The notes beneath the pieces are model-generated. The model was given only the letters and a program-made list of their open reading frames with translations, was not told the origin of the DNA and made no database searches. This document shows, one piece after another, positions 1-64,000 of a stretch of 64,000 nt of DNA (positions within the stretch are counted from its first letter, which is position 1; each line of letters opens with the position of its first letter). The stretch comes from Archangium gephyra. Lineage in GTDB: Bacteria > Myxococcota > Myxococcia > Myxococcales > Myxococcaceae. The DNA lies in NCBI RefSeq assembly GCF_001027285.1, contig NZ_CP011509.1, positions 3,604,501 to 3,668,500 on the forward strand, given 5' to 3'. A program made the position numbers and the translations under genes.

Positions 1-898
1 GGGTGCACTGCACGGTGGCGAGCCCGAGGCCACAGGACTCGGTGAACTGGCACTTGAGATCACCGCACGTGTAGATGTCCTGGGGGTGGATGCGGGTGGT
101 GATGGGGGCGTAGGTGATGCCGTTGCGCGTGCACTGCGTGTAGTACGTGTTCGTGGGGTCGCGCGTGCAGCTCGCGGCACAGCTTCCCGCCTGGACGATG
201 GGCGCGCAGGCTCCGGGCTTGCCCAGGGCACATGCCCGCACGCTGCTCTGGTTGCTGCCCAACTGCCTGTCGTCGTTGCCGGCGAAGACGCCCTCGTCCG
301 TGAAGAGGTTGCCGAAGAAGCAGCCCTCCCGCTGCGAGAACTCCTGCAGCTCCGCCGACGTGGTGGCGATGGGCTCCCCTCGTGCGTTCCTGCCCTGCAC
401 GGAGATGGCGACGGTGCGCCCGAACTTGTTGACGTGCGCGGCCAGGCATCCGCTGACGAGCTGCTGCTCCGTCACCGTCGCCGGCTGCCCGCTGGCCCAG
501 TCCGGTGCCAGTCCCAGCGAGCCCTCCCAGACATGGGTCCTCCCCTTGCTGTCCGTGTACGCGCGCGTCTCGCCACCGCGCACGGCACAGGCGACCACGT
601 AGCGCATGACCGTCGCGGCCAGCGTGTCGTTCTGATCGAACCAGGACGAGAACTCGGGGCTGCTCAGCCCGTTGAAGGCGAGGCCGTTGAACGCCAGTCC
701 GTTGAAGGCGAGGCCATTGAACGCCAGTCCGTTGAGCGTCTCCCCGTTGTTGGACTCGAGCCCCCGCTGCTGGCGGGTGGGTTCCTCCGGAGTCCCGGCG
801 GCTTCGTCCACCGGCTGACAGGCCATGGCGGCGAGCAACAGCAGCACCGAGGTGCCTTGTCGGACGGCGCACATCCTCCGAGTCGCTGTGGTCCGCAT
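1..898 (-). CDS. Lipoprotein with NGLAF tandem repeat, 3' part outside the window
   Basis: The reading frame begins at an ATG at 898 and runs off the left edge without a stop, so the C-terminus is missing. The first ~30 residues hold a basic start, a hydrophobic stretch (SVLLLLAAM) and an AC pair, which is a lipoprotein signal. About residues 55-78 repeat the unit NGLAF four times. The remaining part is cysteine-rich, with several spaced Cys (for example near REGCFFG and GSCAASC), as expected for an exported, disulfide-bonded protein. I know similar repeat lipoproteins from myxobacterial genomes but no assigned function. The start fits the signal peptide; a longer open frame on this strand at 60-962 is a shadow with Arg/Gly-rich composition. 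Confidence 0.75.
   Translation of the reverse strand, partial: MRTTATRRMCAVRQGTSVLLLLAAMACQPVDEAAGTPEEPTRQQRGLESNNGETLNGLAFNGLAFNGLAFNGLAFNGLSSPEFSSWFDQNDTLAATVMRYVVACAVRGGETRAYTDSKGRTHVWEGSLGLAPDWASGQPATVTEQQLVSGCLAAHVNKFGRTVAISVQGRNARGEPIATTSAELQEFSQREGCFFGNLFTDEGVFAGNDDRQLGSNQSSVRACALGKPGACAPIVQAGSCAASCTRDPTNTYYTQCTRNGITYAPITTRIHPQDIYTCGDLKCQFTESCGLGLATVQCT
671..730. repeat. 30-bp direct tandem repeat (two copies, four 15-bp subunits)
   Basis: Two 30-bp units lie head to tail at 671-700 and 701-730 and differ by one base. Each is built of two related 15-bp subunits. On the minus strand they encode the NGLAF pentapeptide four times in the lipoprotein. The unit length is a multiple of three, so copy-number change would keep the frame. 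Confidence 0.85.
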
Positions 899-1113
899 AC
901 ACTTCCCCCCTGGGGTGGCCGGGTGTTTTCGGAAACTGGCCCCCGGAACTAAATGCCGCCATTCGAGCAATTCATGTAAGGCCTATTCGTCACTCCTCCG
1001 TCCAACCGTTGCTCCTGGATGTTCCGGGCGTGGAGGGGCGGACAGTTCACGAGGATTCCGTCCGGCGCCTGACGCTTGGGTAGGATGGGGACACCGTCAG
1101 GGAGGACGGCCCC

Positions 1114-2067
1114 ATGTCCGCACCCAAGCACCAGAGCGCGTCCATGTTCGTCGACTTCGAGCGCGAGGCGTGGCGGGCCTTGCGCGCCGCGACGCCGCTG
1201 CCCCTCAGCGCCGAGGAGGTCGAGGGCCTGCGCGGGCTCGGAGAGCACCTGGACCTCGAGGAGGTGGCGGACGTGTACCTGCCGCTCTCCCGGCTGCTCA
1301 ACCTGCACGTGGCCGCGACGCAGAGCCTCTGGGCGGCGCAGCAGGCGTTCCTCGGCGGCTTCACCCAGAAGGTGCCCTTCATCATCGGCATCGCGGGCAG
1401 CGTCGCGGTGGGCAAGAGCACCACGGCGCGCATCCTCCAGGCGCTGCTGTCGCGCTGGCCGGACCATCCCCACGTGGAGCTCGTCACCACGGATGGCTTC
1501 CTGTTGCCCAACCGCATCCTCACCGAGCGCAACCTCATGCACCGCAAGGGCTTCCCGGAGAGCTACGACCGGCGCGCCCTGGTGCGCTTCGTCGCCGAGC
1601 TCAAGTCTGGCCGGAGCGAGGTGTTCGCCCCCGTCTACTCGCACCTCGTCTACGACATCGTCCCGGGCGAGGCGGTGAGGCTGCGCCGGCCGGACATCGT
1701 CATTCTCGAGGGGCTCAACGTGCTGCAGTCGGGGCCGGTGGAGGGCGGGAAGATGCCGCACACCTTCCTGTCGGACTTCTTCGACTTCACCCTCTACGTG
1801 GACGCGCACGAGCAGGACATCCGCCGCTGGTACGTGGACCGGTTCCTCAACCTGCGGCAGACGGCGTTCCGCGACGAGCGCTCCTTCTTCCGGCGCTTCG
1901 CCGAGCTCACCGAGGAGCAGGCCATCGCCCGCGCCGAGTCCGTGTGGGGGGAGATCAACGGCCCCAACCTGGCGCAGAACATCGCGCCCACCCGCTCCCG
2001 CGCGCGGCTCATCCTCGTGAAGGGTCCGGACCACCGGGTGCGCCGCGTCCGGATGCGGAAGATCTAG
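1114..2067 (+). CDS. coaA: Type I pantothenate kinase
   Basis: Catalyses ATP-dependent phosphorylation of pantothenate, the first committed step of coenzyme A synthesis in the cytoplasm. The 317-residue protein has the usual length of the prokaryotic type I (CoaA) family. The P-loop GSVAVGKST is at residues 95-103, followed by TTDGFLLPN and the [10 protein letters not shown] segment typical of CoaA. The second half contains [16 protein letters not shown], also a CoaA signature. The ATG at 1114 follows directly on a purine-rich leader. The stop overlaps the stop of the convergent epimerase gene in a shared CTAG. There is no other CoA gene nearby. Confidence 0.95.
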
Positions 2068-2984
2068 CGGGAGGGGACGAGGAGGTCGCGCAGGGCCTCC
2101 TCGAGGTTCACGTAGCGGAACGTGAAGCCCTCGGCGAGCAGCCGCTGGGGCATGCCGCGCCGCCCGCTCAGGGCCAGCTCCGCTTCCGTGCCGAGCACCC
2201 GCGCTCCCAGGCGCACCGCCCACGCGGGGACGGGCGGGCTCCAGGGCCGCCGCAGCACGCGGCGCAGCGTGCGCATGAGCTCCGCGTTCGTCACGGGCGC
2301 GGGCCCGGTCGCGTTGTACACGCCCTCCATGGCCGGATTCTCGATGGCCCGGAGGAAGAGGGCGTTGAGGTCGTCGATGTGCAGCCAGCTCACGTACTGC
2401 GTGCCGCTGCCCACCGAGCCGCCCAGTCCCCAGCGCGTCAGCCGTGCGAGCTTGTCCAGCGCGCCTCCGTCCCGGCCCAGGGTGAAGCCGATGCGCAGCA
2501 GCACCTGGCGCGTGGCCGGCGAGCGCTGCTCGGCGAAGGCCTGTTCCCACTGGAGGCACACGTCCACGGAGAAGCCCTCGCCCGGAGCAGAACGCTCATC
2601 CCGCACCGCCTCCCCCGAGTTGCCCAGGATGGCGAGCGAGGCGGCCTGCACCCAGACTCCGGGAGGCGTGGCGCACCGGCGGATGGCCTCGCCCAGCACC
2701 CTCACCGAGTCCAGCCGCGAGGAGAGGATCTCCCGCCGGTTCTCCGGCGTGTAGCGGCAGTCCACGCTCCGGCCGGCGAGGTTGACCACCGCCACGGCGC
2801 CCTCGAGCCAGGCGCACCAGGCGCCAGGAGTCCGGCCGTCCCACGCCACCTCACGCGCGTCGTCCTGCGACGGGGAGCGGGTGAGGATGACGGCCTGGTA
2901 GCCCTGGGCCTCCAGCTCCCGCGCGAGCGAGCGTCCGAGAAACCCGCTACCCCCGGCCAGCACCACCCTCCGTGTCGTACCCAT
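2064..2984 (-). CDS. NAD-dependent epimerase/dehydratase, TIGR01777 (YfcH) type
   Basis: A 306-residue extended-SDR protein. The N-terminus carries the Rossmann motif GGSGFLG at about residues 9-15. The family marks NLAG (NLAGRSVD), SSRLDS and [10 protein letters not shown] are present, which identify the YfcH/SulA-like TIGR01777 group. Substrate unknown; E. coli YfcH is also uncharacterised. The start at 2984 is chosen because AAGGAAGGG lies just upstream and the Rossmann strand follows at once; the frame is open further upstream but non-coding in character. It converges on coaA with a 4-base overlap. Confidence 0.88.
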
Positions 2985-3095
2985 GGCATCCCTTCCTTGT
3001 CGAGGGGGGTTGCTCGACCCCCTCTGCCAGGGAGTACCGGAAAGGGCGCCCACGGTTGCGGGGGGATTTTCTTTCCGGTCCAGAATCAAGGTGGG

Positions 3096-4871
3096 CTACT
3101 GAGCCGCGATTCGGGGAACTGGAGCGTCGCGCCCCACGCGCAGCACGCGCCCGAAGCCCCGCTCCTTGCCCAGGGCGGGCGTGGCCGTGCCTCCGTCCAC
3201 CGCGAGCCGGCCGTTGATGAGCACCGTCTCCACGGCGCCCCCGTTCTGGTTCACCAGCCGCACGAAGCCGTCGAAGCCCTCCATCGAGGACTCCTGGGGC
3301 ACGTCCAGCCCGTCCCCGAGCCGCTCCGGGTCCACCACCACCACGTCGGCTCGCTTGCCCGGCGCGAGCGTCCCCGCGTCCAGCCCGAGCCAACCGGCGA
3401 GCTCCCCCGTGAGCCGGTGCACCGCGCGCTCCATGGGCATCACCGGCTCGCCGCGCCGCTCCGCCTCGCGTACCAGCCGCAGCATCCGCAGGGGGAAGTT
3501 GTAGTGCGCCATGTTGCGCAGGTGCGCCCCCGCGTCCGAGAAACCGATGAGCACGTCCGGGTGGCTCACGATGGACTCCAGCTCGCGCGGCCGGTCATTG
3601 GCCATCACCGTGTACCAGCGCAGCTCCGGGCCATGGCGCGCCACCAGGTCCAGGAAGGTGTCCACCACGTCCTGCCCCCGCTCCCGGGCGATGTCCGCGA
3701 ACGAGCGGCCCACCAGTGACGCGTCCGGCGCCTTCAACACCCGCGACTGGTTGAAGTCCCGGTGGAACACCTTGGGCAGCAGCTTGCTCTTCCACTGCCG
3801 CTTGAACCACGCCCGGTACTTCGAGTCCTCCAGCAGCCGCTTGCGCTCCACCGCGTCCTGCAGGTGCAGCGCCGCCGCTCCCGCGCCGAACTCCTCGAAG
3901 ACCACCAGGTCGATTCCGTCCGACCACAGATCGAAGATCTCCGGCAGCGCCTGCCAGCGGAAGTCCGCCTTCAGCAGCCGGTTGAAGAAGCGCGACAGCA
4001 GGCCGATCTGCCGGTGCAGGCCCCGGGTGGCGCGCGTGTCCATCATGGAGATGACCGTCGTCTTCAGCGGCTGGCGCAGCAGCCCCACGCTCTCCCACAG
4101 GAAGAGCAGGACGTTCACCTTGGTGGTGATGTTGGGCACGCCCTGGAAGACGCGGCCCCGCTCGCGGAGGATGCGCGTGAAGCGGCGGTACTCGGACCAG
4201 CTCGCGAAGGTGGAGGGCAGGGGACGGCTGCGGATGCTCCGGTTGCCGCCAATCTTGTCCCACGGCAGCGTCATGATGGAGAGCCCCGCGTAGCCCTCGT
4301 CGAGCCCCTCGCGTAGCAGGGCCTCCATCCGCGACAGCTCCCCGGAGGAGGGCTTCACCGCGTCATCCAGGCTGCGCTCCAGCCCCATCACGTGCGCTCG
4401 GATGGCCGAGTGGCCCACGAAGGAGCCCACGTTGGGGCCCAGCGGCAGCCGGTCCAGGTGCGTGAAGTACTCGCCGAGCGTCTCCCAGTCCTTCTTGCGC
4501 TCGAGCAGCGAGCGCACCGTGCCGTACGGAATGGCCTCCACCCGGCAGAACTGGTCCGCGAGGTCCTCGGGCGTGCCCACGGCGAGGCTCAACGAGCAGC
4601 TGCCCACCATCACCGAGGTGATGCCATGGCGCACGGACTCGGAGAGCGAGGGGGCCAGCTCCACCTCGGCGTCGTAGTGGGTGTGCAGGTCGATGAACCC
4701 GGGCATCACCCAGCGGCCCGTGGCGTCGATGACGCGGGTGTCCGGCCCGATGGGCAGGGGCGACTCGCTGATGGCCGTGACCCGTCCGTCGCGGATGCCC
4801 AGGTGCCGCACGCGCGGCGGAGTGCCGTGTCCATCGAAGAAGAGGCCATGGGAGATGACGAGCTCGTCCAT
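3096..4871 (-). CDS. D-aminoacylase-type amidohydrolase (N-acyl-D-amino-acid deacylase family)
   Basis: About 591 residues. A metal-dependent hydrolase of the amidohydrolase superfamily: the N-terminal small beta domain is followed by GFIDLHTHYDAEVE, where H63 and H65 are the metal ligands, and the C-terminus has LAPGKRADVVVVDPE typical of the family. Internal HSAIRAHVMG and the SDAGAHLRN segment match N-acyl-D-amino-acid deacylases, which release D-amino acids from N-acyl forms. The exact substrate cannot be read from the sequence. Start uncertain: 4871 gives the usual MDELVI strand; 4907 and 4946 are in-frame alternatives. No signal peptide, so cytoplasmic. Confidence 0.85.
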   Translation of the reverse strand: MDELVISHGLFFDGHGTPPRVRHLGIRDGRVTAISESPLPIGPDTRVIDATGRWVMPGFIDLHTHYDAEVELAPSLSESVRHGITSVMVGSCSLSLAVGTPEDLADQFCRVEAIPYGTVRSLLERKKDWETLGEYFTHLDRLPLGPNVGSFVGHSAIRAHVMGLERSLDDAVKPSSGELSRMEALLREGLDEGYAGLSIMTLPWDKIGGNRSIRSRPLPSTFASWSEYRRFTRILRERGRVFQGVPNITTKVNVLLFLWESVGLLRQPLKTTVISMMDTRATRGLHRQIGLLSRFFNRLLKADFRWQALPEIFDLWSDGIDLVVFEEFGAGAAALHLQDAVERKRLLEDSKYRAWFKRQWKSKLLPKVFHRDFNQSRVLKAPDASLVGRSFADIARERGQDVVDTFLDLVARHGPELRWYTVMANDRPRELESIVSHPDVLIGFSDAGAHLRNMAHYNFPLRMLRLVREAERRGEPVMPMERAVHRLTGELAGWLGLDAGTLAPGKRADVVVVDPERLGDGLDVPQESSMEGFDGFVRLVNQNGGAVETVLINGRLAVDGGTATPALGKERGFGRVLRVGRDAPVPRIAAQ

Positions 4872-4990
4872 GGGGCCCCACCCTAGCCGAGCCCCTTCCA
4901 CTTCCATGCAGCAGGTGGGGGCCGCCGAGCGGGCGGCATGGCGCACCCTTCACGGAAAGTGTGCAGCTTATCCCTCTCAGGAGGGCGCCC

Positions 4991-7461
4991 ATGGGCTCGC
5001 CAGTGCATCCTGGAGCAGAGGAGGGGCGTCCCCCCGCGGGGGTGGCCCACCTGCGGCAGGCGGCACAGCAGGCCCAGCTCCGGCGGTACGGGGTGCTGGC
5101 GAGCCTTGGCCAGCTGGCCCTTCGAGGACTCTCCTTCTCGTGCTTCGCCCGGGAGGCGCTCGCCCAGCTTCTCGAGGCCCTGGAACTGTCCCAGGGCACG
5201 TTGGTGGAGTTGCTGGAGGAGGGCCACCTCCGGTGTGCGGCCAGCTTTGGGGTGCCCCTGGCGCCTGGACAGCTCGTGCAACCCGCCGCGGAGGGTGAGT
5301 GGCCTGCGATCCTCGCGACACACTCCCCCCTCGCCCAGGTGTTCGGCGAGGCGGCGCCCGTTCCCCTCACGCCCCTCGTGCCGGGTGCCCAGGGACTCCT
5401 GGTACGGCTGCCCGGGCCCTCGGGAGAAGCCGTGGCCGTGCTCGCGCTCGGGGTGCCGCTGGGCCGGCGATGCGACGCGGATGCCCTCTCCTTCCTCCAG
5501 GCCGTCGCTCTCCTCCTGGGCTCGGCCCTCCTCCGCGAACGCCAGCTCCGGACCCACCGCACCGGGGGGACCGGCTCGAAGCCCTCCTCCAGGACTCGCC
5601 CCTGCTCATCGGCCTGAAGGACGCGGACGGACGCTATGGCTACGTGAATCGCCGGTTCGCCACCTACCTGCGCAAACCCGTGGAGGAGGTGCTCGGACAT
5701 ACCGACGCGGAGCTCTTTCCCGAGGACACCGCGCGTCTGCTGCACGCCCATGACGACACCGTGCGCGCCCTGGGGGAGTCGCGGGAGTTCGAGGAGGAGC
5801 TCCCGCTGCCCGAGGGACGTCTGCTCTTCCTGGCCGAACGCTTTCCCCTCCGGGAGCCGGACGGGAAGGCCTCCGCCATCGGGCTCATGGCGCTCGACAT
5901 CTCCACCCTGAAGAAGACCGAGCGGGAGCTGCGCCGCCGCGAGCAGGATCTGCGCCAGATGGTGGATGGGCTCGAGGACCAGGGCATCATCGGCCTGGAC
6001 TCGGAAGGGCGGGTGACGAGCTGGAGCCGCGGCGCGGAGCGGCTCAAGGGCTACACGGCGGAGGAGATCATCGGCCGTCAGGTGGCGTTCATCCATGAAG
6101 GGGAGCTCTCCCGCCCCGGCATGTTGCGCGAGGCGCTCGCGGAGGCCGCGCGCAAGGGCCGTGTCGAGGTGGAGAGCTGGTGCATCCGCAAGGACGGCTC
6201 GCGCTTCCTCTCCGATGACACGGTCTTCCCCCTGTGGACGGAGGACGGCGGGCTCCGGGGCTTCTCGGCGGTGAGCCGGGACATCACCGAGCGCTACGAG
6301 GCGCAGACGGGGTTGCAGCGCAGCGAGGCGCGCTACCGCCTGGTGAGCCGGGCCACGGGGGAGTCCATCTGGGATTGGGACCTCGTGCAGAACCGGCTGG
6401 ACTGGGGGGAGCAGGCGCTGGCGCGCCTGGGATACCCGGAGGAGGAGGATGCCAGCTCCTTGAGCTGGTGGGAGGCGCGCATCCACCCGGAGGACCGGGA
6501 GGAGGTGTTGTCCTCCATGGTGCGTGTCCTGGAGAGCGGTGAGGAGCGGTGGTGCGCCGAGTACCGCTTCCTGCGCGGGGATGGCAGCCAGGCCTGGGTG
6601 AGGGATCTGGGCTACGTGTTGCGCGAGGACGGCCGTCCCGTGAGGATGATCGGCGCCATGGCGGACATCACCCGCCGGCGGCGCGCCGAGGACGAGCGGA
6701 GCCGCCTCTACCGCGAGGCCCAGGGGGCCATCCGCCTGCGTGACGAGTTCCTGTCGGTGGCCTCGCACGAGCTGAAGACGCCCCTCACCACGCTCCAGCT
6801 CCACCTGCAGATGCTGCGCGCGCTGGCCACCCGGGAGGGCAGCGCCTTCACCCCGGAGCGTGCCCGGAAGAAGCTCTCGCTCGCCGAGCACCAGGTGCAG
6901 CGCCTGGTCACGCTGGTGAATGATCTGCTCGACATCTCGCGGATCAACTCGGGGCGGATGGAGTTCCGTTTCGAGACCGTGGATGTGGCCCGCCTGCTGC
7001 GCGAGCTGCTGGATCGCCAGCGGAGCCTGCTGCGGCACTGTGGCTCCGAGGTGCGGTTGCAACTGCGCGGCCCGTACACGGCCCGCGTGGACCCGATGCG
7101 GCTGGAGCAGATCCTCACCAACCTGCTCTCCAACGCGGCGAAGTACGGCCAGGGCAAGCCCATCGACGTCTCCATCGAGGGGGACGAGGGCGAGTACCTC
7201 GTGCGGGTACGGGACCGGGGCATTGGCATCGCACCGGAGGACCAGGAGCGCATCTTCGAGCGCTTCGAGCGAGCGGTGTCCGAGCGCCACTATGGAGGGC
7301 TCGGGCTGGGGCTGTGGATCTCCCGGCGGATCGCCATGCGCTTCGGCGGGACGCTCACGGTGCGGAGCCGGCTGGGGGAGGGGTCCACCTTCGAGTTGCG
7401 CCTGCCCCGCTTCCCCTCCGAGACTCGCCCCTCGGAGCCGGTGGATGAAGCCCACTGGTGA
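4991..7461 (+). CDS. GAF-PAS-PAS-PAS sensor histidine kinase, frameshifted near 5564-5569
   Basis: An ideal Shine-Dalgarno AGGAGGG (4979-4985) precedes the ATG at 4991. The first ~193 residues form a GAF domain. The frame then ends at 5617, while the neighbouring frame picks up exactly at GDRLEALLQDSP and runs as three PAS domains, a HisKA domain (ASHELKTPL, phospho-His codon at 6766) and an HATPase domain (NLLSNAAKYG, DRGIGIAPED, GLGLGLW) to a TGA at 7461. One extra G in the run of six at 5564-5569 joins both parts. In the second frame no start codon with a ribosome site lies near the junction, so one interrupted gene is likelier than two. No membrane segment: a cytoplasmic sensor. No partner regulator is adjacent. 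Confidence 0.85.
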
Positions 7462-7487
7462 AACCGCGTGGGAGGCGAGACCGCCAG

Positions 7488-8333
7488 ATGAAAGAGAAGA
7501 CCGTGGTCGTGACCGGTGCCAATTCGGGCGTGGGGCTCGCCACCGCGACGGAGCTGGCGCGAAGGGGTGCCACCGTCGTCATGGCCTGCCGCAGTGCCGC
7601 GCGCGGCGAGCAGGCGCTGAAGGAGGCCCGGCAGCGGAGCGGCTCGGACAAGCTCGAGCTCATGCTGTGCGACCTGGGCTCGCTGGAGAGCGTCCGCCAC
7701 TTCGCTCGTGAGCTCCAGAGCCGCCACCCGACGCTGGATGTGTTGATCAACAACGCGGGCGTCATCACCGTGAAGCGGGAGACGACGGCGGACGGGTTCG
7801 AGTCCCAGCTGGGTGTCAATCACCTGGGCCACTTCCTGCTGACGAACCTGCTGCTGGAGCCGCTTCGGCGGGCGCCCCAGGGACGGATCATCAATGTGTC
7901 CTCGGGCGCGCACAAGACGGGGTCCATCCACTGGGAGGATCCGCACCTGACGCGGAGCTTCGGGGTGTGGAAGGCCTATTCGCAGTCCAAGCTCGCCAAC
8001 ATCCTGTTCACGAAGGCGCTCGCGGAGCGGCTCCGGGGCACGGCCGTCACCGCCAACAGCCTGCACCCGGGAGCGGTCGGCTCCAACTTCGGCGTGGACC
8101 GTCAGACGGGGTTCGGCAAGCCCATCATGGCGTTCCTCGGGCTCTTCTTCCTGACACCGGAGCAGGGCGCCGAGACGTCCGTGTATCTGGCGGCGAGCGA
8201 CGAGGTCACTTCCGTCTCGGGTGAGTACTTCTACAGGAAGAAGCCCGCGCCGGTGTCGAAGAAGGCCCAGGACCGGGAGCTGGCCGAGAGGCTGTGGTCC
8301 TGGAGCGAGAAGCAAGTAGGGTGGACCGCCTAG
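7488..8333 (+). CDS. Short-chain dehydrogenase (retinol dehydrogenase-like SDR)
   Basis: About 281 residues. The cofactor motif TGANSGVG is near the N-terminus, NNAG follows at the usual spacing, and the catalytic triad is represented by S (NVSSG), then Y-x-x-x-K (YSQSK). This sequence type is close to the retinol dehydrogenase/WW-oxidoreductase-like SDRs, which act on lipophilic alcohols with NADP(H); the substrate is unknown. Start at ATG 7488 with GGAGGCGAG upstream; a GTG at 7458 overlapping the kinase stop is an alternative. The alpha/beta hydrolase gene follows after 10 bases, so the two form an operon. Confidence 0.9.
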   Translation: MKEKTVVVTGANSGVGLATATELARRGATVVMACRSAARGEQALKEARQRSGSDKLELMLCDLGSLESVRHFARELQSRHPTLDVLINNAGVITVKRETTADGFESQLGVNHLGHFLLTNLLLEPLRRAPQGRIINVSSGAHKTGSIHWEDPHLTRSFGVWKAYSQSKLANILFTKALAERLRGTAVTANSLHPGAVGSNFGVDRQTGFGKPIMAFLGLFFLTPEQGAETSVYLAASDEVTSVSGEYFYRKKPAPVSKKAQDRELAERLWSWSEKQVGWTA

Positions 8334-8343
8334 GAGGAGAGCG

Positions 8344-9213
8344 ATGAATCCTCGAAACGAAGCGGCCTTCCGGCGGGCGTACGATGACCTGATCTCCTTG
8401 TGGACCACGGCGCCCGAGTCCCGGGACATCGAGACGCCGAGCGCGCGCACGCGGGTGCAGGTGTGGGGCCGGGAGGACGCACCGCCGTTGGTGCTCCTGC
8501 ACGGGTTCAAGGTCACGTCCGGCATGTGGGCGTCGAATGCCCTGGAGCTCGGGAAGTCCTTCCGGGTCTACGCCGCCGACACGCCGGGAGACCACGGCTT
8601 CAGCGTGCCGCACCGTCCGCTGCTGCGCGTGGAGGAGCTCCTCGGCTGGCTGGACGAGCTGCTCACCGCGCTGGGGTTGTCGCGGACGAACCTGGGTGGA
8701 ATGTCGTACGGCGGGTGGCTCTCCGCGCAGTACGCCGCGCGGGCTCCGGAGCGGGTGTCGAAGCTGGTGCTGATCGCTCCCGGGGCCACGTTCCTGCGCT
8801 TCAACACCGCCTTCGTCGTGCGCGGCATTCCCTTCTTGATCTGGCCGCGCCGGGACTGGGTCCACGCCTACCTGCGCTGGGCGGCCGTTCCGGAGAAGGA
8901 GGCGGGCGGCCTGTACGACAAGGTGATGAGCGGGATCGCGGACGTGATGTGGACGGGGATGCGCCACTTCGGCTGGTACCCCGGCCAGTGGCCCGGGGTG
9001 GTGAAGGAGGAGGTGCTGCGGCGCATCCAGACGCCGACGCTCCTGCTCGTGGGCCAGCAGGAGCGCATCTACGACGTGGAGCCGATGATGGCCCGTGCGC
9101 GCTCGCTCCTCCCGAACCTCACCTGCGTGGCGGTTCCCGAGGCGAGCCACGACCTGCCCATGCGGCAGCCGGAGGCCGTGGTCTCGCATCTGCGGAGCTT
9201 CCTCCAGGCTTGA
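8344..9213 (+). CDS. Alpha/beta-hydrolase
   Basis: 289 residues with the canonical fold: LLHGF oxyanion strand, nucleophile elbow GMSYGG (Ser as nucleophile), TLLLVGQQERIYD acid strand, and a C-terminal His in EASHDLP. No signal peptide, so an intracellular esterase or related enzyme; substrate not deducible. AGGAGGAGA precedes the ATG by four bases, and the gene lies 10 bases behind the SDR, suggesting a shared two-step pathway on a lipophilic compound. Confidence 0.88.
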   Translation: MNPRNEAAFRRAYDDLISLWTTAPESRDIETPSARTRVQVWGREDAPPLVLLHGFKVTSGMWASNALELGKSFRVYAADTPGDHGFSVPHRPLLRVEELLGWLDELLTALGLSRTNLGGMSYGGWLSAQYAARAPERVSKLVLIAPGATFLRFNTAFVVRGIPFLIWPRRDWVHAYLRWAAVPEKEAGGLYDKVMSGIADVMWTGMRHFGWYPGQWPGVVKEEVLRRIQTPTLLLVGQQERIYDVEPMMARARSLLPNLTCVAVPEASHDLPMRQPEAVVSHLRSFLQA

Positions 9214-9219
9214 CGCGAC

Positions 9220-10580
9220 TCAGCTGCGGTAGTCCGCGTTCTCGCTGATGTACTCGTGGCTGCGGTCCGCGCCGAGCACCGTGCAGGCTCCCGGGCCGCC
9301 GCCGAGGTCCACGTCGATCTCCACCGAGCGCTCGTGCGGAGGGAACGTCACCTGCGGGCGGAAGGTGAGCCCGTCCGCGGGGGCACGCTCGTGTAGAGCT
9401 CGGCGCCCTTCATGTGCGCCACCAGGGCCTTCTCCGCCTCGTTGTCGAGCCGGAAGGCACCGTGCTCCATGATGACGCGGCCGCCCATGCGCAGCGTGCA
9501 GCGCGAGAGGTCCACCTCCGGGTGGTGCGCGCCCACGTACTTGCCGATCGCCGCCACCAGCCGGCCCACGTTGGGGTCATTCCCGTTCACCGCGCACTGG
9601 AACAGCGGCGAGTTCACCACCGACTTGCCGATGCCCCGGGCCACGTCCTCGCCCGGCGCGCCGTGCACGCGCACGCGCATGACGTGGTGCACGCCCTCGC
9701 CGTTGCGCACGATGTCCTCGGCCAGGTCGGCGCACACCTGCTCCAGTGCGGCCTCGAACTCCTTCAGGCTGGGGCAGGGCACCTTGCGCGACGACAGCAG
9801 CGCCACCGTGTCCGACGTGCTCGTGTCGCTGTCCACGCTGATGCAGCCGAACGTCCTCGCGGACACCGAGCGCAGCGCCGCGCGCAGGGCCTCGCGCGGT
9901 ACGTCCACGTCCGTCATGAGGAAGACGAGCATGGTGGCCAGGTTGGGCTCGATCATCCCCGCGCCCTTGGCGATGCCCACGATGCTCCCGCTGCCCACCT
10001 GGGCGCGGCGGACCTTGGCGTACAGGTCCGTCGTCATGATGCCCTCGGCGGCGGGCAGCACCGAGCCACCGGCGAGCGTCGAGACGGCCTGGGGCACCGC
10101 CTCCACCATGGCGTCCACCGGCAGCCGCCAGCCGATGACGCCCGTCGAGCAGGGCAGCACCTGCGAGGCACTCAGCCCCAGCCCGCCGGCCACGGCCGCG
10201 CACAGCCGCTCGGAGGCCTCGACGCCTCCGGGCGCGCACACGTTGCTCACCTTGTTGTTCACCACCACCGCGCCCAGCGTGGGCTCCTCCAGCCGCTTGC
10301 GGCCGAGGACCACCGGCGCGCCCGGGAAGGCGTTCTTCGTGAACACCGCCGCGAAGGCCGGTGTCGGCTCGTCGAGCACCACCAGCGTGAGGTTCATCTT
10401 CGCCGGCTTGGCCACCTCGGCGGGCATGAACTCGAAGCGCGTGCGGCCGACGCGGAAGCCGCGGGGCAGGGCGGACTGCTGCTCCAGCCAGCTCCGGTGG
10501 GCCTCGGCGGACGGGAAGGTCAGGTGCGTGCTGGGAATGGCGGTACCTCGCTGCGAGGAGAAAGGGGCTTGGTGCCGCAA
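9220..10580 (-). CDS. argJ: Bifunctional ornithine acetyltransferase / N-acetylglutamate synthase, frameshifted near its 3' end
   Basis: ArgJ transfers the acetyl group from N-acetylornithine to glutamate in the cyclic arginine pathway. The family core is present: PAEGIMTTDL, and GAGMIEPNLATML, where the Thr is the autoprocessing site and later nucleophile. The uninterrupted frame would stop at 9348 after SVPPRTGSPSARR. The true C-terminus, with DLGGGPGACTVLGADRS and EYISENADYRS, lies in the next frame and ends at 9220. Adding one base to the five-G run at 9379-9383 restores it. The start is uncertain: the first usable codon is a TTG at 10580; the conserved LPRGFRVGR begins about 38 residues in. 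Confidence 0.88.
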
Positions 10581-10628
10581 TCCGGCGCGCGAATCAATGG
10601 AAGAGATGCCCGTCCGCCCTCTCCCCGG

Positions 10629-13019
10629 CTAGGGAGACGCCGGCCGGAGCTGTGCCGGGGGGATGATCTGCTTGCGCTGGCTGGGGCTCGACCAGTGCAG
10701 CCGCATGGTGGCGAGGCCCGTCTGCTCGAAGAACTCCAGCTGGAGGGCGTGGGCCCGGCCCGCCTGGAGCGTGACGGTGCCGCGGTTCTCGGTGGTGGAG
10801 TGGACCGTCCAGTTGTCGATGAGCAGCATGCCGTCCACCCAGAGCCGGACCCCGTCATTGGACTGGGTGTAGAAGGTGTACGTCTCCGAGTACAGGGGCA
10901 CCACGCTCCCCGTCCAGCGCACCGAGAAGGTGTTGAGGTCCACGGCCGGGTCCGGCGAGCCGCTCTCCCAGCGGAAGTCCACGGTGGGATCCACCCGCTC
11001 CAGCTTCAGCTCCTTGAAGTCGGCCGTGTCGAAGTACCGCGCCCGCAGGCCGTTGCCGGGGGCGCTCTCCTCCCGGAACACCGCCGTGTACCGCGAATCC
11101 ACCGTGGGCCGGACCTCCTGGCTCTCGCCCCCGCCGTGGCTCCAGCGCTCGAAGACGTACGTCTTCCCGTCCTTCTCCTGGGGCGAGACGGCCCCGAGGG
11201 CGCGCACCACGCCCGCCACCGTCTCCACCTCCAGCGGCGTCGGCTGGGGTTGTCCGTCGAGCGTCACCCTCAACCCCGCGGGCTCGGTGTCCATCCGCAG
11301 CTTCACCTTCCGGGGCCGCACGTCCCGGAAGAGCTCGTGGACGGCTCCGCTGGAGTCCTCCACCCGCAGGTGGATGCGGTACCACACGTTGGCGGCCGTC
11401 TCGCCCCGCTCTGGCACGGTGAACCGCCCGCTCCTCGCCCCGCGCGTGGCCGGCACGAAGGGGTGCAGGTGCTCGTCATGGTGGAAGTCCACGCTCCAGG
11501 TGAAGGCACTGTCCGGCAGCGTCCCGTCCTCGGCGTCCGTGCCCCGGCCCTCGTAGGTGATGACGTCCCCCGCGCTGTAGAGCGCCCCGTCCACGGGCAG
11601 CAGGAGGGTGGCGACGGGCGCGGTGTTGCTCCTCACGGTGAGGGTGACCTCGTTGCTCAGCACCGAGCCGTAGTCGTTGGACACCCGCACCCGGAAGCGG
11701 GCCCCCGAGTCCGACAGCTTCACCGGCGGCAGCGTGAGGCTCGGGGACGTCTGCCCCGCGAGCTCGGTGTCATTTCGCAGCCACTGGTAGCGCAGCGTCG
11801 GAGTCCCCGAGGCGCCCACCGTGAAGGTGGCGGGCTGGCCGGGCGCCACCGTGAGGCTCGCGGGTTGGCTCGTGAGGGTGGGGGCCTCGTTGGAGGCCGT
11901 GTAGCGGATGCGGCGCACCGAGTCGTCCGCGCGGTCCAGGTAGTAGAGGCTGCCGTCCGGCCCCACGTCGAGGTCCACGGGTGCATCCAGGCCCGTGGCG
12001 AAGACGGCGACGGCGCCATCCTTCGGGTCATACGTGCGGATCCACCCGTTGCAGTAGTCGGAGAAGAAGTAGCGCCCCGTGTACTCCGTGGGGAACTGGC
12101 GCTGGGCCGGGTTGTAGAAGACGCCCGCGGTGATGGCGCAGCCGCCGCTGGTGCCCGAGCCGTGCCGGTAGGCGAACAGCGGGGTGCGGAAGCGCGAGTC
12201 CGTCGTGGGGCCCTCGGTGTCCGGCCAGCCGTAGTGGGCTCCGGCGAGGCCCTCGTTGATCTCCTCCCAGTCACCGGCGCCCACGTCGTTGATGAAGAGG
12301 CGGCCGGTGCCCGGCTGCACGGCGAGGCTGTACGGGTTGCGCAGGCCGATGGCCCAGATGGCCCGGTAGCTGCCCGTGGTGCGCGTGTAGAAGGGGTTGT
12401 CCGTGGGAACGGTGCCGTCCTTCTCCAGCCGCAGCACCTTGCCCAGCAACGAGTCGAGCCTCGGCGCCCGGTCCGAGCGCGTGTTCTCCCCCACGGCCAC
12501 GAAGAGCTTGCCGCCGGGCCCGAAGTGCAGGGCCCCCCCATTGTGGTTGGAGGCCCCCAGCGGCTCGAGCTCGAACAGGATGCGCTCGCTGCCGGGCACG
12601 GCCAGGTTGCCGTTGGCGGTGAAGCGGCTGACGCGGTTGTGCACCTGGGGCGTGGTGGCCGTGTAATAGACGTACACGTACGGCTGGCGGGGGAAGTCTG
12701 GATCCAACGCCACGCCGAGCAGGCCCCGCTCGCCGCTGTCATCCGTGTCCACCGTCAGGAAGGGCGCGCTCAGCAGCTTCCCGTCCTGGATGAGCCGGAG
12801 CCGGCCGTCCTGCTCGCAGACGAAGATGCGCCCATCCGGGGCGATGGTCATGGAGGTCGCCGTGTCGAGCCCCTCCGTGACGAGCGTGTCCGTGAAGCGG
12901 GTGGGCACCGCCGCCGCCTCCGCTCGTTGCCGCGGGGGGCTGCCGGGGGGCTGCTCCACCTCCGTACAGCCCCACAGCAGGAGAAGGCAGGCGAGAGCCC
13001 GAAGAGCCTCGAGACGCAT
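10629..13019 (-). CDS. Lipoprotein sugar dehydrogenase (PQQ-type beta-propeller) with Ig-like and PA14 modules
   Basis: 796 residues. Signal peptide with lipobox LLLLWGC (Cys18). Residues ~40-370 are a glucose/sorbosone dehydrogenase-type beta-propeller: TATSMTIAPDGRIFVCEQ, NHNGGALHFGPGGKL, GLRNPYSLAV, HYGWPD. Then comes an Ig-like domain (~375-465), a Kelch/PKD-like segment (~470-560), a short PEGA-like piece, and a C-terminal PA14 module (~675-790: NGLRARYFD, VRWTGSV, SNDGVRLWVDG). The PA14 and Ig modules suggest carbohydrate or cell-surface binding, so the enzyme probably oxidises sugars outside the cytoplasmic membrane. PQQ dependence is a family inference. It stands alone between argJ and a small toxin-like gene. 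Confidence 0.85.
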   Translation of the reverse strand: MRLEALRALACLLLLWGCTEVEQPPGSPPRQRAEAAAVPTRFTDTLVTEGLDTATSMTIAPDGRIFVCEQDGRLRLIQDGKLLSAPFLTVDTDDSGERGLLGVALDPDFPRQPYVYVYYTATTPQVHNRVSRFTANGNLAVPGSERILFELEPLGASNHNGGALHFGPGGKLFVAVGENTRSDRAPRLDSLLGKVLRLEKDGTVPTDNPFYTRTTGSYRAIWAIGLRNPYSLAVQPGTGRLFINDVGAGDWEEINEGLAGAHYGWPDTEGPTTDSRFRTPLFAYRHGSGTSGGCAITAGVFYNPAQRQFPTEYTGRYFFSDYCNGWIRTYDPKDGAVAVFATGLDAPVDLDVGPDGSLYYLDRADDSVRRIRYTASNEAPTLTSQPASLTVAPGQPATFTVGASGTPTLRYQWLRNDTELAGQTSPSLTLPPVKLSDSGARFRVRVSNDYGSVLSNEVTLTVRSNTAPVATLLLPVDGALYSAGDVITYEGRGTDAEDGTLPDSAFTWSVDFHHDEHLHPFVPATRGARSGRFTVPERGETAANVWYRIHLRVEDSSGAVHELFRDVRPRKVKLRMDTEPAGLRVTLDGQPQPTPLEVETVAGVVRALGAVSPQEKDGKTYVFERWSHGGGESQEVRPTVDSRYTAVFREESAPGNGLRARYFDTADFKELKLERVDPTVDFRWESGSPDPAVDLNTFSVRWTGSVVPLYSETYTFYTQSNDGVRLWVDGMLLIDNWTVHSTTENRGTVTLQAGRAHALQLEFFEQTGLATMRLHWSSPSQRKQIIPPAQLRPASP

Positions 13020-13412
13020 GGCGCACGCTCCAGTCGGATGGGGAGGACCGGCCGCCTCCCGTGGAATGCGGCGCGAAGCTGTAGCGGGTGCTTCCCCTCC
13101 GCTCAGGAGGACACGTGAGAAGCGGTTGCCCGTACGTCCGCTGCTGGATGTTGCGCGAGGCGAGTGCGCTTCATCCGGCAGGTGCCCCGGTCCACGGGGG
13201 GGTGGGTGTCACGTCCCTTCCGGGAGGGCTTCACCCTCGGTGTAGGCCACGCACGCTCCGAGGAGAACGGAAACTTCTTTTGTCCACCGCCTGGAGCCAG
13301 GACTGTTCACCCGTGAACCCCACCCTCGGAAGCGCTGGACTTGGGGAAGAAGTGGACTGGCCTTGTTTGTGCTCAAATAATATAGGAGAGCGGTTCAACA
13401 GGCTCGCGCACC
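13020..13412. other. Intergenic region, ~390 bp
   Basis: Lies between two divergently oriented genes. I find no convincing coding frame. Its right end turns AT-rich (13363-13386), which is exceptional in this window and fits the promoter described next. Confidence 0.6.
13353..13381 (+). promoter_or_regulatory. Possible sigma-70-type promoter of the RelE-like gene
   Basis: TGGACT (13353-13358) is followed after 17 bases by AATAAT (13376-13381), matching four and five of six consensus bases. It would start transcription near 13388, about 25 bases before the GTG of the next gene. Read by eye only. Confidence 0.3.
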
Positions 13413-13688
13413 GTGTACACCGTCGAAATCAGTCCACCCGCGTGGAATCAGCTCGCTCACCTGTCCCTGGAGACGTACCGGCGCATCCGTGAGGAGCTGG
13501 ATGCTGTCGCCACGGCCCTGGGCGAGGGAGCGCCTCCGGGCCTTACCGGTACGGTGAAGGTGTCCGGGCACCCGGTCTCCGCCCCCTCGGTGGTGGTGGA
13601 TGATGCGATCGCGATCTACGACGTGGACCACGAGCACCAGCGCGTCCTGCTGCTCGAGGTGGCGCGCCGGCTCCCGAGGGAGCTCTAG
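13413..13688 (+). CDS. RelE/ParE-fold small protein, possible orphan toxin
   Basis: 91 residues beginning with GTG. The pattern YTVEISPPAWNQL, a central helix TYRRIREELD, then AIYDVDHEHQRVLLLEV follows the beta-alpha-beta layout of RelE/ParE toxins, in which the C-terminal strands carry basic catalytic residues (here ARRLPREL). RelE-type toxins cut mRNA on the ribosome; ParE types act on gyrase. No antitoxin frame is visible on either side, which is unusual for the family, so toxin function is uncertain. No clear ribosome-binding site; TAGGAGAG at 13382 is too far from the GTG. Confidence 0.6.
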   Translation: MYTVEISPPAWNQLAHLSLETYRRIREELDAVATALGEGAPPGLTGTVKVSGHPVSAPSVVVDDAIAIYDVDHEHQRVLLLEVARRLPREL

Positions 13689-13793
13689 CGAGGCCTCTCG
13701 CGCCAGGTGGACCGGCCGCGGGGCGGACGGGCAGGCGAGGTATGGACCGGTGGGCCGGGCTTCCGTGTCTCGGGACGCCCACATTTTCCGGAC

Positions 13794-16247
13794 ATGGCGA
13801 CGCACGAGCCAGCGGCCGAGGCGGGGGGGCGGCTCCGCCTCTGTGACTTCATCCGGGAGCACCGTACGCTGATCCTCGAGGAGTGGGAGCGTGCGGCGCG
13901 AGTCCTGCCCGAGGCGCGGCGGCTGTCGCATCCTCGGCTGTTGGACCATCTGCCGCCCCTGCTGGAGCGGATGGCGGACCGGGTGGAGTCGGTGCACACC
14001 GGCGTGCCGGGCTCGCTGGAGGAGTGGCCGGAGATCCACGCGCTGCAGCGGCTGGACGTGGGGTTTGGCCTGGAGCAGGTGACCCACGAGTACTCGCTGC
14101 TGCGCACCTGCATCCTGCGGCTCTACGGCCAGCACCTGGGGCACGAGGGCGGACGGGACACGCAGACACTGCTGCGGGAGATCGCCTGCCTCGACGAGAC
14201 CTTCGACGAGGCGGTGACGACGGCGGTGTCCCGGTACTCGAGGGCCCGCGAGCGGACGCTGGTGGCGCTCGACCGCATCTCCGAGGCGGCGCTCGGCACG
14301 GAGGACCTGGACACCTTCCTGGAGCGGCTGTTGCGCGGGGTGCTGGAGACGACCGAGTCGGTGGACTCCGTCACGTTGTTGCTGCGCGAGGGGGAGGTGC
14401 TCCGGGCACGTGCCTCGGTGGGCCTGGAGGAGCTGGTGTCCGGGGGCTTCAGCGTGCGGGTGGGTGAGGGCTTCTCCGGGAAGATCGCCGCCGAGCGGCG
14501 CCCGTTGGAGTTGCGCTCGGCGGCGGCGGATCCGCTGGTGAGGAGCGAGGTGCTGCGGCGGCGGGGCACGCGGGCCCTCTATGGGGTGCCGCTCTTCGCC
14601 GGGGACGAGCTCATCGGCGTGGCGCACATGGGCAGCATCACCGCCTTCGAGTTCTCCAACGAGGACAAGCTCCTCTTCCGGGCGATGGTGAGCCGGGCCT
14701 CGGCGCTGCTGGTGCAGACGCGGCTGGCCACCCGCGAGCGCGAGGCACGCGAGGCGGTGCGCACGCACGAGGAGCTGCTGCGCCTGGTCATCGAGCAGAG
14801 CGGGGACGCCATCATCGTGACGGACGAGCGGGGCGTGCTGCGTGTCTTCAACGCGGAGGCCGAGCGCCAGCACGGCGTCACCCGCCAGCAGGTGGCGGCG
14901 CCCGAGTGGACGGCGACCTACGGGCTGCTGGACCTGGAGGAGCGGCCCATGAAGCTGGAGGCGACGCCGCTGTACCGGGCCCTCCATGGCGAGCCGGTGA
15001 CGGATGCGCGCTGGAAGGTGCGGCGCCCGGATGGCTCGGTGCGCATCCTCAGCGGCACCGCCTCGCCCATGCTCCATCCGGATGGGACCCCGGCCGGCGC
15101 GGTGCTCTCCGCCCGGGACGAGACGGAGCGGTTGCGGCGCGAGGCGGAGCAGGCCGAGACGCTCGCGCTGCTGGACTCGCTGCTGTCCACGGCGCCCATC
15201 GGCCTGGCCTTCGTGGACCGGGAGCTGCGCTATGTGCGCGTCAACCGCATGCTCGCGGACATGAATGGCAAGCCCCTGGAGGAGATGCTGGGGCACACCG
15301 TGCGCGAGGTGCTCCCCGCCGGGTCCAGCGCCTCCCTGGAGCCCCTGCTGCGCCAGGTGTTCGAGACGGGAGCGCCCCTGCGGGAGCGGGAGGTGGCCAT
15401 CGCCACGGCGGCCGACGAGGGCCGTGTGCACCACTACCTGCTGAGCATCTACCCGGTGCGCGACGGCCGGGGCACGGTGCGCTGGGTGGGCACGGTGGTG
15501 GTGGACATCACCGAGCGCCAGCGCACCGAGGAGGAGCTGCGCCGGGCCGCGGAGTTCCGCGAGCGCTTCCTGGGCATCGTCTCGCATGATCTGCGCAACC
15601 CGCTCAACGCCATCGTCCTGTCGGCCAACGCGTTGATGCGCGCGGAGGACCTGGCGCCCCGCCACCTCAAGCCCGTGCGCCGCATCATCACCAGCGCCGA
15701 GCGCATGGGCCGGATGATTGGCGAGCTGCTGGACTTCACGCGCGGGCGGCTGGGCGGTGGCATTCCCGTCTCCCCCCAGCACCTCAACCTGCGCCACCTG
15801 GTGCGGCATGTGATGGAGGAGCTGGAGGCGGCCCACCCCGGGCGCGAGCTGCGGCTCGAGGGCGAGGGGAACTTCCAGGGGGAGTGGGATCCGGACCGGC
15901 TCTCGCAGGTGATTGGGAACCTGGGCAAGAACGCGCTCGACTACAGCCCCGAGGGGACGCCCGTGCGCCTGCGGCTGCGCGACGAGGGGGAGAGCGTCGT
16001 CCTGGAGGTGAACAACGCGGGCCCGCCCATTCCAGCCGAGCTGCTGCCCACCATCTTCGAGCCCTTCCGGCGGCTCGCGCGGGACAGCCCGCACCCGGCC
16101 TCGGGGCTGGGGCTGGGCCTCTACATCGTGGAGCAGATCGTCCGGGGCCACGGAGGCACCCTCTCGGTGCGCTCCACGCAGGAGGAGGGCACCACCTTCA
16201 CGGTGCGGCTGCCCCGGACTCGAGGCGGGCCTTCTCCCGCTCCATGA
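13794..16247 (+). CDS. RsbRD-GAF-PAS-PAS sensor histidine kinase
   Basis: About 817 residues, no membrane segments. Residues ~15-150 (CDFIREHRTLILEEWE to YSLLRTCIL) look like the RsbRD N-terminal non-heme globin-like sensor domain. Then a GAF domain (~165-310, GEGFSGKIA, GVPLFAGDELIGV), two PAS domains (~325-440 and ~455-560), HisKA with phospho-acceptor IVSHDLRNPL, and an HATPase domain (NLGKNALDYSP, GLGLGLYIV). ATG 13794 is chosen for domain fit; the frame is open to 13707. The last 50 bases overlap the convergent plsC gene, so the two ends are read on both strands. A stress or redox input is plausible from the GAF/RsbRD pair, but no ligand can be named. Confidence 0.87.
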   Translation: MATHEPAAEAGGRLRLCDFIREHRTLILEEWERAARVLPEARRLSHPRLLDHLPPLLERMADRVESVHTGVPGSLEEWPEIHALQRLDVGFGLEQVTHEYSLLRTCILRLYGQHLGHEGGRDTQTLLREIACLDETFDEAVTTAVSRYSRARERTLVALDRISEAALGTEDLDTFLERLLRGVLETTESVDSVTLLLREGEVLRARASVGLEELVSGGFSVRVGEGFSGKIAAERRPLELRSAAADPLVRSEVLRRRGTRALYGVPLFAGDELIGVAHMGSITAFEFSNEDKLLFRAMVSRASALLVQTRLATREREAREAVRTHEELLRLVIEQSGDAIIVTDERGVLRVFNAEAERQHGVTRQQVAAPEWTATYGLLDLEERPMKLEATPLYRALHGEPVTDARWKVRRPDGSVRILSGTASPMLHPDGTPAGAVLSARDETERLRREAEQAETLALLDSLLSTAPIGLAFVDRELRYVRVNRMLADMNGKPLEEMLGHTVREVLPAGSSASLEPLLRQVFETGAPLREREVAIATAADEGRVHHYLLSIYPVRDGRGTVRWVGTVVVDITERQRTEEELRRAAEFRERFLGIVSHDLRNPLNAIVLSANALMRAEDLAPRHLKPVRRIITSAERMGRMIGELLDFTRGRLGGGIPVSPQHLNLRHLVRHVMEELEAAHPGRELRLEGEGNFQGEWDPDRLSQVIGNLGKNALDYSPEGTPVRLRLRDEGESVVLEVNNAGPPIPAELLPTIFEPFRRLARDSPHPASGLGLGLYIVEQIVRGHGGTLSVRSTQEEGTTFTVRLPRTRGGPSPAP

Positions 16248-16938
16248 GGCCGTACACGTGGTCTCGCAGCGAGGCTGGGTCGGGGAAGGCGCGCGGATCC
16301 ACGGGCTCGAGGACGCTGACCTCGCAGTTGGCGCGGAAGCGGATGATGAGCCCGTGCTTGGGCAGGGTGTCGCCCGTGCCGGTGAGCACCATGGGGATGA
16401 GCGGGCAGCCCTTGGCGTGGGCCAGCCGGAAGGCGCCGTCCTTGAACGGCCGCATGGTGTTGTCCGGCGAGCGCGTGCCCTCGGGGAAGAGGAGCACCGG
16501 CACGCCCCGCTCCAGCCAGCGCTCACTCTGGGCCATCATCTTCGCGATGCTCTCCTTGTCCCCGCGCACCAGCGACACGTAGCGGTTGAGGTACATGTTC
16601 CAGCCGAGGAACGGGAGCCTGAAGTTGCTGGCCTTGGAGACCCACTTGAAGGGCCGGTAGAGGCCGAAGAGCACGAGGATGTCGCCCAGCGACTGGTGGT
16701 TGGACACCAGCACCGCGGGCCCGTGCCAGGGCAGACGCTCACGGCCCTGGATGCGCAGACGCCAGCCGGGATTCACCCAGAAGTAGAGCTGCGCCCAGCC
16801 ACAGGAGAACAGGTGCAGGACGAGGCCCTTGCGGTCGAAGGGCCACGTCACCAGGAAGAGGACGAGCGCCACGCAGAAGAGGACGGCGGAGCTCGCCACG
16901 AAGAAGGACCAGAAAAGCACCGAGTGGAGCCAGCGCAT
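16198..16938 (-). CDS. 1-acyl-sn-glycerol-3-phosphate acyltransferase (PlsC family)
   Basis: 246 residues. A long N-terminal hydrophobic segment (VLFWSFFVASSAVLFCVALV) anchors it to the inner membrane. NHQSLGD is the NHX4D catalytic motif and PEGTRS the glycerol-phosphate-binding motif; VSKASNFRLPFLGWNMYLN fits block III. Reaction: acylation of lysophosphatidate to phosphatidate. Its 3' end overlaps the histidine kinase gene by 50 bases. More than one PlsC is usual in these genomes, so I give no number to this one. Confidence 0.92.
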   Translation of the reverse strand: MRWLHSVLFWSFFVASSAVLFCVALVLFLVTWPFDRKGLVLHLFSCGWAQLYFWVNPGWRLRIQGRERLPWHGPAVLVSNHQSLGDILVLFGLYRPFKWVSKASNFRLPFLGWNMYLNRYVSLVRGDKESIAKMMAQSERWLERGVPVLLFPEGTRSPDNTMRPFKDGAFRLAHAKGCPLIPMVLTGTGDTLPKHGLIIRFRANCEVSVLEPVDPRAFPDPASLRDHVYGLMEREKARLESGAAAP

Positions 16939-17031
16939 GTCGCTCCATCATCGCACGGTGGGTGAAGAAAGGACGACTCGCGGCGCAGGTCCCTTGGCAG
17001 GCGGTCCGGGGTGGGGGACAAGCAGCCGCAC

Positions 17032-17889
17032 ATGGACATCGCGCTCATCACCTACTGGGGCCTGCCCGAGCTGACGGAGGACGACCGGCGGCTGCTCGAG
17101 CCGCTGCGCGCCCGGGGGCTGCGGCCCCACATCGTGCGGTGGGATGACCCGGACGAGGACTGGCGGGGCTACCGGCTCGTCCTGGTGCGCGCCACCTGGG
17201 ACTACTTCCTCAAGCCGGTGGAGTTCCTGGCGTGGCTGGAGCGGGTGTCCTCGCTCGTGGAGGTCCTCAACCCCCCGGACGTGCTGCGCTGGAACAGCCA
17301 CAAGTCCTACCTGCTGGAGCTGGCCGGGAAGGGCGTGCCCGTCACCCCCACGGCGCTGTGCCCCCGGGGCCGGGCGGCGTCGCTGCCAGCGCTGGTGGCG
17401 GAGCGGGGATGGGGGGCGGTGGTGGTGAAGCCCGCGGTGTCGGGAGGCGGCCGGCTCACCCGGCGCTTCGAGCCCGCGCGGCTCGCGGACGAGGGCCAGG
17501 CGCACCTGGAGACCGTGCTCGCCGAGGGGGATGCGCTGGTGCAGCCCTTCCTGCCCGCGCTGCACGAGGGCGGCGAGCGCTCCTACCTCTTCTTCGACGG
17601 AGTCTTCTCGCACGCGGTGGTGCGGCCGCGCACCATGGAGGCGGAGGGCGGCACCCTGCCGGATGGTGTGCCCATGGCACCGCGCGCCGAGGAGATGGCG
17701 CTCTCGGAGCGTGTGCTGGCCGCCATTCCCGGACGGACGCTCTATGCCCGGGTGGACGTGGCCACGGGGCCGGAGGGCACGCCGCTGCTGCAGGAGCTGG
17801 AGGTCATCGAGCCGCGGCTCTTCTTCGGCGCGTCCGAGGCCGCGCCGGGGCGTTTCGCGGAGGCCCTCGTGCGCCACCTCTCGCGCTGA
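17032..17889 (+). CDS. ATP-grasp protein of unknown substrate
   Basis: About 285 residues. The central part (VVVKPAVSGGG, then LVQPFLPALHEGGERSYLFFDGVF) and the C-terminal ELEVIEPRLFF carry the ATP-grasp nucleotide and Mg-binding pattern. It resembles glutathione-synthetase-like and DcsG-like ATP-grasp proteins, which join a carboxylate to an amine or similar nucleophile. No partner gene shows the substrate. Start at ATG 17032; GTG 17011 is an alternative seven codons upstream. Not related in position to the graspetide ligases 13 kb away. Confidence 0.8.
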   Translation: MDIALITYWGLPELTEDDRRLLEPLRARGLRPHIVRWDDPDEDWRGYRLVLVRATWDYFLKPVEFLAWLERVSSLVEVLNPPDVLRWNSHKSYLLELAGKGVPVTPTALCPRGRAASLPALVAERGWGAVVVKPAVSGGGRLTRRFEPARLADEGQAHLETVLAEGDALVQPFLPALHEGGERSYLFFDGVFSHAVVRPRTMEAEGGTLPDGVPMAPRAEEMALSERVLAAIPGRTLYARVDVATGPEGTPLLQELEVIEPRLFFGASEAAPGRFAEALVRHLSR

Positions 17890-17907
17890 GCCGGGTGGCG
17901 CGAGCCG

Positions 17908-18459
17908 TTACAGGGGCTTCTGGCCGGCGACGGCCGGCGTGCTGGGGAGGGCGGGAGTGGCGGGCGTCTCCTCCTCGACCGGGAGCTCGTACTCGAGCGG
18001 GGCGGGGGAGATGGCCATGTCCTGCGTGACGACCCAGGAGTTGAAGCGCTTCTTGGAGACCTCGATGAGCTTGCCGTCCTCGTAGCAGACGACGTGCAGA
18101 ATGAAGGAGGGCTCCTTGATGGTGGGGCGCCCGTACTGGTAGCACTCCTGGTTGCCGCGGCGCTCCTTGCTGGTGGGCTGGCCGAGGATGCCGGAGACCT
18201 CCTGCGGCGACATGCCCTTGTTCACCTGCCGCAGGCCCCAGGCCGTGTCGATGCGGAAGGGGGTGGCCTCGGGCTGCAAGGACACGAACCACTTGCCGAC
18301 CAGGAAGAGGAACAGCGCCGCGGCGGGGTACAGCAACAGCATGCGCTTGGAGCGGCGAGGCTGCTGCTTCGAATAGGCGCTGAAGAAGCCCTCGCCCTGG
18401 GCCACGCCCGTCCCATCCGCCCCGGTCTGCTGGTGCTCTTGGCTCACACCCCGAGACAT
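17908..18459 (-). CDS. Membrane-anchored protein with BamE/SmpA-like domain
   Basis: About 183 residues. A basic stretch (PRRSKR) leads into one membrane helix (LLLYPAAALFLFLVGKWF), so the C-terminal ~110 residues lie in the periplasm. There, NKGMSPQEVSGILGQPTSKER is the helix-turn pattern of BamE/SmpA-like domains, with strands ECYQYG and LHVVCYEDGKL behind it. Function not known; the likeness is at fold level only. The GTG at 18492 is an alternative start. Confidence 0.72.
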   Translation of the reverse strand: MSRGVSQEHQQTGADGTGVAQGEGFFSAYSKQQPRRSKRMLLLYPAAALFLFLVGKWFVSLQPEATPFRIDTAWGLRQVNKGMSPQEVSGILGQPTSKERRGNQECYQYGRPTIKEPSFILHVVCYEDGKLIEVSKKRFNSWVVTQDMAISPAPLEYELPVEEETPATPALPSTPAVAGQKPL

Positions 18460-18590
18460 GCCCCGTGTGGGGGAGAGATGCAAGAAGCTCACGCCACGGC
18501 GGGAGAGCGAGGGAGCAGGGGAGCGAACAGTCCCCGCCCGGGTGAAACCGCTTCCCCACCAGGCGGGCAGCTGTGCTCTGGTGGACAGCC

Positions 18591-20810
18591 ATGACGCGCC
18601 CCCTCGTGTATCGCCGCTATGGAGGCTCGCTGCAGGTCTCCATCCCCTCCTTCGAAGTGCTGGTGGAGGCCGTGAAGATTCCGGAGACCCAGTGGCTGGC
18701 CACGGCCTGTCCCCTGGAAGGACTCCACTGCGACCCGCGCTTCCTGTCTTTCGTCGACACGGATGGGAACAAGCGCATCCGCGTGAGCGAGCTTCGCGCC
18801 GCCGTCGAGTACGCGGCGAAGCTGCTGAAGTCGTATCAGGGAGCGGACGCGGCGAGCGACGTGCTCGCGCTGGACGCGCTCTCCGAGGCGGGCACGAAGC
18901 TCCGGGACGTGGCGGGCATCCTGCTGGAGACGCTGAAGGCCGGGGAGCGGACGGGCATCTCGTTGGAGCAGGTGCGCACCAGCGAGAAGGCGCTGCGGGA
19001 AGCGGGGCAGAACGGGGATGGGATTGTCGCCCCGGCCTTCCTGCCCGAGCCGTTGCGCTCGCTGGCCGTGAAGCTCATGGCGAGCTTCCCCGAGGTGAAG
19101 AACCGTGCGGGGCAGGCGGGCGTGGAGCTGCCGATGCTCCAGCGCTTCCGCGAGGAGCGGAGCGCGCTGCTGGTGCACCTGGCGCAGAAGGCCTCGGTAT
19201 GGGTGTGGGGCGAGCGGAGCGTGGAGCACGCGCGGCGCATCCAGGAGCTCCGGCCGGTGCTGGACACGTACTACCTGCAGTGCCGGCTGGTGGCGGCGCA
19301 GCCCGAGGCCGTCTCGAGCCTCAAGCTGGAGGCGGGGCGGGTGCAGGGGGCGTTGGGGGACACGCAGGCGCTGGCGCGGGTGGTGTCGGAGCTGCCGGTG
19401 GCACCTCCCGAGCCGGGAGGGGCGTTGCGTTGGTCGCGGCTGTACCGGGGCCAGGCGTTCGAGCGGCTCGAGGCGTTCCGCAAGGACGTGGCGGTGCCGC
19501 TCACGGGGGACCTGGCGACGCTGGTGGACTCGGCGTGGCGCGAGCTGTGCATGAAGGCCGACGCCATCCTGGCGTGGCAGGCGCGGCTGGAGGCGAGCCC
19601 GTTGCGCGGGCTGGTGGACGGGTTGGCGGGCATTCCCGAGTCCGAGCTCGAGGCCCTGGAGGCGGCGTGCCGGGCGGACCTGGCGCTGAAGGACAAGCTG
19701 GACGCGGTGGACGAGCTGGAGCGGTTGATTCTCTACCAGCGCTGGCTGCTGACGTTCGCCAACAACTTCATCAGCATGCCGGACCTGTACCAGACGAAGC
19801 GGCGGGCGCTGATGGAGAAGGGGACGCTCATCCTCGGGGGCCGGAGGTACCGGCTGTCGGTGCTGGTGACGAACCGGGCCGCGCACGCGGCGCTGACGAG
19901 CCAGGGCACGACGTGCACCCTCTACGTGCAGGTGGTGGCGAAGGATGGAGGGGAGAGCTACGAGGTGGCGGTGCCCGTCACGCGGGGCCGGAGCGATGGC
20001 CTGCCGGTGGGCAAGCGCGGCGTGTTCTACGACGTGGAGGGCCGCGAGTTCGACGCCGTGGTGACGCAGGTCATCCGCCAGCCCGTGTCGCTGTGGGAGG
20101 CGATGACGATGCCCTTCGGGCGCATTGGCCAGTTCATCTCCAGGAAGATCGAGGGCATGGCGTCGGCCGGGGAGAAGTCGCTCGATGAGTCGCTGGAGAA
20201 GAGCTACGTGCAGGGGACGCTGGCGGCACCGGGAGCGCCGGCTCCGGCCGCCGCGCCGCCCACGGCGGGACCGGGCGGTTTCATCGCGGCGACGGGCATC
20301 GCGTTCGCGGCGGTGGGTTCGTCATTGGCGTTCATCGTGACGCAGGTGCGGTCGCTCACCGTGTTCGACGTCATCTCGGCGGCGATGATCGTGGCCGCGG
20401 TGGTGATGCTGCCCTCGGGGCTGCTGGGGTGGCTCAAGCTGCGCAAGCGCAACCTGGCGCTGCTGCTGGAGGGCTCGGGCTGGGCGCTGAACGACCGGTT
20501 GAAGCTCACGGGCGACCTGGCGGCGCTCATCACCCGCCGGCCGAGGCTCCCCAGGAACGCGAAGGTGGACCGGACGGACGTGTTGCAATCGGTCCTGGTG
20601 AAGGTGCGCGAGGACGACGAGGAGGAGCCGCGCTCGACGGGCAGGTGGCTGCTTATCGGGCTCGTCGTCCTCTTCGTGGTGCTCTGGCAGTTCCGCGAGC
20701 CGCTCATCCGCGAGGCCTGCAAGCGCCAGTGGATGGCGGGCGCCACGTGCGATTCACTGATGACTCCGGGCTCCTCGCCGGCCGTGCCGCCCGCGCCGCC
20801 GGCTCCGTGA
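18591..20810 (+). CDS. Large membrane protein with an EF-hand, function unknown
   Basis: 739 residues. Near residue 50 a full EF-hand loop, DTDGNKRIRVSE, has Ca ligands at positions 1, 3, 5 and 12. The next ~450 residues are helical without a domain I recognise; a beta-rich part (~410-500, RRYRLSVLVTN, VPVTRGRSDG) follows. The end has three membrane helices: FIAATGIAFAAVGSSLAF, ISAAMIVAAVVMLPSG, WLLIGLVVLFVVLWQF. A proline/alanine linker precedes the first helix. The layout suggests a large soluble part tethered to the membrane, possibly calcium-responsive. No operon partner. Confidence 0.8.
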   Translation: MTRPLVYRRYGGSLQVSIPSFEVLVEAVKIPETQWLATACPLEGLHCDPRFLSFVDTDGNKRIRVSELRAAVEYAAKLLKSYQGADAASDVLALDALSEAGTKLRDVAGILLETLKAGERTGISLEQVRTSEKALREAGQNGDGIVAPAFLPEPLRSLAVKLMASFPEVKNRAGQAGVELPMLQRFREERSALLVHLAQKASVWVWGERSVEHARRIQELRPVLDTYYLQCRLVAAQPEAVSSLKLEAGRVQGALGDTQALARVVSELPVAPPEPGGALRWSRLYRGQAFERLEAFRKDVAVPLTGDLATLVDSAWRELCMKADAILAWQARLEASPLRGLVDGLAGIPESELEALEAACRADLALKDKLDAVDELERLILYQRWLLTFANNFISMPDLYQTKRRALMEKGTLILGGRRYRLSVLVTNRAAHAALTSQGTTCTLYVQVVAKDGGESYEVAVPVTRGRSDGLPVGKRGVFYDVEGREFDAVVTQVIRQPVSLWEAMTMPFGRIGQFISRKIEGMASAGEKSLDESLEKSYVQGTLAAPGAPAPAAAPPTAGPGGFIAATGIAFAAVGSSLAFIVTQVRSLTVFDVISAAMIVAAVVMLPSGLLGWLKLRKRNLALLLEGSGWALNDRLKLTGDLAALITRRPRLPRNAKVDRTDVLQSVLVKVREDDEEEPRSTGRWLLIGLVVLFVVLWQFREPLIREACKRQWMAGATCDSLMTPGSSPAVPPAPPAP

Positions 20811-20819
20811 GGACTGGGG

Positions 20820-21962
20820 TCACTTCCAGCCGAGCAGGTCACGCAACAGGGGCGTCATCTGCTCGGCGGTCCGCTGATGCGTCTTCCGGCTGGGATGCCA
20901 GAGGCAGCCGAGTCCCTCGTCCCCGGGATTGGGAGGCACCTCGACGTAGTGCACGCGGGCGTCTCCGGACTGTCGTACGGTCTCCACGACGCCGGAGATG
21001 AGGGCCCGGGCGTGTCTGCGCGCCTTGAACTCCTTGGACTTGCTGTCGACGAGGCCGGGGGCCAGGACGCAGACGATGTGGGCGCCGGGGTAGTGGGCGC
21101 GGATGTCGTCCACGAGGGCACGGTAGGCGTCGCGGAAGAGCGCCTCGCCGGGGTGCTCGTTCCAGAAGTCATTGGCGCCGAGCTGGATGACCACGGCGTC
21201 GGGCACCCAGGAGGAGAAGTCCCAGCGGCTGTCCTCACGATGGGGGAGGGTGCGCGGGTAGAGCTGGGGCAGGGTGGGGGTGGGATCGTTGGCGTAGTTG
21301 ACGGCCACGCCCTTGCCGGAGAAGGCGACGATGGAGGCCTCGGCGCCGAGGGCCTGCGCGGTGAGGGCGGGCCAGGTGAGGGAGCTGCGCTGGGTCTCCA
21401 CGTTGAAGCTGCACGCCTCGCTCTTGCCCTCGATGCCGAAGCCGGTGAGCCCCGAGTCACCGACGAACTCGAGGCGGCGCGTGGGGGCTGGAGGCGCGGG
21501 CAGCAGCCGGGCACCCGGGTCGAGTTCGAGCCCGAGGAGCTGGGTCTCTCCGACGACGGGCTCGGTCTCCTTCTCCAGCCGCAGCACGTGCTCGCCCTCG
21601 GGGAGCCCCTCGGCGACGCGGTAGAGCATGCGGCCCTCGCCCACGTAGAGGTCACGGAAGGGCGCACCGTCCACGCTGAAGCGGAAGCGGTTGGGCGCGA
21701 GCTCCTCGACCTTGGGCAGATCGAGCAGGCGCAGACCCAGGGACGTGCCGGTGAAGCGCGCGGTCAGGGACGTGCCACCCCAGGAGAGGCGGGGGCCACC
21801 CGGGTCTCCACGGTCCACGCGGCCACCGAAGCGCAGCTCGGGGGCCTGGGGAGATACCTGGACGGGAACGGTGCGGCAGCCACTGAGTACGGCCAGGGCA
21901 ATCACCACGCTCATCAGAGTCCAGGGCGCGCGTCCCGGCCGTGAATCGGGAGGAAGGCTCAT
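20820..21962 (-). CDS. CE2-like SGNH esterase, lipoprotein
   Basis: About 380 residues. Signal peptide with lipobox VLSGC. The first half (ELRFGGRVDRGDP to VGEGRMLYRV) is a beta-sandwich, the second half an SGNH hydrolase: GDSGLTGFG with the catalytic Ser, LGANDF (block III), and a C-terminal WHPS with the His. This two-part build is that of carbohydrate esterase family 2, which removes acetyl groups from xylan and related glycans. In a predatory soil bacterium it would act on external polysaccharide. Start at 21962 with GGAAG just ahead; the frame stays open to 22085 but contains the palindrome there. Confidence 0.85.
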   Translation of the reverse strand: MSLPPDSRPGRAPWTLMSVVIALAVLSGCRTVPVQVSPQAPELRFGGRVDRGDPGGPRLSWGGTSLTARFTGTSLGLRLLDLPKVEELAPNRFRFSVDGAPFRDLYVGEGRMLYRVAEGLPEGEHVLRLEKETEPVVGETQLLGLELDPGARLLPAPPAPTRRLEFVGDSGLTGFGIEGKSEACSFNVETQRSSLTWPALTAQALGAEASIVAFSGKGVAVNYANDPTPTLPQLYPRTLPHREDSRWDFSSWVPDAVVIQLGANDFWNEHPGEALFRDAYRALVDDIRAHYPGAHIVCVLAPGLVDSKSKEFKARRHARALISGVVETVRQSGDARVHYVEVPPNPGDEGLGCLWHPSRKTHQRTAEQMTPLLRDLLGWK

Positions 21963-22025
21963 GACTTCCATCCTACGTGAGTCACGGCCACTGATACCGG
22001 AAGACCTCCTGGCCGCGACGTTCAC

Positions 22026-22052
22026 CAACTGGTCCGACTGTCGGACCAGTTG
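22026..22052. promoter_or_regulatory. Perfect 27-bp palindrome upstream of the esterase gene
   Basis: Arms of 13 bases, CAACTGGTCCGAC and its exact complement, meet at a single central T (22039). It sits 64-90 bases upstream of the esterase start and 47 bases behind the stop of the AAA+ gene. The odd centre and length suit a dimeric repressor; as RNA it would also fold, but no T-run follows. Confidence 0.55.
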
Positions 22053-22098
22053 CGTGATATCGCGCCCGGCGGGCACTCCTGCCATCCGAGATTCGGAA

Positions 22099-24927
22099 TC
22101 AGCTCACGGCGCTCGTGGGGCCCGAGGTGGGTGGACGGGAGATCCACGCGGCGATGAAGACGTCCAGCTCGCCGCGCAGCACGTCCTTCACGCGCGGCGT
22201 ACCAGCACCCGTGCGCGGGTCTTCCACGCGGGCGCCACGGCCCAGGTGGTAGCGCCGGGCCTCGTCCGCCGTGTTGCTGCCGCCCTGGCCCTTCACCACC
22301 CGCGAGGCGATGTCCTTCAGCTCGCCCAGCTCGCCCGCGCCCGCCAGCGTCATCATCCGGCCCGTGGTCTCGTCCTTCACCGTCACTTCCGTCTTCACCC
22401 GCGCGAGGTAGGTGCCCTCGTGCCGCCTCACCTCGCGGCCGTCCACGTCCAGGCTCTCCTCTTCCTCCACCGGCCCGCCCCGGTGCACCCGCACGTAGGC
22501 GCGCTGACGCTTCTCCTCGTCGATGCGCCGGTGCAGCCCCGCCTCGCCCGCCAAGTAGCCGTACGCCCCGGGCCCGGCGATCCGCAACACCACCCGGAAC
22601 GGCTCCTTCGCCTCCGCCACCGCCATCGCCTCGTAGCCGCGGCGCTCCGCCCAGCCCTGGTACATGGCCGCCAGCTCCTGCACCCAGGCGTCCTGTCCCT
22701 CGCCCGTCTCGCTCGCGCAGATGTCCACCAGCGCCTCGTCGCCGTGGTCCGATGCACCCGCGGCTCCCAGCACCTCGGCCATCTGCACCTCGCGCGCGAC
22801 CTCCTCCACCTGCTTCGCCGCCGACGCCAGCTGGCCCTCGCCCTTCGCCTCGCGCACCAGCCGCCGCGCGAACGTGGTCCGCTCCTCCATCCGGTCCAGC
22901 TCGTTGAGCTGCGCTTCCACCGAGCGGAACGCCCTCAGCGTCGATGCCGCGCGATCCGGGTCGTCCCACAGGTTGGGCGCCTGCGTCGCCGCCAGCAGCT
23001 CCGCTCGCCGCTCCTCCAGCCTCGGCCGGTTCGCCGACACCGCCAGCGCCCGCGCCCGTCCCACCAGCCGGTCCATCTCGTTGAGCAGCGACTTCTTGTC
23101 CAGCCGCCGCTTCACCGCCGACACCGACTTCTCCGTGGGCAGCGCGAGCTGTGCCGTCTCCTCACGCGGGCGCGGGGCGAGCTCGGCCACCGCCACCACC
23201 TTGCCACCCGGCCGCGTCTCCACCCGCACCGGCGCTCCCGGCGGCAGCGGCCGGCGGGCGATCTCCACCGCCAGCGCCGCCGTCAGCGTCTTCTCGATCT
23301 CCCGCTGCAGGTAGCGCGCGCCGAACTGCGGCGAGTAGCCCCGGTCCACCAGCAGGTCCACCACCGCGGGCGTCACCTCCACGTCCAGCCCACGCGCGCG
23401 GATGCCCTCGCGCTCCAGCACGCGGCCCACCTCGCGCTGGGCGATCTTCCGGATCTCCACCTTCGACAGCGGCTGGAAGTGGCAGATGGCGTCGAAGCGG
23501 TTGAGGAACTCGGGGCGGAAGGCCTCGGCGATGCGCCGGTCCACCTCGGTGATGAGCTCCTCCGGACGGCGCGAGCCGATGAAGCCGATGGCCGGCTCGC
23601 GGTACACCTCGGCGCCCACGTTGGACGTGGCCACGATGACGGTGTTGTTGCAGGAGATGGTCTCTCCCGCCCCGTTCACGAAGGTGCCCTCATCGAAGAG
23701 CTGCAGGAAACGGTCGTGCACACTGCGCGCGGCCTTCTCGAACTCGTCGAGCAGCAGCACGGTGAACACCTTCCCCTCCAGCAGCGCCGTCAGCTCACCG
23801 CGCTTCGTCTCCACCGCCGGGGCCCACGAGGCGCCGAAGGGCACGCTCTCGTCGCCGTCGTTGGGGAAGTCCGCCATGTTGAGGCGGACGAGCCTGTCCT
23901 GCGAGCCAAAGAGGTACTCGGCCAGCAGCTTCGCGAGCTGCGTCTTGCCCACGCCCGTGGGGCCGGCGAAGAGGAACACGCCCAGCGGCCGGCGAGGATC
24001 GTTCAACCCCGCCTTGAGCAGCGCCACCGAGCGCAGCACGGCCTGCACCGCGTCCGTCTGCCCGAGCAGCCGCTCACCGAAGAAGCGCTCCGTCTCCTCC
24101 AGGTCCAGCGCCATCGCGTCGTCCACGACGAAGCGCGGCAGCCGGGTGGTGGCGCAGAAGCGGGTGAGGACGTCCTCGGGACCCACGCGGTCCTTGGCTC
24201 CTCCGGCGGCCTCCGCGGCCGTCTCCTTGAGCAGCTCAATCGCCTTGCGCGGCAGCCGCTGGGCCAGCAGGAACTTGGAGGCCAGCCGCAGCGTCAGGTC
24301 GCACGCCGCCGGATCGATGGGCAGGTGCAGCTCGCGCTCCAGCTCCTCGGCCACGCGGCCCAATATCCACCGGGCCCGCTCGGCGGGCGGCTCCTGGAGG
24401 GGCACCAGGTGGAGCCGCTCGGAGAAGGCCTCGTCCGCGCGCAGCAGCTCCTGCACGCGCTTGGGCTCGGTCTCGAAGATGAAGCGGATGCCCCCCGTGC
24501 GCAGGGCCCGGAAGGCCACCGGGGCCAGCGGCCCGCCGATGACCGCGGGCAGATCCCGGATGTAGACGATGGGGCAGGGGTGACGGCTGAGCCAGGCCAG
24601 CAGCTCCTCGAACGTCTCCGCCGCCTGACGCTGGGTGCTGCGCGCCAGGATGTTGGCGACGGACACCTCCACCATCCGCGCGTTGGCGAGCTCCGCGTCC
24701 ACGCGGCCCTCGATGATGCGCCGCGCCACCTCCTGCACCAGGGCGGACTTGCCCACGCCCGGTTCGCCGGAGAGCAGCGGGTGCTTGCCCCCTCGTGACA
24801 GGAGGCCGAGCACCTCCATCACCGCGCCGTCCACTCCGTGGGCGGCCGAGAGCTTCCCCTCCCGCGCCAGCGCGGTCAGGTCTCGGTCGATGAGCCTCTC
24901 GTTGTCCTCGCTCTTCCTGGTGGCCAT
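22099..24927 (-). CDS. Double AAA+ ATPase (ClpA/ClpC-like) fused to a GGQ-less release-factor-2-like domain
   Basis: 942 residues. There is no ClpN domain. AAA-1 has Walker A GEPGVGKS (54-61) but a degenerate Walker B (IVYIRDLP). AAA-2 has Walker A GPTGVGKT (322-329), Walker B LLLDEFEK (391-398) and Arg finger LNRFDA (R477). Between them and at the ClpP-loop position of ClpA/ClpC sits AIGF (446-449). From ~600 on, the chain follows RF2: PCRF helices with PNLWDDPDRA (651-660), then GLHRRIDEEK where RF2 has GVHRLVRxSPF, EGT (837-839) where RF2 has GGQ, and a full RF2 tail VEDPRTGAGT...LRGELDVFIAAW. Both the catalytic GGQ and the SPF stop-codon motif are gone, so it cannot act as a normal release factor. 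A ribosome-linked unfoldase is my inference. Confidence 0.85.
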   Translation of the reverse strand: MATRKSEDNERLIDRDLTALAREGKLSAAHGVDGAVMEVLGLLSRGGKHPLLSGEPGVGKSALVQEVARRIIEGRVDAELANARMVEVSVANILARSTQRQAAETFEELLAWLSRHPCPIVYIRDLPAVIGGPLAPVAFRALRTGGIRFIFETEPKRVQELLRADEAFSERLHLVPLQEPPAERARWILGRVAEELERELHLPIDPAACDLTLRLASKFLLAQRLPRKAIELLKETAAEAAGGAKDRVGPEDVLTRFCATTRLPRFVVDDAMALDLEETERFFGERLLGQTDAVQAVLRSVALLKAGLNDPRRPLGVFLFAGPTGVGKTQLAKLLAEYLFGSQDRLVRLNMADFPNDGDESVPFGASWAPAVETKRGELTALLEGKVFTVLLLDEFEKAARSVHDRFLQLFDEGTFVNGAGETISCNNTVIVATSNVGAEVYREPAIGFIGSRRPEELITEVDRRIAEAFRPEFLNRFDAICHFQPLSKVEIRKIAQREVGRVLEREGIRARGLDVEVTPAVVDLLVDRGYSPQFGARYLQREIEKTLTAALAVEIARRPLPPGAPVRVETRPGGKVVAVAELAPRPREETAQLALPTEKSVSAVKRRLDKKSLLNEMDRLVGRARALAVSANRPRLEERRAELLAATQAPNLWDDPDRAASTLRAFRSVEAQLNELDRMEERTTFARRLVREAKGEGQLASAAKQVEEVAREVQMAEVLGAAGASDHGDEALVDICASETGEGQDAWVQELAAMYQGWAERRGYEAMAVAEAKEPFRVVLRIAGPGAYGYLAGEAGLHRRIDEEKRQRAYVRVHRGGPVEEEESLDVDGREVRRHEGTYLARVKTEVTVKDETTGRMMTLAGAGELGELKDIASRVVKGQGGSNTADEARRYHLGRGARVEDPRTGAGTPRVKDVLRGELDVFIAAWISRPPTSGPTSAVS

Positions 24928-25021
24928 GGTCGGGAACGCCTCAAGGGGCGCGGCCGCACTCTAACGTGCTGAACCGCAGTGGTGGACCCCGGCTTTCCGT
25001 CCCTGGCCGCCCGTGCGGCTT

Positions 25022-25222
25022 TCAGCACTCGGCGACGGGGTGCCCCCAGGGGTTGGAGGCGGGGGTCTGGCGCAGCAGGGCCTCGAGCCGCCGGGCCCGG
25101 GCGCTGGCACTCTCCTGCTTCGGGGTGAGGGGGGGCCGCACCGTGGCGCTCAGGCGCGCGGCCTGACTCGCCAGGAGCTGCTCCACCTCCGGAGACAGAC
25201 GATCGAACTCGAGCCACTCCAT
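25022..25222 (-). CDS. Small hypothetical protein, 66 residues
   Basis: Begins MEWLEFDRLSPEVEQLL; AGGGAGAAA precedes the ATG, which supports it over longer upstream frames. Mostly helical and basic (SARARRLEALLRQ), with a single Cys at the end. No domain recognised. Confidence 0.6.
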   Translation of the reverse strand: MEWLEFDRLSPEVEQLLASQAARLSATVRPPLTPKQESASARARRLEALLRQTPASNPWGHPVAEC

Positions 25223-25246
25223 GTGGTTTCTCCCTGGGGAAGGTGT

Positions 25247-25268
25247 GAGGGCGCATCCATGCGCCCTC
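25247..25268. repeat. 22-bp inverted repeat
   Basis: GAGGGCGCAT and its perfect complement are separated by CC. It lies 25-46 bases before the start of the 66-residue gene and about 100 bases behind the stop of the cytochrome gene; it may be an operator or an RNA hairpin between the two. No T-run on either side. Confidence 0.5.
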
Positions 25269-25370
25269 CGCCCGGGTGGGTTCACTACGCCCCGCGTCAG
25301 CGGAGGGCCGGAATGACGGGTTCCCAACTTTTCCTGGTTTGCGGACCCGTTACCCGACGTTTTCCTTCCC

Positions 25371-25916
25371 TCAGGGGCCGGGCTCGGCGTGGGGGATGGC
25401 CCGCAGGTACTCGTAGATGGCGCGCAGCTCGCGGTCGCTCATGTTGCGGTAGATGGGCCAGGGCATCACCTGGAGGATGCCACCGTCCTCCTCGCGGCCG
25501 GTGCGCATGTAGCGCTCGAACTCCTCGAAGTCCGCTCCCGCCGGCTTGCCCGAGGCATCCGGGGTGATGTTGGGCGAGACGATGGGCCCGAAGGCCACGC
25601 CGCCCGCGAGGAAGTGCTCCGAGTTGATCCGCTCCGGCTCTCCCTTGAACGGGTCGCCGCCCGGGGAGAAGGGCGGGTTGGTGTGGCAGTCGTTGCAGGC
25701 GGCCTGCGCGTTGACGATGTAGCTGCCCAGGCCCACCAGGTCCCGGTCCTTGCCATCCAGGTTGAGGGGCACGGGAGAGAGGGTCAGCCCCTTCTCGATA
25801 CGCTCCCGCTCCGTGTCGTTGCCGCCATCGTCCCCGTCATTCCCGCAACCTCCCAGGGGCGAGGCGAGCAGAGTGAGGCCGAGCACCACCCAACGTCCAG
25901 GCTTCGAGTCCCGCAT
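25371..25916 (-). CDS. Mono-heme c-type cytochrome lipoprotein
   Basis: 181 residues. The signal peptide ends in LGGC (Cys24). The heme site CNDCH follows IVNAQAA, and a Met in QVMPWPIYRNMS is a likely sixth ligand. GLGSYIVNAQAACNDCHTNP is the arrangement of diheme-like cytochrome c domains that accompany dehydrogenases, here with one heme only. It would carry electrons in the periplasm. GGAGAGGAG lies upstream of the ATG. It is the last gene before the tRNA cluster and has no obvious redox partner next to it. Confidence 0.85.
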   Translation of the reverse strand: MRDSKPGRWVVLGLTLLASPLGGCGNDGDDGGNDTERERIEKGLTLSPVPLNLDGKDRDLVGLGSYIVNAQAACNDCHTNPPFSPGGDPFKGEPERINSEHFLAGGVAFGPIVSPNITPDASGKPAGADFEEFERYMRTGREEDGGILQVMPWPIYRNMSDRELRAIYEYLRAIPHAEPGP

Positions 25917-26034
25917 GCGTGTCCACTCCTCTCCCGGCAAGGGAACACCGGGGCGCGGGACACTAGAGGCGGAGCGGGAAGACCTCTGCCGTCCCACGGT
26001 CACACGGCACCGTCGGCAAGCGGTCAGAGGAGAA

Positions 26035-26122
26035 CGGAAGGCGGAGGACTCGAACCCCAGACCGGCGACCGGCCCGCACCCGCTAGCAACGGGGCCTGGC
26101 GCCATCGCCAGTTCACACTTCC
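26035..26122 (-). tRNA. tRNA-Ser (GCT)
   Basis: Class II form with long variable arm (CCGG-TCG-CCGG) and TTCGAGT T-loop. Anticodon GCT at 26085-26087 in loop TTGCTAG. The acceptor stem has only five clean pairs (mismatches 6-67 and 7-66), and T-stem pair 49-65 is a mismatch. CCA not encoded. It lies 13 bases behind tRNA-Ser(CGA). Confidence 0.75.
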
Positions 26123-26135
26123 AGGAAACGGAATA

Positions 26136-26222
26136 CGGAAGGCAAGGGACTCGAACCCCGAGCGCATGTCGCGCCCGCACCGCTTTCGAGGCGGGCCACC
26201 GGGCCTCCGGTGTCGACCTTCC
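26136..26222 (-). tRNA. tRNA-Ser (CGA)
   Basis: Class II: variable arm GCGC-GACAT-GCGC. Anticodon CGA at 26186-26188 in loop CTCGAAA; acceptor GGAAGGT pairs with GCCTTCC. D-stem CACC/GGTG with loop GGAGGCCC is unlike the usual bacterial serine D-arm. First tRNA past the HNH gene in the direction of transcription. Confidence 0.8.
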
Positions 26223-26365
26223 AGAATGTGCCGGCAGCTGCACCCGCCTGCCGGCGCGCGGGGCGTACGGGTTGGGGACGCCTCTGGCCTCCCCGTTCAT
26301 GCACCCGCTCCTGTGACGGAGCGGGGCCCGGGTGCCCCCTCTGGAGGCCCCCGTCTACCCGCCGC

Positions 26366-26908
26366 TCACTCCTCGAGCTCCGTGTGCCAGTACGCGACAT
26401 CCCGGAGGAACTTGCGCCAGGAGACGGGCATGCCCTTCTCGTAGGCGAACGTCAGCTGCACCGAGCCGGGGAGCTTGCGCGGCTTCTCCGGCGTGGAGAG
26501 CAGCTTGAGCCCCGCCTGCACCGGCGTGCGGCCCCCCTTCTTCTGATTGCAGGGGACACACGCGATCACGATGTTCTCCCAGGTCGTGCGGCCACCCTGG
26601 GCCCGGGGCACCACGTGGTCGTACGTGGCCTCGGGGCGCGACACCTTCCGGCCGCAGTACTGACACTTGCAGCCATCGCGCATGTACACGTTGTCGCGGC
26701 TGAACTTGATGCCGCGGCCCTTGCGCCGCTCGCCGCGCAGGAAGCGGATGACAGAGGGCATGCGGATCTCCAGGGTGACGGAGCGGACGAGGCGGTCATC
26801 GTACTCCTCGACCACCTCGACCTTTCCCTGCCACAGCAGCATCATCGCGCGCTGCCAGGAGATCCGTGCCACGGGCTCATACGACTGGCTGAGGACCAGC
26901 GTCTCCAT
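26366..26908 (-). CDS. HNH endonuclease
   Basis: 180 residues. Begins METLVLSQSYEPVARISWQRA, a conserved N-terminus of free-standing HNH proteins. The nuclease part has CQYC (first Cys pair), TYDHVVPRAQGG (the H-N-H core) and CVPCN (second Cys pair), a zinc-bound beta-beta-alpha fold that cuts or nicks DNA. It sits inside the tRNA cluster: tRNA-Leu(CAA) ends 26 bases upstream and two serine tRNAs follow downstream, all on one strand. It may be co-transcribed with them. Whether it is a homing-type enzyme that moved the array or an unrelated housekeeping protein cannot be decided here. Confidence 0.9.
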   Translation of the reverse strand: METLVLSQSYEPVARISWQRAMMLLWQGKVEVVEEYDDRLVRSVTLEIRMPSVIRFLRGERRKGRGIKFSRDNVYMRDGCKCQYCGRKVSRPEATYDHVVPRAQGGRTTWENIVIACVPCNQKKGGRTPVQAGLKLLSTPEKPRKLPGSVQLTFAYEKGMPVSWRKFLRDVAYWHTELEE

Positions 26909-26934
26909 GACTCGGTTGTCCTTCTTGGGGGATA

Positions 26935-27009
26935 TGTCCGCGGCGAGAGTCGAACTCGCACGTGAGCTGGGTTTGAGCCAGCCGCCTCTCCCGATTGGGC
27001 CACGCGGAC
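26935..27009 (-). tRNA. tRNA-Leu (CAA), class I body
   Basis: Full cloverleaf: acceptor GTCCGCG/CGCGGAC, D-stem GCC/GGC, anticodon loop CTCAAAC (CAA at 26973-26975), T-arm GCGAG/CTCGC. The variable loop is six bases (TCACGT), whereas leucine tRNAs normally have a long variable arm. Identity rests on the anticodon alone. Confidence 0.8.
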
Positions 27010-27030
27010 GGGTTGGGGAGCCTGTTGCAG

Positions 27031-27103
27031 TACACGCCCTGGGGATCGAACCCAGCAGACCTGGTGTGTGGGACCAGTGCCGTCTCCAGCTGGCTCGGCG
27101 TGC
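27031..27103 (-). tRNA. tRNA-Val (CAC) with C33
   Basis: Acceptor GCACGCC/GGCGTGT, D-stem GCC/GGC, T-arm CTGGG/CCCAG. Anticodon stem CTGGT/ACCAG encloses CCCACAC, so CAC (27068-27070) is preceded by C at position 33 rather than the nearly universal T; position 8 is G instead of T. Possibly impaired. Confidence 0.75.
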
Positions 27104-27126
27104 AAGAGAAAGAAGAAGGTGAGGAG

Positions 27127-27200
27127 TGCCCCCGGTCGGGATCGAACCGACGACCCCCGGTTTACGAAACCGGTGCTGCTGCCAGCTGAGCTACAGGGGC
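27127..27200 (-). tRNA. tRNA-Thr (CGT)
   Basis: Acceptor GCCCCTG/CGGGGGC with one T-G pair, anticodon loop TTCGTAA (27164-27166), T-arm GTCGG/CCGAC. Canonical form; discriminator A; CCA not encoded. Confidence 0.93.
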
Positions 27201-27216
27201 AAAACGGTGCCGCGAG

Positions 27217-27289
27217 TGCCGACCCCAGGAATCGAACCCGGTCCTCCCGTGCTTCAGACGGGCGCGCGGACCACCTACGCCAGGTCGGC
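27217..27289 (-). tRNA. tRNA-Phe (GAA)
   Basis: Acceptor GCCGACC/GGTCGGC, D-arm GCG/CGC, anticodon stem CCCGT/ACGGG with loop CTGAAGC (27253-27255), T-stem CCGGG/CCTGG. Confidence 0.9.
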
Positions 27290-27298
27290 TTGAGACAG

Positions 27299-27370
27299 TT
27301 GCGGAGCAGGGAGTCGAACCCTGCGGCCCAGGCTTATGAGACCCGGTGGGACGTCCGGTCCCACTCCGCA
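27299..27370 (-). tRNA. tRNA-Met (CAT), elongator type or Ile2
   Basis: Acceptor TGCGGAG/CTCCGCA with a paired T1-A72, so not an initiator. Anticodon CAT at 27336-27338 in loop CTCATAA. The D-arm is unusual: a six-pair stem TGGGAC/GTCCCA with a five-base loop. CAT could be modified to read ATA, which cannot be seen. Confidence 0.82.
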
Positions 27371-27377
27371 TCACGAC

Positions 27378-27455
27378 TGGTGCCCCCGGCAGGACTCGAA
27401 CCTGCGGCCTCTCGGTTCGGAACCGAGCGCTCTGCTCCAACTGAGCTACGGGGGC
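27378..27455 (-). tRNA. tRNA-Arg (CCG)
   Basis: Acceptor GCCCCCG/CGGGGGC, anticodon loop TTCCGAA (27418-27420), T-arm GCAGG/CCTGC. Canonical, and the only member of the cluster with an encoded CCA end (27378-27380). Confidence 0.95.
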
Positions 27456-27463
27456 GAAAATGG

Positions 27464-27538
27464 CGGCTCCGGCAGGACTTGAACCTGCGGCCTCTCGGTT
27501 CGTAGCCGAGCGCTCTGATCCAACTGAGCTACGGAGCC
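27464..27538 (-). tRNA. tRNA-Arg (ACG)
   Basis: Acceptor GGCTCCG/CGGAGCC, anticodon loop CTACGAA (27501-27503). A34 would be deaminated to inosine to read CGT, CGC and CGA. Shares anticodon stem, variable loop and T-stem with the neighbouring Arg(CCG) gene, so a duplication is likely. Confidence 0.95.
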
Positions 27539-27545
27539 AGACAAG

Positions 27546-27618
27546 GTCGGCTGGAGGGACTCGAACCCTCTGGAACCGGATTCACAGACCGGTGGCTCAC
27601 CCTTTGCCTTCAGCCAAC
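27546..27618 (-). tRNA. tRNA-His (GTG)
   Basis: Encodes the extra G-1 paired with C73 that marks histidine tRNAs. Anticodon GTG at 27583-27585. The anticodon stem has a T31-T39 mismatch, and position 8 is A. D-stem GGC/GCC, T-arm GAGGG/CCCTC. Confidence 0.85.
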
Positions 27619-27626
27619 ATGACACA

Positions 27627-27700
27627 TCTGGGTGACAGGATTTGAACCTGCGACCTCGCGGACCCGAACCGCGCGCTCTACCAAATTGAGCTACACCCAG
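27627..27700 (-). tRNA. tRNA-Pro (CGG)
   Basis: Acceptor CTGGGTG/CACCCAG, anticodon stem CGCGG/CCGCG with loop TTCGGGT (27664-27666), T-arm GCAGG/CCTGT. Canonical. Confidence 0.93.
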
Positions 27701-27735
27701 GAAAAACAACCACGACTGCGACTGCGACAACGGAG

Positions 27736-27811
27736 TCGGGATGGCCGGATTTGAACCGACGGCCTCGTGCACCCCAAGCACGCGCTCTCGTCCAGGCTGA
27801 GCTACATCCCG
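27736..27811 (-). tRNA. tRNA-Pro (GGG)
   Basis: Acceptor CGGGATG/CATCCCG, anticodon stem CGTGC/GCACG with loop TTGGGGT (27773-27775), long 11-base D-loop, T-arm GTCGG/CCGGC. Confidence 0.93.
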
Positions 27812-27817
27812 AGGAAG

Positions 27818-27889
27818 CTCCACAGGAGGGATTCGAACCCCCAACCTGACGCTTAACAGGCGCCCGCTCTTCCCTTGAGCTACTGTGGA
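27818..27889 (-). tRNA. tRNA-Asn (GTT)
   Basis: Acceptor TCCACAG/CTGTGGA, anticodon loop CTGTTAA (27855-27857), T-stem GGGGG/CCCTC. Only six bases separate it from the following Pro(GGG) gene. Confidence 0.93.
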
Positions 27890-27906
27890 ATGTGTTGCAT
27901 TGAGAG

Positions 27907-27978
27907 CTCCGGGAGCAGGGTTCGAACCTGCATTTGCGGGGTCAGAGCCCGCCGTCCTGCCGATTGGACGATCCCGGA
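27907..27978 (-). tRNA. tRNA-Gln (CTG)
   Basis: Acceptor TCCGGGA/TCCCGGA, D-stem GTCC/GGAC, anticodon loop CTCTGAC (27943-27945), T-arm GCAGG/CCTGC. Canonical. Confidence 0.93.
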
Positions 27979-27987
27979 ATGAAGTGG

Positions 27988-28058
27988 AGCGGGTGACGGG
28001 ATTCGAACCCGTGTTTCCGGTATGGGAGACCGGCGTCCTGCCACTGGACGACACCCGC
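27988..28058 (-). tRNA. tRNA-Gly (CCC)
   Basis: Acceptor GCGGGTG/CACCCGC, anticodon stem CCGGT/ACCGG with loop CTCCCAT (28024-28026), T-arm ACGGG/CCCGT, discriminator T as usual for glycine. Confidence 0.94.
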
Positions 28059-28063
28059 GTGAG

Positions 28064-28134
28064 TACCTCCGGAGGGATTCGAACCCTCGCCACCCGCTTA
28101 AGAGGCGGGTGCTCTACCGATGAGCTACGGAGGC
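28064..28134 (-). tRNA. tRNA-Lys (CTT)
   Basis: Acceptor GCCTCCG/CGGAGGT (G1-T72 wobble), D-stem GCTC/GAGC, anticodon loop CTCTTAA (28100-28102), T-arm GAGGG/CCCTC. A 74-base gap separates it from tRNA-Tyr. Confidence 0.92.
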
Positions 28135-28208
28135 GTGTGCCGCCTCGCGTGAGGGCAGGCGGCGCTTCACCACTGCGATTCAGTTGTCAGAGAGCTGCGA
28201 ACTGCGAG

Positions 28209-28290
28209 TGGGGACGCTGGGAGTCGAACCCAGCGGGCCAAGGGCTCCGGCTCTACAGGCCGGCGCGTCTCCGTAACGCTCTACGTCCCC
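28209..28290 (-). tRNA. tRNA-Tyr (GTA), first gene of the array
   Basis: Class II with a 13-base variable arm, as expected for bacterial Tyr. Acceptor GGGGACG/CGTCCCC, anticodon loop CTGTAGA (28254-28256), T-arm CTGGG/CCCAG. The D-arm is shifted: GCGT/ACGC with four linker bases after the acceptor stem. Confidence 0.88.
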
Positions 28291-28314
28291 AGATGGGTGA
28301 GGCTGGAAATGCGA

Positions 28315-28346
28315 GAGGCCGGGAACCCTTTCGGGAGCCCGGCCTC
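28315..28346. repeat. Strong hairpin upstream of the tRNA array
   Basis: GAGGCCGGG pairs with CCCGGCCTC, with an inner CCC/GGG pairing. It lies 25 bases before tRNA-Tyr, between it and the small reading frame. It could be a leader or processing signal of the tRNA transcript, or a terminator of that frame; no T-run is visible. Confidence 0.45.
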
Positions 28347-28378
28347 CATCGCGCCGCCTCACGTCTGGAGGCGGAGCA

Positions 28379-28525
28379 TCAGAAGAGGCTCGGGTATGGC
28401 CGCTGGCGATACCGCGGCTGCGAGGAGGGGGCCTGCAAGGCACTGACGCGCACGTTGTGAAAACCGGCGGGGTTGCTGTGCTGCTTCGGATTCATCATTC
28501 CCGGCTTCATCGTCGTCGTCCGCAT
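28379..28525 (-). CDS. Possible small protein (48 residues) upstream of the tRNA array
   Basis: ATG at 28525 is preceded by AAAGGAG at a good distance. The frame begins MRTTTMKPGMMNPKQ and ends RQRPYPSLF. Third codon positions are more than 80 % G or C, like real genes here. Composition is basic and proline-rich; no domain recognised. It is on the array strand and could be the first element of its transcript. Confidence 0.45.
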   Translation of the reverse strand: MRTTTMKPGMMNPKQHSNPAGFHNVRVSALQAPSSQPRYRQRPYPSLF

Positions 28526-28632
28526 CGTCACCGCTCCTTTCATGATGAAGAGACGCCACGCCCCGGGTTTCCTGACGGGGTATTTTCCGGTGAATTTCCC
28601 TTCCCCGTAGGACCCATGTACCTCCGCCCCTC

Positions 28633-29949
28633 ATGAGCCCCTTTCTTCCTGTCCGCTTTCTCTCCGCGCTCCTCCTCTGTGTTCCCGGGGTGGGCTGTGC
28701 CGCGTCCTCCCAGGCGGCTGCCGCCCCCGCTCCCGTGGCGTCCGCTCCGGCGGCACCGGGCCCGGCGAAGTCCCGCGCACGCGACCTGGGCATCACCTTT
28801 GGAGGGACGGCCGGCCCCCTCAACGCCATCACCGACGTGCCCGGGGTGGAGGTGGGCCACACGACGCTCGTCTCGGGAGAGGGCAAGCTCGTGGTGGGCA
28901 AGGGGCCGGTGCGCACGGGCGTCACCGCGGTGCTGCCTCGCGGGCGCGAGCGCATGGCCGAGCCCGTCTTCGCGGCCTCCTACGCCCTCAATGGCAACGG
29001 CGAGATGACGGGCACCACCTGGGTGAAGGAGTCGGGTCTGCTCAACGGTCCCGTCATGCTGACCAACACCTCCAGCGTGGGCGTGGTGCGCGATGCGGTG
29101 GTGGACTGGGGCGCGAAGCACGGCCTCGGGTGGGAGCTGGGCCTGCCGGTGGTCGCCGAGACCTATGACGGCTTCCTCAACGACATCTACGGCTTCCACG
29201 TCAAGCCGGAGCACGCCCTGCGGACCATCGACGGCGCGCGCACGGGTCCGGTGGCAGAGGGGAACGTGGGCGGCGGGACGGGGATGATGTGCCACGGCTT
29301 CAAGGGCGGCATCGGCACGGCCTCGCGCAAGCTGCCCGAGTCCCAGGGCGGCTACACGTTGGGCGTGCTGGTGCAGTGCAACTACGGCAGTCGGCGTCTC
29401 TTCTCGGTGGAGGGCGTCCCGGTGGGCGAGGAGATCAGCGACCTCAAGGCCTGCTACACGGGCAGCGAGGCGCCCTCGCTACCGTTCGCCCGCAACATTC
29501 GTCCGTGCGCCCAGAGCGCCAGCTCGACCACGCCCCTCCTCCCCGAGGGCATGGGCTCCATCATCGTGCTCGTGGCCACCGACGCGCCGCTGCTGCCGCA
29601 CCAGTTGGATCGCATCGCCCGGCGCGTCCCGCTCGCCATCGGCAAGATGGGAGGGCTGGGCGAGGACTCCTCCGGGGACATCTTCCTGGCCTTCTCCACC
29701 CAGCCGACGAAGCCGCCCGGCGACAGCCCGGTGGCTCGTGTCTCCTCGCTGGACAATGGGCATATCAACCCGCTCTTCGAGGCCACCGTGCAGGCTACCC
29801 AGGAGGCCATCCTCAACTCCATGCTCGCCGCCGACACCATGACGGGCGCCGATGGCATCCGTCTCTTCTCCCTCCCTCACGATCGGCTCGTGCAGGCCCT
29901 GCGCAAATACGGCCGGGCTCCCGCTCCCGCCAGTGCCCCGGTGCAATGA
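28633..29949 (+). CDS. P1-family self-processing peptidase (DmpA/BapA type), lipoprotein
   Basis: 438 residues. Lipobox VPGVGC (Cys22), then an Ala/Pro linker to residue ~47. NAITDVPGVEVGH opens the DmpA fold, NTSSVGVVRDAV and EGNVGGGTGMMC are further family marks, and GMGSIIVLVATDAPLL contains the autocleavage site before S309, which becomes the N-terminal nucleophile of the beta chain. Members release N-terminal D- or beta-amino acids from short peptides and amides. The signal places it in the envelope. The gene precedes the graspetide precursor by 116 bases and is on the same strand; a link to processing of that peptide is possible but unproven, as a promoter lies between. Confidence 0.88.
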   Translation: MSPFLPVRFLSALLLCVPGVGCAASSQAAAAPAPVASAPAAPGPAKSRARDLGITFGGTAGPLNAITDVPGVEVGHTTLVSGEGKLVVGKGPVRTGVTAVLPRGRERMAEPVFAASYALNGNGEMTGTTWVKESGLLNGPVMLTNTSSVGVVRDAVVDWGAKHGLGWELGLPVVAETYDGFLNDIYGFHVKPEHALRTIDGARTGPVAEGNVGGGTGMMCHGFKGGIGTASRKLPESQGGYTLGVLVQCNYGSRRLFSVEGVPVGEEISDLKACYTGSEAPSLPFARNIRPCAQSASSTTPLLPEGMGSIIVLVATDAPLLPHQLDRIARRVPLAIGKMGGLGEDSSGDIFLAFSTQPTKPPGDSPVARVSSLDNGHINPLFEATVQATQEAILNSMLAADTMTGADGIRLFSLPHDRLVQALRKYGRAPAPASAPVQ

Positions 29950-29969
29950 ACTTCTGAAGTAGGTTGGCC

Positions 29970-29998
29970 TTGAACTTGGTAGGCCGGAATTTCATAGT
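29970..29998 (+). promoter_or_regulatory. Possible promoter of the graspetide operon
   Basis: TTGAAC (29970-29975), 17 bases, CATAGT (29993-29998), each matching four of six consensus bases. Transcription would begin near 30005, leaving a ~60-base leader that ends in GGAGG before the precursor ATG. Confidence 0.35.
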
Positions 29999-30065
29999 AC
30001 GCTGGGCTGATCGGGTGCCCCCCCTCGTTCGTCACGCCCGATCTCTCCCCACACGGAGGCAATAA

Positions 30066-30260
30066 ATGAAGAAGGACACGACCAAGAAGCCGTTCTTCGC
30101 GCGTCTGCTCGAGCAGCAGGAGCTGGACCAGGTGGCCGGTGGCGCGGACCAGACCCAGAAGTATCCCTCGGACGGAGATGACACCACCGTCACCCTCCAG
30201 GACTCTTCCGTCGACGGGACCCTGAAGTACCCCTCCGACTCCGACGACCGCGACCTGTAA
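30066..30260 (+). CDS. mdnA: Microviridin-type graspetide precursor with two core repeats
   Basis: 64 residues. The leader has PFFARLLEQQ (9-18), the alpha-helical recognition motif of microviridin ligases, and a GG pair at 25-26. Two cores follow: T30-Q-KYPSD-G-DD (to 39) and T52-L-KYPSD-S-DD (to 61). In microviridins the Thr and Ser form esters, and the Lys an amide, with the acidic residues of T-x-KYPSD-x-E/D-E/D. Both cores keep all of these positions, so one precursor should give two tricyclic units or one longer peptide. The acidic end is Asp-only; cyanobacterial cores mostly carry Glu and an aromatic residue there. Two ligase genes follow directly. GGAGG lies seven bases before the ATG. 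Confidence 0.93.
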   Translation: MKKDTTKKPFFARLLEQQELDQVAGGADQTQKYPSDGDDTTVTLQDSSVDGTLKYPSDSDDRDL

Positions 30261-30297
30261 GAAGTCCCTGGCGGCCTGTTGAGCGCCACGTCCCTCC

Positions 30298-31293
30298 ATG
30301 CCCCCCGACCACGACATCGTCCTGCTCCTCACCCACAGTGCCGACTTCTACACGGTCGACAGGGTGGCCGAGGAGCTGTCGCGGCGGGGGGTTCGTTCCG
30401 TGCGGGTCGACACGGATGGCTTCCCGGCGCGGCTGGAGCTGACGTCGAGCCTGGGGCCTGGCGGGGACGAGGTGGTGCTGCGGACGGCGGCGGGCGAGCT
30501 GCGCGGCGAGGACGTGCGGTCGGTGTGGCTGCGCCGGCTGGTGTCCCCCCGGCTCGATGAGTCGCTGGACCCGGACTGGCGGGAGAGCTGCGTGCGCGAG
30601 TCGCGGGCGGCGCTCGAGGGTTTCCTCGACGGGCTGCGGGCCGCGGGCTGCCCCTTCCTCAACCCGCTCGGCGCGGAGCAGGCGGGCAACAAGCTGCGCC
30701 AGTTGCGGCTGGCCGTCGCCCAGGGGCTGGAGGTACCGCCCACGCTGGTGACCAATGACGCCGAGCGCGTCCGGTCCTTCTTCGCGCGGGTGCGCGGCCG
30801 CATGGTGGCCAAGATGCAGACGCCCCTGACGCAGTCCATGGCGGGCGGGCAGCCCTTCGTCTACACGAGCGCGATCGGCCCCGAGCACCTCGAGGAGCTG
30901 GAGGGGCTGCGTCACAGTCCCATGATGTTCCAGGAGCGCATCGACAAGGCGCACGAGCTGCGGGTGGCCGTGGTGGGCGAGCGCTGCTTCGTGGGGGCCA
31001 TTGACGCCTCGCGCTCGGCGGAGGGGCAGGTGGACTGGCGGCGCTCACGGCCGGGCGAGGTCCACTGGGAGAAGGGCGAGCTGCCGCCCGAGGTGGCCGA
31101 GCGCCTGGTGCGTCTGGTCGCGGAGCTGGGGCTGGTGTACGGCGCCGCGGATTTCATCGTCACACCCGAGGGACGTCACGTCTTCCTCGAGGTCAACCCC
31201 GGGGGCGAGTGGGGCATGCTCGAGAAGGAGCTCGGCCTGCCCATCGCCGCGGCCCTGGCTGACGCGCTCGCGTCCGCGGGCCCTACCCCCTGA
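30298..31293 (+). CDS. mdnB: Graspetide ATP-grasp ligase, MdnB/MvdC type (lactam-forming)
   Basis: 331 residues. Begins with IVLLLTHSADFYTVDRVAEEL, the MvdC/MdnB signature, then VRVDTDGFPARLEL. The ATP-grasp core has RMVAKMQTPL, PMMFQERIDKAHELRVAVVG and a C-terminal VTPEGRHVFLEVNPGGEW with the Mg-binding Glu and Asn. In microviridin synthesis this ligase closes the Lys-acid amide after the esters exist. It starts 37 bases behind the precursor and is followed after 21 bases by the ester-forming ligase, so the three form one operon. Confidence 0.92.
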   Translation: MPPDHDIVLLLTHSADFYTVDRVAEELSRRGVRSVRVDTDGFPARLELTSSLGPGGDEVVLRTAAGELRGEDVRSVWLRRLVSPRLDESLDPDWRESCVRESRAALEGFLDGLRAAGCPFLNPLGAEQAGNKLRQLRLAVAQGLEVPPTLVTNDAERVRSFFARVRGRMVAKMQTPLTQSMAGGQPFVYTSAIGPEHLEELEGLRHSPMMFQERIDKAHELRVAVVGERCFVGAIDASRSAEGQVDWRRSRPGEVHWEKGELPPEVAERLVRLVAELGLVYGAADFIVTPEGRHVFLEVNPGGEWGMLEKELGLPIAAALADALASAGPTP

Positions 31294-31314
31294 CGGCATA
31301 CACGCGGGAGCGTC

Positions 31315-32316
31315 ATGGCCATCCTCATCGTCACCCATTCCAAGGACAACGAGGCGCCTCGCGCCGTGCGGCGTGCCCTCGAGGCGCGCGGCGAGCGGGT
31401 CTACCGGTTCGACTCGGACTTGTTCCCCACCCAGCTCCAGCTCTCGCTCGACGAGGCGGGGGCGGGCCGGCTGTCGGGGCCCGATGGGCAGCTCGAGCTG
31501 CCGGAGATCTCCGCCATCTGGTACCGCCGCAACGCCACGGGGGCGGGTATCCCCAAGGACCTGGACGAGCAGCTGCGCAAGCCCTCGGTGGAGGAGAGCC
31601 GGCGCCTGGTGTTCGGGATGATGACGGCGCTTGGCGTCTTCCAGCTGGATGCGCTGGATGTGGTGCGGCGCGCGGAGCACAAGCCGCTGCAACTCAAGCT
31701 CGCGCGGGCGCTGGGGATGGAGGTGCCACGCACGCTGATGACCAATGATCCGGCGGCGGTGCGCGCCTTCGCCGCGAGCTGCCCCGGCGGGGTGGTGACG
31801 AAGATGATGTCGTCCTTCGCCGTCTACGACGAGCAGGGCCGGGAGCAGGTGGTCTTCACCACGCCGCTGGAGGCGCACGAGCTGGAGGACCTGGAGGGCC
31901 TGGACCTGTGTCCGATGACCTTCCAGGAGCGGCTGGTGAAGCAGGTGGAGCTGCGGGTGACGGTGGTGGGGGAGCGGGTGATGGCGGCGGCCATCGACTC
32001 GCAGGCGCTGCCCAAGGCGCGGGAGGACTGGCGCCGGGAGGGCGCGGCGCTCATCGACGCGTGGAAGCCCTACACGCTGCCCGAGCGGTTGCGGACGCAG
32101 GTGGTGCGGCTGATGGATGCGCTGGGCCTCAACTACGGCGCGTTCGACTTCATCGTCACGCCCGAGGGCCGGCACGTCTTCCTCGAGGTGAACCCAGCGG
32201 GCGAGTTCATGTGGTTGATGCGCCACCCCGGGCTGCCCATCGACGAGGCGCTGGCGGACGTGCTCTCCGGGCGCGCGGCCCGCAGGTCCGGTCCCAGACC
32301 GTTGCCGTCACCGTGA
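31315..32316 (+). CDS. mdnC: Graspetide ATP-grasp ligase, MdnC/MvdD type (ester-forming)
   Basis: 333 residues. ILIVTHSKDNEAPRAV, FRFDSD-like YRFDSDLFPTQ and ISAIWYRRN match the MvdD/MdnC group. The core contains VVTKMMSSFAVYDEQG, CPMTFQERLVKQVELRVTVVGE and VTPEGRHVFLEVNPAGEF. MdnC acts first, forming the Thr and Ser esters on leader-bound precursor. No acetyltransferase (MdnD) or dedicated ABC exporter (MdnE) follows; the next gene is a small unrelated protein. Export and leader removal must come from elsewhere. Confidence 0.92.
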   Translation: MAILIVTHSKDNEAPRAVRRALEARGERVYRFDSDLFPTQLQLSLDEAGAGRLSGPDGQLELPEISAIWYRRNATGAGIPKDLDEQLRKPSVEESRRLVFGMMTALGVFQLDALDVVRRAEHKPLQLKLARALGMEVPRTLMTNDPAAVRAFAASCPGGVVTKMMSSFAVYDEQGREQVVFTTPLEAHELEDLEGLDLCPMTFQERLVKQVELRVTVVGERVMAAAIDSQALPKAREDWRREGAALIDAWKPYTLPERLRTQVVRLMDALGLNYGAFDFIVTPEGRHVFLEVNPAGEFMWLMRHPGLPIDEALADVLSGRAARRSGPRPLPSP

Positions 32317-32387
32317 GGCCGTGTCCGGGGCCCTGGCCGAGGATTCCTTGGTCCGGTCCGAGGCCCCGGTGGTAGGGTGCCCGCCCC

Positions 32388-32621
32388 ATGGCAAAGTCCC
32401 CGTGCCCCGTGACGCTGAAGCAGTTCCAGGAGAAGGCCGAGCCGTTGAAGGTGGTCATCAACGGCCAGGAGATGCTCGCCGAGGTGAAGGCATTCTCGAC
32501 GGGCTCCTTCGGCTGGAACATCAACGGCAAGATGACCATCACCGTCGATGGCAAGCCGGTGTCGGTGCAGATCGGCATGAACATGACGGTGGTGGGCTCG
32601 AAGGAAGCCGCCCGGGAGTGA
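32388..32621 (+). CDS. Small conserved-looking protein, 77 residues
   Basis: Begins MAKSPCPVTLKQF. Mostly beta strands (LKVVINGQEML, KMTITVDGKPVSVQIGMNMTVVGS), no signal or membrane part. No family recognised. It is 71 bases behind the ester ligase on the same strand and may share its transcript; it converges on the ThiF-like gene with one base between stops. Confidence 0.68.
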   Translation: MAKSPCPVTLKQFQEKAEPLKVVINGQEMLAEVKAFSTGSFGWNINGKMTITVDGKPVSVQIGMNMTVVGSKEAARE

Positions 32622-32622
32622 C

Positions 32623-33201
32623 TCACGACGCGGTGGGCGTCACCGCGACGAGGCTCACCATCGCGTCGCGGCGGGTGCCGTGCTTGACGAAGTCCTGCAC
32701 CACCCGCGCGAGCGTGGCGCCGAGCTGGCCGATGAGGGGCAGGTGGGCCCCTCCCTCGCAGGTGGCCTGACCCGCGGTGTCCTCGGCGTCCGGGACGAAA
32801 CGCTCGTCCCAGCGCACCAGTCCGAAGGTGCCATCCGCCGCCAGCGCCCCGTGCACCAGCGGCTTGCCCGCCGTGCGCGCGAAGTCGCTCAGCAGCAACC
32901 GGCTCGCCTGGTTGTCGAAGCAGTCGACGAGCAGGTCCGCGTTGGCGCACAGCGCGGCCACGTTGTCGCGCGTCACCCGCACGCCGAAGGCCTCGGCCTT
33001 CACCCCGTGCAGGTTGAGCAGCTGGAGCTTCAGCGCCTCGGCCTTGTTCTTCCCCACCGAGGGCTTCACGAAGGCCTGCGCGAGCAGGTTCTTGGACTCC
33101 ACCCGGTCGAAGTCGATGAAGACGAGCGTGGCCTCCAGGTTGCGGCACAGCACCGCCGCCGTGGAGCCGATGGCGCCCACGCCACAGAAGAGGATGCGCA
33201 T
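32623..33201 (-). CDS. E1-like adenylyltransferase (ThiF/MoeB/HesA family), short form
   Basis: 192 residues. Nucleotide-binding GVGAIGS at residues 7-13, DFDRVESKNLLAQ (the DxDxVexsN pattern), GKNKAEAL with the catalytic Lys region, DCFDN, and QATCEGGAHLPLIGQLG, whose Cys aligns with the thioester Cys of ThiF-type E1 proteins. Such enzymes adenylate the C-terminus of a ubiquitin-like or sulfur-carrier protein. There are no CxxC zinc pairs of MoeB type. GAGGAGG precedes the ATG by eight bases. The gene just upstream (12 bases) codes for a possible beta-grasp protein; no ThiS, MoaD or thiamine gene is nearby. Confidence 0.85.
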   Translation of the reverse strand: MRILFCGVGAIGSTAAVLCRNLEATLVFIDFDRVESKNLLAQAFVKPSVGKNKAEALKLQLLNLHGVKAEAFGVRVTRDNVAALCANADLLVDCFDNQASRLLLSDFARTAGKPLVHGALAADGTFGLVRWDERFVPDAEDTAGQATCEGGAHLPLIGQLGATLARVVQDFVKHGTRRDAMVSLVAVTPTAS

Positions 33202-33213
33202 GGCCGGCCCTCC

Positions 33214-33459
33214 TCAGGCCCCGAAGGGCACCTTGGGACGCAGGTAGATGCGCTCGTCGCCCCGGGGACCGCGGAACCGGTCCACCACGTAGTGGACGAA
33301 GGCGTCCTCGCGCAGGTGGGCGATGTGCAGCCCCGGCGCTCCACCCGAGCGCACCACCTCCAGGGCGATGCGCCGCACGTCCCCGTCCGACACGTGGCCG
33401 TCCAGCTCCAGGGGCAGGTCCGAGGACAGGCCGTTGTAGGTGATGTTCAGCGTCGCCAT
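33214..33459 (-). CDS. Small protein, possible beta-grasp partner of the E1-like enzyme
   Basis: 81 residues, AAGGAG ahead of the ATG. MATLNITYNGLSSDLPLEL suggests a beta hairpin, GDVRRIALEVV a helix, and DERIYLRPKVPFGA a closing strand, which is the order of a beta-grasp (ubiquitin-like) fold. The C-terminus is FGA, not GG, so carrier function is uncertain. Its only neighbour on the same strand is the ThiF-like gene, 12 bases downstream, so the two act together. No named family recognised. Confidence 0.72.
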   Translation of the reverse strand: MATLNITYNGLSSDLPLELDGHVSDGDVRRIALEVVRSGGAPGLHIAHLREDAFVHYVVDRFRGPRGDERIYLRPKVPFGA

Positions 33460-33557
33460 GTCACGTCTCCTTGGGGCGGCCCGGCCCGGGCCTCGTGGGA
33501 GGCGCTCGGACCGGGCTCATGGCCCTGGGGACGCGGGCGGACGGTGCTTCCTGACGC

Positions 33558-34511
33558 TCAGTGGTCGCCGTAGCGCTTCTCGCCGGCCTCCACGCGCACC
33601 TTCAGCCGGTTCTGCGGCGGAGGCAGCGGGCACGTCGCGTAGGGCGAGAAGGCGCACGGGGGGTTGTAGGCCCGGTTGAAATCCAGCACCACCTTCCCGT
33701 CCTTGGGCGGGTCCGCGTACAGGAAGCGCCCCGCACCGTAGGAGTCCGTGCGGTTGGTCAGGTCCCCGAAGATGATGAAGAGCGGCTCCGTGCTGCTCTC
33801 CTGGACCGGCTCCAACCGGTACTCCTCGCCCTGGAGCGTGAAGACGATGGTGCCCGGCGACGTCATCTCCTCCACCGTGCCGAGCACGTTGGGCACCGGC
33901 ACCTTGCGCGGGTTGGCCGCCGGCTCGAAACGGCCCTCCACTCGCCAGGCGGCGCTCACCGGCCAGGTGGGGATGCCGTGGAACTGCTTGCGAGCGGGGG
34001 CCTCCGCGTCCTTCACCCGGATGCCCAGCCGCTCTCCCCGGCGGATGAGGTAGAAGCGCAGCGAGCCCAGCGCGAGCACGTCCTGGTCGCCCTCGCTGGC
34101 GCCCAGCTCCCCTCCCGTGAAGGGCTGGCCCGCCCGGGTGAGGGAGAGTCCCGGCTGGACGCTCAGCGTCACCGTGCCGCCCTTGCGCGTGAGCGTGCCC
34201 AGGTGGGCCGGCGTCCCGGTGGGGAAGACGACCTCGTTGTCCTCGGCGGACCCCACGCGGTTGTCTCCCTCCTTCAGCCAGTGCAGGCCCACGAGGCTGA
34301 GCCAGCCGTCCTCGGACGTGAGGTTGGCGAGGCGCTTCTGGTGCCAGGCGCGCGTCTCGGCCTCGAGGTCGAACGGCTTCGCTTCGGTGGGCTTCGCTTC
34401 GGCGGGCTTCTTCTGGGCGGGCTTGTTCATGGCGGGTCTGGACGGGGGCGCGGCGGCCGTGGGCGTCGCGAGCGCCAGCGTCGACAGGGTGAGCAGACGT
34501 GCAATGCGCAT
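33558..34511 (-). CDS. DUF1684 family protein with signal peptide
   Basis: 317 residues. MRIARLLTLSTLALATPTAAA is a cleavable signal, then a Lys/Pro/Ala linker with short AKPTEAKP repeats. The domain begins AWHQKRLANLTSEDGWLSLVG and ends FNRAYNPPCAFSPYATCPLPPP, both hallmarks of DUF1684. Two Cys in that end motif are conserved in the family. Biochemical role unknown; the protein is periplasmic or secreted. Confidence 0.88.
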   Translation of the reverse strand: MRIARLLTLSTLALATPTAAAPPSRPAMNKPAQKKPAEAKPTEAKPFDLEAETRAWHQKRLANLTSEDGWLSLVGLHWLKEGDNRVGSAEDNEVVFPTGTPAHLGTLTRKGGTVTLSVQPGLSLTRAGQPFTGGELGASEGDQDVLALGSLRFYLIRRGERLGIRVKDAEAPARKQFHGIPTWPVSAAWRVEGRFEPAANPRKVPVPNVLGTVEEMTSPGTIVFTLQGEEYRLEPVQESSTEPLFIIFGDLTNRTDSYGAGRFLYADPPKDGKVVLDFNRAYNPPCAFSPYATCPLPPPQNRLKVRVEAGEKRYGDH

Positions 34512-34596
34512 GGCCCGACCATGACAAGACCTTCGGGGCCCGTCCACCACCTGGGAGGCGGGGGAGCGAGGAGGCGCGCGGGGAGCCCTCGCGGGA

Positions 34597-35091
34597 TTAG
34601 CGGCGGCCCGTGGCGCGCTTGGCGGTGCGCTTGGCGGCGGCGGGGGCGCGCTTGGCGGCGGCCGGAGCACGCCGGGAGGCGGTGCCCGTCTTCGCGGCGG
34701 CGCGCTTGGCCAGGGTCTTCCGGGCCGGGCCGGCCTTCTTGGTGGGGCCCTTCTTCTGATCCGCCGAGGGCTTGCGGCCTCCGGCCTTGGGCGCGGTGTC
34801 CCAGCCCTCCTTCGCGCGGAAGGTCTTGCTGGTGGCGCGGGTGTTCTTGGCGCGTGCGGCCTTCTTCGCCGGAGCCGGACGCTTCTTCTCCGGCTTGCGC
34901 CTGGCGACGGTGCGGCCCTTGGCGGCGGGCCCCGGCGGACCCGACTTGCCCAGCTTGCGGCGGCCACCGGCCTCCCCCGTGGGCGTCACGGACGCGGGGG
35001 CCTGCTCCGGTGGGTTGGCGGTGGGGGCGAGCATCTCGGCGGTGTTCTCGTGCTCCGCTTCCTGCGGCGGGCGTTGCGATTCGTTCGACAT
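34597..35091 (-). CDS. Histone H1-like basic protein
   Basis: 164 residues. The first ~50 are acidic and Pro-rich; the rest is Lys/Ala/Pro repeats (KKAARAKN, AAAKRAPAAAKRTAKRA) like the C-terminal tail of eukaryotic H1. Such proteins bind DNA without sequence choice and are common in myxobacteria. AAGGAGGAG stands before the ATG at 35091. Low-complexity composition makes homology claims weak beyond this class. Confidence 0.82.
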   Translation of the reverse strand: MSNESQRPPQEAEHENTAEMLAPTANPPEQAPASVTPTGEAGGRRKLGKSGPPGPAAKGRTVARRKPEKKRPAPAKKAARAKNTRATSKTFRAKEGWDTAPKAGGRKPSADQKKGPTKKAGPARKTLAKRAAAKTGTASRRAPAAAKRAPAAAKRTAKRATGRR

Positions 35092-35528
35092 GCGGTGCTC
35101 CTCCTTGAGAGCGTTCCAAGCGTAGCCACTGGGTGTCAGTGCCCAAGCGTTGGATGGGCGAAGTGAGCTCCACCCGACGAAATGCGTAAGCATCGCGCGG
35201 CGATGATGCTCGAAAGCGCGGAGGTGCAACGCGAAGGCGCGCGATGCGCGGGGGCTTCGCGCCACGCGCCCGGGTGCACGCAGTGGCGTGTGGACGCGAT
35301 GACGTGAGACGCGTCGCTTCGAACCGCTGAAGCGCGAGAGACGTTGGCGCGGAGCGGAGGCTTCGGGGCCTGCGCATTCCCGGAGGCTCCGACAAGCAGG
35401 ACGCCTCCTCGTCCGCCCCTCCCCGGAGGACGTGCGTTGCTCGGGGGCGGAGCATGCAGGAGTCCGGTGGGGCGGGTTGTCGGCCGGGCGATGCGCCCCA
35501 AGCTTTCCAGGACGACGAGGAGGATGTC
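35092..35528. other. Intergenic region, ~440 bp
   Basis: Between divergently oriented genes. Open frames here lack coding character. No clear promoter, RNA or repeat could be made out by eye, although regulatory sites for both neighbours should lie here. Confidence 0.5.
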
Positions 35529-36188
35529 ATGGACATGCGCGTACATGAGCTGCACCCGACGTTGATCCACGCGCCGTTGGCGTTGCTGCCGTCCACGGTG
35601 GTGGTGGACCTGACGGCGGCGCTCACCGGCAACCGGAGGCTGGACGACGCGGCGCGGACGCTGTGGTGGGCCACGGCGGCGAGCGGGCTGCTGGCCGGCT
35701 TCGCCGGGATGGCCGCCTCGCAGGAGGTGAAGGCGGACCGGCACTCGCGCGACATGATGTTCCTGCACGGCCTGGGCAACGTGGGCATCGTGCTGGGGGC
35801 CTTTGGCGTGGCCGCGTGGCGCACCGGGCACCGCTCGTCGCTGTTCTCCAGCTTCGTGGGGCTGGGCGCGTTCGCCATGGCGGCCTACACCGGCTGGCTG
35901 GGCGGCGAGATGGTCTACACGCACGGCGTGGGCGTGAAGGAGCTGACCATGAAGGGCGAGGAGCTGGACCAGCTCAGCCCCTCGCTGGCTTCGCGCCAGG
36001 CGCCCGCCCGGCTGCTGCGCGATGCGGTGAAGGGCCTCGGGTGGCTGCTGGGCCGCGCCCGCCAGGTCTTCTCCGGCCGCGAGCAGCTCGACCCCAGCGC
36101 GTTTGGCGTGACGGCCATCGAACAGAAGCTGGAGCCCCAACCCGCGGCCGAGCCGGGGGAGTCCCGTCCCGAGCTCCGTCCGGTGTAG
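35529..36188 (+). CDS. DUF2231 membrane protein
   Basis: 219 residues. MRVHELHPTLIHAPLALLPSTVVVDL is the start of DUF2231 (heme-binding-like HPxxxHxPI pattern). Four membrane helices follow: TLWWATAASGLLAGFAGMAA, GLGNVGIVLGAFGVAAW, LFSSFVGLGAFAMAAYTGWLGG and the first one. The C-terminal ~70 residues are cytoplasmic and polar. GAGGAGG precedes the ATG at 35529 by five bases. Function unknown; related proteins are proposed redox or respiratory membrane proteins. Confidence 0.85.
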   Translation: MDMRVHELHPTLIHAPLALLPSTVVVDLTAALTGNRRLDDAARTLWWATAASGLLAGFAGMAASQEVKADRHSRDMMFLHGLGNVGIVLGAFGVAAWRTGHRSSLFSSFVGLGAFAMAAYTGWLGGEMVYTHGVGVKELTMKGEELDQLSPSLASRQAPARLLRDAVKGLGWLLGRARQVFSGREQLDPSAFGVTAIEQKLEPQPAAEPGESRPELRPV

Positions 36189-36206
36189 CGCCGCCGTCCG
36201 GCGTGC

Positions 36207-36482
36207 TCAGTGGCCGCCCTGGTGCACCAGGGCGCGCCGCATGGCGAGGAGCATGCGCCTCACGGCGTAGCCCTCGAAGTCCTCCAGGGGATCCATGCTC
36301 GAGGGGAAGACCTCGAGCAGGTTGTCCAGGTAGAGCAGGGCGTGAGGGGCCGCTCCCGAGCCATCGCCGGGGAGCTCCTTGGCGTCCAGGGCCTCATCGA
36401 GATGGAAGGCGCCCATCACCATGCTCTGCCAGCGATCCGTCCGTCCGCCGTTGTCAGGGTTGTCCGTGCTCACGGAACCCAT
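36207..36482 (-). CDS. Small hypothetical protein, 91 residues
   Basis: Begins MGSVSTDNPDNGGRTDRW and ends RRALVHQGGH. Acidic middle (DEALDAKELPGDG), then a helix (EGYAVRRMLLAMRRAL). No domain recognised. It is divergent from the glucosidase, with only eight bases between the two starts, so their promoters must overlap the other gene. Confidence 0.62.
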   Translation of the reverse strand: MGSVSTDNPDNGGRTDRWQSMVMGAFHLDEALDAKELPGDGSGAAPHALLYLDNLLEVFPSSMDPLEDFEGYAVRRMLLAMRRALVHQGGH

Positions 36483-36490
36483 CTTAGACC

Positions 36491-38887
36491 ATGCGCCTCG
36501 AAGACCTGTCCGTTGAGCCCACCCGTGTCACCTTCTGGGGCCCGCGTGCCGCACTGCAGGTGAGCTGTCCCCTGCCCGGAGTGTTGCGGCTACGACATCT
36601 GCCCGTCTTCCAGCACACCGCGCTCGGGCCTCGCGAGCTGCCGGTCAAACAGTCCTGGGCCGTGGTGGAGCACCCGGAGCTGCCGCTCTCGGTCCGCCGC
36701 GAGGAGCAGGGCGGTGTGGCGGTGGTGGTGACGGAGGCGCTCTCGCTGGAGGTGTCGCTGGCCCGGGGCACGTGGCGCCTGCTCGACGCCGCCGGCCGGG
36801 AGCTCGCCCGGTGCGAGGCGTTCTCCGGCGAGGTCATGCCGGACTACCCCGTGGACCGTTTCCGCTCGCGGCTGGCCCTGCACGCGCCCCCGGAGGAGGC
36901 CTGGCTGGGTTTCGGCGAGAAGGTGGGGGCGCTCGACAAGCGCGGCATGCACTTCGTCTTCTGGAACACGGACGTGATGCCGCACCACCCGGACACGGAT
37001 CCGCTGTATCAGTCCATTCCCTTCTGCCTCGGCCTGCGCGAGGGGCTCGCGTGGGGCTTCTTCCTCGACGAGTCGTGGCGCCTGGAGGTGGACGTGGGCG
37101 CCGAGGACGCCTCGCTCGTGCAGTGGGAGTCCTCCGGGCCCGAGCTGGACACCTATCTCTTCGCCGGGCCGATGCCCGAAGACGTGGTGCGCCGCTACAC
37201 CGCGCTCACCGGGCGTCCCCCGCTGCCGCCGCTGTGGAGTCTGGGCGCGCAGCAGTCCCGCTGGGGCTACGAGAACGCGGGGGACATCCGCTCCGTCATC
37301 CACGGCTACCGGGCCCATGGCCTGCCGCTGGACTGCGTGTACCTCGATATCGACTACATGGAGGGCTACAAGGTCTGGACGTGGGACCGCACCCGCTACC
37401 CGGACCCCGCGGGCCTGGCGCGCGAGGCGGCCGCGCGGGGCGTGAAGCTCGTCACCATCATCGACCCGGCGGTGAAGGCCGAGCCGGGCTACCGCGTCTA
37501 TGACGAGGCGCTCGCGCGGGACTTCCTGGTGCGCAACGACCGGGGCAGCGTGCTGATCGGCGAGGTGTGGCCCAAGCCCGCCACCTTCCCGGACTTCACA
37601 CGCGAGGAGGTGCGCACGTGGTGGGGCCGGTGGCACCAGGGCTTCCTGGAGGCGGGCATCGCCGGCGTCTGGAACGACATGAACGAGCCGGCCTGCTTCT
37701 CGCTGCAGAATGGACGGGAGACCTTCGACATCCGGACGGCCCCGGCGGTGCACCTGGGGAAGGTGGAGGGGCCCACGCTGCCGCATGACGCGCGGCATGG
37801 ACACAGGCGCCACCTGGAGGTGCACAACGTGTACGCGCTCGGCATGGCGCGGGCGGCGTACGAGGGGATGCGCGAGCTGGCCCCCGAGCGGAGGCCCTTC
37901 ATCCTGACGCGCGCGGGCTCGGCCGGCATCCAGCGCTACGCGGCGGTGTGGACGGGGGACAACTCCAGCTACTGGGCACACCTGGAGCTCTCGCTCACCA
38001 TGTTGCTGGGGCTGGGCCTGTCCGGTGTGTCCTTCGCGGGCGTGGACGTGCCCGGTTTCCTCAGCCGTGCGAACGGGGAGCTGCTGGTGCGCTGGACGCA
38101 GGTGGGGACCTTCTACCCGTTGATGCGCAACCACTCGGGAAAGGGCACGCCTCCGCAGGAGCCCTGGCGCTTCGGCGAGCCGTATCTGTCCCTCACGCGC
38201 GAGTGCCTGGAGCGGCGCTACCGGTTGCTGCCCACGCTCTACACGCTGTCACATGAGGCCTCCGTGGAGGGATTGCCGGTGCTGCGCCCGCTCGTCATGT
38301 ACGCACCGGGAGACGAGGAGGCGCTGCGTGTGGATGATGCGTTCCTCTTCGGGAAGGACCTGCTCGTGGCTCCGGTGGTGCGCCAGGGCCAGACGCGGCG
38401 GTTGGTGTACCTGCCCGAGGGGCGGTGGCTGCCACTCTTCAACCTGGGGACGCCGGGAGAGGTGCTTGAGGGCGGACAACATGTCATCGCCGTGGCGCCG
38501 CTGGGCACGGTGCCGCTGTGGTTGCGGGCGGGAGGCGCGTTGGCCCTCACCGAGCCCGCGTTGCACACCACCTCGGCCAACTGGTCCCAGCTGACGTGGC
38601 ATGTGCATGTGGCGGAGCGGGTGGAGGCGCGGCTGTACGAGGACGCGGGTGAGGGCTACGGCGAGTCGCGGCTCACCCGGTTGCGCGGAGAGCGGGTAGG
38701 GGAGCGTTTCGTGTTGGAGCGGAGCACGGAGGGCTCGCTGCCGCTGGCTCGGGACACAGAGACGTTGCGTCTCTATGGGTTGTCGGCACCGCGTGAAGTG
38801 GTGGGCGCACGGGAGCACCGCATGCGGGACGGAGTGCTGGAACTCACGGTGGATGCCGGGTGGCGGCGAGTGGAGGTCCTGCTCTGA
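36491..38887 (+). CDS. Glycoside hydrolase family 31 alpha-glucosidase
   Basis: 798 residues, no signal peptide. Family 31 marks: GEKVGALDKRG, an N-terminal galactose-mutarotase-like part, then the barrel with LDIDYM, nucleophile WNDMNEP (D396), acid/base WTGDNSS (D490), and GVDVPGF. The C-terminal beta-sandwich carries FGKDLLVAPVV and LWLRAGG. It would hydrolyse alpha-glucosidic bonds in maltooligosaccharides or related glycans in the cytoplasm. The start at ATG 36491 is compact against the divergent small gene. Confidence 0.93.
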   Translation: MRLEDLSVEPTRVTFWGPRAALQVSCPLPGVLRLRHLPVFQHTALGPRELPVKQSWAVVEHPELPLSVRREEQGGVAVVVTEALSLEVSLARGTWRLLDAAGRELARCEAFSGEVMPDYPVDRFRSRLALHAPPEEAWLGFGEKVGALDKRGMHFVFWNTDVMPHHPDTDPLYQSIPFCLGLREGLAWGFFLDESWRLEVDVGAEDASLVQWESSGPELDTYLFAGPMPEDVVRRYTALTGRPPLPPLWSLGAQQSRWGYENAGDIRSVIHGYRAHGLPLDCVYLDIDYMEGYKVWTWDRTRYPDPAGLAREAAARGVKLVTIIDPAVKAEPGYRVYDEALARDFLVRNDRGSVLIGEVWPKPATFPDFTREEVRTWWGRWHQGFLEAGIAGVWNDMNEPACFSLQNGRETFDIRTAPAVHLGKVEGPTLPHDARHGHRRHLEVHNVYALGMARAAYEGMRELAPERRPFILTRAGSAGIQRYAAVWTGDNSSYWAHLELSLTMLLGLGLSGVSFAGVDVPGFLSRANGELLVRWTQVGTFYPLMRNHSGKGTPPQEPWRFGEPYLSLTRECLERRYRLLPTLYTLSHEASVEGLPVLRPLVMYAPGDEEALRVDDAFLFGKDLLVAPVVRQGQTRRLVYLPEGRWLPLFNLGTPGEVLEGGQHVIAVAPLGTVPLWLRAGGALALTEPALHTTSANWSQLTWHVHVAERVEARLYEDAGEGYGESRLTRLRGERVGERFVLERSTEGSLPLARDTETLRLYGLSAPREVVGAREHRMRDGVLELTVDAGWRRVEVLL

Positions 38888-38913
38888 TTCTTTTCAGGGA
38901 GATGACCCATGTT

Positions 38914-38946
38914 CCCTCTCCCTTCGGGAGAGGGTCAGGGTGAGGG
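38914..38946. repeat. REP-like palindromic element, copy 1 (inverted)
   Basis: CCCTCTCCCTTCGGGAGAGGG plus an adjoining GTGAGGG. Same core as copies 2 and 3, in the opposite orientation. It sits directly behind the glucosidase stop and would form a hairpin at the 3' end of that transcript. Confidence 0.75.
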
Positions 38947-39005
38947 TGCCCGGACCCGTTCTCCAACTCGTGGTCCTCACTGTGGACAGTGGGTTCAACC
39001 CGGGT

Positions 39006-39413
39006 TCACCCGATACCCTCACCCCGTCCCTCTCCCGGGGGGAGAGGGGATGGTGTGTCCCGAGCGTGCATTCCAGAGTCCGCCCGGAGGCGCCTGGCCC
39101 ATATGGGCTCCTGCGTCACACGCACGTCCCGGCCGTCCTCGCGCACCACCATGCCGTCCGGCGCCACCACCGAGAAGCGCACTGGCCTCCCGAGTGCCTC
39201 GGTGAGCGCCGCCATCGTCGTCTCGTCCTCGGCGCTGAAGCCCAGTGGCCCTACCGGGTGGCTGTGAGCGATCTCCTCCAGCTCCCCGCGCAGCCGCCAG
39301 ATGGCCTCCCAGCGCGCACGCGAGTCCGGCAGCCACACCGGGCTGTCCGAGGCATCGCTCCACAGCACCGTCCCGTCCCGTCCAATGAGCAGACAGACCT
39401 CACGCGGCTTCAT
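39006..39413 (-). CDS. JAB/MPN (JAMM) domain metalloprotease-like protein
   Basis: 135 residues. GELEEIAHSHPVGPLGFSAED is the JAMM zinc site, H-x-H-P-x-G with downstream Ser and Asp; a Glu (E in EAIWRLRGELEE region) is available as the base. Bacterial JAMM proteins remove ubiquitin-like or sulfur-carrier tags or cut other isopeptides. The last ~15 residues are read through a REP-like repeat (39016-39049), so the tail is probably a late addition. It is downstream of the coiled-coil and vWA genes on the same strand, with REP elements on both sides. Confidence 0.82.
   Translation of the reverse strand: MKPREVCLLIGRDGTVLWSDASDSPVWLPDSRARWEAIWRLRGELEEIAHSHPVGPLGFSAEDETTMAALTEALGRPVRFSVVAPDGMVVREDGRDVRVTQEPIWARRLRADSGMHARDTPSPLPPGEGRGEGIG
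39016..39049. repeat. REP-like palindromic element, copy 2
   Basis: CCCTCACCCC, then CCCTCTCCC and GGGGAGAGGG forming a hairpin. It lies inside the 3' end of the JAMM gene, where it encodes the Pro/Gly/Glu-rich tail. Confidence 0.8.
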
Positions 39414-39420
39414 GGGAAGA

Positions 39421-39455
39421 CCCTCACCCCCGCCCCTCTCCCAGGGGGAGAGGGG
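39421..39455. repeat. REP-like palindromic element, copy 3
   Basis: Same build and orientation as copy 2 with few differences. It separates the JAMM gene from the coiled-coil gene; as RNA it could stop or stabilise the transcript between them. Confidence 0.8.
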
Positions 39456-39459
39456 AGTC

Positions 39460-40458
39460 TCAAGCGTGCCGGGTGATGACCAGCACGTCGTCCTCGATGG
39501 CCTCGCGGATGACCGACGGCAGGCTCTCCAGGTTCACCTGCCGGTCCGACCCCGCGAGGCAGATGCCCGCGTCCACCACCTGCAAGCTGTCCGCCTCGAC
39601 GATGCTGATGAAGCGCTCGCCCATGAAGCCGAACGTCACCTCGAGCCGCTCGCCTCCCAGCCGCCGCGAGTCGAGCAGCCGCGCTCCCGCCGACTCCAAC
39701 GCCCGCTCCACCCGCGTGACACCGTGGGCCTGCCGCTCCAGGTGACGTGGACGGGCCCGCAGCCGCGCCAGCTCCGCGTCCAGCCGCGCCGCCTCCTCCA
39801 CCCGCCGCCTCTGTGCCTCCAGCGCCAGCAGCCGCGTCTCCACCGCCCGCACGTGGGCCTCGCGCTCGGACGCCAGCGCCCGCAGCCGCGCCTCCGCCGC
39901 GGGACGGCCTCCCTCGGACACGGACAGCACCTGCCCACGCACTTCAACCGGGGAGAAGCGGATGCCGAGCGCGCGCGAAGCACCTTCCAGCACCGCGTAG
40001 CCAAAGGCCGCCCGCAGCGAGGCCGGCACCGCCTTCACCTCCGCGAGCGTCCGGCCCTCCTCCAACATGAGCCGCGCCGTGCCCTCGGCCTCGCCCTCGA
40101 ACTCGACCTCCTCGAAGACGAGCGAGCCGTCATGCCAGCGCCGGGTGCGCACCGGCGAGAAGCGCGGGGGCTCCTCCTCGGGGAGCAGGTGCACCGGCTC
40201 GGCCACCGCGCCCTCGCGCACCAGGCGCGTGCCCCACAGATGTCCACGAACGAGCGGGAGCCCGTCGAGCCCTTCCGGCCCGGCCGGCTCCCGCGCGGTG
40301 GCGGTGCGCCCCTGCACGTCGAAGCGCCACCAGCCCGGAGCGGGCGGCGTGGACACCCGGAGGCGCCGCGAGGGCGCATCGACGGACGCCCCACCGAAGT
40401 AGGGCAGTACCGCCGACTCCACCTTCCCGAGGAACTTCCGGTAGTCCACGACACCCAC
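39460..40458 (-). CDS. Coiled-coil protein of unknown function in vWA-JAMM operon
   Basis: 332 residues. The first ~150 residues are beta-rich (GWWRFDVQGRTA, FEEVEFEGEAEGTARL). Residues ~185-250 form a long Arg/Glu/Ala coiled coil (RLRALASEREAHVRAVETRL and on). The C-terminal ~80 residues (GGERLEVTFGFMGERFISIVE, then VVDAGICLAG) form another alpha/beta piece, ending in DVLVITRHA. No family recognised. It starts seven bases behind the vWA gene, so the two are translated from one message. Confidence 0.78.
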   Translation of the reverse strand: MGVVDYRKFLGKVESAVLPYFGGASVDAPSRRLRVSTPPAPGWWRFDVQGRTATAREPAGPEGLDGLPLVRGHLWGTRLVREGAVAEPVHLLPEEEPPRFSPVRTRRWHDGSLVFEEVEFEGEAEGTARLMLEEGRTLAEVKAVPASLRAAFGYAVLEGASRALGIRFSPVEVRGQVLSVSEGGRPAAEARLRALASEREAHVRAVETRLLALEAQRRRVEEAARLDAELARLRARPRHLERQAHGVTRVERALESAGARLLDSRRLGGERLEVTFGFMGERFISIVEADSLQVVDAGICLAGSDRQVNLESLPSVIREAIEDDVLVITRHA

Positions 40459-40465
40459 TCCTCTC

Positions 40466-42237
40466 TCACGCCACCTTCAGCAGCGGCGTGCGCATCACCC
40501 GCTCGACCCAGCCGGACTGGCTGGCCCCAACCGACGTCGGCGCGTCCATCAGCGCCTTCAGCACGCGGGGGACCTGGTACGGGTCCTCGAACTGGTCCAC
40601 CGACACCTCACTGAACGGCACCTTCATCTGCCCCGCGCACGTGCGCACGGTGTTGCCCCGGTTGGCGGCGCTGGCCACACTCACCAGCATCGCCATGGCG
40701 GCCACGGTGTAGCCGCACTCGCGGAAGGCCCGGGCGAACTGGTCACCCGCCTCACCCGCCTCGTCACCCACGACGATGCAGATGAGCTTCGCCTCCTCGG
40801 GCACCCGCATCCCCGCCCGGTGCAACGCATGCACACCGGCCGCGTGCGTCGTGCCGCCCGACGCCTTGATGCCCTGCAGCATGTGCTGCACCGCCGCCCG
40901 GCTCGCCGCCTTGGGCTTGAGCACCGTCCCCATCGTGTCGAACGTCGCGATGTGCAGCTTCTCCATCGGGAAGCCCGCGAGGATGCGCGACAGCGCCTCC
41001 TTCGACTGCTCGATGGCACCCTCCATGGACCCGGACTTGTCGATGAGGAACATCACCCGCACGTCCATCTCCGCCGTCGCCTCCGCCACCGCCGCCTTCA
41101 CCGCGTTGTCGCTCGCCTCCTCCAGCTTCGCCTTCAGCTCCTGGCTGCGCACGTTCTTCACGATGTGGAGCGCCCGCTGGTCCGTCGCCGTCTGCACCGC
41201 CTTCTCCCACCGCGCGCGGATGGCCGCGTCGGACATCAACCCCAGCTCCTCGAGCGTGGGCGTCAGGATGCGCAAGTCACGGTCCGACAGCGAGGGCAGC
41301 AGCGCCGCCATGATGGCCGGCGTCAGGCCCAGGTCCTTGGGCAGCCGGCCCACCACCTCCTTGTAGGAGAGGCGCTCCAGCTCGATCCACTCGCAGATCT
41401 CCGCCTCCGAGAGCCCATCGAAGCGCTCCCGCTTGACGAGGTTGAGACCCTCCAGGCCCACCGAGCGGTGGCCCGCGGCCGCCTGCTTCTGCTTCCAGCC
41501 GAGCACCTCGAAGAAGGCCTGCGTCACCGGCTTGTAACCGGCCTTGCGGGCAATCCTCTTCAGCGTCTCCTTGTAGCCGGCCTTCACCAGGCCCTGGAGC
41601 ATGGGCAGGTTCTGCTCACGCAGCCGCAGCCACTTCGTCGCCACGCTCTTCCAGCGGCCCAGCGGCGCCTTGCGGGACGCGGGGTCACCGAAACCGGCCT
41701 CGCGGTTGAGGCGGGCGATCTCCGGCGTCTCGAGCAACTCGGCCACCCGCAGCACCGCCTTGGGCGTGAGCATGCGCGTGGACTTGCGCTCGTAGTGGAG
41801 GATCATCGCCTCACCGATGACGCGGAAGTCATCGTCGAGGAACGCGATGGCGCCGTCGTCCTCGCGCACGGGCTGGCCGGAGTGGCTCTGCACGAGCATC
41901 AGCGCGCACGTGGCCACCTTCAGGTCACGCCAGTCCGTCTGCGTGAGCGCGTAGGACGCGAAGTGCGCCATCAGGTCCGTGTTGAGCCGGTAGATGTCCA
42001 GCAGCTGGCGGTAGAGCTTCACCGCGGCGGGCACGAAGAGGCCGGGCTTCACCGGGGTGGAGCGGCGCACGAGCTCCGGGCTGGCGCCCTGGGCCGCATG
42101 CCAGACGCCGTTCACGTCCAGACCCGGGCGGTTGTGCCACAGGTGGGCGGAGCCCCGAGGACCAGGTCCAGGAGCTTCTCCGCCGGGCCGCGCTGGGCCT
42201 CGGGGAGCGTGGGGGTGGTCTGGTTGTGCGTCGTCAT
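40466..42237 (-). CDS. vWA-domain protein with helical N-terminal half, frameshifted near 42153-42156
   Basis: After repair about 590 residues. The ATG at 42237 has a strong GGAGGGG site, but its frame stops at 42112. The rest, beginning GSAHLWHNRPGLDVNGVWHA in the next frame, runs to 40466; one more base in the four-C run (plus strand) at 42153-42156 joins them. The N-terminal ~350 residues are helical repeats with RKAGYKPVTQAFFEVLG. The C-terminal ~200 are a vWA domain with MIDAS DKSGS and later TGG-like SGGTTHAAG and GDEAGEAG. Helical repeats plus vWA is also the build of Ro60/TROVE proteins, though I cannot assign TROVE by motif. Head of an operon with the coiled-coil and JAMM genes. Confidence 0.8.
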
Positions 42238-42303
42238 GTGCTGCCCCTCCAGGAAAGGTCGCGCCCGAGTGACCTGGCCATTGTCTTGACTTTGGTGGTC
42301 AGG

Positions 42304-42322
42304 ATTGACGTGTGAGGTCAAT
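42304..42322. promoter_or_regulatory. Inverted repeat ATTGAC-7-GTCAAT, possible operator of the vWA operon
   Basis: Six-base arms spaced by seven bases, 67-85 bases upstream of the vWA start in a relatively AT-rich patch. Spacing and symmetry suit a dimeric repressor. The left arm on the minus strand (TTGACC) could double as a -35 element. Confidence 0.4.
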
Positions 42323-42409
42323 CAGGCGTGTTGGGCCGGGTCGGCCGGGCGCGATGTTCTCGTTCTGCCCGGATGGACGACGCGTTCCGGGGTTCCTGAC
42401 GGGGGGATT

Positions 42410-45400
42410 TCAGCCGTGAGCCATGCCCGGGACTTCGGCCTGGCCGCCGAGCGGCAGGCGGATGTGGAAGGTCGCGCCACCGCCCGGCGTGTCCTCCACG
42501 TGGATGGAGCCCTGGTGGGCCTCCACGACCTGCCGCGTCACCCACAGTCCCAGCCCCAGGCCGCCGTAGTTGCGCACCGGTACGGCCCGCTCGAAGCGCT
42601 CGAAGATGCGCGCCCGGTCCGGCGCGGGAATGCCGATGCCGTGGTCCACGACGGTCAACACCACCGACCGCTCCTCCGACCGGAGGGTGACCTCCACGGG
42701 ACGTCCCTGGCCGAACTTCAAGGCATTGGACAGCAGGTGATGGACCACCTGGGCCATGCGGTCGGGGTCGAACTTCCCCGCCGCGGGTGCCTCGAGACGC
42801 ACGGTCAGCGGGGTGCCCAGGCGGCGGGCTTCGTGCTCGGCGTCCGCCACCACCTCGCCCACGAGCGTGGCCAGGTCCACCTGCGAGAACGCCAGCTGCA
42901 GGCGGCCGGTGGTGAGCTGCGACACGTCCATCAACGTCTCGACGAGCCGCGCCAGCCGCCGCACCGAGCGGCGCGCCATGTCCAGCTTGTCTCCGACGTT
43001 GTGCTCCGAGGCCCGGCTCAAGCCCCGCTCGATGGCACTGAGGTTGAGCTGGAAGCTGGTGAGCGGCGTCTTCAGCTCGTGGGAAGCGGCGGAGAGGAAG
43101 TCATCCCGTGCGCGCACCGCCTCCAGGAGCGTCTCCACGTGGACGCGCTCCCGGGCCACCTCCCGGCGCATCCGCACCAGCTCGAGGTTGGACTTCACCC
43201 GGACGAGCAGCTCGCGGGCGGAGAAGGGTTTGACGAGGTAGTCGTCCGCTCCGGAGGCGATGCCCTCGAGGGTGGCCTCCTCGCCGGCGCGGGCGGACAG
43301 CAGGAGGATGGGCAGATCCTTCGTGTGGGGCGCGGCCCGGAGCGCGCGCAGCAGGCCCACGCCATCCAGTCGCGGCATCATCACGTCCGAGAGCACGAGG
43401 TCCGGCGGGTGGGCCAGCGCCGACTCCAGGGCCGCCTGTCCGTCCGCCGCCGCTTCCACCTCGAAGTGGGGCGCCAGCACCCGGCGGATGTAGTCGCGCA
43501 TGTCCGCGTTGTCGTCCGCGAGCAGCACCCGGGCCCGCGTCACGTCCGGAGCTGGAGGGGCCGCCACGGGGTGGGGCGCTTCCACGACGGGGAGATCCTC
43601 CACGGACCAACGCAGCGCCTCCTCGACGTACGGACTGGCTCCGGTCGCGGTGGACTCCTGCTCCCGGGGCGCGCGGAGGCGCTCGGCGGGCAGGTGCGCG
43701 GTGCCGAAGGGGACCTCCACGGTGAACGTCGTCCCCCGGCCCTCGGTGCTGTCCACGTGCACCGTGCCCCCGTGCAGCGTCACCAGCTCGCGCACCAGCG
43801 CCAGACCGATGCCCGTGCCCTCGTGCGTCCGGGAGCGCGCGTCCTTCACCCGGTGGAAGCGCTCGAAGATGTGCGGCAGCTCCGAGGCGGGAATGCCCGT
43901 CCCCGTGTCCCGCACCTCGAGCACGGCCTGCCCGTCGCGCTCGCGCGTCCGGACGGTGAGCTCTCCCTTGAAGGTGAACTTGAAGGCGTTGGAGACGAGG
44001 TTGAGGACGACCTTCTCCCAGAGGTCCTTGTCCAGGTAGACGGGTTGGGACAGGGGAGGGCAGTCCACGGTGAGCTTCAGCCCCGCCCGCTCCACCGCGG
44101 AGCGGAAGCTGCTCGCGAGGTCCGCAGACAGCGCGGACAAGTCCGTGGGCGTGTAGCTGGCCTGGACCCGTCCCGCCTCCAGGCGGGAGAAGTCGAGCAG
44201 CGAATTGACGAGCCGCAGCAGCCGCCCCGCGTTGCGGTGGAGCACCTCGAGCTCGGCGCGGGCGGCCTGGGGCAGGGCACCGGCCTGTCCGGCGAGCAGA
44301 TCCGCCACGGGCCCCAGCATCAGCGTGAGCGGCGTGCGGAACTCGTGGCTGATGTTGCTGAAGAAGGCCGTCTTGACCCTGTCCAGCTCCGCCAGGGCCT
44401 CCGCGCGCTGGCGCTCCTCCTCGTAGGCGCGGGCATTGCGCAGCGCCACCGACACCTGGCCCGCCAGCAGCTCGTAGAAGGAGCGGTAGCCCTCGTCGAG
44501 CGCGCGGCTGGGGCTCAGCCCCGCCACCAGGACGCCGAGCGGGGCCGTCTTTCCCGTGGAGGCGATGGGCAGCACCAGCGCCTCGCGGACCGCGTCGTTC
44601 CACGGGCCCCCCGTCAACGAGGCCCGGTGCTCGACATCCCGCAGGAGGACCGTCTCCCCGGCCGCCGCGCGCTTCAGGCTCCAGACGTTGTCGCCGTCCT
44701 TCTCCAGGTCCACCGTGAGGGGGCTCGCGGGGCCACCCTCCTCCAGTCCCACGGAGCCGCACAGGGTGAACGTCTTCCCGTCCGGGTCTCGCAGGTAGAG
44801 GAGCGCGCAGGGGATGTCGAGGGGGTGGCCGCGCAGGGCGGCGACGACATCGCGGCAGACGTTCCCCACGCTCCGCGTCTCTCCGGCCCGCGAGGCCAGA
44901 TCCCGCAGCAGCCGCAGCCGCCGCTCCCCGAGCACCTGCTCGGTCACCTCGCTGCAGACGGCGAGCATGCCGACGATGCGCCCCGCGTCGTCCTCGGCCG
45001 GAGCGTGGGAGACGCTGAAATAGGACTCCTCGCGGTACCCGCTGCGCTCCAGCAGCAGCATCAGGGCCGGCGTCCAGTTCGCCACGCCGGTGGTCATCAC
45101 CTTGTGGATCATCGGGCCGAGCGTGTCCCAGGCCTCGGCCATGGTGATGCGGATGTCGAGTCCGAGGGCCGCCGGGTGCTTGTCTCCAATCAGCTTCGAA
45201 TACGCATCGTTGTAGAACTGGAGGAAGGAGGGACCCCAGGTGAGCACCATGGGGTAGCGCGACGAGAGGAGGGTGCGGACGAGGGCCTTCAGGCTCTGGG
45301 GCCAGGTCTCCACCGGGCCGAGAGGAGTGGAGGCCCAGTCATGCGCGTGGACGCGCGCGTGCATCTCGCTGGGGCCGGTGAACATTCTCCGCAATGTATG

Positions 45401-45445
45401 CGCCCACCGCCGGGGCTCCAGGGATTCCGCAAGGGCCGGTTCCAT
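42410..45445 (-). CDS. Hybrid kinase: PAS-GAF-HK-REC-HK
   Basis: About 1011 residues, cytoplasmic. PAS-like domain (~25-165, HDWASTPLGPVETWPQSLK, the form common in soluble myxobacterial kinases), GAF (~170-330), first HisKA/HATPase (ISHEFRTPL; DTGTGIPASE; GTGIGLALV), receiver (ADDNADMRDY, phospho-Asp in LSDVMMPRLDG, KPFSARE), second HisKA/HATPase (ASHELKTPL; DHGIGIPAPD; GLGLGLWV). Two complete kinase cores with a receiver between them make an internal phosphorelay possible. Start 45445 is a choice; M at 45385 (MFTGPSEM) is an alternative. Divergent from the phytochrome operon with ~165 bases between, so the two may be linked in light response. Confidence 0.88.
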   Translation of the reverse strand: MEPALAESLEPRRWAHTLRRMFTGPSEMHARVHAHDWASTPLGPVETWPQSLKALVRTLLSSRYPMVLTWGPSFLQFYNDAYSKLIGDKHPAALGLDIRITMAEAWDTLGPMIHKVMTTGVANWTPALMLLLERSGYREESYFSVSHAPAEDDAGRIVGMLAVCSEVTEQVLGERRLRLLRDLASRAGETRSVGNVCRDVVAALRGHPLDIPCALLYLRDPDGKTFTLCGSVGLEEGGPASPLTVDLEKDGDNVWSLKRAAAGETVLLRDVEHRASLTGGPWNDAVREALVLPIASTGKTAPLGVLVAGLSPSRALDEGYRSFYELLAGQVSVALRNARAYEEERQRAEALAELDRVKTAFFSNISHEFRTPLTLMLGPVADLLAGQAGALPQAARAELEVLHRNAGRLLRLVNSLLDFSRLEAGRVQASYTPTDLSALSADLASSFRSAVERAGLKLTVDCPPLSQPVYLDKDLWEKVVLNLVSNAFKFTFKGELTVRTRERDGQAVLEVRDTGTGIPASELPHIFERFHRVKDARSRTHEGTGIGLALVRELVTLHGGTVHVDSTEGRGTTFTVEVPFGTAHLPAERLRAPREQESTATGASPYVEEALRWSVEDLPVVEAPHPVAAPPAPDVTRARVLLADDNADMRDYIRRVLAPHFEVEAAADGQAALESALAHPPDLVLSDVMMPRLDGVGLLRALRAAPHTKDLPILLLSARAGEEATLEGIASGADDYLVKPFSARELLVRVKSNLELVRMRREVARERVHVETLLEAVRARDDFLSAASHELKTPLTSFQLNLSAIERGLSRASEHNVGDKLDMARRSVRRLARLVETLMDVSQLTTGRLQLAFSQVDLATLVGEVVADAEHEARRLGTPLTVRLEAPAAGKFDPDRMAQVVHHLLSNALKFGQGRPVEVTLRSEERSVVLTVVDHGIGIPAPDRARIFERFERAVPVRNYGGLGLGLWVTRQVVEAHQGSIHVEDTPGGGATFHIRLPLGGQAEVPGMAHG

Positions 45446-45611
45446 GTCAGGCGAGCGGGCAGGTGACAGGAGATGAACACTCAGTGGGCGAGCGGGTGCC
45501 GGAGCGAAAGGCTGGTGGGCAGCTTGGCCCGCGGGCCGATACGTTGCGCCGGCCCGGCCGAGTAGGAAGCCATGGGGTTTCCGGCCGGTGTGCCGTGGTG
45601 GAGGAAGAGAG

Positions 45612-47903
45612 ATGCAGACGGACGGGGCCAGGCCCGGGCAGGTGGTGGACCTGACCAATTGTGACAAGGAGCCCATCCACATCCCCGGGGGCATCCAGCC
45701 GCATGGGGTGCTGCTGGTGCTCCAGGAGCCGGCCCTGACGATCCGTCAGGTCAGCGAGAACGCCGAGGCGCTGCTGGGCGTGCCCGCGAGCTCCCTGCTG
45801 GGGACGGCGCTCGAGTCACTGCTGACGGAGCCCCAGGCCTCGAGCCTCCGCACGTGTCTGCTCTCGGAGCGGCTCGAGGACAACAATCCCCTCAAGCTCA
45901 CCACGCGCGTGGGCGGCCGGGAGCACTTCTTCAACGGCATCGCGCACCGGCACCAGGGGCGGCTCATCCTCGAGCTGGAGCCCACGTTCGAGCAGGAGGC
46001 CCTGCCCTTCTTCGGCTTCTACCACCAGGCGCGCAGCTCCATGTCCCGCCTGCGCAATGCGAAGGACCTGAGCGCCCTGTGCCTGGAGGCCGTGCGCGAG
46101 GTGCGGCGGCTCACCGGCTTCGACCGGGTCATCGCCTACCGCTTCGACGAGGAGTGGAATGGCGCGGTGCTCGCCGAGGATCGGCTGGAGACGAGCGACT
46201 CGTACCTGGGCCTGTGGTTCCCCGCCTCGGACATTCCCCGCCAGGCGCGCGAGCTCTACACCCTCAACTGGTTGCGCATCATCCCGGCCATCCACTACGA
46301 GCCCGCGCGCATCCTCTCGTTGCCGGAGGACGCCGGCCAGGGTCCGCTGGACATGTCCTTCTGCGTCCTGCGCAGCGTCTCGCCCATCCATCTGGAGTAC
46401 CTGCGCAACATGGGCGCGAGCGCCTCCATGAGCATCTCGCTCCTCAAGGAGGGACGTCTCTGGGGCCTCATCTCCTGCACCCACGTGTCGGGCGACAAAT
46501 ACGTCCCCTACGAGGTGCGCAAGGCGTGCGAGTTCGTCGGCGAGTTCATGTCCTCGCTCCTCGTCACCAAGGAGGGGAACGAGCACTACGACCAGCGCAT
46601 CCGGGCCCAGTCCATCCAGGTCCGGCTGCTGGAGCGGATGACGCGCCACCCCGACTTCGCCGTGGGCCTCACCCATCCCCCGCCGGAGCTGCTCGAGCTC
46701 ACCGGAGCCACGGGCGCGGCCGTCTACTTCAACGGCAGGACCACCATCATCGGCCAGGCCCCTGGCGACGAGCAGCTCCAGGGGCTCATCGACTGGCTCG
46801 CCGCCAAGCCGGATCCGCAGGAGTTGTTCTGCACCGCGTGCCTGTCCAACCACTACCCCGAGGCGGCGGCGTTCAAGGACGTCGCGGCGGGTCTCATCGC
46901 GGCCTCCATGTCGCGCGGCCGCCACAACTACGTGCTGTGGTTCCGCCCCGAGGTGGTCCAGACGGTGGCGTGGGGCGGCAACCCGAACAAGCCGGTGGAC
47001 CTCGAGGGCGCTCAGCCGCGGCTGCACCCGCGCAAGTCCTTCGCCCTCTGGAAGGAGACGGTGCGCGGCAAGTCCCTGCCCTGGAAGGACTACGAGGTGG
47101 AGGCGGCGCGGGAGCTGCGCAGGAGCGTCATCGACATCGTCCTGCAGCGCAGCGAGGAGCTGCTCAAGCTCAACATGGAGCTGGAGCGCAGCAACGTGGA
47201 GCTGGACTCCTTCGCCTACGCGGCCAGCCATGATCTCAAGGAGCCACTGCGCGGCATCCACAACTACACCAGCCTGGTGCTGCGCGAGCAGCCCGACTGC
47301 TTCTCGCCCACCAACCTCAAGCGCATGGAGACGGTGACGCGGCTCACCCAGCGCATGGAGAGCCTCATCAACTCGCTGCTGCACTACGCGCAGGTGGGCC
47401 GCACCGATCTGTCCCTGCGGGAGACGGACCTCAACGAGGTGCTCTCGTCGGTGCTGGAGGTGCTCAAGCCGCGCATGGACGAGTTCCAGGTGGAGGTCCG
47501 CGTTCCCAGGCCCCTGCCTCCCGCGCTGTGTGACCGGGTGCGGATGGCCGAGGTCTTCACCAACCTCCTCACCAATGCCATCAAGTACAACGACAAGGAG
47601 AAGAAGTGGGTGGAGATTGGCGCCACGGGCACGCCTCAAGGCGGCACCACGTACTACGTGCGTGACAACGGCATTGGCATCAAGCCCGAGTACCACGACA
47701 CCATCTTCCGCATCTTCAAGCGCCTGCACGGACGCGACAAATACGGCGGCGGCACCGGGACGGGGCTGACCATCGTCAAACGGCTCATCGAGCGGCACAA
47801 CGGACGCATGTGGCTGGAGTCCCAGCCGGGCGCGGGCACCACCTTCTTCTTCACCCTGGGCAGTGAGAAGGCCGAGCCCGTCACCGGGAAGGGGGCGAAG
47901 TGA
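45612..47903 (+). CDS. bphP: Bacteriophytochrome histidine kinase
   Basis: 763 residues, GGAGGAAG ahead of the ATG. PAS-GAF-PHY photosensor: Cys17 in LTNCDKEPIHIPGG is the biliverdin attachment Cys of bacterial phytochromes; EPIHIPGGIQPHG is the PAS knot; FPASDIPRQAR carries the Asp, and LRSVSPIHLEYLRNMG the conserved His, of the chromophore pocket; HPRKSFALW is the PRxSF tongue of PHY. Kinase part: ASHDLKEPLRG with the phospho-His, then an HATPase (NAIKYNDKEK, DNGIGI, GTGTGL). It senses red/far-red light. The next two genes overlap it by four bases each in a row, a typical phytochrome-regulator operon. No heme oxygenase gene for making biliverdin is in the window. Confidence 0.95.
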   Translation: MQTDGARPGQVVDLTNCDKEPIHIPGGIQPHGVLLVLQEPALTIRQVSENAEALLGVPASSLLGTALESLLTEPQASSLRTCLLSERLEDNNPLKLTTRVGGREHFFNGIAHRHQGRLILELEPTFEQEALPFFGFYHQARSSMSRLRNAKDLSALCLEAVREVRRLTGFDRVIAYRFDEEWNGAVLAEDRLETSDSYLGLWFPASDIPRQARELYTLNWLRIIPAIHYEPARILSLPEDAGQGPLDMSFCVLRSVSPIHLEYLRNMGASASMSISLLKEGRLWGLISCTHVSGDKYVPYEVRKACEFVGEFMSSLLVTKEGNEHYDQRIRAQSIQVRLLERMTRHPDFAVGLTHPPPELLELTGATGAAVYFNGRTTIIGQAPGDEQLQGLIDWLAAKPDPQELFCTACLSNHYPEAAAFKDVAAGLIAASMSRGRHNYVLWFRPEVVQTVAWGGNPNKPVDLEGAQPRLHPRKSFALWKETVRGKSLPWKDYEVEAARELRRSVIDIVLQRSEELLKLNMELERSNVELDSFAYAASHDLKEPLRGIHNYTSLVLREQPDCFSPTNLKRMETVTRLTQRMESLINSLLHYAQVGRTDLSLRETDLNEVLSSVLEVLKPRMDEFQVEVRVPRPLPPALCDRVRMAEVFTNLLTNAIKYNDKEKKWVEIGATGTPQGGTTYYVRDNGIGIKPEYHDTIFRIFKRLHGRDKYGGGTGTGLTIVKRLIERHNGRMWLESQPGAGTTFFFTLGSEKAEPVTGKGAK

Positions 47904-48364
47904 ACCGCGGCCTGCCCATCCTCGTCGTGGAGGACAACGACGAGGACTTCGACATGCTCCAGATGACCTTCCAGCGCGTGTCCATTCCCAACCCCCTGTA
48001 CCGCTGCACCGAGGGAGAAGAAGCCCTGGAGTTCCTCGAGCAGACCGGTCGCTACGCCAACCCGGAGCAGGCCCCTCGGCCGGGCCTCGTCCTGTTGGAT
48101 TTGAACCTCGCCGGCCTGGATGGCAGGCAGGTGCTCGAGCACTTGAAGAACACCCCCCACCTGAAGAGCATCCCCGTCCTCGTGTTTTCTACCTCTGACA
48201 ACCCGAAGGACGTGCAGAGCGCCTACGCGCATGGAGCGAGCGGCTACCTCCTCAAGCCCGTGGATCTGCCCAGGTTCGAGAGAATGATTCAGCTCTTCAA
48301 GGATTTCTGGCTGGACCACATCGTGCTCCCCGAGGGCGAGGCCCGCGAGGGTGTCCGGAGATGA
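47900..48364 (+). CDS. Single-domain response regulator, Rcp1 type
   Basis: 154 residues, GTG start overlapping the phytochrome stop. Receiver domain only: acidic pocket VEDNDED, phospho-Asp in LLDLNLAGLDG, switch Thr/Ser VFSTSDN, KPVDLP. This is the Rcp1-like form that usually takes the phosphoryl group from a phytochrome kinase. No output domain, so it must pass the signal on by binding. Confidence 0.93.
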   Translation: MNRGLPILVVEDNDEDFDMLQMTFQRVSIPNPLYRCTEGEEALEFLEQTGRYANPEQAPRPGLVLLDLNLAGLDGRQVLEHLKNTPHLKSIPVLVFSTSDNPKDVQSAYAHGASGYLLKPVDLPRFERMIQLFKDFWLDHIVLPEGEAREGVRR

Positions 48365-49878
48365 GCCGGCGTTCCCTGACGGTGCTCCTCGTCGAGGACA
48401 GTCCGGAGGACCGGGACGTCTTCCAGACGTACCTGCGTGAGACGGGGGAGTACGACTTCCGCTTCCTGGAGGAGGAGGACGCGGAGAAGGCGCTCGAGTT
48501 GTGTGGGGGCGAGTCCGTGGACTGCGTCCTGCTGGACTACGACCTGCCCGGCATGAACGGGCTGCAGTTCCTCCGCCGCCTGGAGGACGAGGAGGGCTAC
48601 CTCAGGCCTCCCGTGGTGATGGTGACCGGCCGGGGGAGCGAGCGCATCGCCGTCCAGGCCCTCAAGAGCGGGGCGTCCGACTACCTGGTGAAGTCGGAGG
48701 TGACGCCCGGCAATCTCTACCGCGCCCTGCGCAACGCGGTGGAGAAGGAGGACATCCGCCGGCGCTTCACCGAGCAGCGCACGCGGGCGGGGCTCGCGGA
48801 GGAGCGGCTCCGGCTGGCCCTGGAGGTGTTGGAGCACGGGGACGCCTTGCTCGTGCTCGACAAGGACTTCCGCGTCGTCTACGCCAACAGGAGCCAGGAG
48901 CGTCTCGCGCAGAAGTCGATCCGGGAGACCCTGGACCGCAACTTCTGGGAGCTCTGGCCCGACGCCGCGGACCCGAGCCGGAAGTACTGGAGCGAGTACC
49001 ACCGCGTCATGCGCGAGCGGGTCCCGGTCCACTTCGAGGAGTTCTATCCGCCCCTCAACCGGTGGACGGACGTGGGCGTCTACCCCACGCAGGATGGGGG
49101 CATCGCCATCCTCTACCGGGACATCTCCGCGAAGAAGCACGCCGAGGAGCTGGCCCGGGTGGAGGAGCGGCGGCGCGCCGAGTTCGAGCAGCAGCTCATC
49201 GGCATCGTCAGCCACGACTTGCGCAACCCCATCACCGCCATCTCCCTGGGGGCGGCGAGCCTGTTGCGCCGCGAGGACCTGGATGAGCGTGCCCTCAAGA
49301 CGCTGGTGCGCATACAGTCCTCGGCGGAGCGGGTGACGCGGATGATCCGCGACCTGCTCGACTTCACGAAGGCCCGCCTGGGGGGAGGAATCGACTTGCT
49401 ACGGATGCCCATGGACCTGCACCACCTCACCCGGCTCGTCGTGGACGAGGTCCAGATGTCCTTCCCCGAGCGCGAGGTCCAGGTCGTCTCGGACGGAAAC
49501 GGCGAGGGCGAGTGGGATGGCGACAGGATGGCGCAGGTGATCACCAACCTGATCACCAACGCCTTGAAGTACAGCCCGGCGGAGACGCCCGTCCTGGTGC
49601 GGACGTTCGGCGGGCCGGCGAGTGTGCAGCTGGAGGTCCACAACCAGGGGCCGCCCATTCCGCCCGCGGTCCTCACCCACCTCTTCGAGCCCATGCGGCG
49701 CGGTGTGGCGCAGACCCGCGCCGACAGGTCGGCCCGCAGCATCGGGCTCGGCCTCTTCATCGTGGACCACATCGTCCGGGCGCACGGGGGCAGCATCCAC
49801 GTGCGCTCCACGGACGCGGATGGCACCCTCTTCGGCGTGCGGCTGCCCCGCAAGCCACCGGCCGCCCTGGGCCCGTGA
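48361..49878 (+). CDS. REC-PAS histidine kinase
   Basis: 505 residues, ATG overlapping the previous stop (ATGA). Receiver (VEDSPEDRD, LLDYDLPGMNG, VTGRGS, KSEVTP with Ser beside the Lys), PAS (~145-260), HisKA with IVSHDLRNPI, HATPase (NLITNALKYSP, GLGLFIV). A response-regulator-kinase that could take phosphate from the phytochrome via the small regulator and pass it further. Third gene of the light operon. Confidence 0.92.
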   Translation: MSRRSLTVLLVEDSPEDRDVFQTYLRETGEYDFRFLEEEDAEKALELCGGESVDCVLLDYDLPGMNGLQFLRRLEDEEGYLRPPVVMVTGRGSERIAVQALKSGASDYLVKSEVTPGNLYRALRNAVEKEDIRRRFTEQRTRAGLAEERLRLALEVLEHGDALLVLDKDFRVVYANRSQERLAQKSIRETLDRNFWELWPDAADPSRKYWSEYHRVMRERVPVHFEEFYPPLNRWTDVGVYPTQDGGIAILYRDISAKKHAEELARVEERRRAEFEQQLIGIVSHDLRNPITAISLGAASLLRREDLDERALKTLVRIQSSAERVTRMIRDLLDFTKARLGGGIDLLRMPMDLHHLTRLVVDEVQMSFPEREVQVVSDGNGEGEWDGDRMAQVITNLITNALKYSPAETPVLVRTFGGPASVQLEVHNQGPPIPPAVLTHLFEPMRRGVAQTRADRSARSIGLGLFIVDHIVRAHGGSIHVRSTDADGTLFGVRLPRKPPAALGP

Positions 49879-49911
49879 GCCCTGGAGCGGCCGGGACCGG
49901 CGCTCCCGGCT

Positions 49912-52251
49912 TCAGGGGGAGGGCCTGCCCAGCGCGATGGGCGCGGCCAGGCACGTGCCGGGGATGCCGAAGGCCTTCGTGAGCGCCACCGCGTCGGGAC
50001 GGAGCTCGGCGCACAGCCGCGTCACCTCCTTGCGGATGGCCTTGGCCTTGGCGCCCTCCAGGTGGTCGTTCTCCAGGAACCAGCCGCTCGCGTCCTGCAG
50101 GCAGCCCAGGCCGTACACGTCACACAGCCGGCCGAGCACCGACTTGAGCGCGGGATCCTCCACCTCGGCGACGCCCAGGAGGAACTGCTCCAGCACCACG
50201 CGCTCCACGTGCGCGAGCGCGAGCGCCAGCAGGTGGTCCTGGCACTGGTTGAAGGCCTCGAACGAGTCCACCCCCGAGCTCAGGCGCTCGCGCAGCCGCC
50301 GCGCCGCCGAGGCCAGCAGGTCCGACTCCCGGAAGCGCAGGGCGCGCAGCTGGAAGTCGCCGTCGCGCAGGTGCTCGCTGCCCGTGCGCCGCACCGAGAA
50401 GGGGTTGCGGTCCCCGAGTGCCCCCGAGGCCCGGTCCACGATGAGCCGCATCACCGTGAAGACGCGGTCGTCCTCGAACTGCTGCCGGTAGCCGGTGAGC
50501 AGGCTCTTGGCCACCAGTTGCAGCAGCACCGTGTTGTCGCCCTCGAAGGTGGCGAAGACGTCCGTGTCCGCCTTGAGCGAGGGCAGCCGGTTGGCCACGA
50601 GGTAGCCCTGGCCGCCGCACGCCTCGCGTGCCACCTGGAGCGTGTGCGTGGTGTGGCGGGAGGCATACGCCTTGAGTCCGGCCGCCAGTGCCTCCACCTG
50701 CAGCGCGTCCTCCTCGGTGCGTCCCACGTAGCGCTTCACCAGGTGCTTGAGCGCGAAGTCCAGCGCGTACGTGGTGGCCAGGGGGCGCAGCAGCCGGAGC
50801 TGGTGGGCCTGGTAGTCCAGCAGCCGCACCTCCTGCGCACCGGCCGGGCCGAACTGCCGGCGCTCGTCCCCGTAGGAGATGGCGATGCTCAACCCGCTCT
50901 TGGCCGCGCTCAGCGCCGCGCACGCCACGCTCACCCGGCCCGCCACCAGCGTGCCCAGCATGGTGAAGAAGCGCTTGGAGACACCGGGGATGGCACTGCT
51001 GTACTCGCCCTCGGGGCTCACCCGCGAGAAGCGGTCCAGCAGGTTCTCGCGCGGCACGCGCACGCCGTCGAACCACAGCCGCCCGTTGTCCACGCCGTTC
51101 AGCCCCATCTTCAGGCCGCAATCCTCCACGCGCACCCCGGGCAGCAGCCGGCCCTCCTCGTCCCGGAGGGGGACGAGCAGCGCGTGGACGCCGTGGCGCT
51201 CGCCCTTCACCTCGAGCTGCGCGAACACCGTGGCCACGCGCGCGTGCTGGGCCGCGTTGCCGATCCACTCCTTGCGTGCCGACTCCGAGGGCGTGTGCAC
51301 CACGAACTCGCCGCGCTCCGCGTCGTAGCGGGCCAGCGTCTCCACGTCGCGTACGTTGGAGCCATGGCCCAGCTCGCTCATGGCGAAGCAGCCGGGCAGC
51401 TCCACCGAGGCCACACGCGGCAGGTACTCCCGGTGGTGGCGCTCGGTGCCCAGGAAGTAGATGCTTCCGCCGAAGAGTCCGAAGTGCACACCCGCCTTCA
51501 CCACGAGGCTCAGGTCGAAGAAGGCCAGCGTCTCGAAGGCGGCGATGAAGCGGCCCAGGTCCACCTTCTCGAGGTTGCCCGGGTACGCGAACTGGCCCAG
51601 CCCCCGTGCGGCCAGTTGCTTCAGCCAGGCGAGCACCTGGGCGCGGTAGGCGGCCGTGTCGCGCTCGTCCACGTAGCGGAAGGCGGGGTCCGCCAGCCAC
51701 TCCCGGACGCTGGCGCGCTCGGCGGAGTAGGTGCGTTCCAGCACGGCGCGCAGTGCCTCCACGCTGAAGGAGTGGGGCTCGGGCGGCTTGACGGCGTGGA
51801 GCTTGGGGACGGCGACGAGCGTGCGCACGGCCTCGGCGCCGGACACGCCGAGTGCCGTCTCCACGGGGGCCAGGCTGCGGGCCAGCTCGGGCATGGGGGC
51901 GGGCAGGGCGTCCTTGCCACCAATGGCCTCGGCGAGGTGGGCACCCAGCTCCACGAGGCTCTTCTGGTCACTGCGGGAGAGGCGCTCGGCGGTGCGGCGG
52001 ATGTGCTCGCCCACCTGCGCGAGGGCGCTGGGGCTGGGCGGGTTGAGGGGATCCAACCAGTTCGCGAGCACGGCGGTGGAGCGCAGGTCCAACCAGTGCT
52101 GCGAGCGGGCCGCGGCACCCAGGGCGCGGATCTCCTCGGGAGTCAGCTCGCCGTCGGTCCAGGCCACGTAGAGCATGGGGACGAGGGGAGCGAGGTGGGG
52201 GAGGGACAGCAGCTCCTGCGCGGAAGGGCCCTGCACATCGTCGATGGCCAT
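49912..52251 (-). CDS. Acyl-CoA oxidase/dehydrogenase with N-terminal TerB-like domain
   Basis: About 779 residues. Residues ~1-110 (PMLYVAWTDGELTPEEIRAL) look like a TerB-type helical domain. The remainder is an acyl-CoA oxidase of the long ACOX form: FAMSELGHGSNVRDVET, KEWIGNAAQHA (flavin-binding), AYASRHTTHTLQVAREACGGQGYL, and EGDNTVLLQ with the region of the catalytic base. It would oxidise acyl-CoA to the trans-2-enoyl form with FAD, giving H2O2 if a true oxidase. Bacterial ACOX genes are uncommon outside actinobacteria and myxobacteria. GGAGAG lies upstream of ATG 52251. No other beta-oxidation gene is adjacent. Confidence 0.88.
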   Translation of the reverse strand: MAIDDVQGPSAQELLSLPHLAPLVPMLYVAWTDGELTPEEIRALGAAARSQHWLDLRSTAVLANWLDPLNPPSPSALAQVGEHIRRTAERLSRSDQKSLVELGAHLAEAIGGKDALPAPMPELARSLAPVETALGVSGAEAVRTLVAVPKLHAVKPPEPHSFSVEALRAVLERTYSAERASVREWLADPAFRYVDERDTAAYRAQVLAWLKQLAARGLGQFAYPGNLEKVDLGRFIAAFETLAFFDLSLVVKAGVHFGLFGGSIYFLGTERHHREYLPRVASVELPGCFAMSELGHGSNVRDVETLARYDAERGEFVVHTPSESARKEWIGNAAQHARVATVFAQLEVKGERHGVHALLVPLRDEEGRLLPGVRVEDCGLKMGLNGVDNGRLWFDGVRVPRENLLDRFSRVSPEGEYSSAIPGVSKRFFTMLGTLVAGRVSVACAALSAAKSGLSIAISYGDERRQFGPAGAQEVRLLDYQAHQLRLLRPLATTYALDFALKHLVKRYVGRTEEDALQVEALAAGLKAYASRHTTHTLQVAREACGGQGYLVANRLPSLKADTDVFATFEGDNTVLLQLVAKSLLTGYRQQFEDDRVFTVMRLIVDRASGALGDRNPFSVRRTGSEHLRDGDFQLRALRFRESDLLASAARRLRERLSSGVDSFEAFNQCQDHLLALALAHVERVVLEQFLLGVAEVEDPALKSVLGRLCDVYGLGCLQDASGWFLENDHLEGAKAKAIRKEVTRLCAELRPDAVALTKAFGIPGTCLAAPIALGRPSP

Positions 52252-52324
52252 GAGCTTCTCTCCAGGGGTTCGGGCGGGGGGGGAGCTTGCACGCGGGACG
52301 GCCCTCGCGTCGAGGGATGTCGAC

Positions 52325-53128
52325 TCAGTGAAGGGGCTGGCCGAGGGCGTCGAGGACGGGGCGGCGGGTGGGGAGGGTACGGCGTTCGTGGTCGTAGAAG
52401 CACTCGGGGCCGAGCAGGGAGATGAGCTCGAGCTCGCGGGCCGTGCCGGCCTCGGTACCGGCTTCTGTGGGCAGCTCGTAGGGCCGGACGAGGACGATGT
52501 CTCCACCGAGTGATTGGCGACATCCGGTGGGCAGCGTGTCGAGCCGCTCACCGAACATGCGGAGGAAGGGAGGGCCGTAGAAGTTGCGCCAGACGAGGCC
52601 CGGGAGCCCCTCGCTGTAGTCGCGCACGGTGAACTCCTCCTCCGACCAGGTGAAGTCCTTTCCTGTGTCGGTGGGAATACTCTTGTGGACGAGCCGTCGT
52701 TGCTTGCCGTGGAGGTCGGTTTCCAACCCAGCGAAAGCGAGAGGCGACTGCACGAGGCGCATCAGTTCCGCCACCTGCTGGGCATGCGCTGCACGCCAGG
52801 AGGCTTTCGAGGCGGACGTGACGGACGTCTGCCAGGAGATGGATCCTGTGTAGGGGGGCGAGTCACGAAGGATGGGAGAGAACCAGATGAAGTCCCGATC
52901 TGTTTTGGCTGCGACGCATAGACTGTTCCGGTCTTCGTAGTGTGCGACAAGTGGTGCGAGATCAATGCGACTCGGGTCGATGGGCTTGTCGAGAGCAGCT
53001 GAGCCGTAGCGCCTGGGCTCGAACCACTTGTACCTGCGAAGGACGAGGTCGAGAAAGTCTCGTACGTTCTCTCCTGAAGGACGGCCGGGAGGAAGCCTTA
53101 TCTGGAGGTCGAGGTATTTGATGGGCAT
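52325..53128 (-). CDS. Immunity protein, Imm52-like, for the upstream toxin
   Basis: 267 residues without signal or membrane parts. The pattern of a short beta start (YLDLQIRLPPG), WFSPILRDSPP in the middle and LPGLVWRNFYGPPFLRMFG late fits Imm52, a family found next to REase-fold toxins. It follows the lipoprotein toxin by 40 bases on the same strand. Base composition is clearly lower in GC than the surroundings, notably 52,860-53,160, a sign of transfer. It would bind and block the nuclease in the cytoplasm of producer and kin. Confidence 0.72.
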   Translation of the reverse strand: MPIKYLDLQIRLPPGRPSGENVRDFLDLVLRRYKWFEPRRYGSAALDKPIDPSRIDLAPLVAHYEDRNSLCVAAKTDRDFIWFSPILRDSPPYTGSISWQTSVTSASKASWRAAHAQQVAELMRLVQSPLAFAGLETDLHGKQRRLVHKSIPTDTGKDFTWSEEEFTVRDYSEGLPGLVWRNFYGPPFLRMFGERLDTLPTGCRQSLGGDIVLVRPYELPTEAGTEAGTARELELISLLGPECFYDHERRTLPTRRPVLDALGQPLH

Positions 53129-53168
53129 GACCAGTGGGGGACGGTGACTGCCGGAGTGCTCAAGTGTT

Positions 53169-55148
53169 TCATGGATGGTATTTCAGTGTTGCATTACCCA
53201 TATCTTTCAAGTTCACCAAGCGCCTGAGAAGTGGTGCTGAAAGCTTCGTGGGTCCATCGGCATGGCTGGCGGAGCGGACCCACAGTTCGAGGTGGCCGCC
53301 GTACTTCTCCACATACTCAATCATTGCTTCGAGGTTGCCGGAGAGGGACAACTCCTTACGGGCCTTGGCCTCGATGAATGCGTAGGGCTGGCCCCACACC
53401 AGTTCCGCTGGATTGCCCTTTACCGAGTCGGGGATGAATCCCTGGGCGCCGCTTCCGGGAGGCGGCAGCATCATCGTAGCATTGCGTTCGTATCTTCCCG
53501 TCTGGAGCATGGCGTCTTCGAAGGCATTGCCCGCCTGCCGGTTCTTGAGGATGGACTCGTACATCCGCACCCAGTCAGAGTCTGGTTGGAATGCGAAACG
53601 GTGGTACTTCGCCGGGTGGCGGAACTGGTAGTCCACCCAGCGCTGCGCCTTGTGGGCGGGTGTGCCGGGCAATAGCCGGGTGCCGTCCGGCAGTGTGCGC
53701 ACGCCCAGGAGTGAGACCTTCTGGCCCGCCTTCAGCGCCCCGGCCGCCTCGCGCAGTGGTGCCTCCAGCCCACGCGCCACACGCTGGAGGAATCGCAACT
53801 CCTCTTCCGTGAAGGAGTGGCCCCGGGAGGCCGCCGCCATCAGGCGCTCGATCTCCCTGGTATCTCCAGGCGAGAGGTGCGAGGCCACACGCGAGAGCAC
53901 CCGCACCTCGTCCAGGCTCCGGCCGGTGAGCAGCGCCAGTTGCTCCGCACCCTCGTCACCGCCCCGAATCAACACGGCGCCGGCCACGAAGGGCACCAGC
54001 ACTCCCAGCGCGCACACCATGCGCTCGGTGCGCGTGAGTTGATGGCCGGTGAGGCTCCTGCCCGTCACGGCGGCATTCGCGTCCACCACTTCACCCGCTC
54101 CTGGAGTCAGGCCCACCAGCAGCTCGAGCACCAACTCCTCGGGCTTGTACACCTCCGGGTCGAAGGCCTCGTTGTAGTCCAGCTGCACGGGTGCCAGCCG
54201 GCCCAGCTGCACCGCACTGGCCAGCGCCGAGCGGTTCGCCAGCAGGTAGAGCGCCACCTCGTCGGGTGTGCGCCTGAGGAAGTCCGGATCCTCCGTGTGT
54301 GCGTATGCCCAGGCCAGTGTGGCCTTGCCCAGCGCTCGCAAGGACTGCTCTCGCAGGGGCGACTCGCTCAGGAGATAACCCGGCGCCAGGCGGCGTGGAG
54401 GCGGGGAGTAGGTCTCCAGCAGCTTCATTCCCCACGCTTCGTATTCAGCCAGCTTGCGCTGCACGGCCCGCCAGCGCACCGCGTGCTGCCGTTCTTCCTC
54501 GAGCAGCGTGACGTACTTCTCCAAGGGAGATGGGGCGTCCTTCAGTCTTCCCTCCGGCTGAAGCAGCAACCACTGCTCCAATCTCTTGAGGACCGTCAGG
54601 CCCTCCGTGTGCTCCTCCAGGGAAATGCCCGGGGACCGGGGCTTCTCCCAGTGGTGGCGCAGGAAGACCTCATACGGTGCCTGGGGCTGTGTGGCCGAGA
54701 GCACCGGGCCCGTGGACGCTTCCTCCTCCCTCCACATGCCTTCACCCCGCCGCAGTGTCAGCACCACCTCGCCCGGCTCGCTCCGCACGTACCGGTACAG
54801 CGCCCATTCCAGCAGGCCACGGAAGCTCTCCGCATCCGTCGGATCCGCCTCGCCACCGGTTCCCTCGTGTTCGTGGACGGCGAGCAGCCGGACCCGCTCG
54901 CCTTCCATGCGCAGCCCGAGTGCCAGCCATGCTCCCTTGCGCTTCAGCCCCCGCGCCGCTGCCCAGGCCTGGGCGCGCACTTCGTTCGTCCCTTCCAGCA
55001 CCTGAACTGGAGTGCATGCGGGCGCGGAAGTGACCAGAGCCGATGCTCTTATCGGGAGCTCCAGGCGCGAGCCCATGCCGTCCGTGTGGCTCCGGCAGGC
55101 GGCCACCACCAGCATCAACAGAAGGGAGAGTCGAGAGGGAGTCCTCAT
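53169..55148 (-). CDS. Lipoprotein toxin with REase-fold C-terminus (SitA-like)
   Basis: 659 residues. Signal peptide with lipobox VVAAC (Cys18). A long helical middle (~190-330), a pre-toxin TG-type segment (GLTPGAGEVVDANAAVTGRSLTG is its mark, ~345-370) with one hydrophobic stretch (VCALGVLVPFVAGAVLI), and a C-terminal ~150-residue nuclease of restriction-endonuclease fold: E in NAFEDAM, D in FIPDSV, and E593-x-K595 in YAFIEAKAR. Tox-REase-5 with Imm52 is the known pairing closest to this. In Myxococcus, SitA lipoprotein toxins pass between kin by TraA/TraB outer-membrane exchange and kill cells lacking the immunity gene; membership here is my inference from build and neighbour. Confidence 0.82.
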   Translation of the reverse strand: MRTPSRLSLLLMLVVAACRSHTDGMGSRLELPIRASALVTSAPACTPVQVLEGTNEVRAQAWAAARGLKRKGAWLALGLRMEGERVRLLAVHEHEGTGGEADPTDAESFRGLLEWALYRYVRSEPGEVVLTLRRGEGMWREEEASTGPVLSATQPQAPYEVFLRHHWEKPRSPGISLEEHTEGLTVLKRLEQWLLLQPEGRLKDAPSPLEKYVTLLEEERQHAVRWRAVQRKLAEYEAWGMKLLETYSPPPRRLAPGYLLSESPLREQSLRALGKATLAWAYAHTEDPDFLRRTPDEVALYLLANRSALASAVQLGRLAPVQLDYNEAFDPEVYKPEELVLELLVGLTPGAGEVVDANAAVTGRSLTGHQLTRTERMVCALGVLVPFVAGAVLIRGGDEGAEQLALLTGRSLDEVRVLSRVASHLSPGDTREIERLMAAASRGHSFTEEELRFLQRVARGLEAPLREAAGALKAGQKVSLLGVRTLPDGTRLLPGTPAHKAQRWVDYQFRHPAKYHRFAFQPDSDWVRMYESILKNRQAGNAFEDAMLQTGRYERNATMMLPPPGSGAQGFIPDSVKGNPAELVWGQPYAFIEAKARKELSLSGNLEAMIEYVEKYGGHLELWVRSASHADGPTKLSAPLLRRLVNLKDMGNATLKYHP

Positions 55149-55387
55149 GTCGTGCGCACCCGGGCAGCGCAGCCTACCCGCATTCCACTTTCAGGCCGCG
55201 GTGTGCGGTGCCACCGGGTTGGACTGCCCTCCCTCTCGTGCTGCGCCGGAGCTGAGCGCCCCGGGTGCCGGGCCTTCCCGCTCCATGACGCAACGATGAC
55301 CGAATCATGGGAGGGCCTTGGCCAACCCCCTCCACCGCCTGCGTAGGGTGGACGCATTCTCCCCCTCACACAGGAGTGCGAATCCCC

Positions 55388-55807
55388 ATGGGAATGAACG
55401 TCGGCGGTGGCCGGGGCGGTATGAAGGCCGAGATCAACGTCACCCCCCTCGTGGACGTGGTGCTCGTGCTGCTCATCATCTTCATGGTGGTGACGCCCAT
55501 GATGCAGCGGGGCAAGAACGTGACGTTGCCCCAGGCCACCCACGTCACGGGGGAGAAGCAGGGAGATCCCCTCATCCTCTCGGTCACTCCCGACAAGAAG
55601 ACCTTCGTCGAGGCCGAGCACTACGCGGACGCGTCGGCGCTCCAGGCCCGGCTCGCGAAGGAGTTGCGTGAGCAGCCCTCCCGCCGCCTCCTCCTCAAGG
55701 CCGATGAGGCGCTCTCGTACGGAGACGTCCGCAAGGTGATGGAGCTGGCGCAGGCCGCTGGCGCGAAGGGCGTGGCCATCGGCGTGGTGCAGCCCAAGAA
55801 CCCGTAG
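55388..55807 (+). CDS. ExbD/TolR family protein, first of two
   Basis: 139 residues. A short N-terminus, then [26 protein letters not shown], the single transmembrane helix with the conserved Asp that takes part in proton use, and a periplasmic domain with [12 protein letters not shown]. ExbD-type proteins work with an ExbB/TolQ channel to energise TonB or Tol. Only ExbD-like genes are here; the ExbB partner must lie elsewhere. Fifteen bases separate it from the second copy. Confidence 0.92.
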
Positions 55808-55821
55808 CCAGGAGGCCCTCG

Positions 55822-56247
55822 ATGCATACCCGGAACAGGAAGCTCGTGCTGCCTCAAGGCCAGGCGAATGCCGACATCAACGTCACCCCGCTCGTGGACG
55901 TGGTGCTCGTGCTGCTCATCATCTTCATGGTGGTCACGCCCATCATGAACCAGGAGCTCGTGGTCAAGCTCCCCCTGAAGGAGGAGCCGGCGCACGAGGC
56001 TCCCGAGGCCTCACAGGTGGTGGTGACCGTCACCCCCGAGGGCCACCTCACCCTCAACAACGAGCCCATCAGCGAGGCGGACTACATCCCGCGGCTGACG
56101 CGCGTCCTGGCCGCCAGGCCCGCCGGAGACAGGCTCCTGTTCTTCACCGCGGATGATCGCGCCCCCTACGGCCGGGTCGTGGCCGCGCTCGATGGAGCCA
56201 AGGCGGCGGGTGCGGAGGTGCTGGGCCTCATGACCGCGCCGCCCTGA
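55822..56247 (+). CDS. ExbD/TolR family protein, second of two
   Basis: 141 residues, AGGAGG before the [29 protein letters not shown] repeats the membrane segment of the preceding protein almost exactly, while the periplasmic part differs (GHLTLNNEPISEADY). Two non-identical ExbD in tandem are common in myxobacteria, where the complex may contain both. Converges on the VOC gene. Confidence 0.92.
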   Translation: MHTRNRKLVLPQGQANADINVTPLVDVVLVLLIIFMVVTPIMNQELVVKLPLKEEPAHEAPEASQVVVTVTPEGHLTLNNEPISEADYIPRLTRVLAARPAGDRLLFFTADDRAPYGRVVAALDGAKAAGAEVLGLMTAPP

Positions 56248-56253
56248 GGTGCC

Positions 56254-56640
56254 TCAGCCCTCGCCGCTCCACTCGTTGCCGCGGCCCTCCAGGGGCCCAC
56301 GCTGGGGGCGGACGACACAGAAGCGCTGGCCCGTCGGCGCCTCCATCACCCACCAGCGCTTGATGAACTCCACCCGCTTCGCTCCGAGCGCCTCCAGCCG
56401 CTTCACCTCCGCCTCGATGTCATCGCTCTCGATGTCCAGGTGGATGCGGCCCGGATGATCCACCTTCTGCACGAGGAGCATCGGCTCCTCGGCGGCCGCC
56501 GTGAGCTCGCGGTAGTTGGCGTCCTCCGGTGTATGTGGCACGACGGGCCTTCCGAGCGCCTTGCTCCAGAAGGTCGTGGCCGCTTCGATGTCCTCGCTCT
56601 TGCAGTCAATGACGAAGGCGGCGAGCCGGCTGCGATGCAT
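56254..56640 (-). CDS. Glyoxalase/VOC family protein
   Basis: 128 residues. One glyoxalase fold of two beta-alpha-beta-beta-beta units: AAFVIDCKSEDIEAATTFWSKAL, then RIHLDIESDDIEAEVKRLEALGA and PTGQRFCVV. A His in RIHLD and a Glu are candidate metal ligands. VOC proteins include lyases, dioxygenases and resistance proteins; the substrate is unknown. GGAGG lies six bases before the ATG. Confidence 0.85.
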   Translation of the reverse strand: MHRSRLAAFVIDCKSEDIEAATTFWSKALGRPVVPHTPEDANYRELTAAAEEPMLLVQKVDHPGRIHLDIESDDIEAEVKRLEALGAKRVEFIKRWWVMEAPTGQRFCVVRPQRGPLEGRGNEWSGEG

Positions 56641-56657
56641 GAAGTCCTCCCAGGGGT

Positions 56658-57695
56658 TCAGGAACGGCCCGCATCATCCCCGATGGCCCGCTGCTCCGGT
56701 TGCACCGTCTGCATGTCGGCGGGGGCGTGTGTTGGCTCGGCCGCGTTTGCCTCGGAGGCCGGAGCCAGGATGGGCGCCGCAGCGGGAACAGGCGCGGGAA
56801 GGGAGACGGGGGCCGCCATGGCGCGGTAGACGTCCACGGTGAAGGCCGTGGTGGCCAGCGAGAAGCCCAGCCGCGCGATGACCACCAGTTGCGCCACCAG
56901 CAACGCCAGCCAGGCCTTGCCCGCGCTGGTCACCTGCACCGCCGCGTGCAGCCGCGCGAAGACCATCACCATCGCCAGGCCGAGCAGGCCCACGGCGATG
57001 TAGCCGAGGAGCGCTCCCGGCGAACGCACCATCCGCTTGAGCGCGCGCCAGGCCGCGAGGCGCGTCTTGCGCTGATCCTCCGCGTAGAGCTGGACGCGCG
57101 CGAGATCGAAGCTCGACCGCCAGAGGGCGAACAGCACCACCACCAGGGCCAGGTGCGTGAGGCTCCAGAAGGTGAAGGGGTTGTCGAGTGCCCAGTGTTG
57201 GCCCTCGAGGGTGAACAGCGTGGGCTTCTCCGCGCGGGAGAAGAGCACGGTGGCGAGCACCACCAGCCCCACCACCGGCAGCAGGCCCAGCAGGGCCCAT
57301 CCGAGCAGGCGCAGGTTGCGGCCGAGCTGGGCGGCGCAGTCGCGGGCGAAGCTGGCCAGCGAGAAGCGCCCGGGCGAGCACAGCCGCGAGACGATGCCAC
57401 CCGCGAGCACGAGCTGGAGCCCGAAGGAGAAGACGATGCCCAGCACGACCGGGCCCGCGAGGAACGGGCCTCCGCCCTGCGCGAGCAGCTTGCTGAAGTC
57501 GAACACCGCCTCGGGGGACGGGAAGGGCCGGCCCTGGCCGCTGAGCGAGTGCCCGAACCGGCCAATCGCGGGCATGAGGACGGGGAGGGACTGGATGAGG
57601 GCGATGCACAGGTTGGCCGCCAGCAGCACGCCGAGCAGCTTCAGCTCGGAGAAGGCCCGGAGCGGCGCCGTGAGAATCGAACGGAAGGAGTTCAT
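56658..57695 (-). CDS. Polytopic membrane protein, partner of the M1 peptidase
   Basis: 345 residues with about six hydrophobic helices, among them LLGVLLAANLCIALIQSLPVL, VVLGIVFSFGLQLVLAGGIV, LLGWALLGLLPVVGLVVLATVLF, LTHLALVVVLFALW, YIAVGLLGLAMVMVFARL and WLALLVAQLVVIARL. The Ala/Pro-rich end is cytoplasmic or periplasmic. No family recognised. It begins nine bases behind the M1 peptidase stop, so the pair is co-translated; the peptidase itself ends in a hydrophobic tail, which fits an association in the membrane. Confidence 0.8.
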   Translation of the reverse strand: MNSFRSILTAPLRAFSELKLLGVLLAANLCIALIQSLPVLMPAIGRFGHSLSGQGRPFPSPEAVFDFSKLLAQGGGPFLAGPVVLGIVFSFGLQLVLAGGIVSRLCSPGRFSLASFARDCAAQLGRNLRLLGWALLGLLPVVGLVVLATVLFSRAEKPTLFTLEGQHWALDNPFTFWSLTHLALVVVLFALWRSSFDLARVQLYAEDQRKTRLAAWRALKRMVRSPGALLGYIAVGLLGLAMVMVFARLHAAVQVTSAGKAWLALLVAQLVVIARLGFSLATTAFTVDVYRAMAAPVSLPAPVPAAAPILAPASEANAAEPTHAPADMQTVQPEQRAIGDDAGRS

Positions 57696-57704
57696 GGCTC
57701 GGGC

Positions 57705-59804
57705 TCAGAAGAGGAGGGAAGGGACGGTGGAGAGCATCTGGCCCACGTAGGTGGCCCAGCCGAACAGCGACATGGCCACCTGGCCGGACAGCTTCTTCGT
57801 CCGGGAGTTGTTGGCCGGGTGGATGTCCAGGGCGTTGACTCCCTGGAGCTCCACCTGCTGGATGTCGACGTCCTTGCCGGTCCGCTCGAGGAAGAAGTGC
57901 TTGTAGCGCGCCTGTCCGTCCCAGCGCTCCACCTGGGACGAGCCATCCGTGAACGTCACCTTCACCTCCACCGGGATGCGGACGTCGCCGAGCCGGTTCA
58001 CCTGGACCTCGCAGCGATTCACCGTGTCGTCCTTCGCCTCGCCCCGGGGCGCGCGCTCCACCAGCTGGACGCCGCCCTTGCCGTCGTCGAAGAAGCCCTT
58101 CTTCCCGGCGTGCTCCTCGCACGACATCGAGCCCACCGCGTAGTCCAGCGTGCCGGTGCCCCGGAAGAACGTGTCGAAGAACCAGCCCAGGTCCTGCCCT
58201 GACACCTCGTTGACCACGGCGAAGAAGTCCTCGCTGCGCGGGTGGCGGAACTTCCAGCGCTCCACGTAGGTGCGCAGGATGCGCGCCATGGTCTCCTCGC
58301 CCACCAGCTGCTCCAGCGCGTAGAGCGTCACCTGGGGGCGGCTGTAGCTGTTGCGGAAGTAGTCCCCCGTGGTCCGGAACTGCCACGAGGCCTGGAGGAT
58401 GGGCGAGTTCTCGCGCAGGCCGCTCATGCCGCGCATCCGGTCGCGCTCGTCCCAGTCCGTGGCGAACAGGGGGCCCACCCATCCCCGCAGCGGGCTGGGG
58501 AGGATGTGGGCCGGGTTGGCCTTCACGTTCTCGGCGAGGCACAGCCTGGAGGTCCCATAGCTGTTGATGCCCTCGTCGAGCCATGGCTCCTCGAACTCGT
58601 TGGACGCCAGCAGGCCCTGCCAGTAGTTGTGGCCGAACTCGTGCGCCGTCGTCTCCCAGATGATGAAGTCCTTGGGCTCGCCCGGCTCTTCGCGGCCCAC
58701 CACGGTGACGAAGGTGGGGTACTCCATGCCACCCGCCTCGATGCCATCCGTGGGCGGTGCCACCAGCGTGAGGTGCGAATACGGCCACGGGGTCCACCAC
58801 CGGCCGAAGTGCTCCAACGACGCCTTGGCGGCCGCCATGATCTGCGGTCCCGAGCGGTGGTGCTTCGGCTCCACCAGCACGGTGAGCCCCACCTCGGGCA
58901 GGCCCGGCGAGCGGAACACGTCCTCGAGCACCTCGAAGCGCTCGGAGGCGGTCCAGGCGAAGTCGTGCACGTCGTCCTGGTGGTAGCGCAAGGTCTGGGT
59001 GCCGTCCGGATTCTCGCGGCGCTCCACCCGCACACCCGTGGCGCCCACCTTCATCGCTCGGGGCACCGTCAGGCGCACGTCGTAGGTGCCGAAGTCGGCG
59101 TAGAACTCGGAGGAGGAGTGGTACTGGTGGCAGTTCCAGCGGGGGCTGGTGACGCCGCGCTCGGGGGGCACCTCCAGCACGCCCAGCTTGGGAAACCACT
59201 GGGCCACCAGGTAGAAGCCGCTGTCCGAGCGGCCGGCGCGGGCGAGCACCTTGGGCACTTGCCCCTCCCACTGGAGCTCCAGCGTCACCTGGCCACCGGG
59301 GGGCACCGGCTCGGGCAGCGTCACGGTGAAGACCGTCTGGTCCTCCGTGTTGTCATCGTCCGGGTGCTCGAAGCGCAGCGTGGGCAGCAGGTCCGCGCCG
59401 CCCTTCACCCGCAGGGCCTTCACGTTCGAGTAGCCCCACTCGTCCGGCTTGTTGTCGGGGAAGGAGGGCGAGCTCGCGTCCGAGTCCCGGACGCCGCCCT
59501 TCTCCTTGGCCTCCCGGTAGAACGTGGAGCGGTCGTTCTTGAAGGCGTTCCAATACAGATGGAACCACAGGGTGGCTTGAGGCTCGTTGCTCCGGTTGCG
59601 CCAGGTGATGGTCTCCTGGCCGGTGAGCGCGTGGGTGGCCGGATCCAGCCGGGCGTCGATCTCGTAGCTGGTGACGCGCTCGGAGAGGGGCGCGCCCAGG
59701 GTACGGCCCTGAGGGTCGAAGAAAGGAGCGGCGGGGGCCGGGGACTCCGCGGCGAGCGCCGGGAGGTGGCCGAGCAGCAGCAGCAGGGAGAGGAGGCGTG
59801 TCAT
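57705..59804 (-). CDS. M1 family zinc metallopeptidase with signal peptide
   Basis: About 699 residues. MTRLLSLLLLLGHLPALAA is a cleavable signal. The catalytic zinc site is HEFGHNYW with Glu in WLDEGINSYG; GGMEYP is the exopeptidase-like motif of M1 enzymes. The last ~40 residues (SGQVAMSLFGWATYVGQML) are hydrophobic, suggesting membrane contact. It would trim peptides in the periplasm or outside. Start at 59804 fits the signal; the frame is open upstream to 59852. Followed by its membrane partner. Confidence 0.9.
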   Translation of the reverse strand: MTRLLSLLLLLGHLPALAAESPAPAAPFFDPQGRTLGAPLSERVTSYEIDARLDPATHALTGQETITWRNRSNEPQATLWFHLYWNAFKNDRSTFYREAKEKGGVRDSDASSPSFPDNKPDEWGYSNVKALRVKGGADLLPTLRFEHPDDDNTEDQTVFTVTLPEPVPPGGQVTLELQWEGQVPKVLARAGRSDSGFYLVAQWFPKLGVLEVPPERGVTSPRWNCHQYHSSSEFYADFGTYDVRLTVPRAMKVGATGVRVERRENPDGTQTLRYHQDDVHDFAWTASERFEVLEDVFRSPGLPEVGLTVLVEPKHHRSGPQIMAAAKASLEHFGRWWTPWPYSHLTLVAPPTDGIEAGGMEYPTFVTVVGREEPGEPKDFIIWETTAHEFGHNYWQGLLASNEFEEPWLDEGINSYGTSRLCLAENVKANPAHILPSPLRGWVGPLFATDWDERDRMRGMSGLRENSPILQASWQFRTTGDYFRNSYSRPQVTLYALEQLVGEETMARILRTYVERWKFRHPRSEDFFAVVNEVSGQDLGWFFDTFFRGTGTLDYAVGSMSCEEHAGKKGFFDDGKGGVQLVERAPRGEAKDDTVNRCEVQVNRLGDVRIPVEVKVTFTDGSSQVERWDGQARYKHFFLERTGKDVDIQQVELQGVNALDIHPANNSRTKKLSGQVAMSLFGWATYVGQMLSTVPSLLF

Positions 59805-59867
59805 CGGGGCGGCAGCTTCGCATGCGGGCGGGGAGATTTGCCCGCCTCGCATGCGCTCCGCCGTGAC

Positions 59868-60572
59868 TCACGAGAACACGTTCACGTCGCCATGGACGGG
59901 GAGCAGGGCCACGTCCTTGCCGCCCCGGTACGACCGCCGCGCGGGCACCGAGACGAGCTCCCACGTGGGGAGCACCACCGCGGTGAGCGAGCGGCCGTAG
60001 ACGCACCCGGTGTCGATGCCCACCGCGTACTCCGTGACGAGCGGCCGGTCGAACACGGTGTGTCCGAAGATGACGCGCTCGGGGCCCTTCCAGTGGTGCG
60101 TCCAGAAGCGGTAGTCCGCTGGCGCCTTCGAGGGCCAGTAGCTCTTGCGCTCCGGGGGCCGCACGCACTGGGCATGCAGCAGGTGGTAGGGGTCCTGCTG
60201 CTCGAGCGTCTTGCCGGGCAGGACGCCCGCGTGGACCACGGCGGCGTTGTACTCGGGCAGGAGGATGAAGTGGGGCAGGGTGGCGAAGTAGTCGAGGTGC
60301 TCGAGGCCGAGGGCCTGCCGGGTCTCCAGATGATCCGGGAGGAGGTCGGCGTCCTTGCGGCGGCGCTGCTGCAGGTGCTTCTCCTCGTGGTTGCCGAGGA
60401 TGGACTCGTGCTGCATGGCCAGCTCGACACACTCGCGGCGCTTGGGGCCGCGATCGACCAGGTCACCCGTGAAGATGATCCGGTCACTCGAGGTGGCGCC
60501 CACCTTGTCGAGCAGCTCCAGGGCCTCGTCGTAGCACCCGTGGAGGTCTCCGATGACGATGGTGCGGGACAT
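59868..60572 (-). CDS. PPP-family metallophosphoesterase (Ser/Thr phosphatase-like)
   Basis: 234 residues. The three metal-binding motifs stand in order: GDLHGCYDE, GDLVDRG and GNHEEKH, then VVHAGVLPG and GHTVFDRP. This is the bacterial PrpA/PrpB-ApaH-like branch, acting on phosphoproteins or dinucleoside tetraphosphates. GGAAG precedes the ATG by nine bases. Myxobacteria have many Ser/Thr kinases, so a protein phosphatase role is plausible but not shown. Confidence 0.9.
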   Translation of the reverse strand: MSRTIVIGDLHGCYDEALELLDKVGATSSDRIIFTGDLVDRGPKRRECVELAMQHESILGNHEEKHLQQRRRKDADLLPDHLETRQALGLEHLDYFATLPHFILLPEYNAAVVHAGVLPGKTLEQQDPYHLLHAQCVRPPERKSYWPSKAPADYRFWTHHWKGPERVIFGHTVFDRPLVTEYAVGIDTGCVYGRSLTAVVLPTWELVSVPARRSYRGGKDVALLPVHGDVNVFS

Positions 60573-60678
60573 GATGATGCTTCCTTCGAAAGGGTGGGCA
60601 CCCGAGTGGAGAAGCCAGTGTGTCTGAATCCCAGATTCAGTGCCGACCGTCGGCGTCACCTCCATGAGAGAGGAGGTG

Positions 60679-60695
60679 GGTGGAGTCGAACCACC
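60679..60695 (-). other. T-arm of a possible tRNA remnant
   Basis: GGTGG-TTCGACT-CCACC is a perfect T-arm on the minus strand. It is followed by CACCTCC, as an acceptor 3' strand. Upstream, GGAGACG offers only five of seven pairs, and AGGC/GCCT around CCTACAA gives a weak anticodon arm with almost no variable loop. I read it as a decayed or truncated tRNA, not a gene. Confidence 0.3.
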
Positions 60696-60763
60696 AGGCT
60701 TGTAGGGCCTCTTCGGCCGGGTGCCCGAAAATTCGTTTCGTCTCCAGGGACGGGGTGGCCGCG

Positions 60764-63328
60764 TCATTCCTGACGGCGCGGCAGCTCGACGGTGAAGGTG
60801 GAGCCCTGGCCCGGGCGGCTGTCCACGCGGATGGTGCCGCCCATGGCCTCCACGATGCTGCGGGTGATGTAGAGCCCCAGCCCCAGGCCTCCATAGTGCC
60901 GGTCCGACACGGCCCGCTCGAACTTGCCGAAGATGCGCTCCAGGGCCTCCGGCGAGATGCCGATGCCCTCGTCCCGTATCACCAGCCGGGCCCGGTCTCC
61001 CCTGGCTTCCACGCGGGCATGGATGGGACGGCCGGCGCCGTAGCGGATGGCGTTGGAGAGCAGGTTGGTGACGACCTGCTCCAGCCGCAGCCGGTCCCAC
61101 CGGCCGGGCACGTGCGGCTCTCCCTCCACCCACAGCTTCGAGCCCACCCGGGCCGCCTCGGGGGAGAACCAGGCCGCCACCTCGCCCAGCACCTCGCCCA
61201 GGTCCGTGTCGGTCACTTCCAGCGTCAATCTCCCCTGAGCGATGCGGCTGACGTCGAACAGGGCGTTGAGCAACGTGGAGAGCTTCCACAACTGGCGCCT
61301 GGCCATGTCCACGTGCCGTTGGAGGGCCTCGGGGTGGCCCGCTCCCGAGCAGCTCCGGGAAACCTCTCGCGACAGGGCGCTGAGATTGAGGTTCAGGGGG
61401 GTGAGCGGCGTCTTCAGCTCATGCGAGGCCACCGAGAGGAACTCGTCGCGCAGCCGCACCGCGCGCTGGGCCTCGCGGTACAGCCGGGCGTTGTCCACCG
61501 CGAGCGCGGCCCGGCGCGCCAGATCCTCGGCCAGCCGCTGTTCCTCCCGGCCGTAGTGGCGGCTCGCGCGGGGCTGGCCCCCCCGGCAGTAGAAGAAGGC
61601 CAGGGCTCCGAAGGTGCGGTCGCGGGCGTGCAGGGGGACGATCAGCGAGGAGGTGACGCCCGTGCCGCGCAGCAGCTCCAGGTGCCGGGCGTCACTCGCG
61701 TAGCGCACGAGCAGCTCCTCGGTGACCTCGGCCACCAGCTCGGTGCGGCCGGTGCGGATGACGGCCCCGGGCCCGGTGGTATCCTCGAGCCGCGGAGGGC
61801 AGTGGCGGGCCAGCTCCTGGGAGATCTCCCTGCGGACCGGATCCACATGGGCCACCGCCAGCCGGCGCAGGCTGCCGTCCGGCTCGACCATGTCCAGCGC
61901 GCAGCCATCCCCGAGGTCGGGCACGGCCCGCTGCACCACGTGGGCCAGCGTGGCCTCGTAGTCCAGCGAGCTGGCCAGCGTCTCACTCACCGAGGCGAGG
62001 AAGGTGTGGTGGGTCTCGGCGCGCTTGAGCGCGGTGATGTCCATGAAGCTGGCCACCACCGTCTGCAATCTCCCCCGCGCATCGAAGATGGGTCCGGCAT
62101 TGATGAGGAGGACCCGCACGGAGCCATCGGGACGGTCGTAGAGCAGCTCCTGCTGGGGGTGGGGCTTCCCCGTGGCCAGCACCCGGGCAATGGGGTACTC
62201 CTCCGCGGCCAGGCGCCGGCCGTCCGGATGGATGGCGTGGTATTGCGAATAGTCCTTCACGCACGTGCACGGGAGCATGGGGTGACCCAGGATGGACTCG
62301 GCCTGGGCGTTGAAGTTCAGGGTCCGTCCGGAGGGCGCCTCGGCGATGTGCACCGCGACGGGGAGCTGCTGCAGGATGCTCTGCAGGCGCTGGTGCTCGA
62401 ACTCCAGCTGCTCATGGAGCCGCTCCCGTTCCTGCTGGGCCTGCCGGAAGGGGGTGATGTCGAAGATGAAGCCCTCCAGTGCCCGTGCCTCCTCGTCCGG
62501 TCCGAGCAGGGCCACCCCCCGCTCCCAGACCCAGCGCTCCTCCCCCGTCCGTGTGCGGATGCGATAGGTCAGGGTGAAGGGCGACCGGGTGGCGAGCGCC
62601 TCCTGCATCTCCTCGCGGACGCGAGGCGCGTCCTCGGGGTGGATCAACTCTCCCCAGGTCACGCGCCGCTGCGTGAAGTCCTCGGGGGTGTAGCCGCTGA
62701 GGACCAGGGTGGCCTGACTGGCATAGCTCAGGGCCCAGGGCTCCTCGGTGGTGCTGCGGTAGACCATCCCCGGCACGTTTCCCAGCAGGGTGCGCAGCAT
62801 GCGCTCGCTCTCGCGCGCGGCCGCTTCCGCCTGTCCGGCCCGCTCGAGCGCCTCCCGCATCAGCGCCTGCCGCCGGTGCTGCTCGAGGTACATCCCCACC
62901 TTGAGGCGGAGGATGTCCGGGGAGAGGGGCTCCAGGATGCAGTCCACCGTCCCCACGGCGTAGCCGCGCAGCAGGTCCGCCTCGCCACAGGAGTGACCGC
63001 CGAGGAAGAGCACGGGGATGTAGCGGGCACCGGGGTGCGCGAGCAGGCGGCGGGCCGTCTCGATGCCCACGGTCCAGCTCCGCCGCGCGTCGACGATGAG
63101 GCAGGCGGGCGACGCGTCGAGCAGCTCCCCGAGGTCTTCACTCCAGGGGACCGCCTTGTGCACGGGATGCTCGAGCGGCGCCAGGAGCTCCTCCAGGCCC
63201 GCCAGGTCCTCCACCTGCTCTCCCACGAGCAGCAGCGGGCAGGCTGTCTCCTCCGCGACCGCTCCGGTCCCGTCCGGCCTGCTCGCGAGAGCGGGTGGGG
63301 GTTGTGACTCCCGATGCGTTCCCCACAT
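60764..63328 (-). CDS. REC-like-PAS-PAS-GAF histidine kinase
   Basis: About 854 residues. AAGGAGG stands eight bases before the ATG at 63328, preferred over 63361. The N-terminal ~120 residues have receiver build (LIVDARRSWT, IPVLFLGG) but keep few acidic-pocket residues, so it may be a pseudo-receiver. Then PAS (~175-300), PAS (~305-430), GAF (~440-600), HisKA (ASHELKTPL) and HATPase (NLLSNAIRYGAG, DEGIGISPEA, GLGLGLYITRS). Soluble. Its kinase end is close to that of the next gene upstream. Confidence 0.88.
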   Translation of the reverse strand: MWGTHRESQPPPALASRPDGTGAVAEETACPLLLVGEQVEDLAGLEELLAPLEHPVHKAVPWSEDLGELLDASPACLIVDARRSWTVGIETARRLLAHPGARYIPVLFLGGHSCGEADLLRGYAVGTVDCILEPLSPDILRLKVGMYLEQHRRQALMREALERAGQAEAAARESERMLRTLLGNVPGMVYRSTTEEPWALSYASQATLVLSGYTPEDFTQRRVTWGELIHPEDAPRVREEMQEALATRSPFTLTYRIRTRTGEERWVWERGVALLGPDEEARALEGFIFDITPFRQAQQERERLHEQLEFEHQRLQSILQQLPVAVHIAEAPSGRTLNFNAQAESILGHPMLPCTCVKDYSQYHAIHPDGRRLAAEEYPIARVLATGKPHPQQELLYDRPDGSVRVLLINAGPIFDARGRLQTVVASFMDITALKRAETHHTFLASVSETLASSLDYEATLAHVVQRAVPDLGDGCALDMVEPDGSLRRLAVAHVDPVRREISQELARHCPPRLEDTTGPGAVIRTGRTELVAEVTEELLVRYASDARHLELLRGTGVTSSLIVPLHARDRTFGALAFFYCRGGQPRASRHYGREEQRLAEDLARRAALAVDNARLYREAQRAVRLRDEFLSVASHELKTPLTPLNLNLSALSREVSRSCSGAGHPEALQRHVDMARRQLWKLSTLLNALFDVSRIAQGRLTLEVTDTDLGEVLGEVAAWFSPEAARVGSKLWVEGEPHVPGRWDRLRLEQVVTNLLSNAIRYGAGRPIHARVEARGDRARLVIRDEGIGISPEALERIFGKFERAVSDRHYGGLGLGLYITRSIVEAMGGTIRVDSRPGQGSTFTVELPRRQE

Positions 63329-63499
63329 CCCCCTGTCCTCCTTCCCGTTCCCGGGTGCCATGCCAGGGGTCGTCCAGGGTCAACCTTGCGCACCCTCCGT
63401 GCCGTCCGCACCGTCTCCCGCCCGGTGTGAGCCCGTCACAAGGGCCCAGGTCCCCTCGGCAGGTCTCCCTGCTGGCGGGAGGGAGCTCCCCGCGGGGGG

Positions 63500-64000
63500 C
63501 TACCGCCGCGTCTCCGCTGGAGGGAAGCGCGGCAGCTCGACGGTGAAGGTGGAGCCCTGGCCCGGGCGGCTGTCCACCTGGATGGTGCCGCCCATGGCCT
63601 CCACGATGCTGCGGGTGATGTAAAGCCCCAGCCCCAGGCCTCCGGAGTGGTGGTCCGGCACGGCCCGCTCGAACTTGCCGAAGATGCGCTCCAGGGCCTC
63701 CGGCGGGATGCCAATGCCCTCGTCGCGCACCACCAGGCGTGCGCGCTCTCCCACCACCTCCACGCGGGCATGGATGGGGCGGCCCGCACCGTAGCGGATG
63801 GCGTTGGAGATGAGATTGGTGACGACCTGCTCCAGCCGCAGCCGGTCCCACCAGCCCGGCACCCGCGCCTCTCCCTCCACCTGGAGCGCCGAGCCCACCC
63901 GGGCCGCCTCGGGGGAGAACCAGGCCGTCACCTCGCCCAGCACCTCACCCAGGTCCGTGTTCTCGGGCTCCAGCTTCAGCTGGCCCCGCGACAGGCGGCT
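63500..64000 (-). CDS. Histidine kinase, HATPase end only (N-terminus outside the window)
   Basis: Frame continues across the right edge. The visible ~165 residues hold the end of HisKA and an HATPase domain: NLISNAIRYGAG, DEGIGIPPEA, FGKFERAV, GLGLGLYITRS. Protein and DNA here are nearly identical to the end of the neighbouring kinase (60,770-61,190), so they are tandem paralogues. Sensor domains cannot be seen. Confidence 0.85.
   Translation of the reverse strand, partial: SRLSRGQLKLEPENTDLGEVLGEVTAWFSPEAARVGSALQVEGEARVPGWWDRLRLEQVVTNLISNAIRYGAGRPIHARVEVVGERARLVVRDEGIGIPPEALERIFGKFERAVPDHHSGGLGLGLYITRSIVEAMGGTIQVDSRPGQGSTFTVELPRFPPAETRR

Follow-up and report, generated by a model that had tools for sequence, protein, structure and literature searches.

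A two-core class II microviridin-type locus with all-aspartate cores in Archangium gephyra

Class II microviridins are defined by up to five cores and a double-glycine motif on the precursor (PMC13039773). Among the closest described systems, AMdnA/AMdnC of Anabaena sp. PCC 7120 is likewise of class II, with one leader, several TxKYPSDx(D/E)(E/D) cores and MdnB/MdnC ligases, and AMdnC works distributively, core by core; AMdnA carries three cores, whereas the precursor described here carries two, both all-Asp (PMC5934393). Microviridin E of Planktothrix agardhii likewise has Asp in place of Glu, at the second position from the C-terminus, but is a single 13-residue cyanobacterial peptide, unlike the two-core precursor here (PMC7823629). 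Chryseoviridin, likewise a multicore graspetide made with a related ATP-grasp ligase (CdnC, 7mgv), has cores that contain TxKxPSDxD[DE] (PMC8939145); it comes from Chryseobacterium and differs from our precursor in its longer cores and possible further linkages. In Archangium itself, microviridin is among the clusters given as conserved in a 2025 survey (PMC12766979, Table 5), whose antiSMASH microviridin-type clusters are of the same class in Archangium, Cystobacter, and Sorangium and probably include the present locus; two microviridin-type clusters are listed for Archangium sp. Cb G35 (PMC5323630). Precursor sequences, core counts, and remote precursors are not given in the antiSMASH listings themselves, and are given here.

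The stretch analyzed (hereafter the window) comprises 64,000 nucleotides of the A. gephyra chromosome (12,489,432 bases, single contig). We read the locus at its center as a working class II microviridin (graspetide) cluster encoding a peptide with two caged heads, and judge this reading, which is drawn from sequence, to be about 80% probable; it is a sound, ordinary member of the class II microviridins. No description of this precursor was found among the best matches listed for the literature searched, which consists mostly of open journals and provides weak evidence of absence. Features are summarized in Table 1.

Table 1. Features of the microviridin-type cluster (positions in the window).
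Feature	Position	Strand	Basis
GGAGG ribosome-binding site, 6 bases 5' of precursor start	30055..30059	+	read directly
Precursor peptide, 64 aa, class II microviridin type	30066..30260	+	NF033738, PF12559
Leader recognition helix PFFARLLEQQ, residues 9-18	30090..30119	+	sequence; published PFFARFL motif (PMC7823629)
Double-glycine site, residues 25-26 (ELDQVAGG, residues 19-26)	30138..30143	+	predicted leader cleavage
Core 1 TQKYPSDGDD, residues 30-39	30153..30182	+	read from sequence
Core 2 TLKYPSDSDD, residues 52-61	30219..30248	+	read from sequence
MvdC/MdnB-type ATP-grasp ligase, predicted lactam former, 331 aa	30298..31293	+	TIGR04185, PF21068, PDB
MvdD/MdnC-type ATP-grasp ligase, predicted lactone former, 333 aa	31315..32316	+	TIGR04184, PF21068, PDB

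Reading of the open reading frame bears out the precursor proposed in an earlier note on this DNA, namely 64 residues with a PFFARLLExQ leader and two T-x-KYPSD-x-D-D cores separated by 12 residues (spacer TTVTLQDSSVDG). The precursor scores 48.7 bits against NF033738 (E 9.8e-13, cut-off 26) and 31.3 bits against PF12559 (cut-off 21), and its match to the microviridin/marinostatin family is more than chance. With a PFFAR-type leader helix and two copies of the TxKxPSDx(D/E)(D/E) core, and with both ligases matching their respective families best, the microviridin-type assignment of that note holds; more than one core together with a GG site (VAGG) on a single precursor places it in class II. 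The GG site, ahead of core 1, is a feature that the note did not mention. Among 27 precursors compared, GG follows the leader in 24 (exceptions L036, L044, and L055), and GGAG precedes the start codon in all 27 genes when compared by eye. In two of the 27 only, a quasi-core like that of AMdnA is possible in the linker (TLQDSSVDG here and TLQESNSEG in A. violaceum).

The two genes downstream, previously called MdnB- and MdnC-type ligases, are full length and match those families as well as solved structures. The MdnB-type ligase scores 402 bits against TIGR04185, its best model, yet below the curated cut-off of 425; the MdnC-type ligase scores 435.6 bits against TIGR04184, the best of the related models and below the curated cut-off of 475, which is exceeded in none of the 96 family genomes. 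The closest solved chains are 5ig8 and 7m4s (AMdnB) for the former and 5ig9 (E 7.4e-98) for the latter, and MdnC of the window shares 48-55% identity with its counterparts at the cyanobacterial loci compared. Residues K163, D278, E291, and N293 of MdnC are invariant across 24 of 24 family rows; K163 and D278 have the spacing of K165 and D280 of AMdnC (equated by spacing, not by alignment), mutants of which are inactive (PMC5934393). The counterpart of Glu191, which contacts the leader in Microcystis MdnC, is His188 here, the position being counted on the structure-match alignment. On the ligase trees, A. violaceum is the closest relative of the window ligases, while deep branching is open at 6 of 21 inner branches for MdnC and 7 of 18 for MdnB.

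Upstream, the cluster is adjoined by an array of 15 tRNA genes (26935-28290, minus strand) and an S58 peptidase gene; downstream lie genes for a 77-aa, a ThiF-like, and an 81-aa protein. Array size varies in Archangium (15 genes in G004, 14 in G002, 10 each in G003 and G006, and 6 in G005). Because the S58 and ThiF genes are present in far more genomes than the ligases, they were taken as flanks. The S58 (DmpA-type) peptidase was rejected as the leader peptidase of the cluster: at E <= 1e-60 it is matched in 76 of 96 genomes (a count that takes in a paralogue about 50% identical), and just three of the neighborhoods fetched (the window, G002, and G004) have it next to the cluster. The ThiF gene, found in 74 of 96 genomes with or without ligases, was likewise not retained as a tailoring gene, nor were the 81-aa and 77-aa genes. 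These three form a compact group at 32388-33459 (ThiF-like protein, 192 aa, minus; 81 aa, minus; 77 aa, plus), in which the two small proteins have no significant Pfam match. A plasmid origin of the cluster was also rejected, since just short ATP-grasp similarity was seen in 8 actinobacterial plasmids. Also in the window, a 942-aa protein (22102-24927, minus) combines Clp/AAA+ ATPase domains (AAA_2, ClpB_D2-small) with a peptide-chain-release-factor (PCRF) domain, and belongs to a family of the same length in six fetched neighborhoods of relatives.

The classical cyanobacterial microviridin cluster includes genes for an N-acetyltransferase (MdnD) and an ABC transporter (MdnE). Neither of these, nor a C39 domain, was reported among the 14 neighboring proteins scanned (18.6-42.1 kb, leaving out three small predicted ORFs at 25025, 36210, and 39009), in agreement with the earlier report that acetyltransferase and transporter genes are missing. 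A C39 peptidase/transporter often, though not always, accompanies class II clusters; there is none beside this one, and the eight C39 matches over cut-off in the genome (four above 110 bits) all lie outside the window.

Genome mining for the precursor in relatives, proposed earlier as a check, gave matches in 20 of 96 family genomes. The 33 NF033738 match rows reduce to 31 loci, since G033 has a tandem pair and a single G092 ORF yields two rows; the neighborhoods of 30 were retrieved, the window supplying the remaining one. A phylum-wide search of 195 genomes added two genomes (G182 and G185) beyond the same 20. One chromosomal place, marked by the tRNA array and/or the ThiF side, holds the cluster in each of the six Archangium genomes compared and in three of the four from the related genus g6. 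Within Archangium, the precursor has three cores in G003 and G006 and is missing from the cluster in G005, and core 1 of A. violaceum reads TMKYPSDGHD, in which one acid is absent. Cores were counted in a set of 34 family precursor ORFs (129 cores, 33 loci), including two loci found via their ligases (L105 and L106): one ORF has a single core, 24 have two, two have three, one has four, and six have 8-16. Two cores are the norm in the family, and precursors with up to five cores are already published (PMC13039773, PMC7823629), so that the two-core form loses the novelty claimed for it.

Giant precursors of roughly 307-479 aa with 8-16 cores were seen at L042:7623-8864, L051:7626-8687, L053:7395-8354 (at a contig end), L064:7098-8468, L062:5462-6382, and L105:7047-8078. 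A further one with 10 cores, L153:1517-2953, has a different and longer N-terminal region, while the others have one of roughly 100-130 aa in common. In the four that were scanned (L064, L042, L153, and L105), Pfam matches fall in the leader/core part only, and the giant-precursor loci all trace to metagenome-assembled genomes. Precursors with 8-16 cores exceed the class II maximum of five stated in PMC13039773 and, lying outside this genome, are among the most interesting leads.

Cores ending in DD make up 11 of the 129 in the family set, and only four of 33 multi-core family precursors (the window, L043, L046, and L061) have DD in every core. Outside the family, a DD core occurs in 18 of 53 precursor ORFs (46 loci); it is the last core in all 15 multi-core ORFs that have one, and DD throughout was found in none of 36. 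This external count left out L109-L116, seven loci duplicating family genomes, and ORFs lacking the leader pattern. Multi-core precursors that are all-Asp throughout are rare, which is what remains of the earlier claim that the pattern was undescribed: the published core motif TX1KYPSDX2D/EE/D admits it (PMC5934393), Asp occupies the lactam position in microviridin E, single DD cores are found in the outside ORFs, and the core TQKYPSDGDD recurs identically in four cyanobacterial loci (L122, L126, L129, and L130). The acid pattern is unusual, though not unprecedented. Of the suggestion that ring sizes may differ from known microviridins, the part concerning the lactam stands, a Lys-Asp ring being predicted to differ; relatives commonly have Asp at the second acidic position, DE being the second commonest ending, so against those the lactam ring alone would differ in size.

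The following route is proposed for the product. The leader helix PFFARLL would dock on MdnC, which would close two lactones per core (Thr1-Asp7 and Ser6-Asp9); MdnB would afterwards add a Lys3-Asp10 lactam to each core, a ring one atom shorter than its Glu counterpart. Cleavage after GlyGly by a C39-type peptidase/exporter whose gene lies elsewhere would then release a six-ring peptide of 38 residues with two caged heads and a predicted monoisotopic mass of 4039.78 (4147.85 less six waters). Each head is expected to inhibit a serine protease, with a selectivity that would depend on the residue between Thr and Lys, which is Gln in core 1 and Leu in core 2. Such inhibition may serve predation or self-protection, as the earlier note suggested. 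A second two-core precursor, encoded 2.9 Mb away, may be a further substrate of this ligase pair. Inhibition of elastase is known for a microviridin B precursor that is fully modified but retains its leader (PMC11672978).

Evidence on the division of labor between the ligases comes from three family genomes (G009, G010, and G087) with an MdnC-level but no MdnB-level match, the absence being less sure in G087, which is 90% complete. The lactam Lys is absent from all 21 cores of these genomes (L105, L062, and L106, respectively), with Arg in 20 and Ala in one, and the last acid is also missing in 15 of the 17 cores of G009 and G010. At the other family loci, Lys is found in 105 of 108 cores, and the three Arg exceptions all belong to L064, where they lie beside an MdnB gene. 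Loss of Lys without MdnB fits a role of MdnB in making the Lys lactam, although the link is not clean and is mixed outside the family: L120 has MdnB beside two cores without Lys, and L123, L132, L133, and L151, for which no MdnB match was seen in the stretch fetched, retain Lys in some or all cores. The products of G009, G010, and G087 are predicted to be lactam-free multi-core peptides, and family genomes without MdnB constitute a natural test of the enzyme roles.

Two explanations compete with a working cluster that makes six rings. According to one, all-Asp cores would only become bicyclic, with MdnC making both lactones, MdnB failing at the shorter Lys-Asp lactam, and four waters lost rather than six. 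The Asp lactam may indeed fail because correct cyclisation is said to need Lys and Glu, MdnC being less rigid than MdnB, in a review (PMC7823629) that also allows Glu or Asp in the amide bond and reports Asp at the lactam position of microviridin E. Exchange of Asp and Glu at this position between close species whose ligases are nearly identical speaks against such a failure (DD/DD in G031 and G032 versus DE/DE in G033, ligase dN 0.022-0.034), as does the exchange inside a single G002 precursor (DD then DE), and family cores have mostly lost Lys only where MdnB is lost, with the exceptions at L064 and the mixed picture outside the family noted above. We consider a bicyclic product unlikely. 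A decaying relic in this strain is far less probable still: the same locus in G034, the fourth g6 genome, has decayed to a gapped MdnB remnant beside the 77-aa and ThiF genes, and G005 shows that the cluster precursor can be lost, but the window retains three full-length genes, a ribosome-binding site ahead of the precursor, and conserved catalytic residues, and ligase dN/dS is well under 1 (0.16-0.37 pairwise among nine pairs). The six-ring product of a working cluster is the reading we prefer.

A working cluster leaves room for a wider role, in which one ligase pair would modify far-away precursors in trans besides its own; we put the chances of this at about even. A ligase gene adjoins the precursor at 20 of the 31 loci; another, L051, is truncated by the end of its contig; and at the other ten none is present within 8 kb. 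All eight genomes holding these ten loci (G000, G002, G003, G005, G006, G031, G032, and G033) carry one or two complete pairs elsewhere. In the genome of the window, G000, a single pair is accompanied by two precursors separated by 2.93 Mb; the second, with two cores, lies near 6,565,621 (L058, G000:C1:6557621-6573731, at 7956-8180), where genes for KAS III and a PF02458 transferase precede it on the same strand and no ligase gene occurs within 8 kb. The L058 neighborhood is common to precursor loci of G002 and G005, and in L057 (G002) ORFs with similar starts occur in the same order, as compared by ORF starts. In G005, a full-length pair sits at the usual locus by the tRNA array, and the 17 kb examined there contain no precursor motif; the sole NF033738 match of this genome is some 3.3 Mb distant, assuming a circular chromosome. 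In this one species, the cluster's own precursor is gone and its ligases are full length. Eight of the ten ligase-free loci share their neighborhood with another ligase-free locus, L054 shares its own with the complete L061, and L041 with none. dN is below dS in all seven ligase-free precursor pairs tested and in the L054-L061 pair, and exceeds it in one of seven cluster-precursor pairs (L046-L059), all of these being short genes. L054 (G033) retains an open precursor near 8183 (minus strand) and ligases shrunk to a 60-residue MdnC remnant (7570-7749), whereas the syntenic L061 (G032) is complete.

Set against modification in trans are an Arg to His change in the leader of the G000 remote precursor and a Gln there in one of those of G002, partly degenerate remote cores in G005 (SKKYPSDSDE and TLKFPSDDAD), and, for G005 MdnC, a dN/dS against the others of 0.27-0.35, marginally higher than the range found among the remaining eight (0.17-0.31); both G005 ligases together span 0.24-0.37 against those eight. 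More distant ATP-grasp homologues in several of these genomes could act instead (G000 has one, 356 residues, 78.8 bits), the genomes are not independent, coming from two genera, and the precursor genes are short. In the 70 upstream bases compared by eye, no clear element shared by cluster and remote precursors was seen. That one MdnB/MdnC pair serves dispersed two-core precursors, kept by descent at fixed places megabases away, in Archangium and g6, as an in-trans, combinatorial graspetide system, is accordingly offered tentatively, at a shade under even odds. No description of remote graspetide precursors or of such a system was found among the best 15 of 248, 10 of 37, and 12 of 407 matches, mostly from open journals. 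Precursors modified in trans would escape surveys that, like PMC8939145, consider only those next to ATP-grasp genes.

The cluster that antiSMASH labels "microviridin", listed as conserved in Archangium, now has a concrete precursor and mass predictions, and Asp/Glu swaps between close species make tolerance of lactam ring size directly testable. One ligase pair with scattered precursors is a better lead than the two-core form. Should the remote precursors indeed be modified in trans, mining tied to neighboring ligases undercounts graspetide products, and one ligase pair would be a natural platform for several double-headed protease inhibitors.
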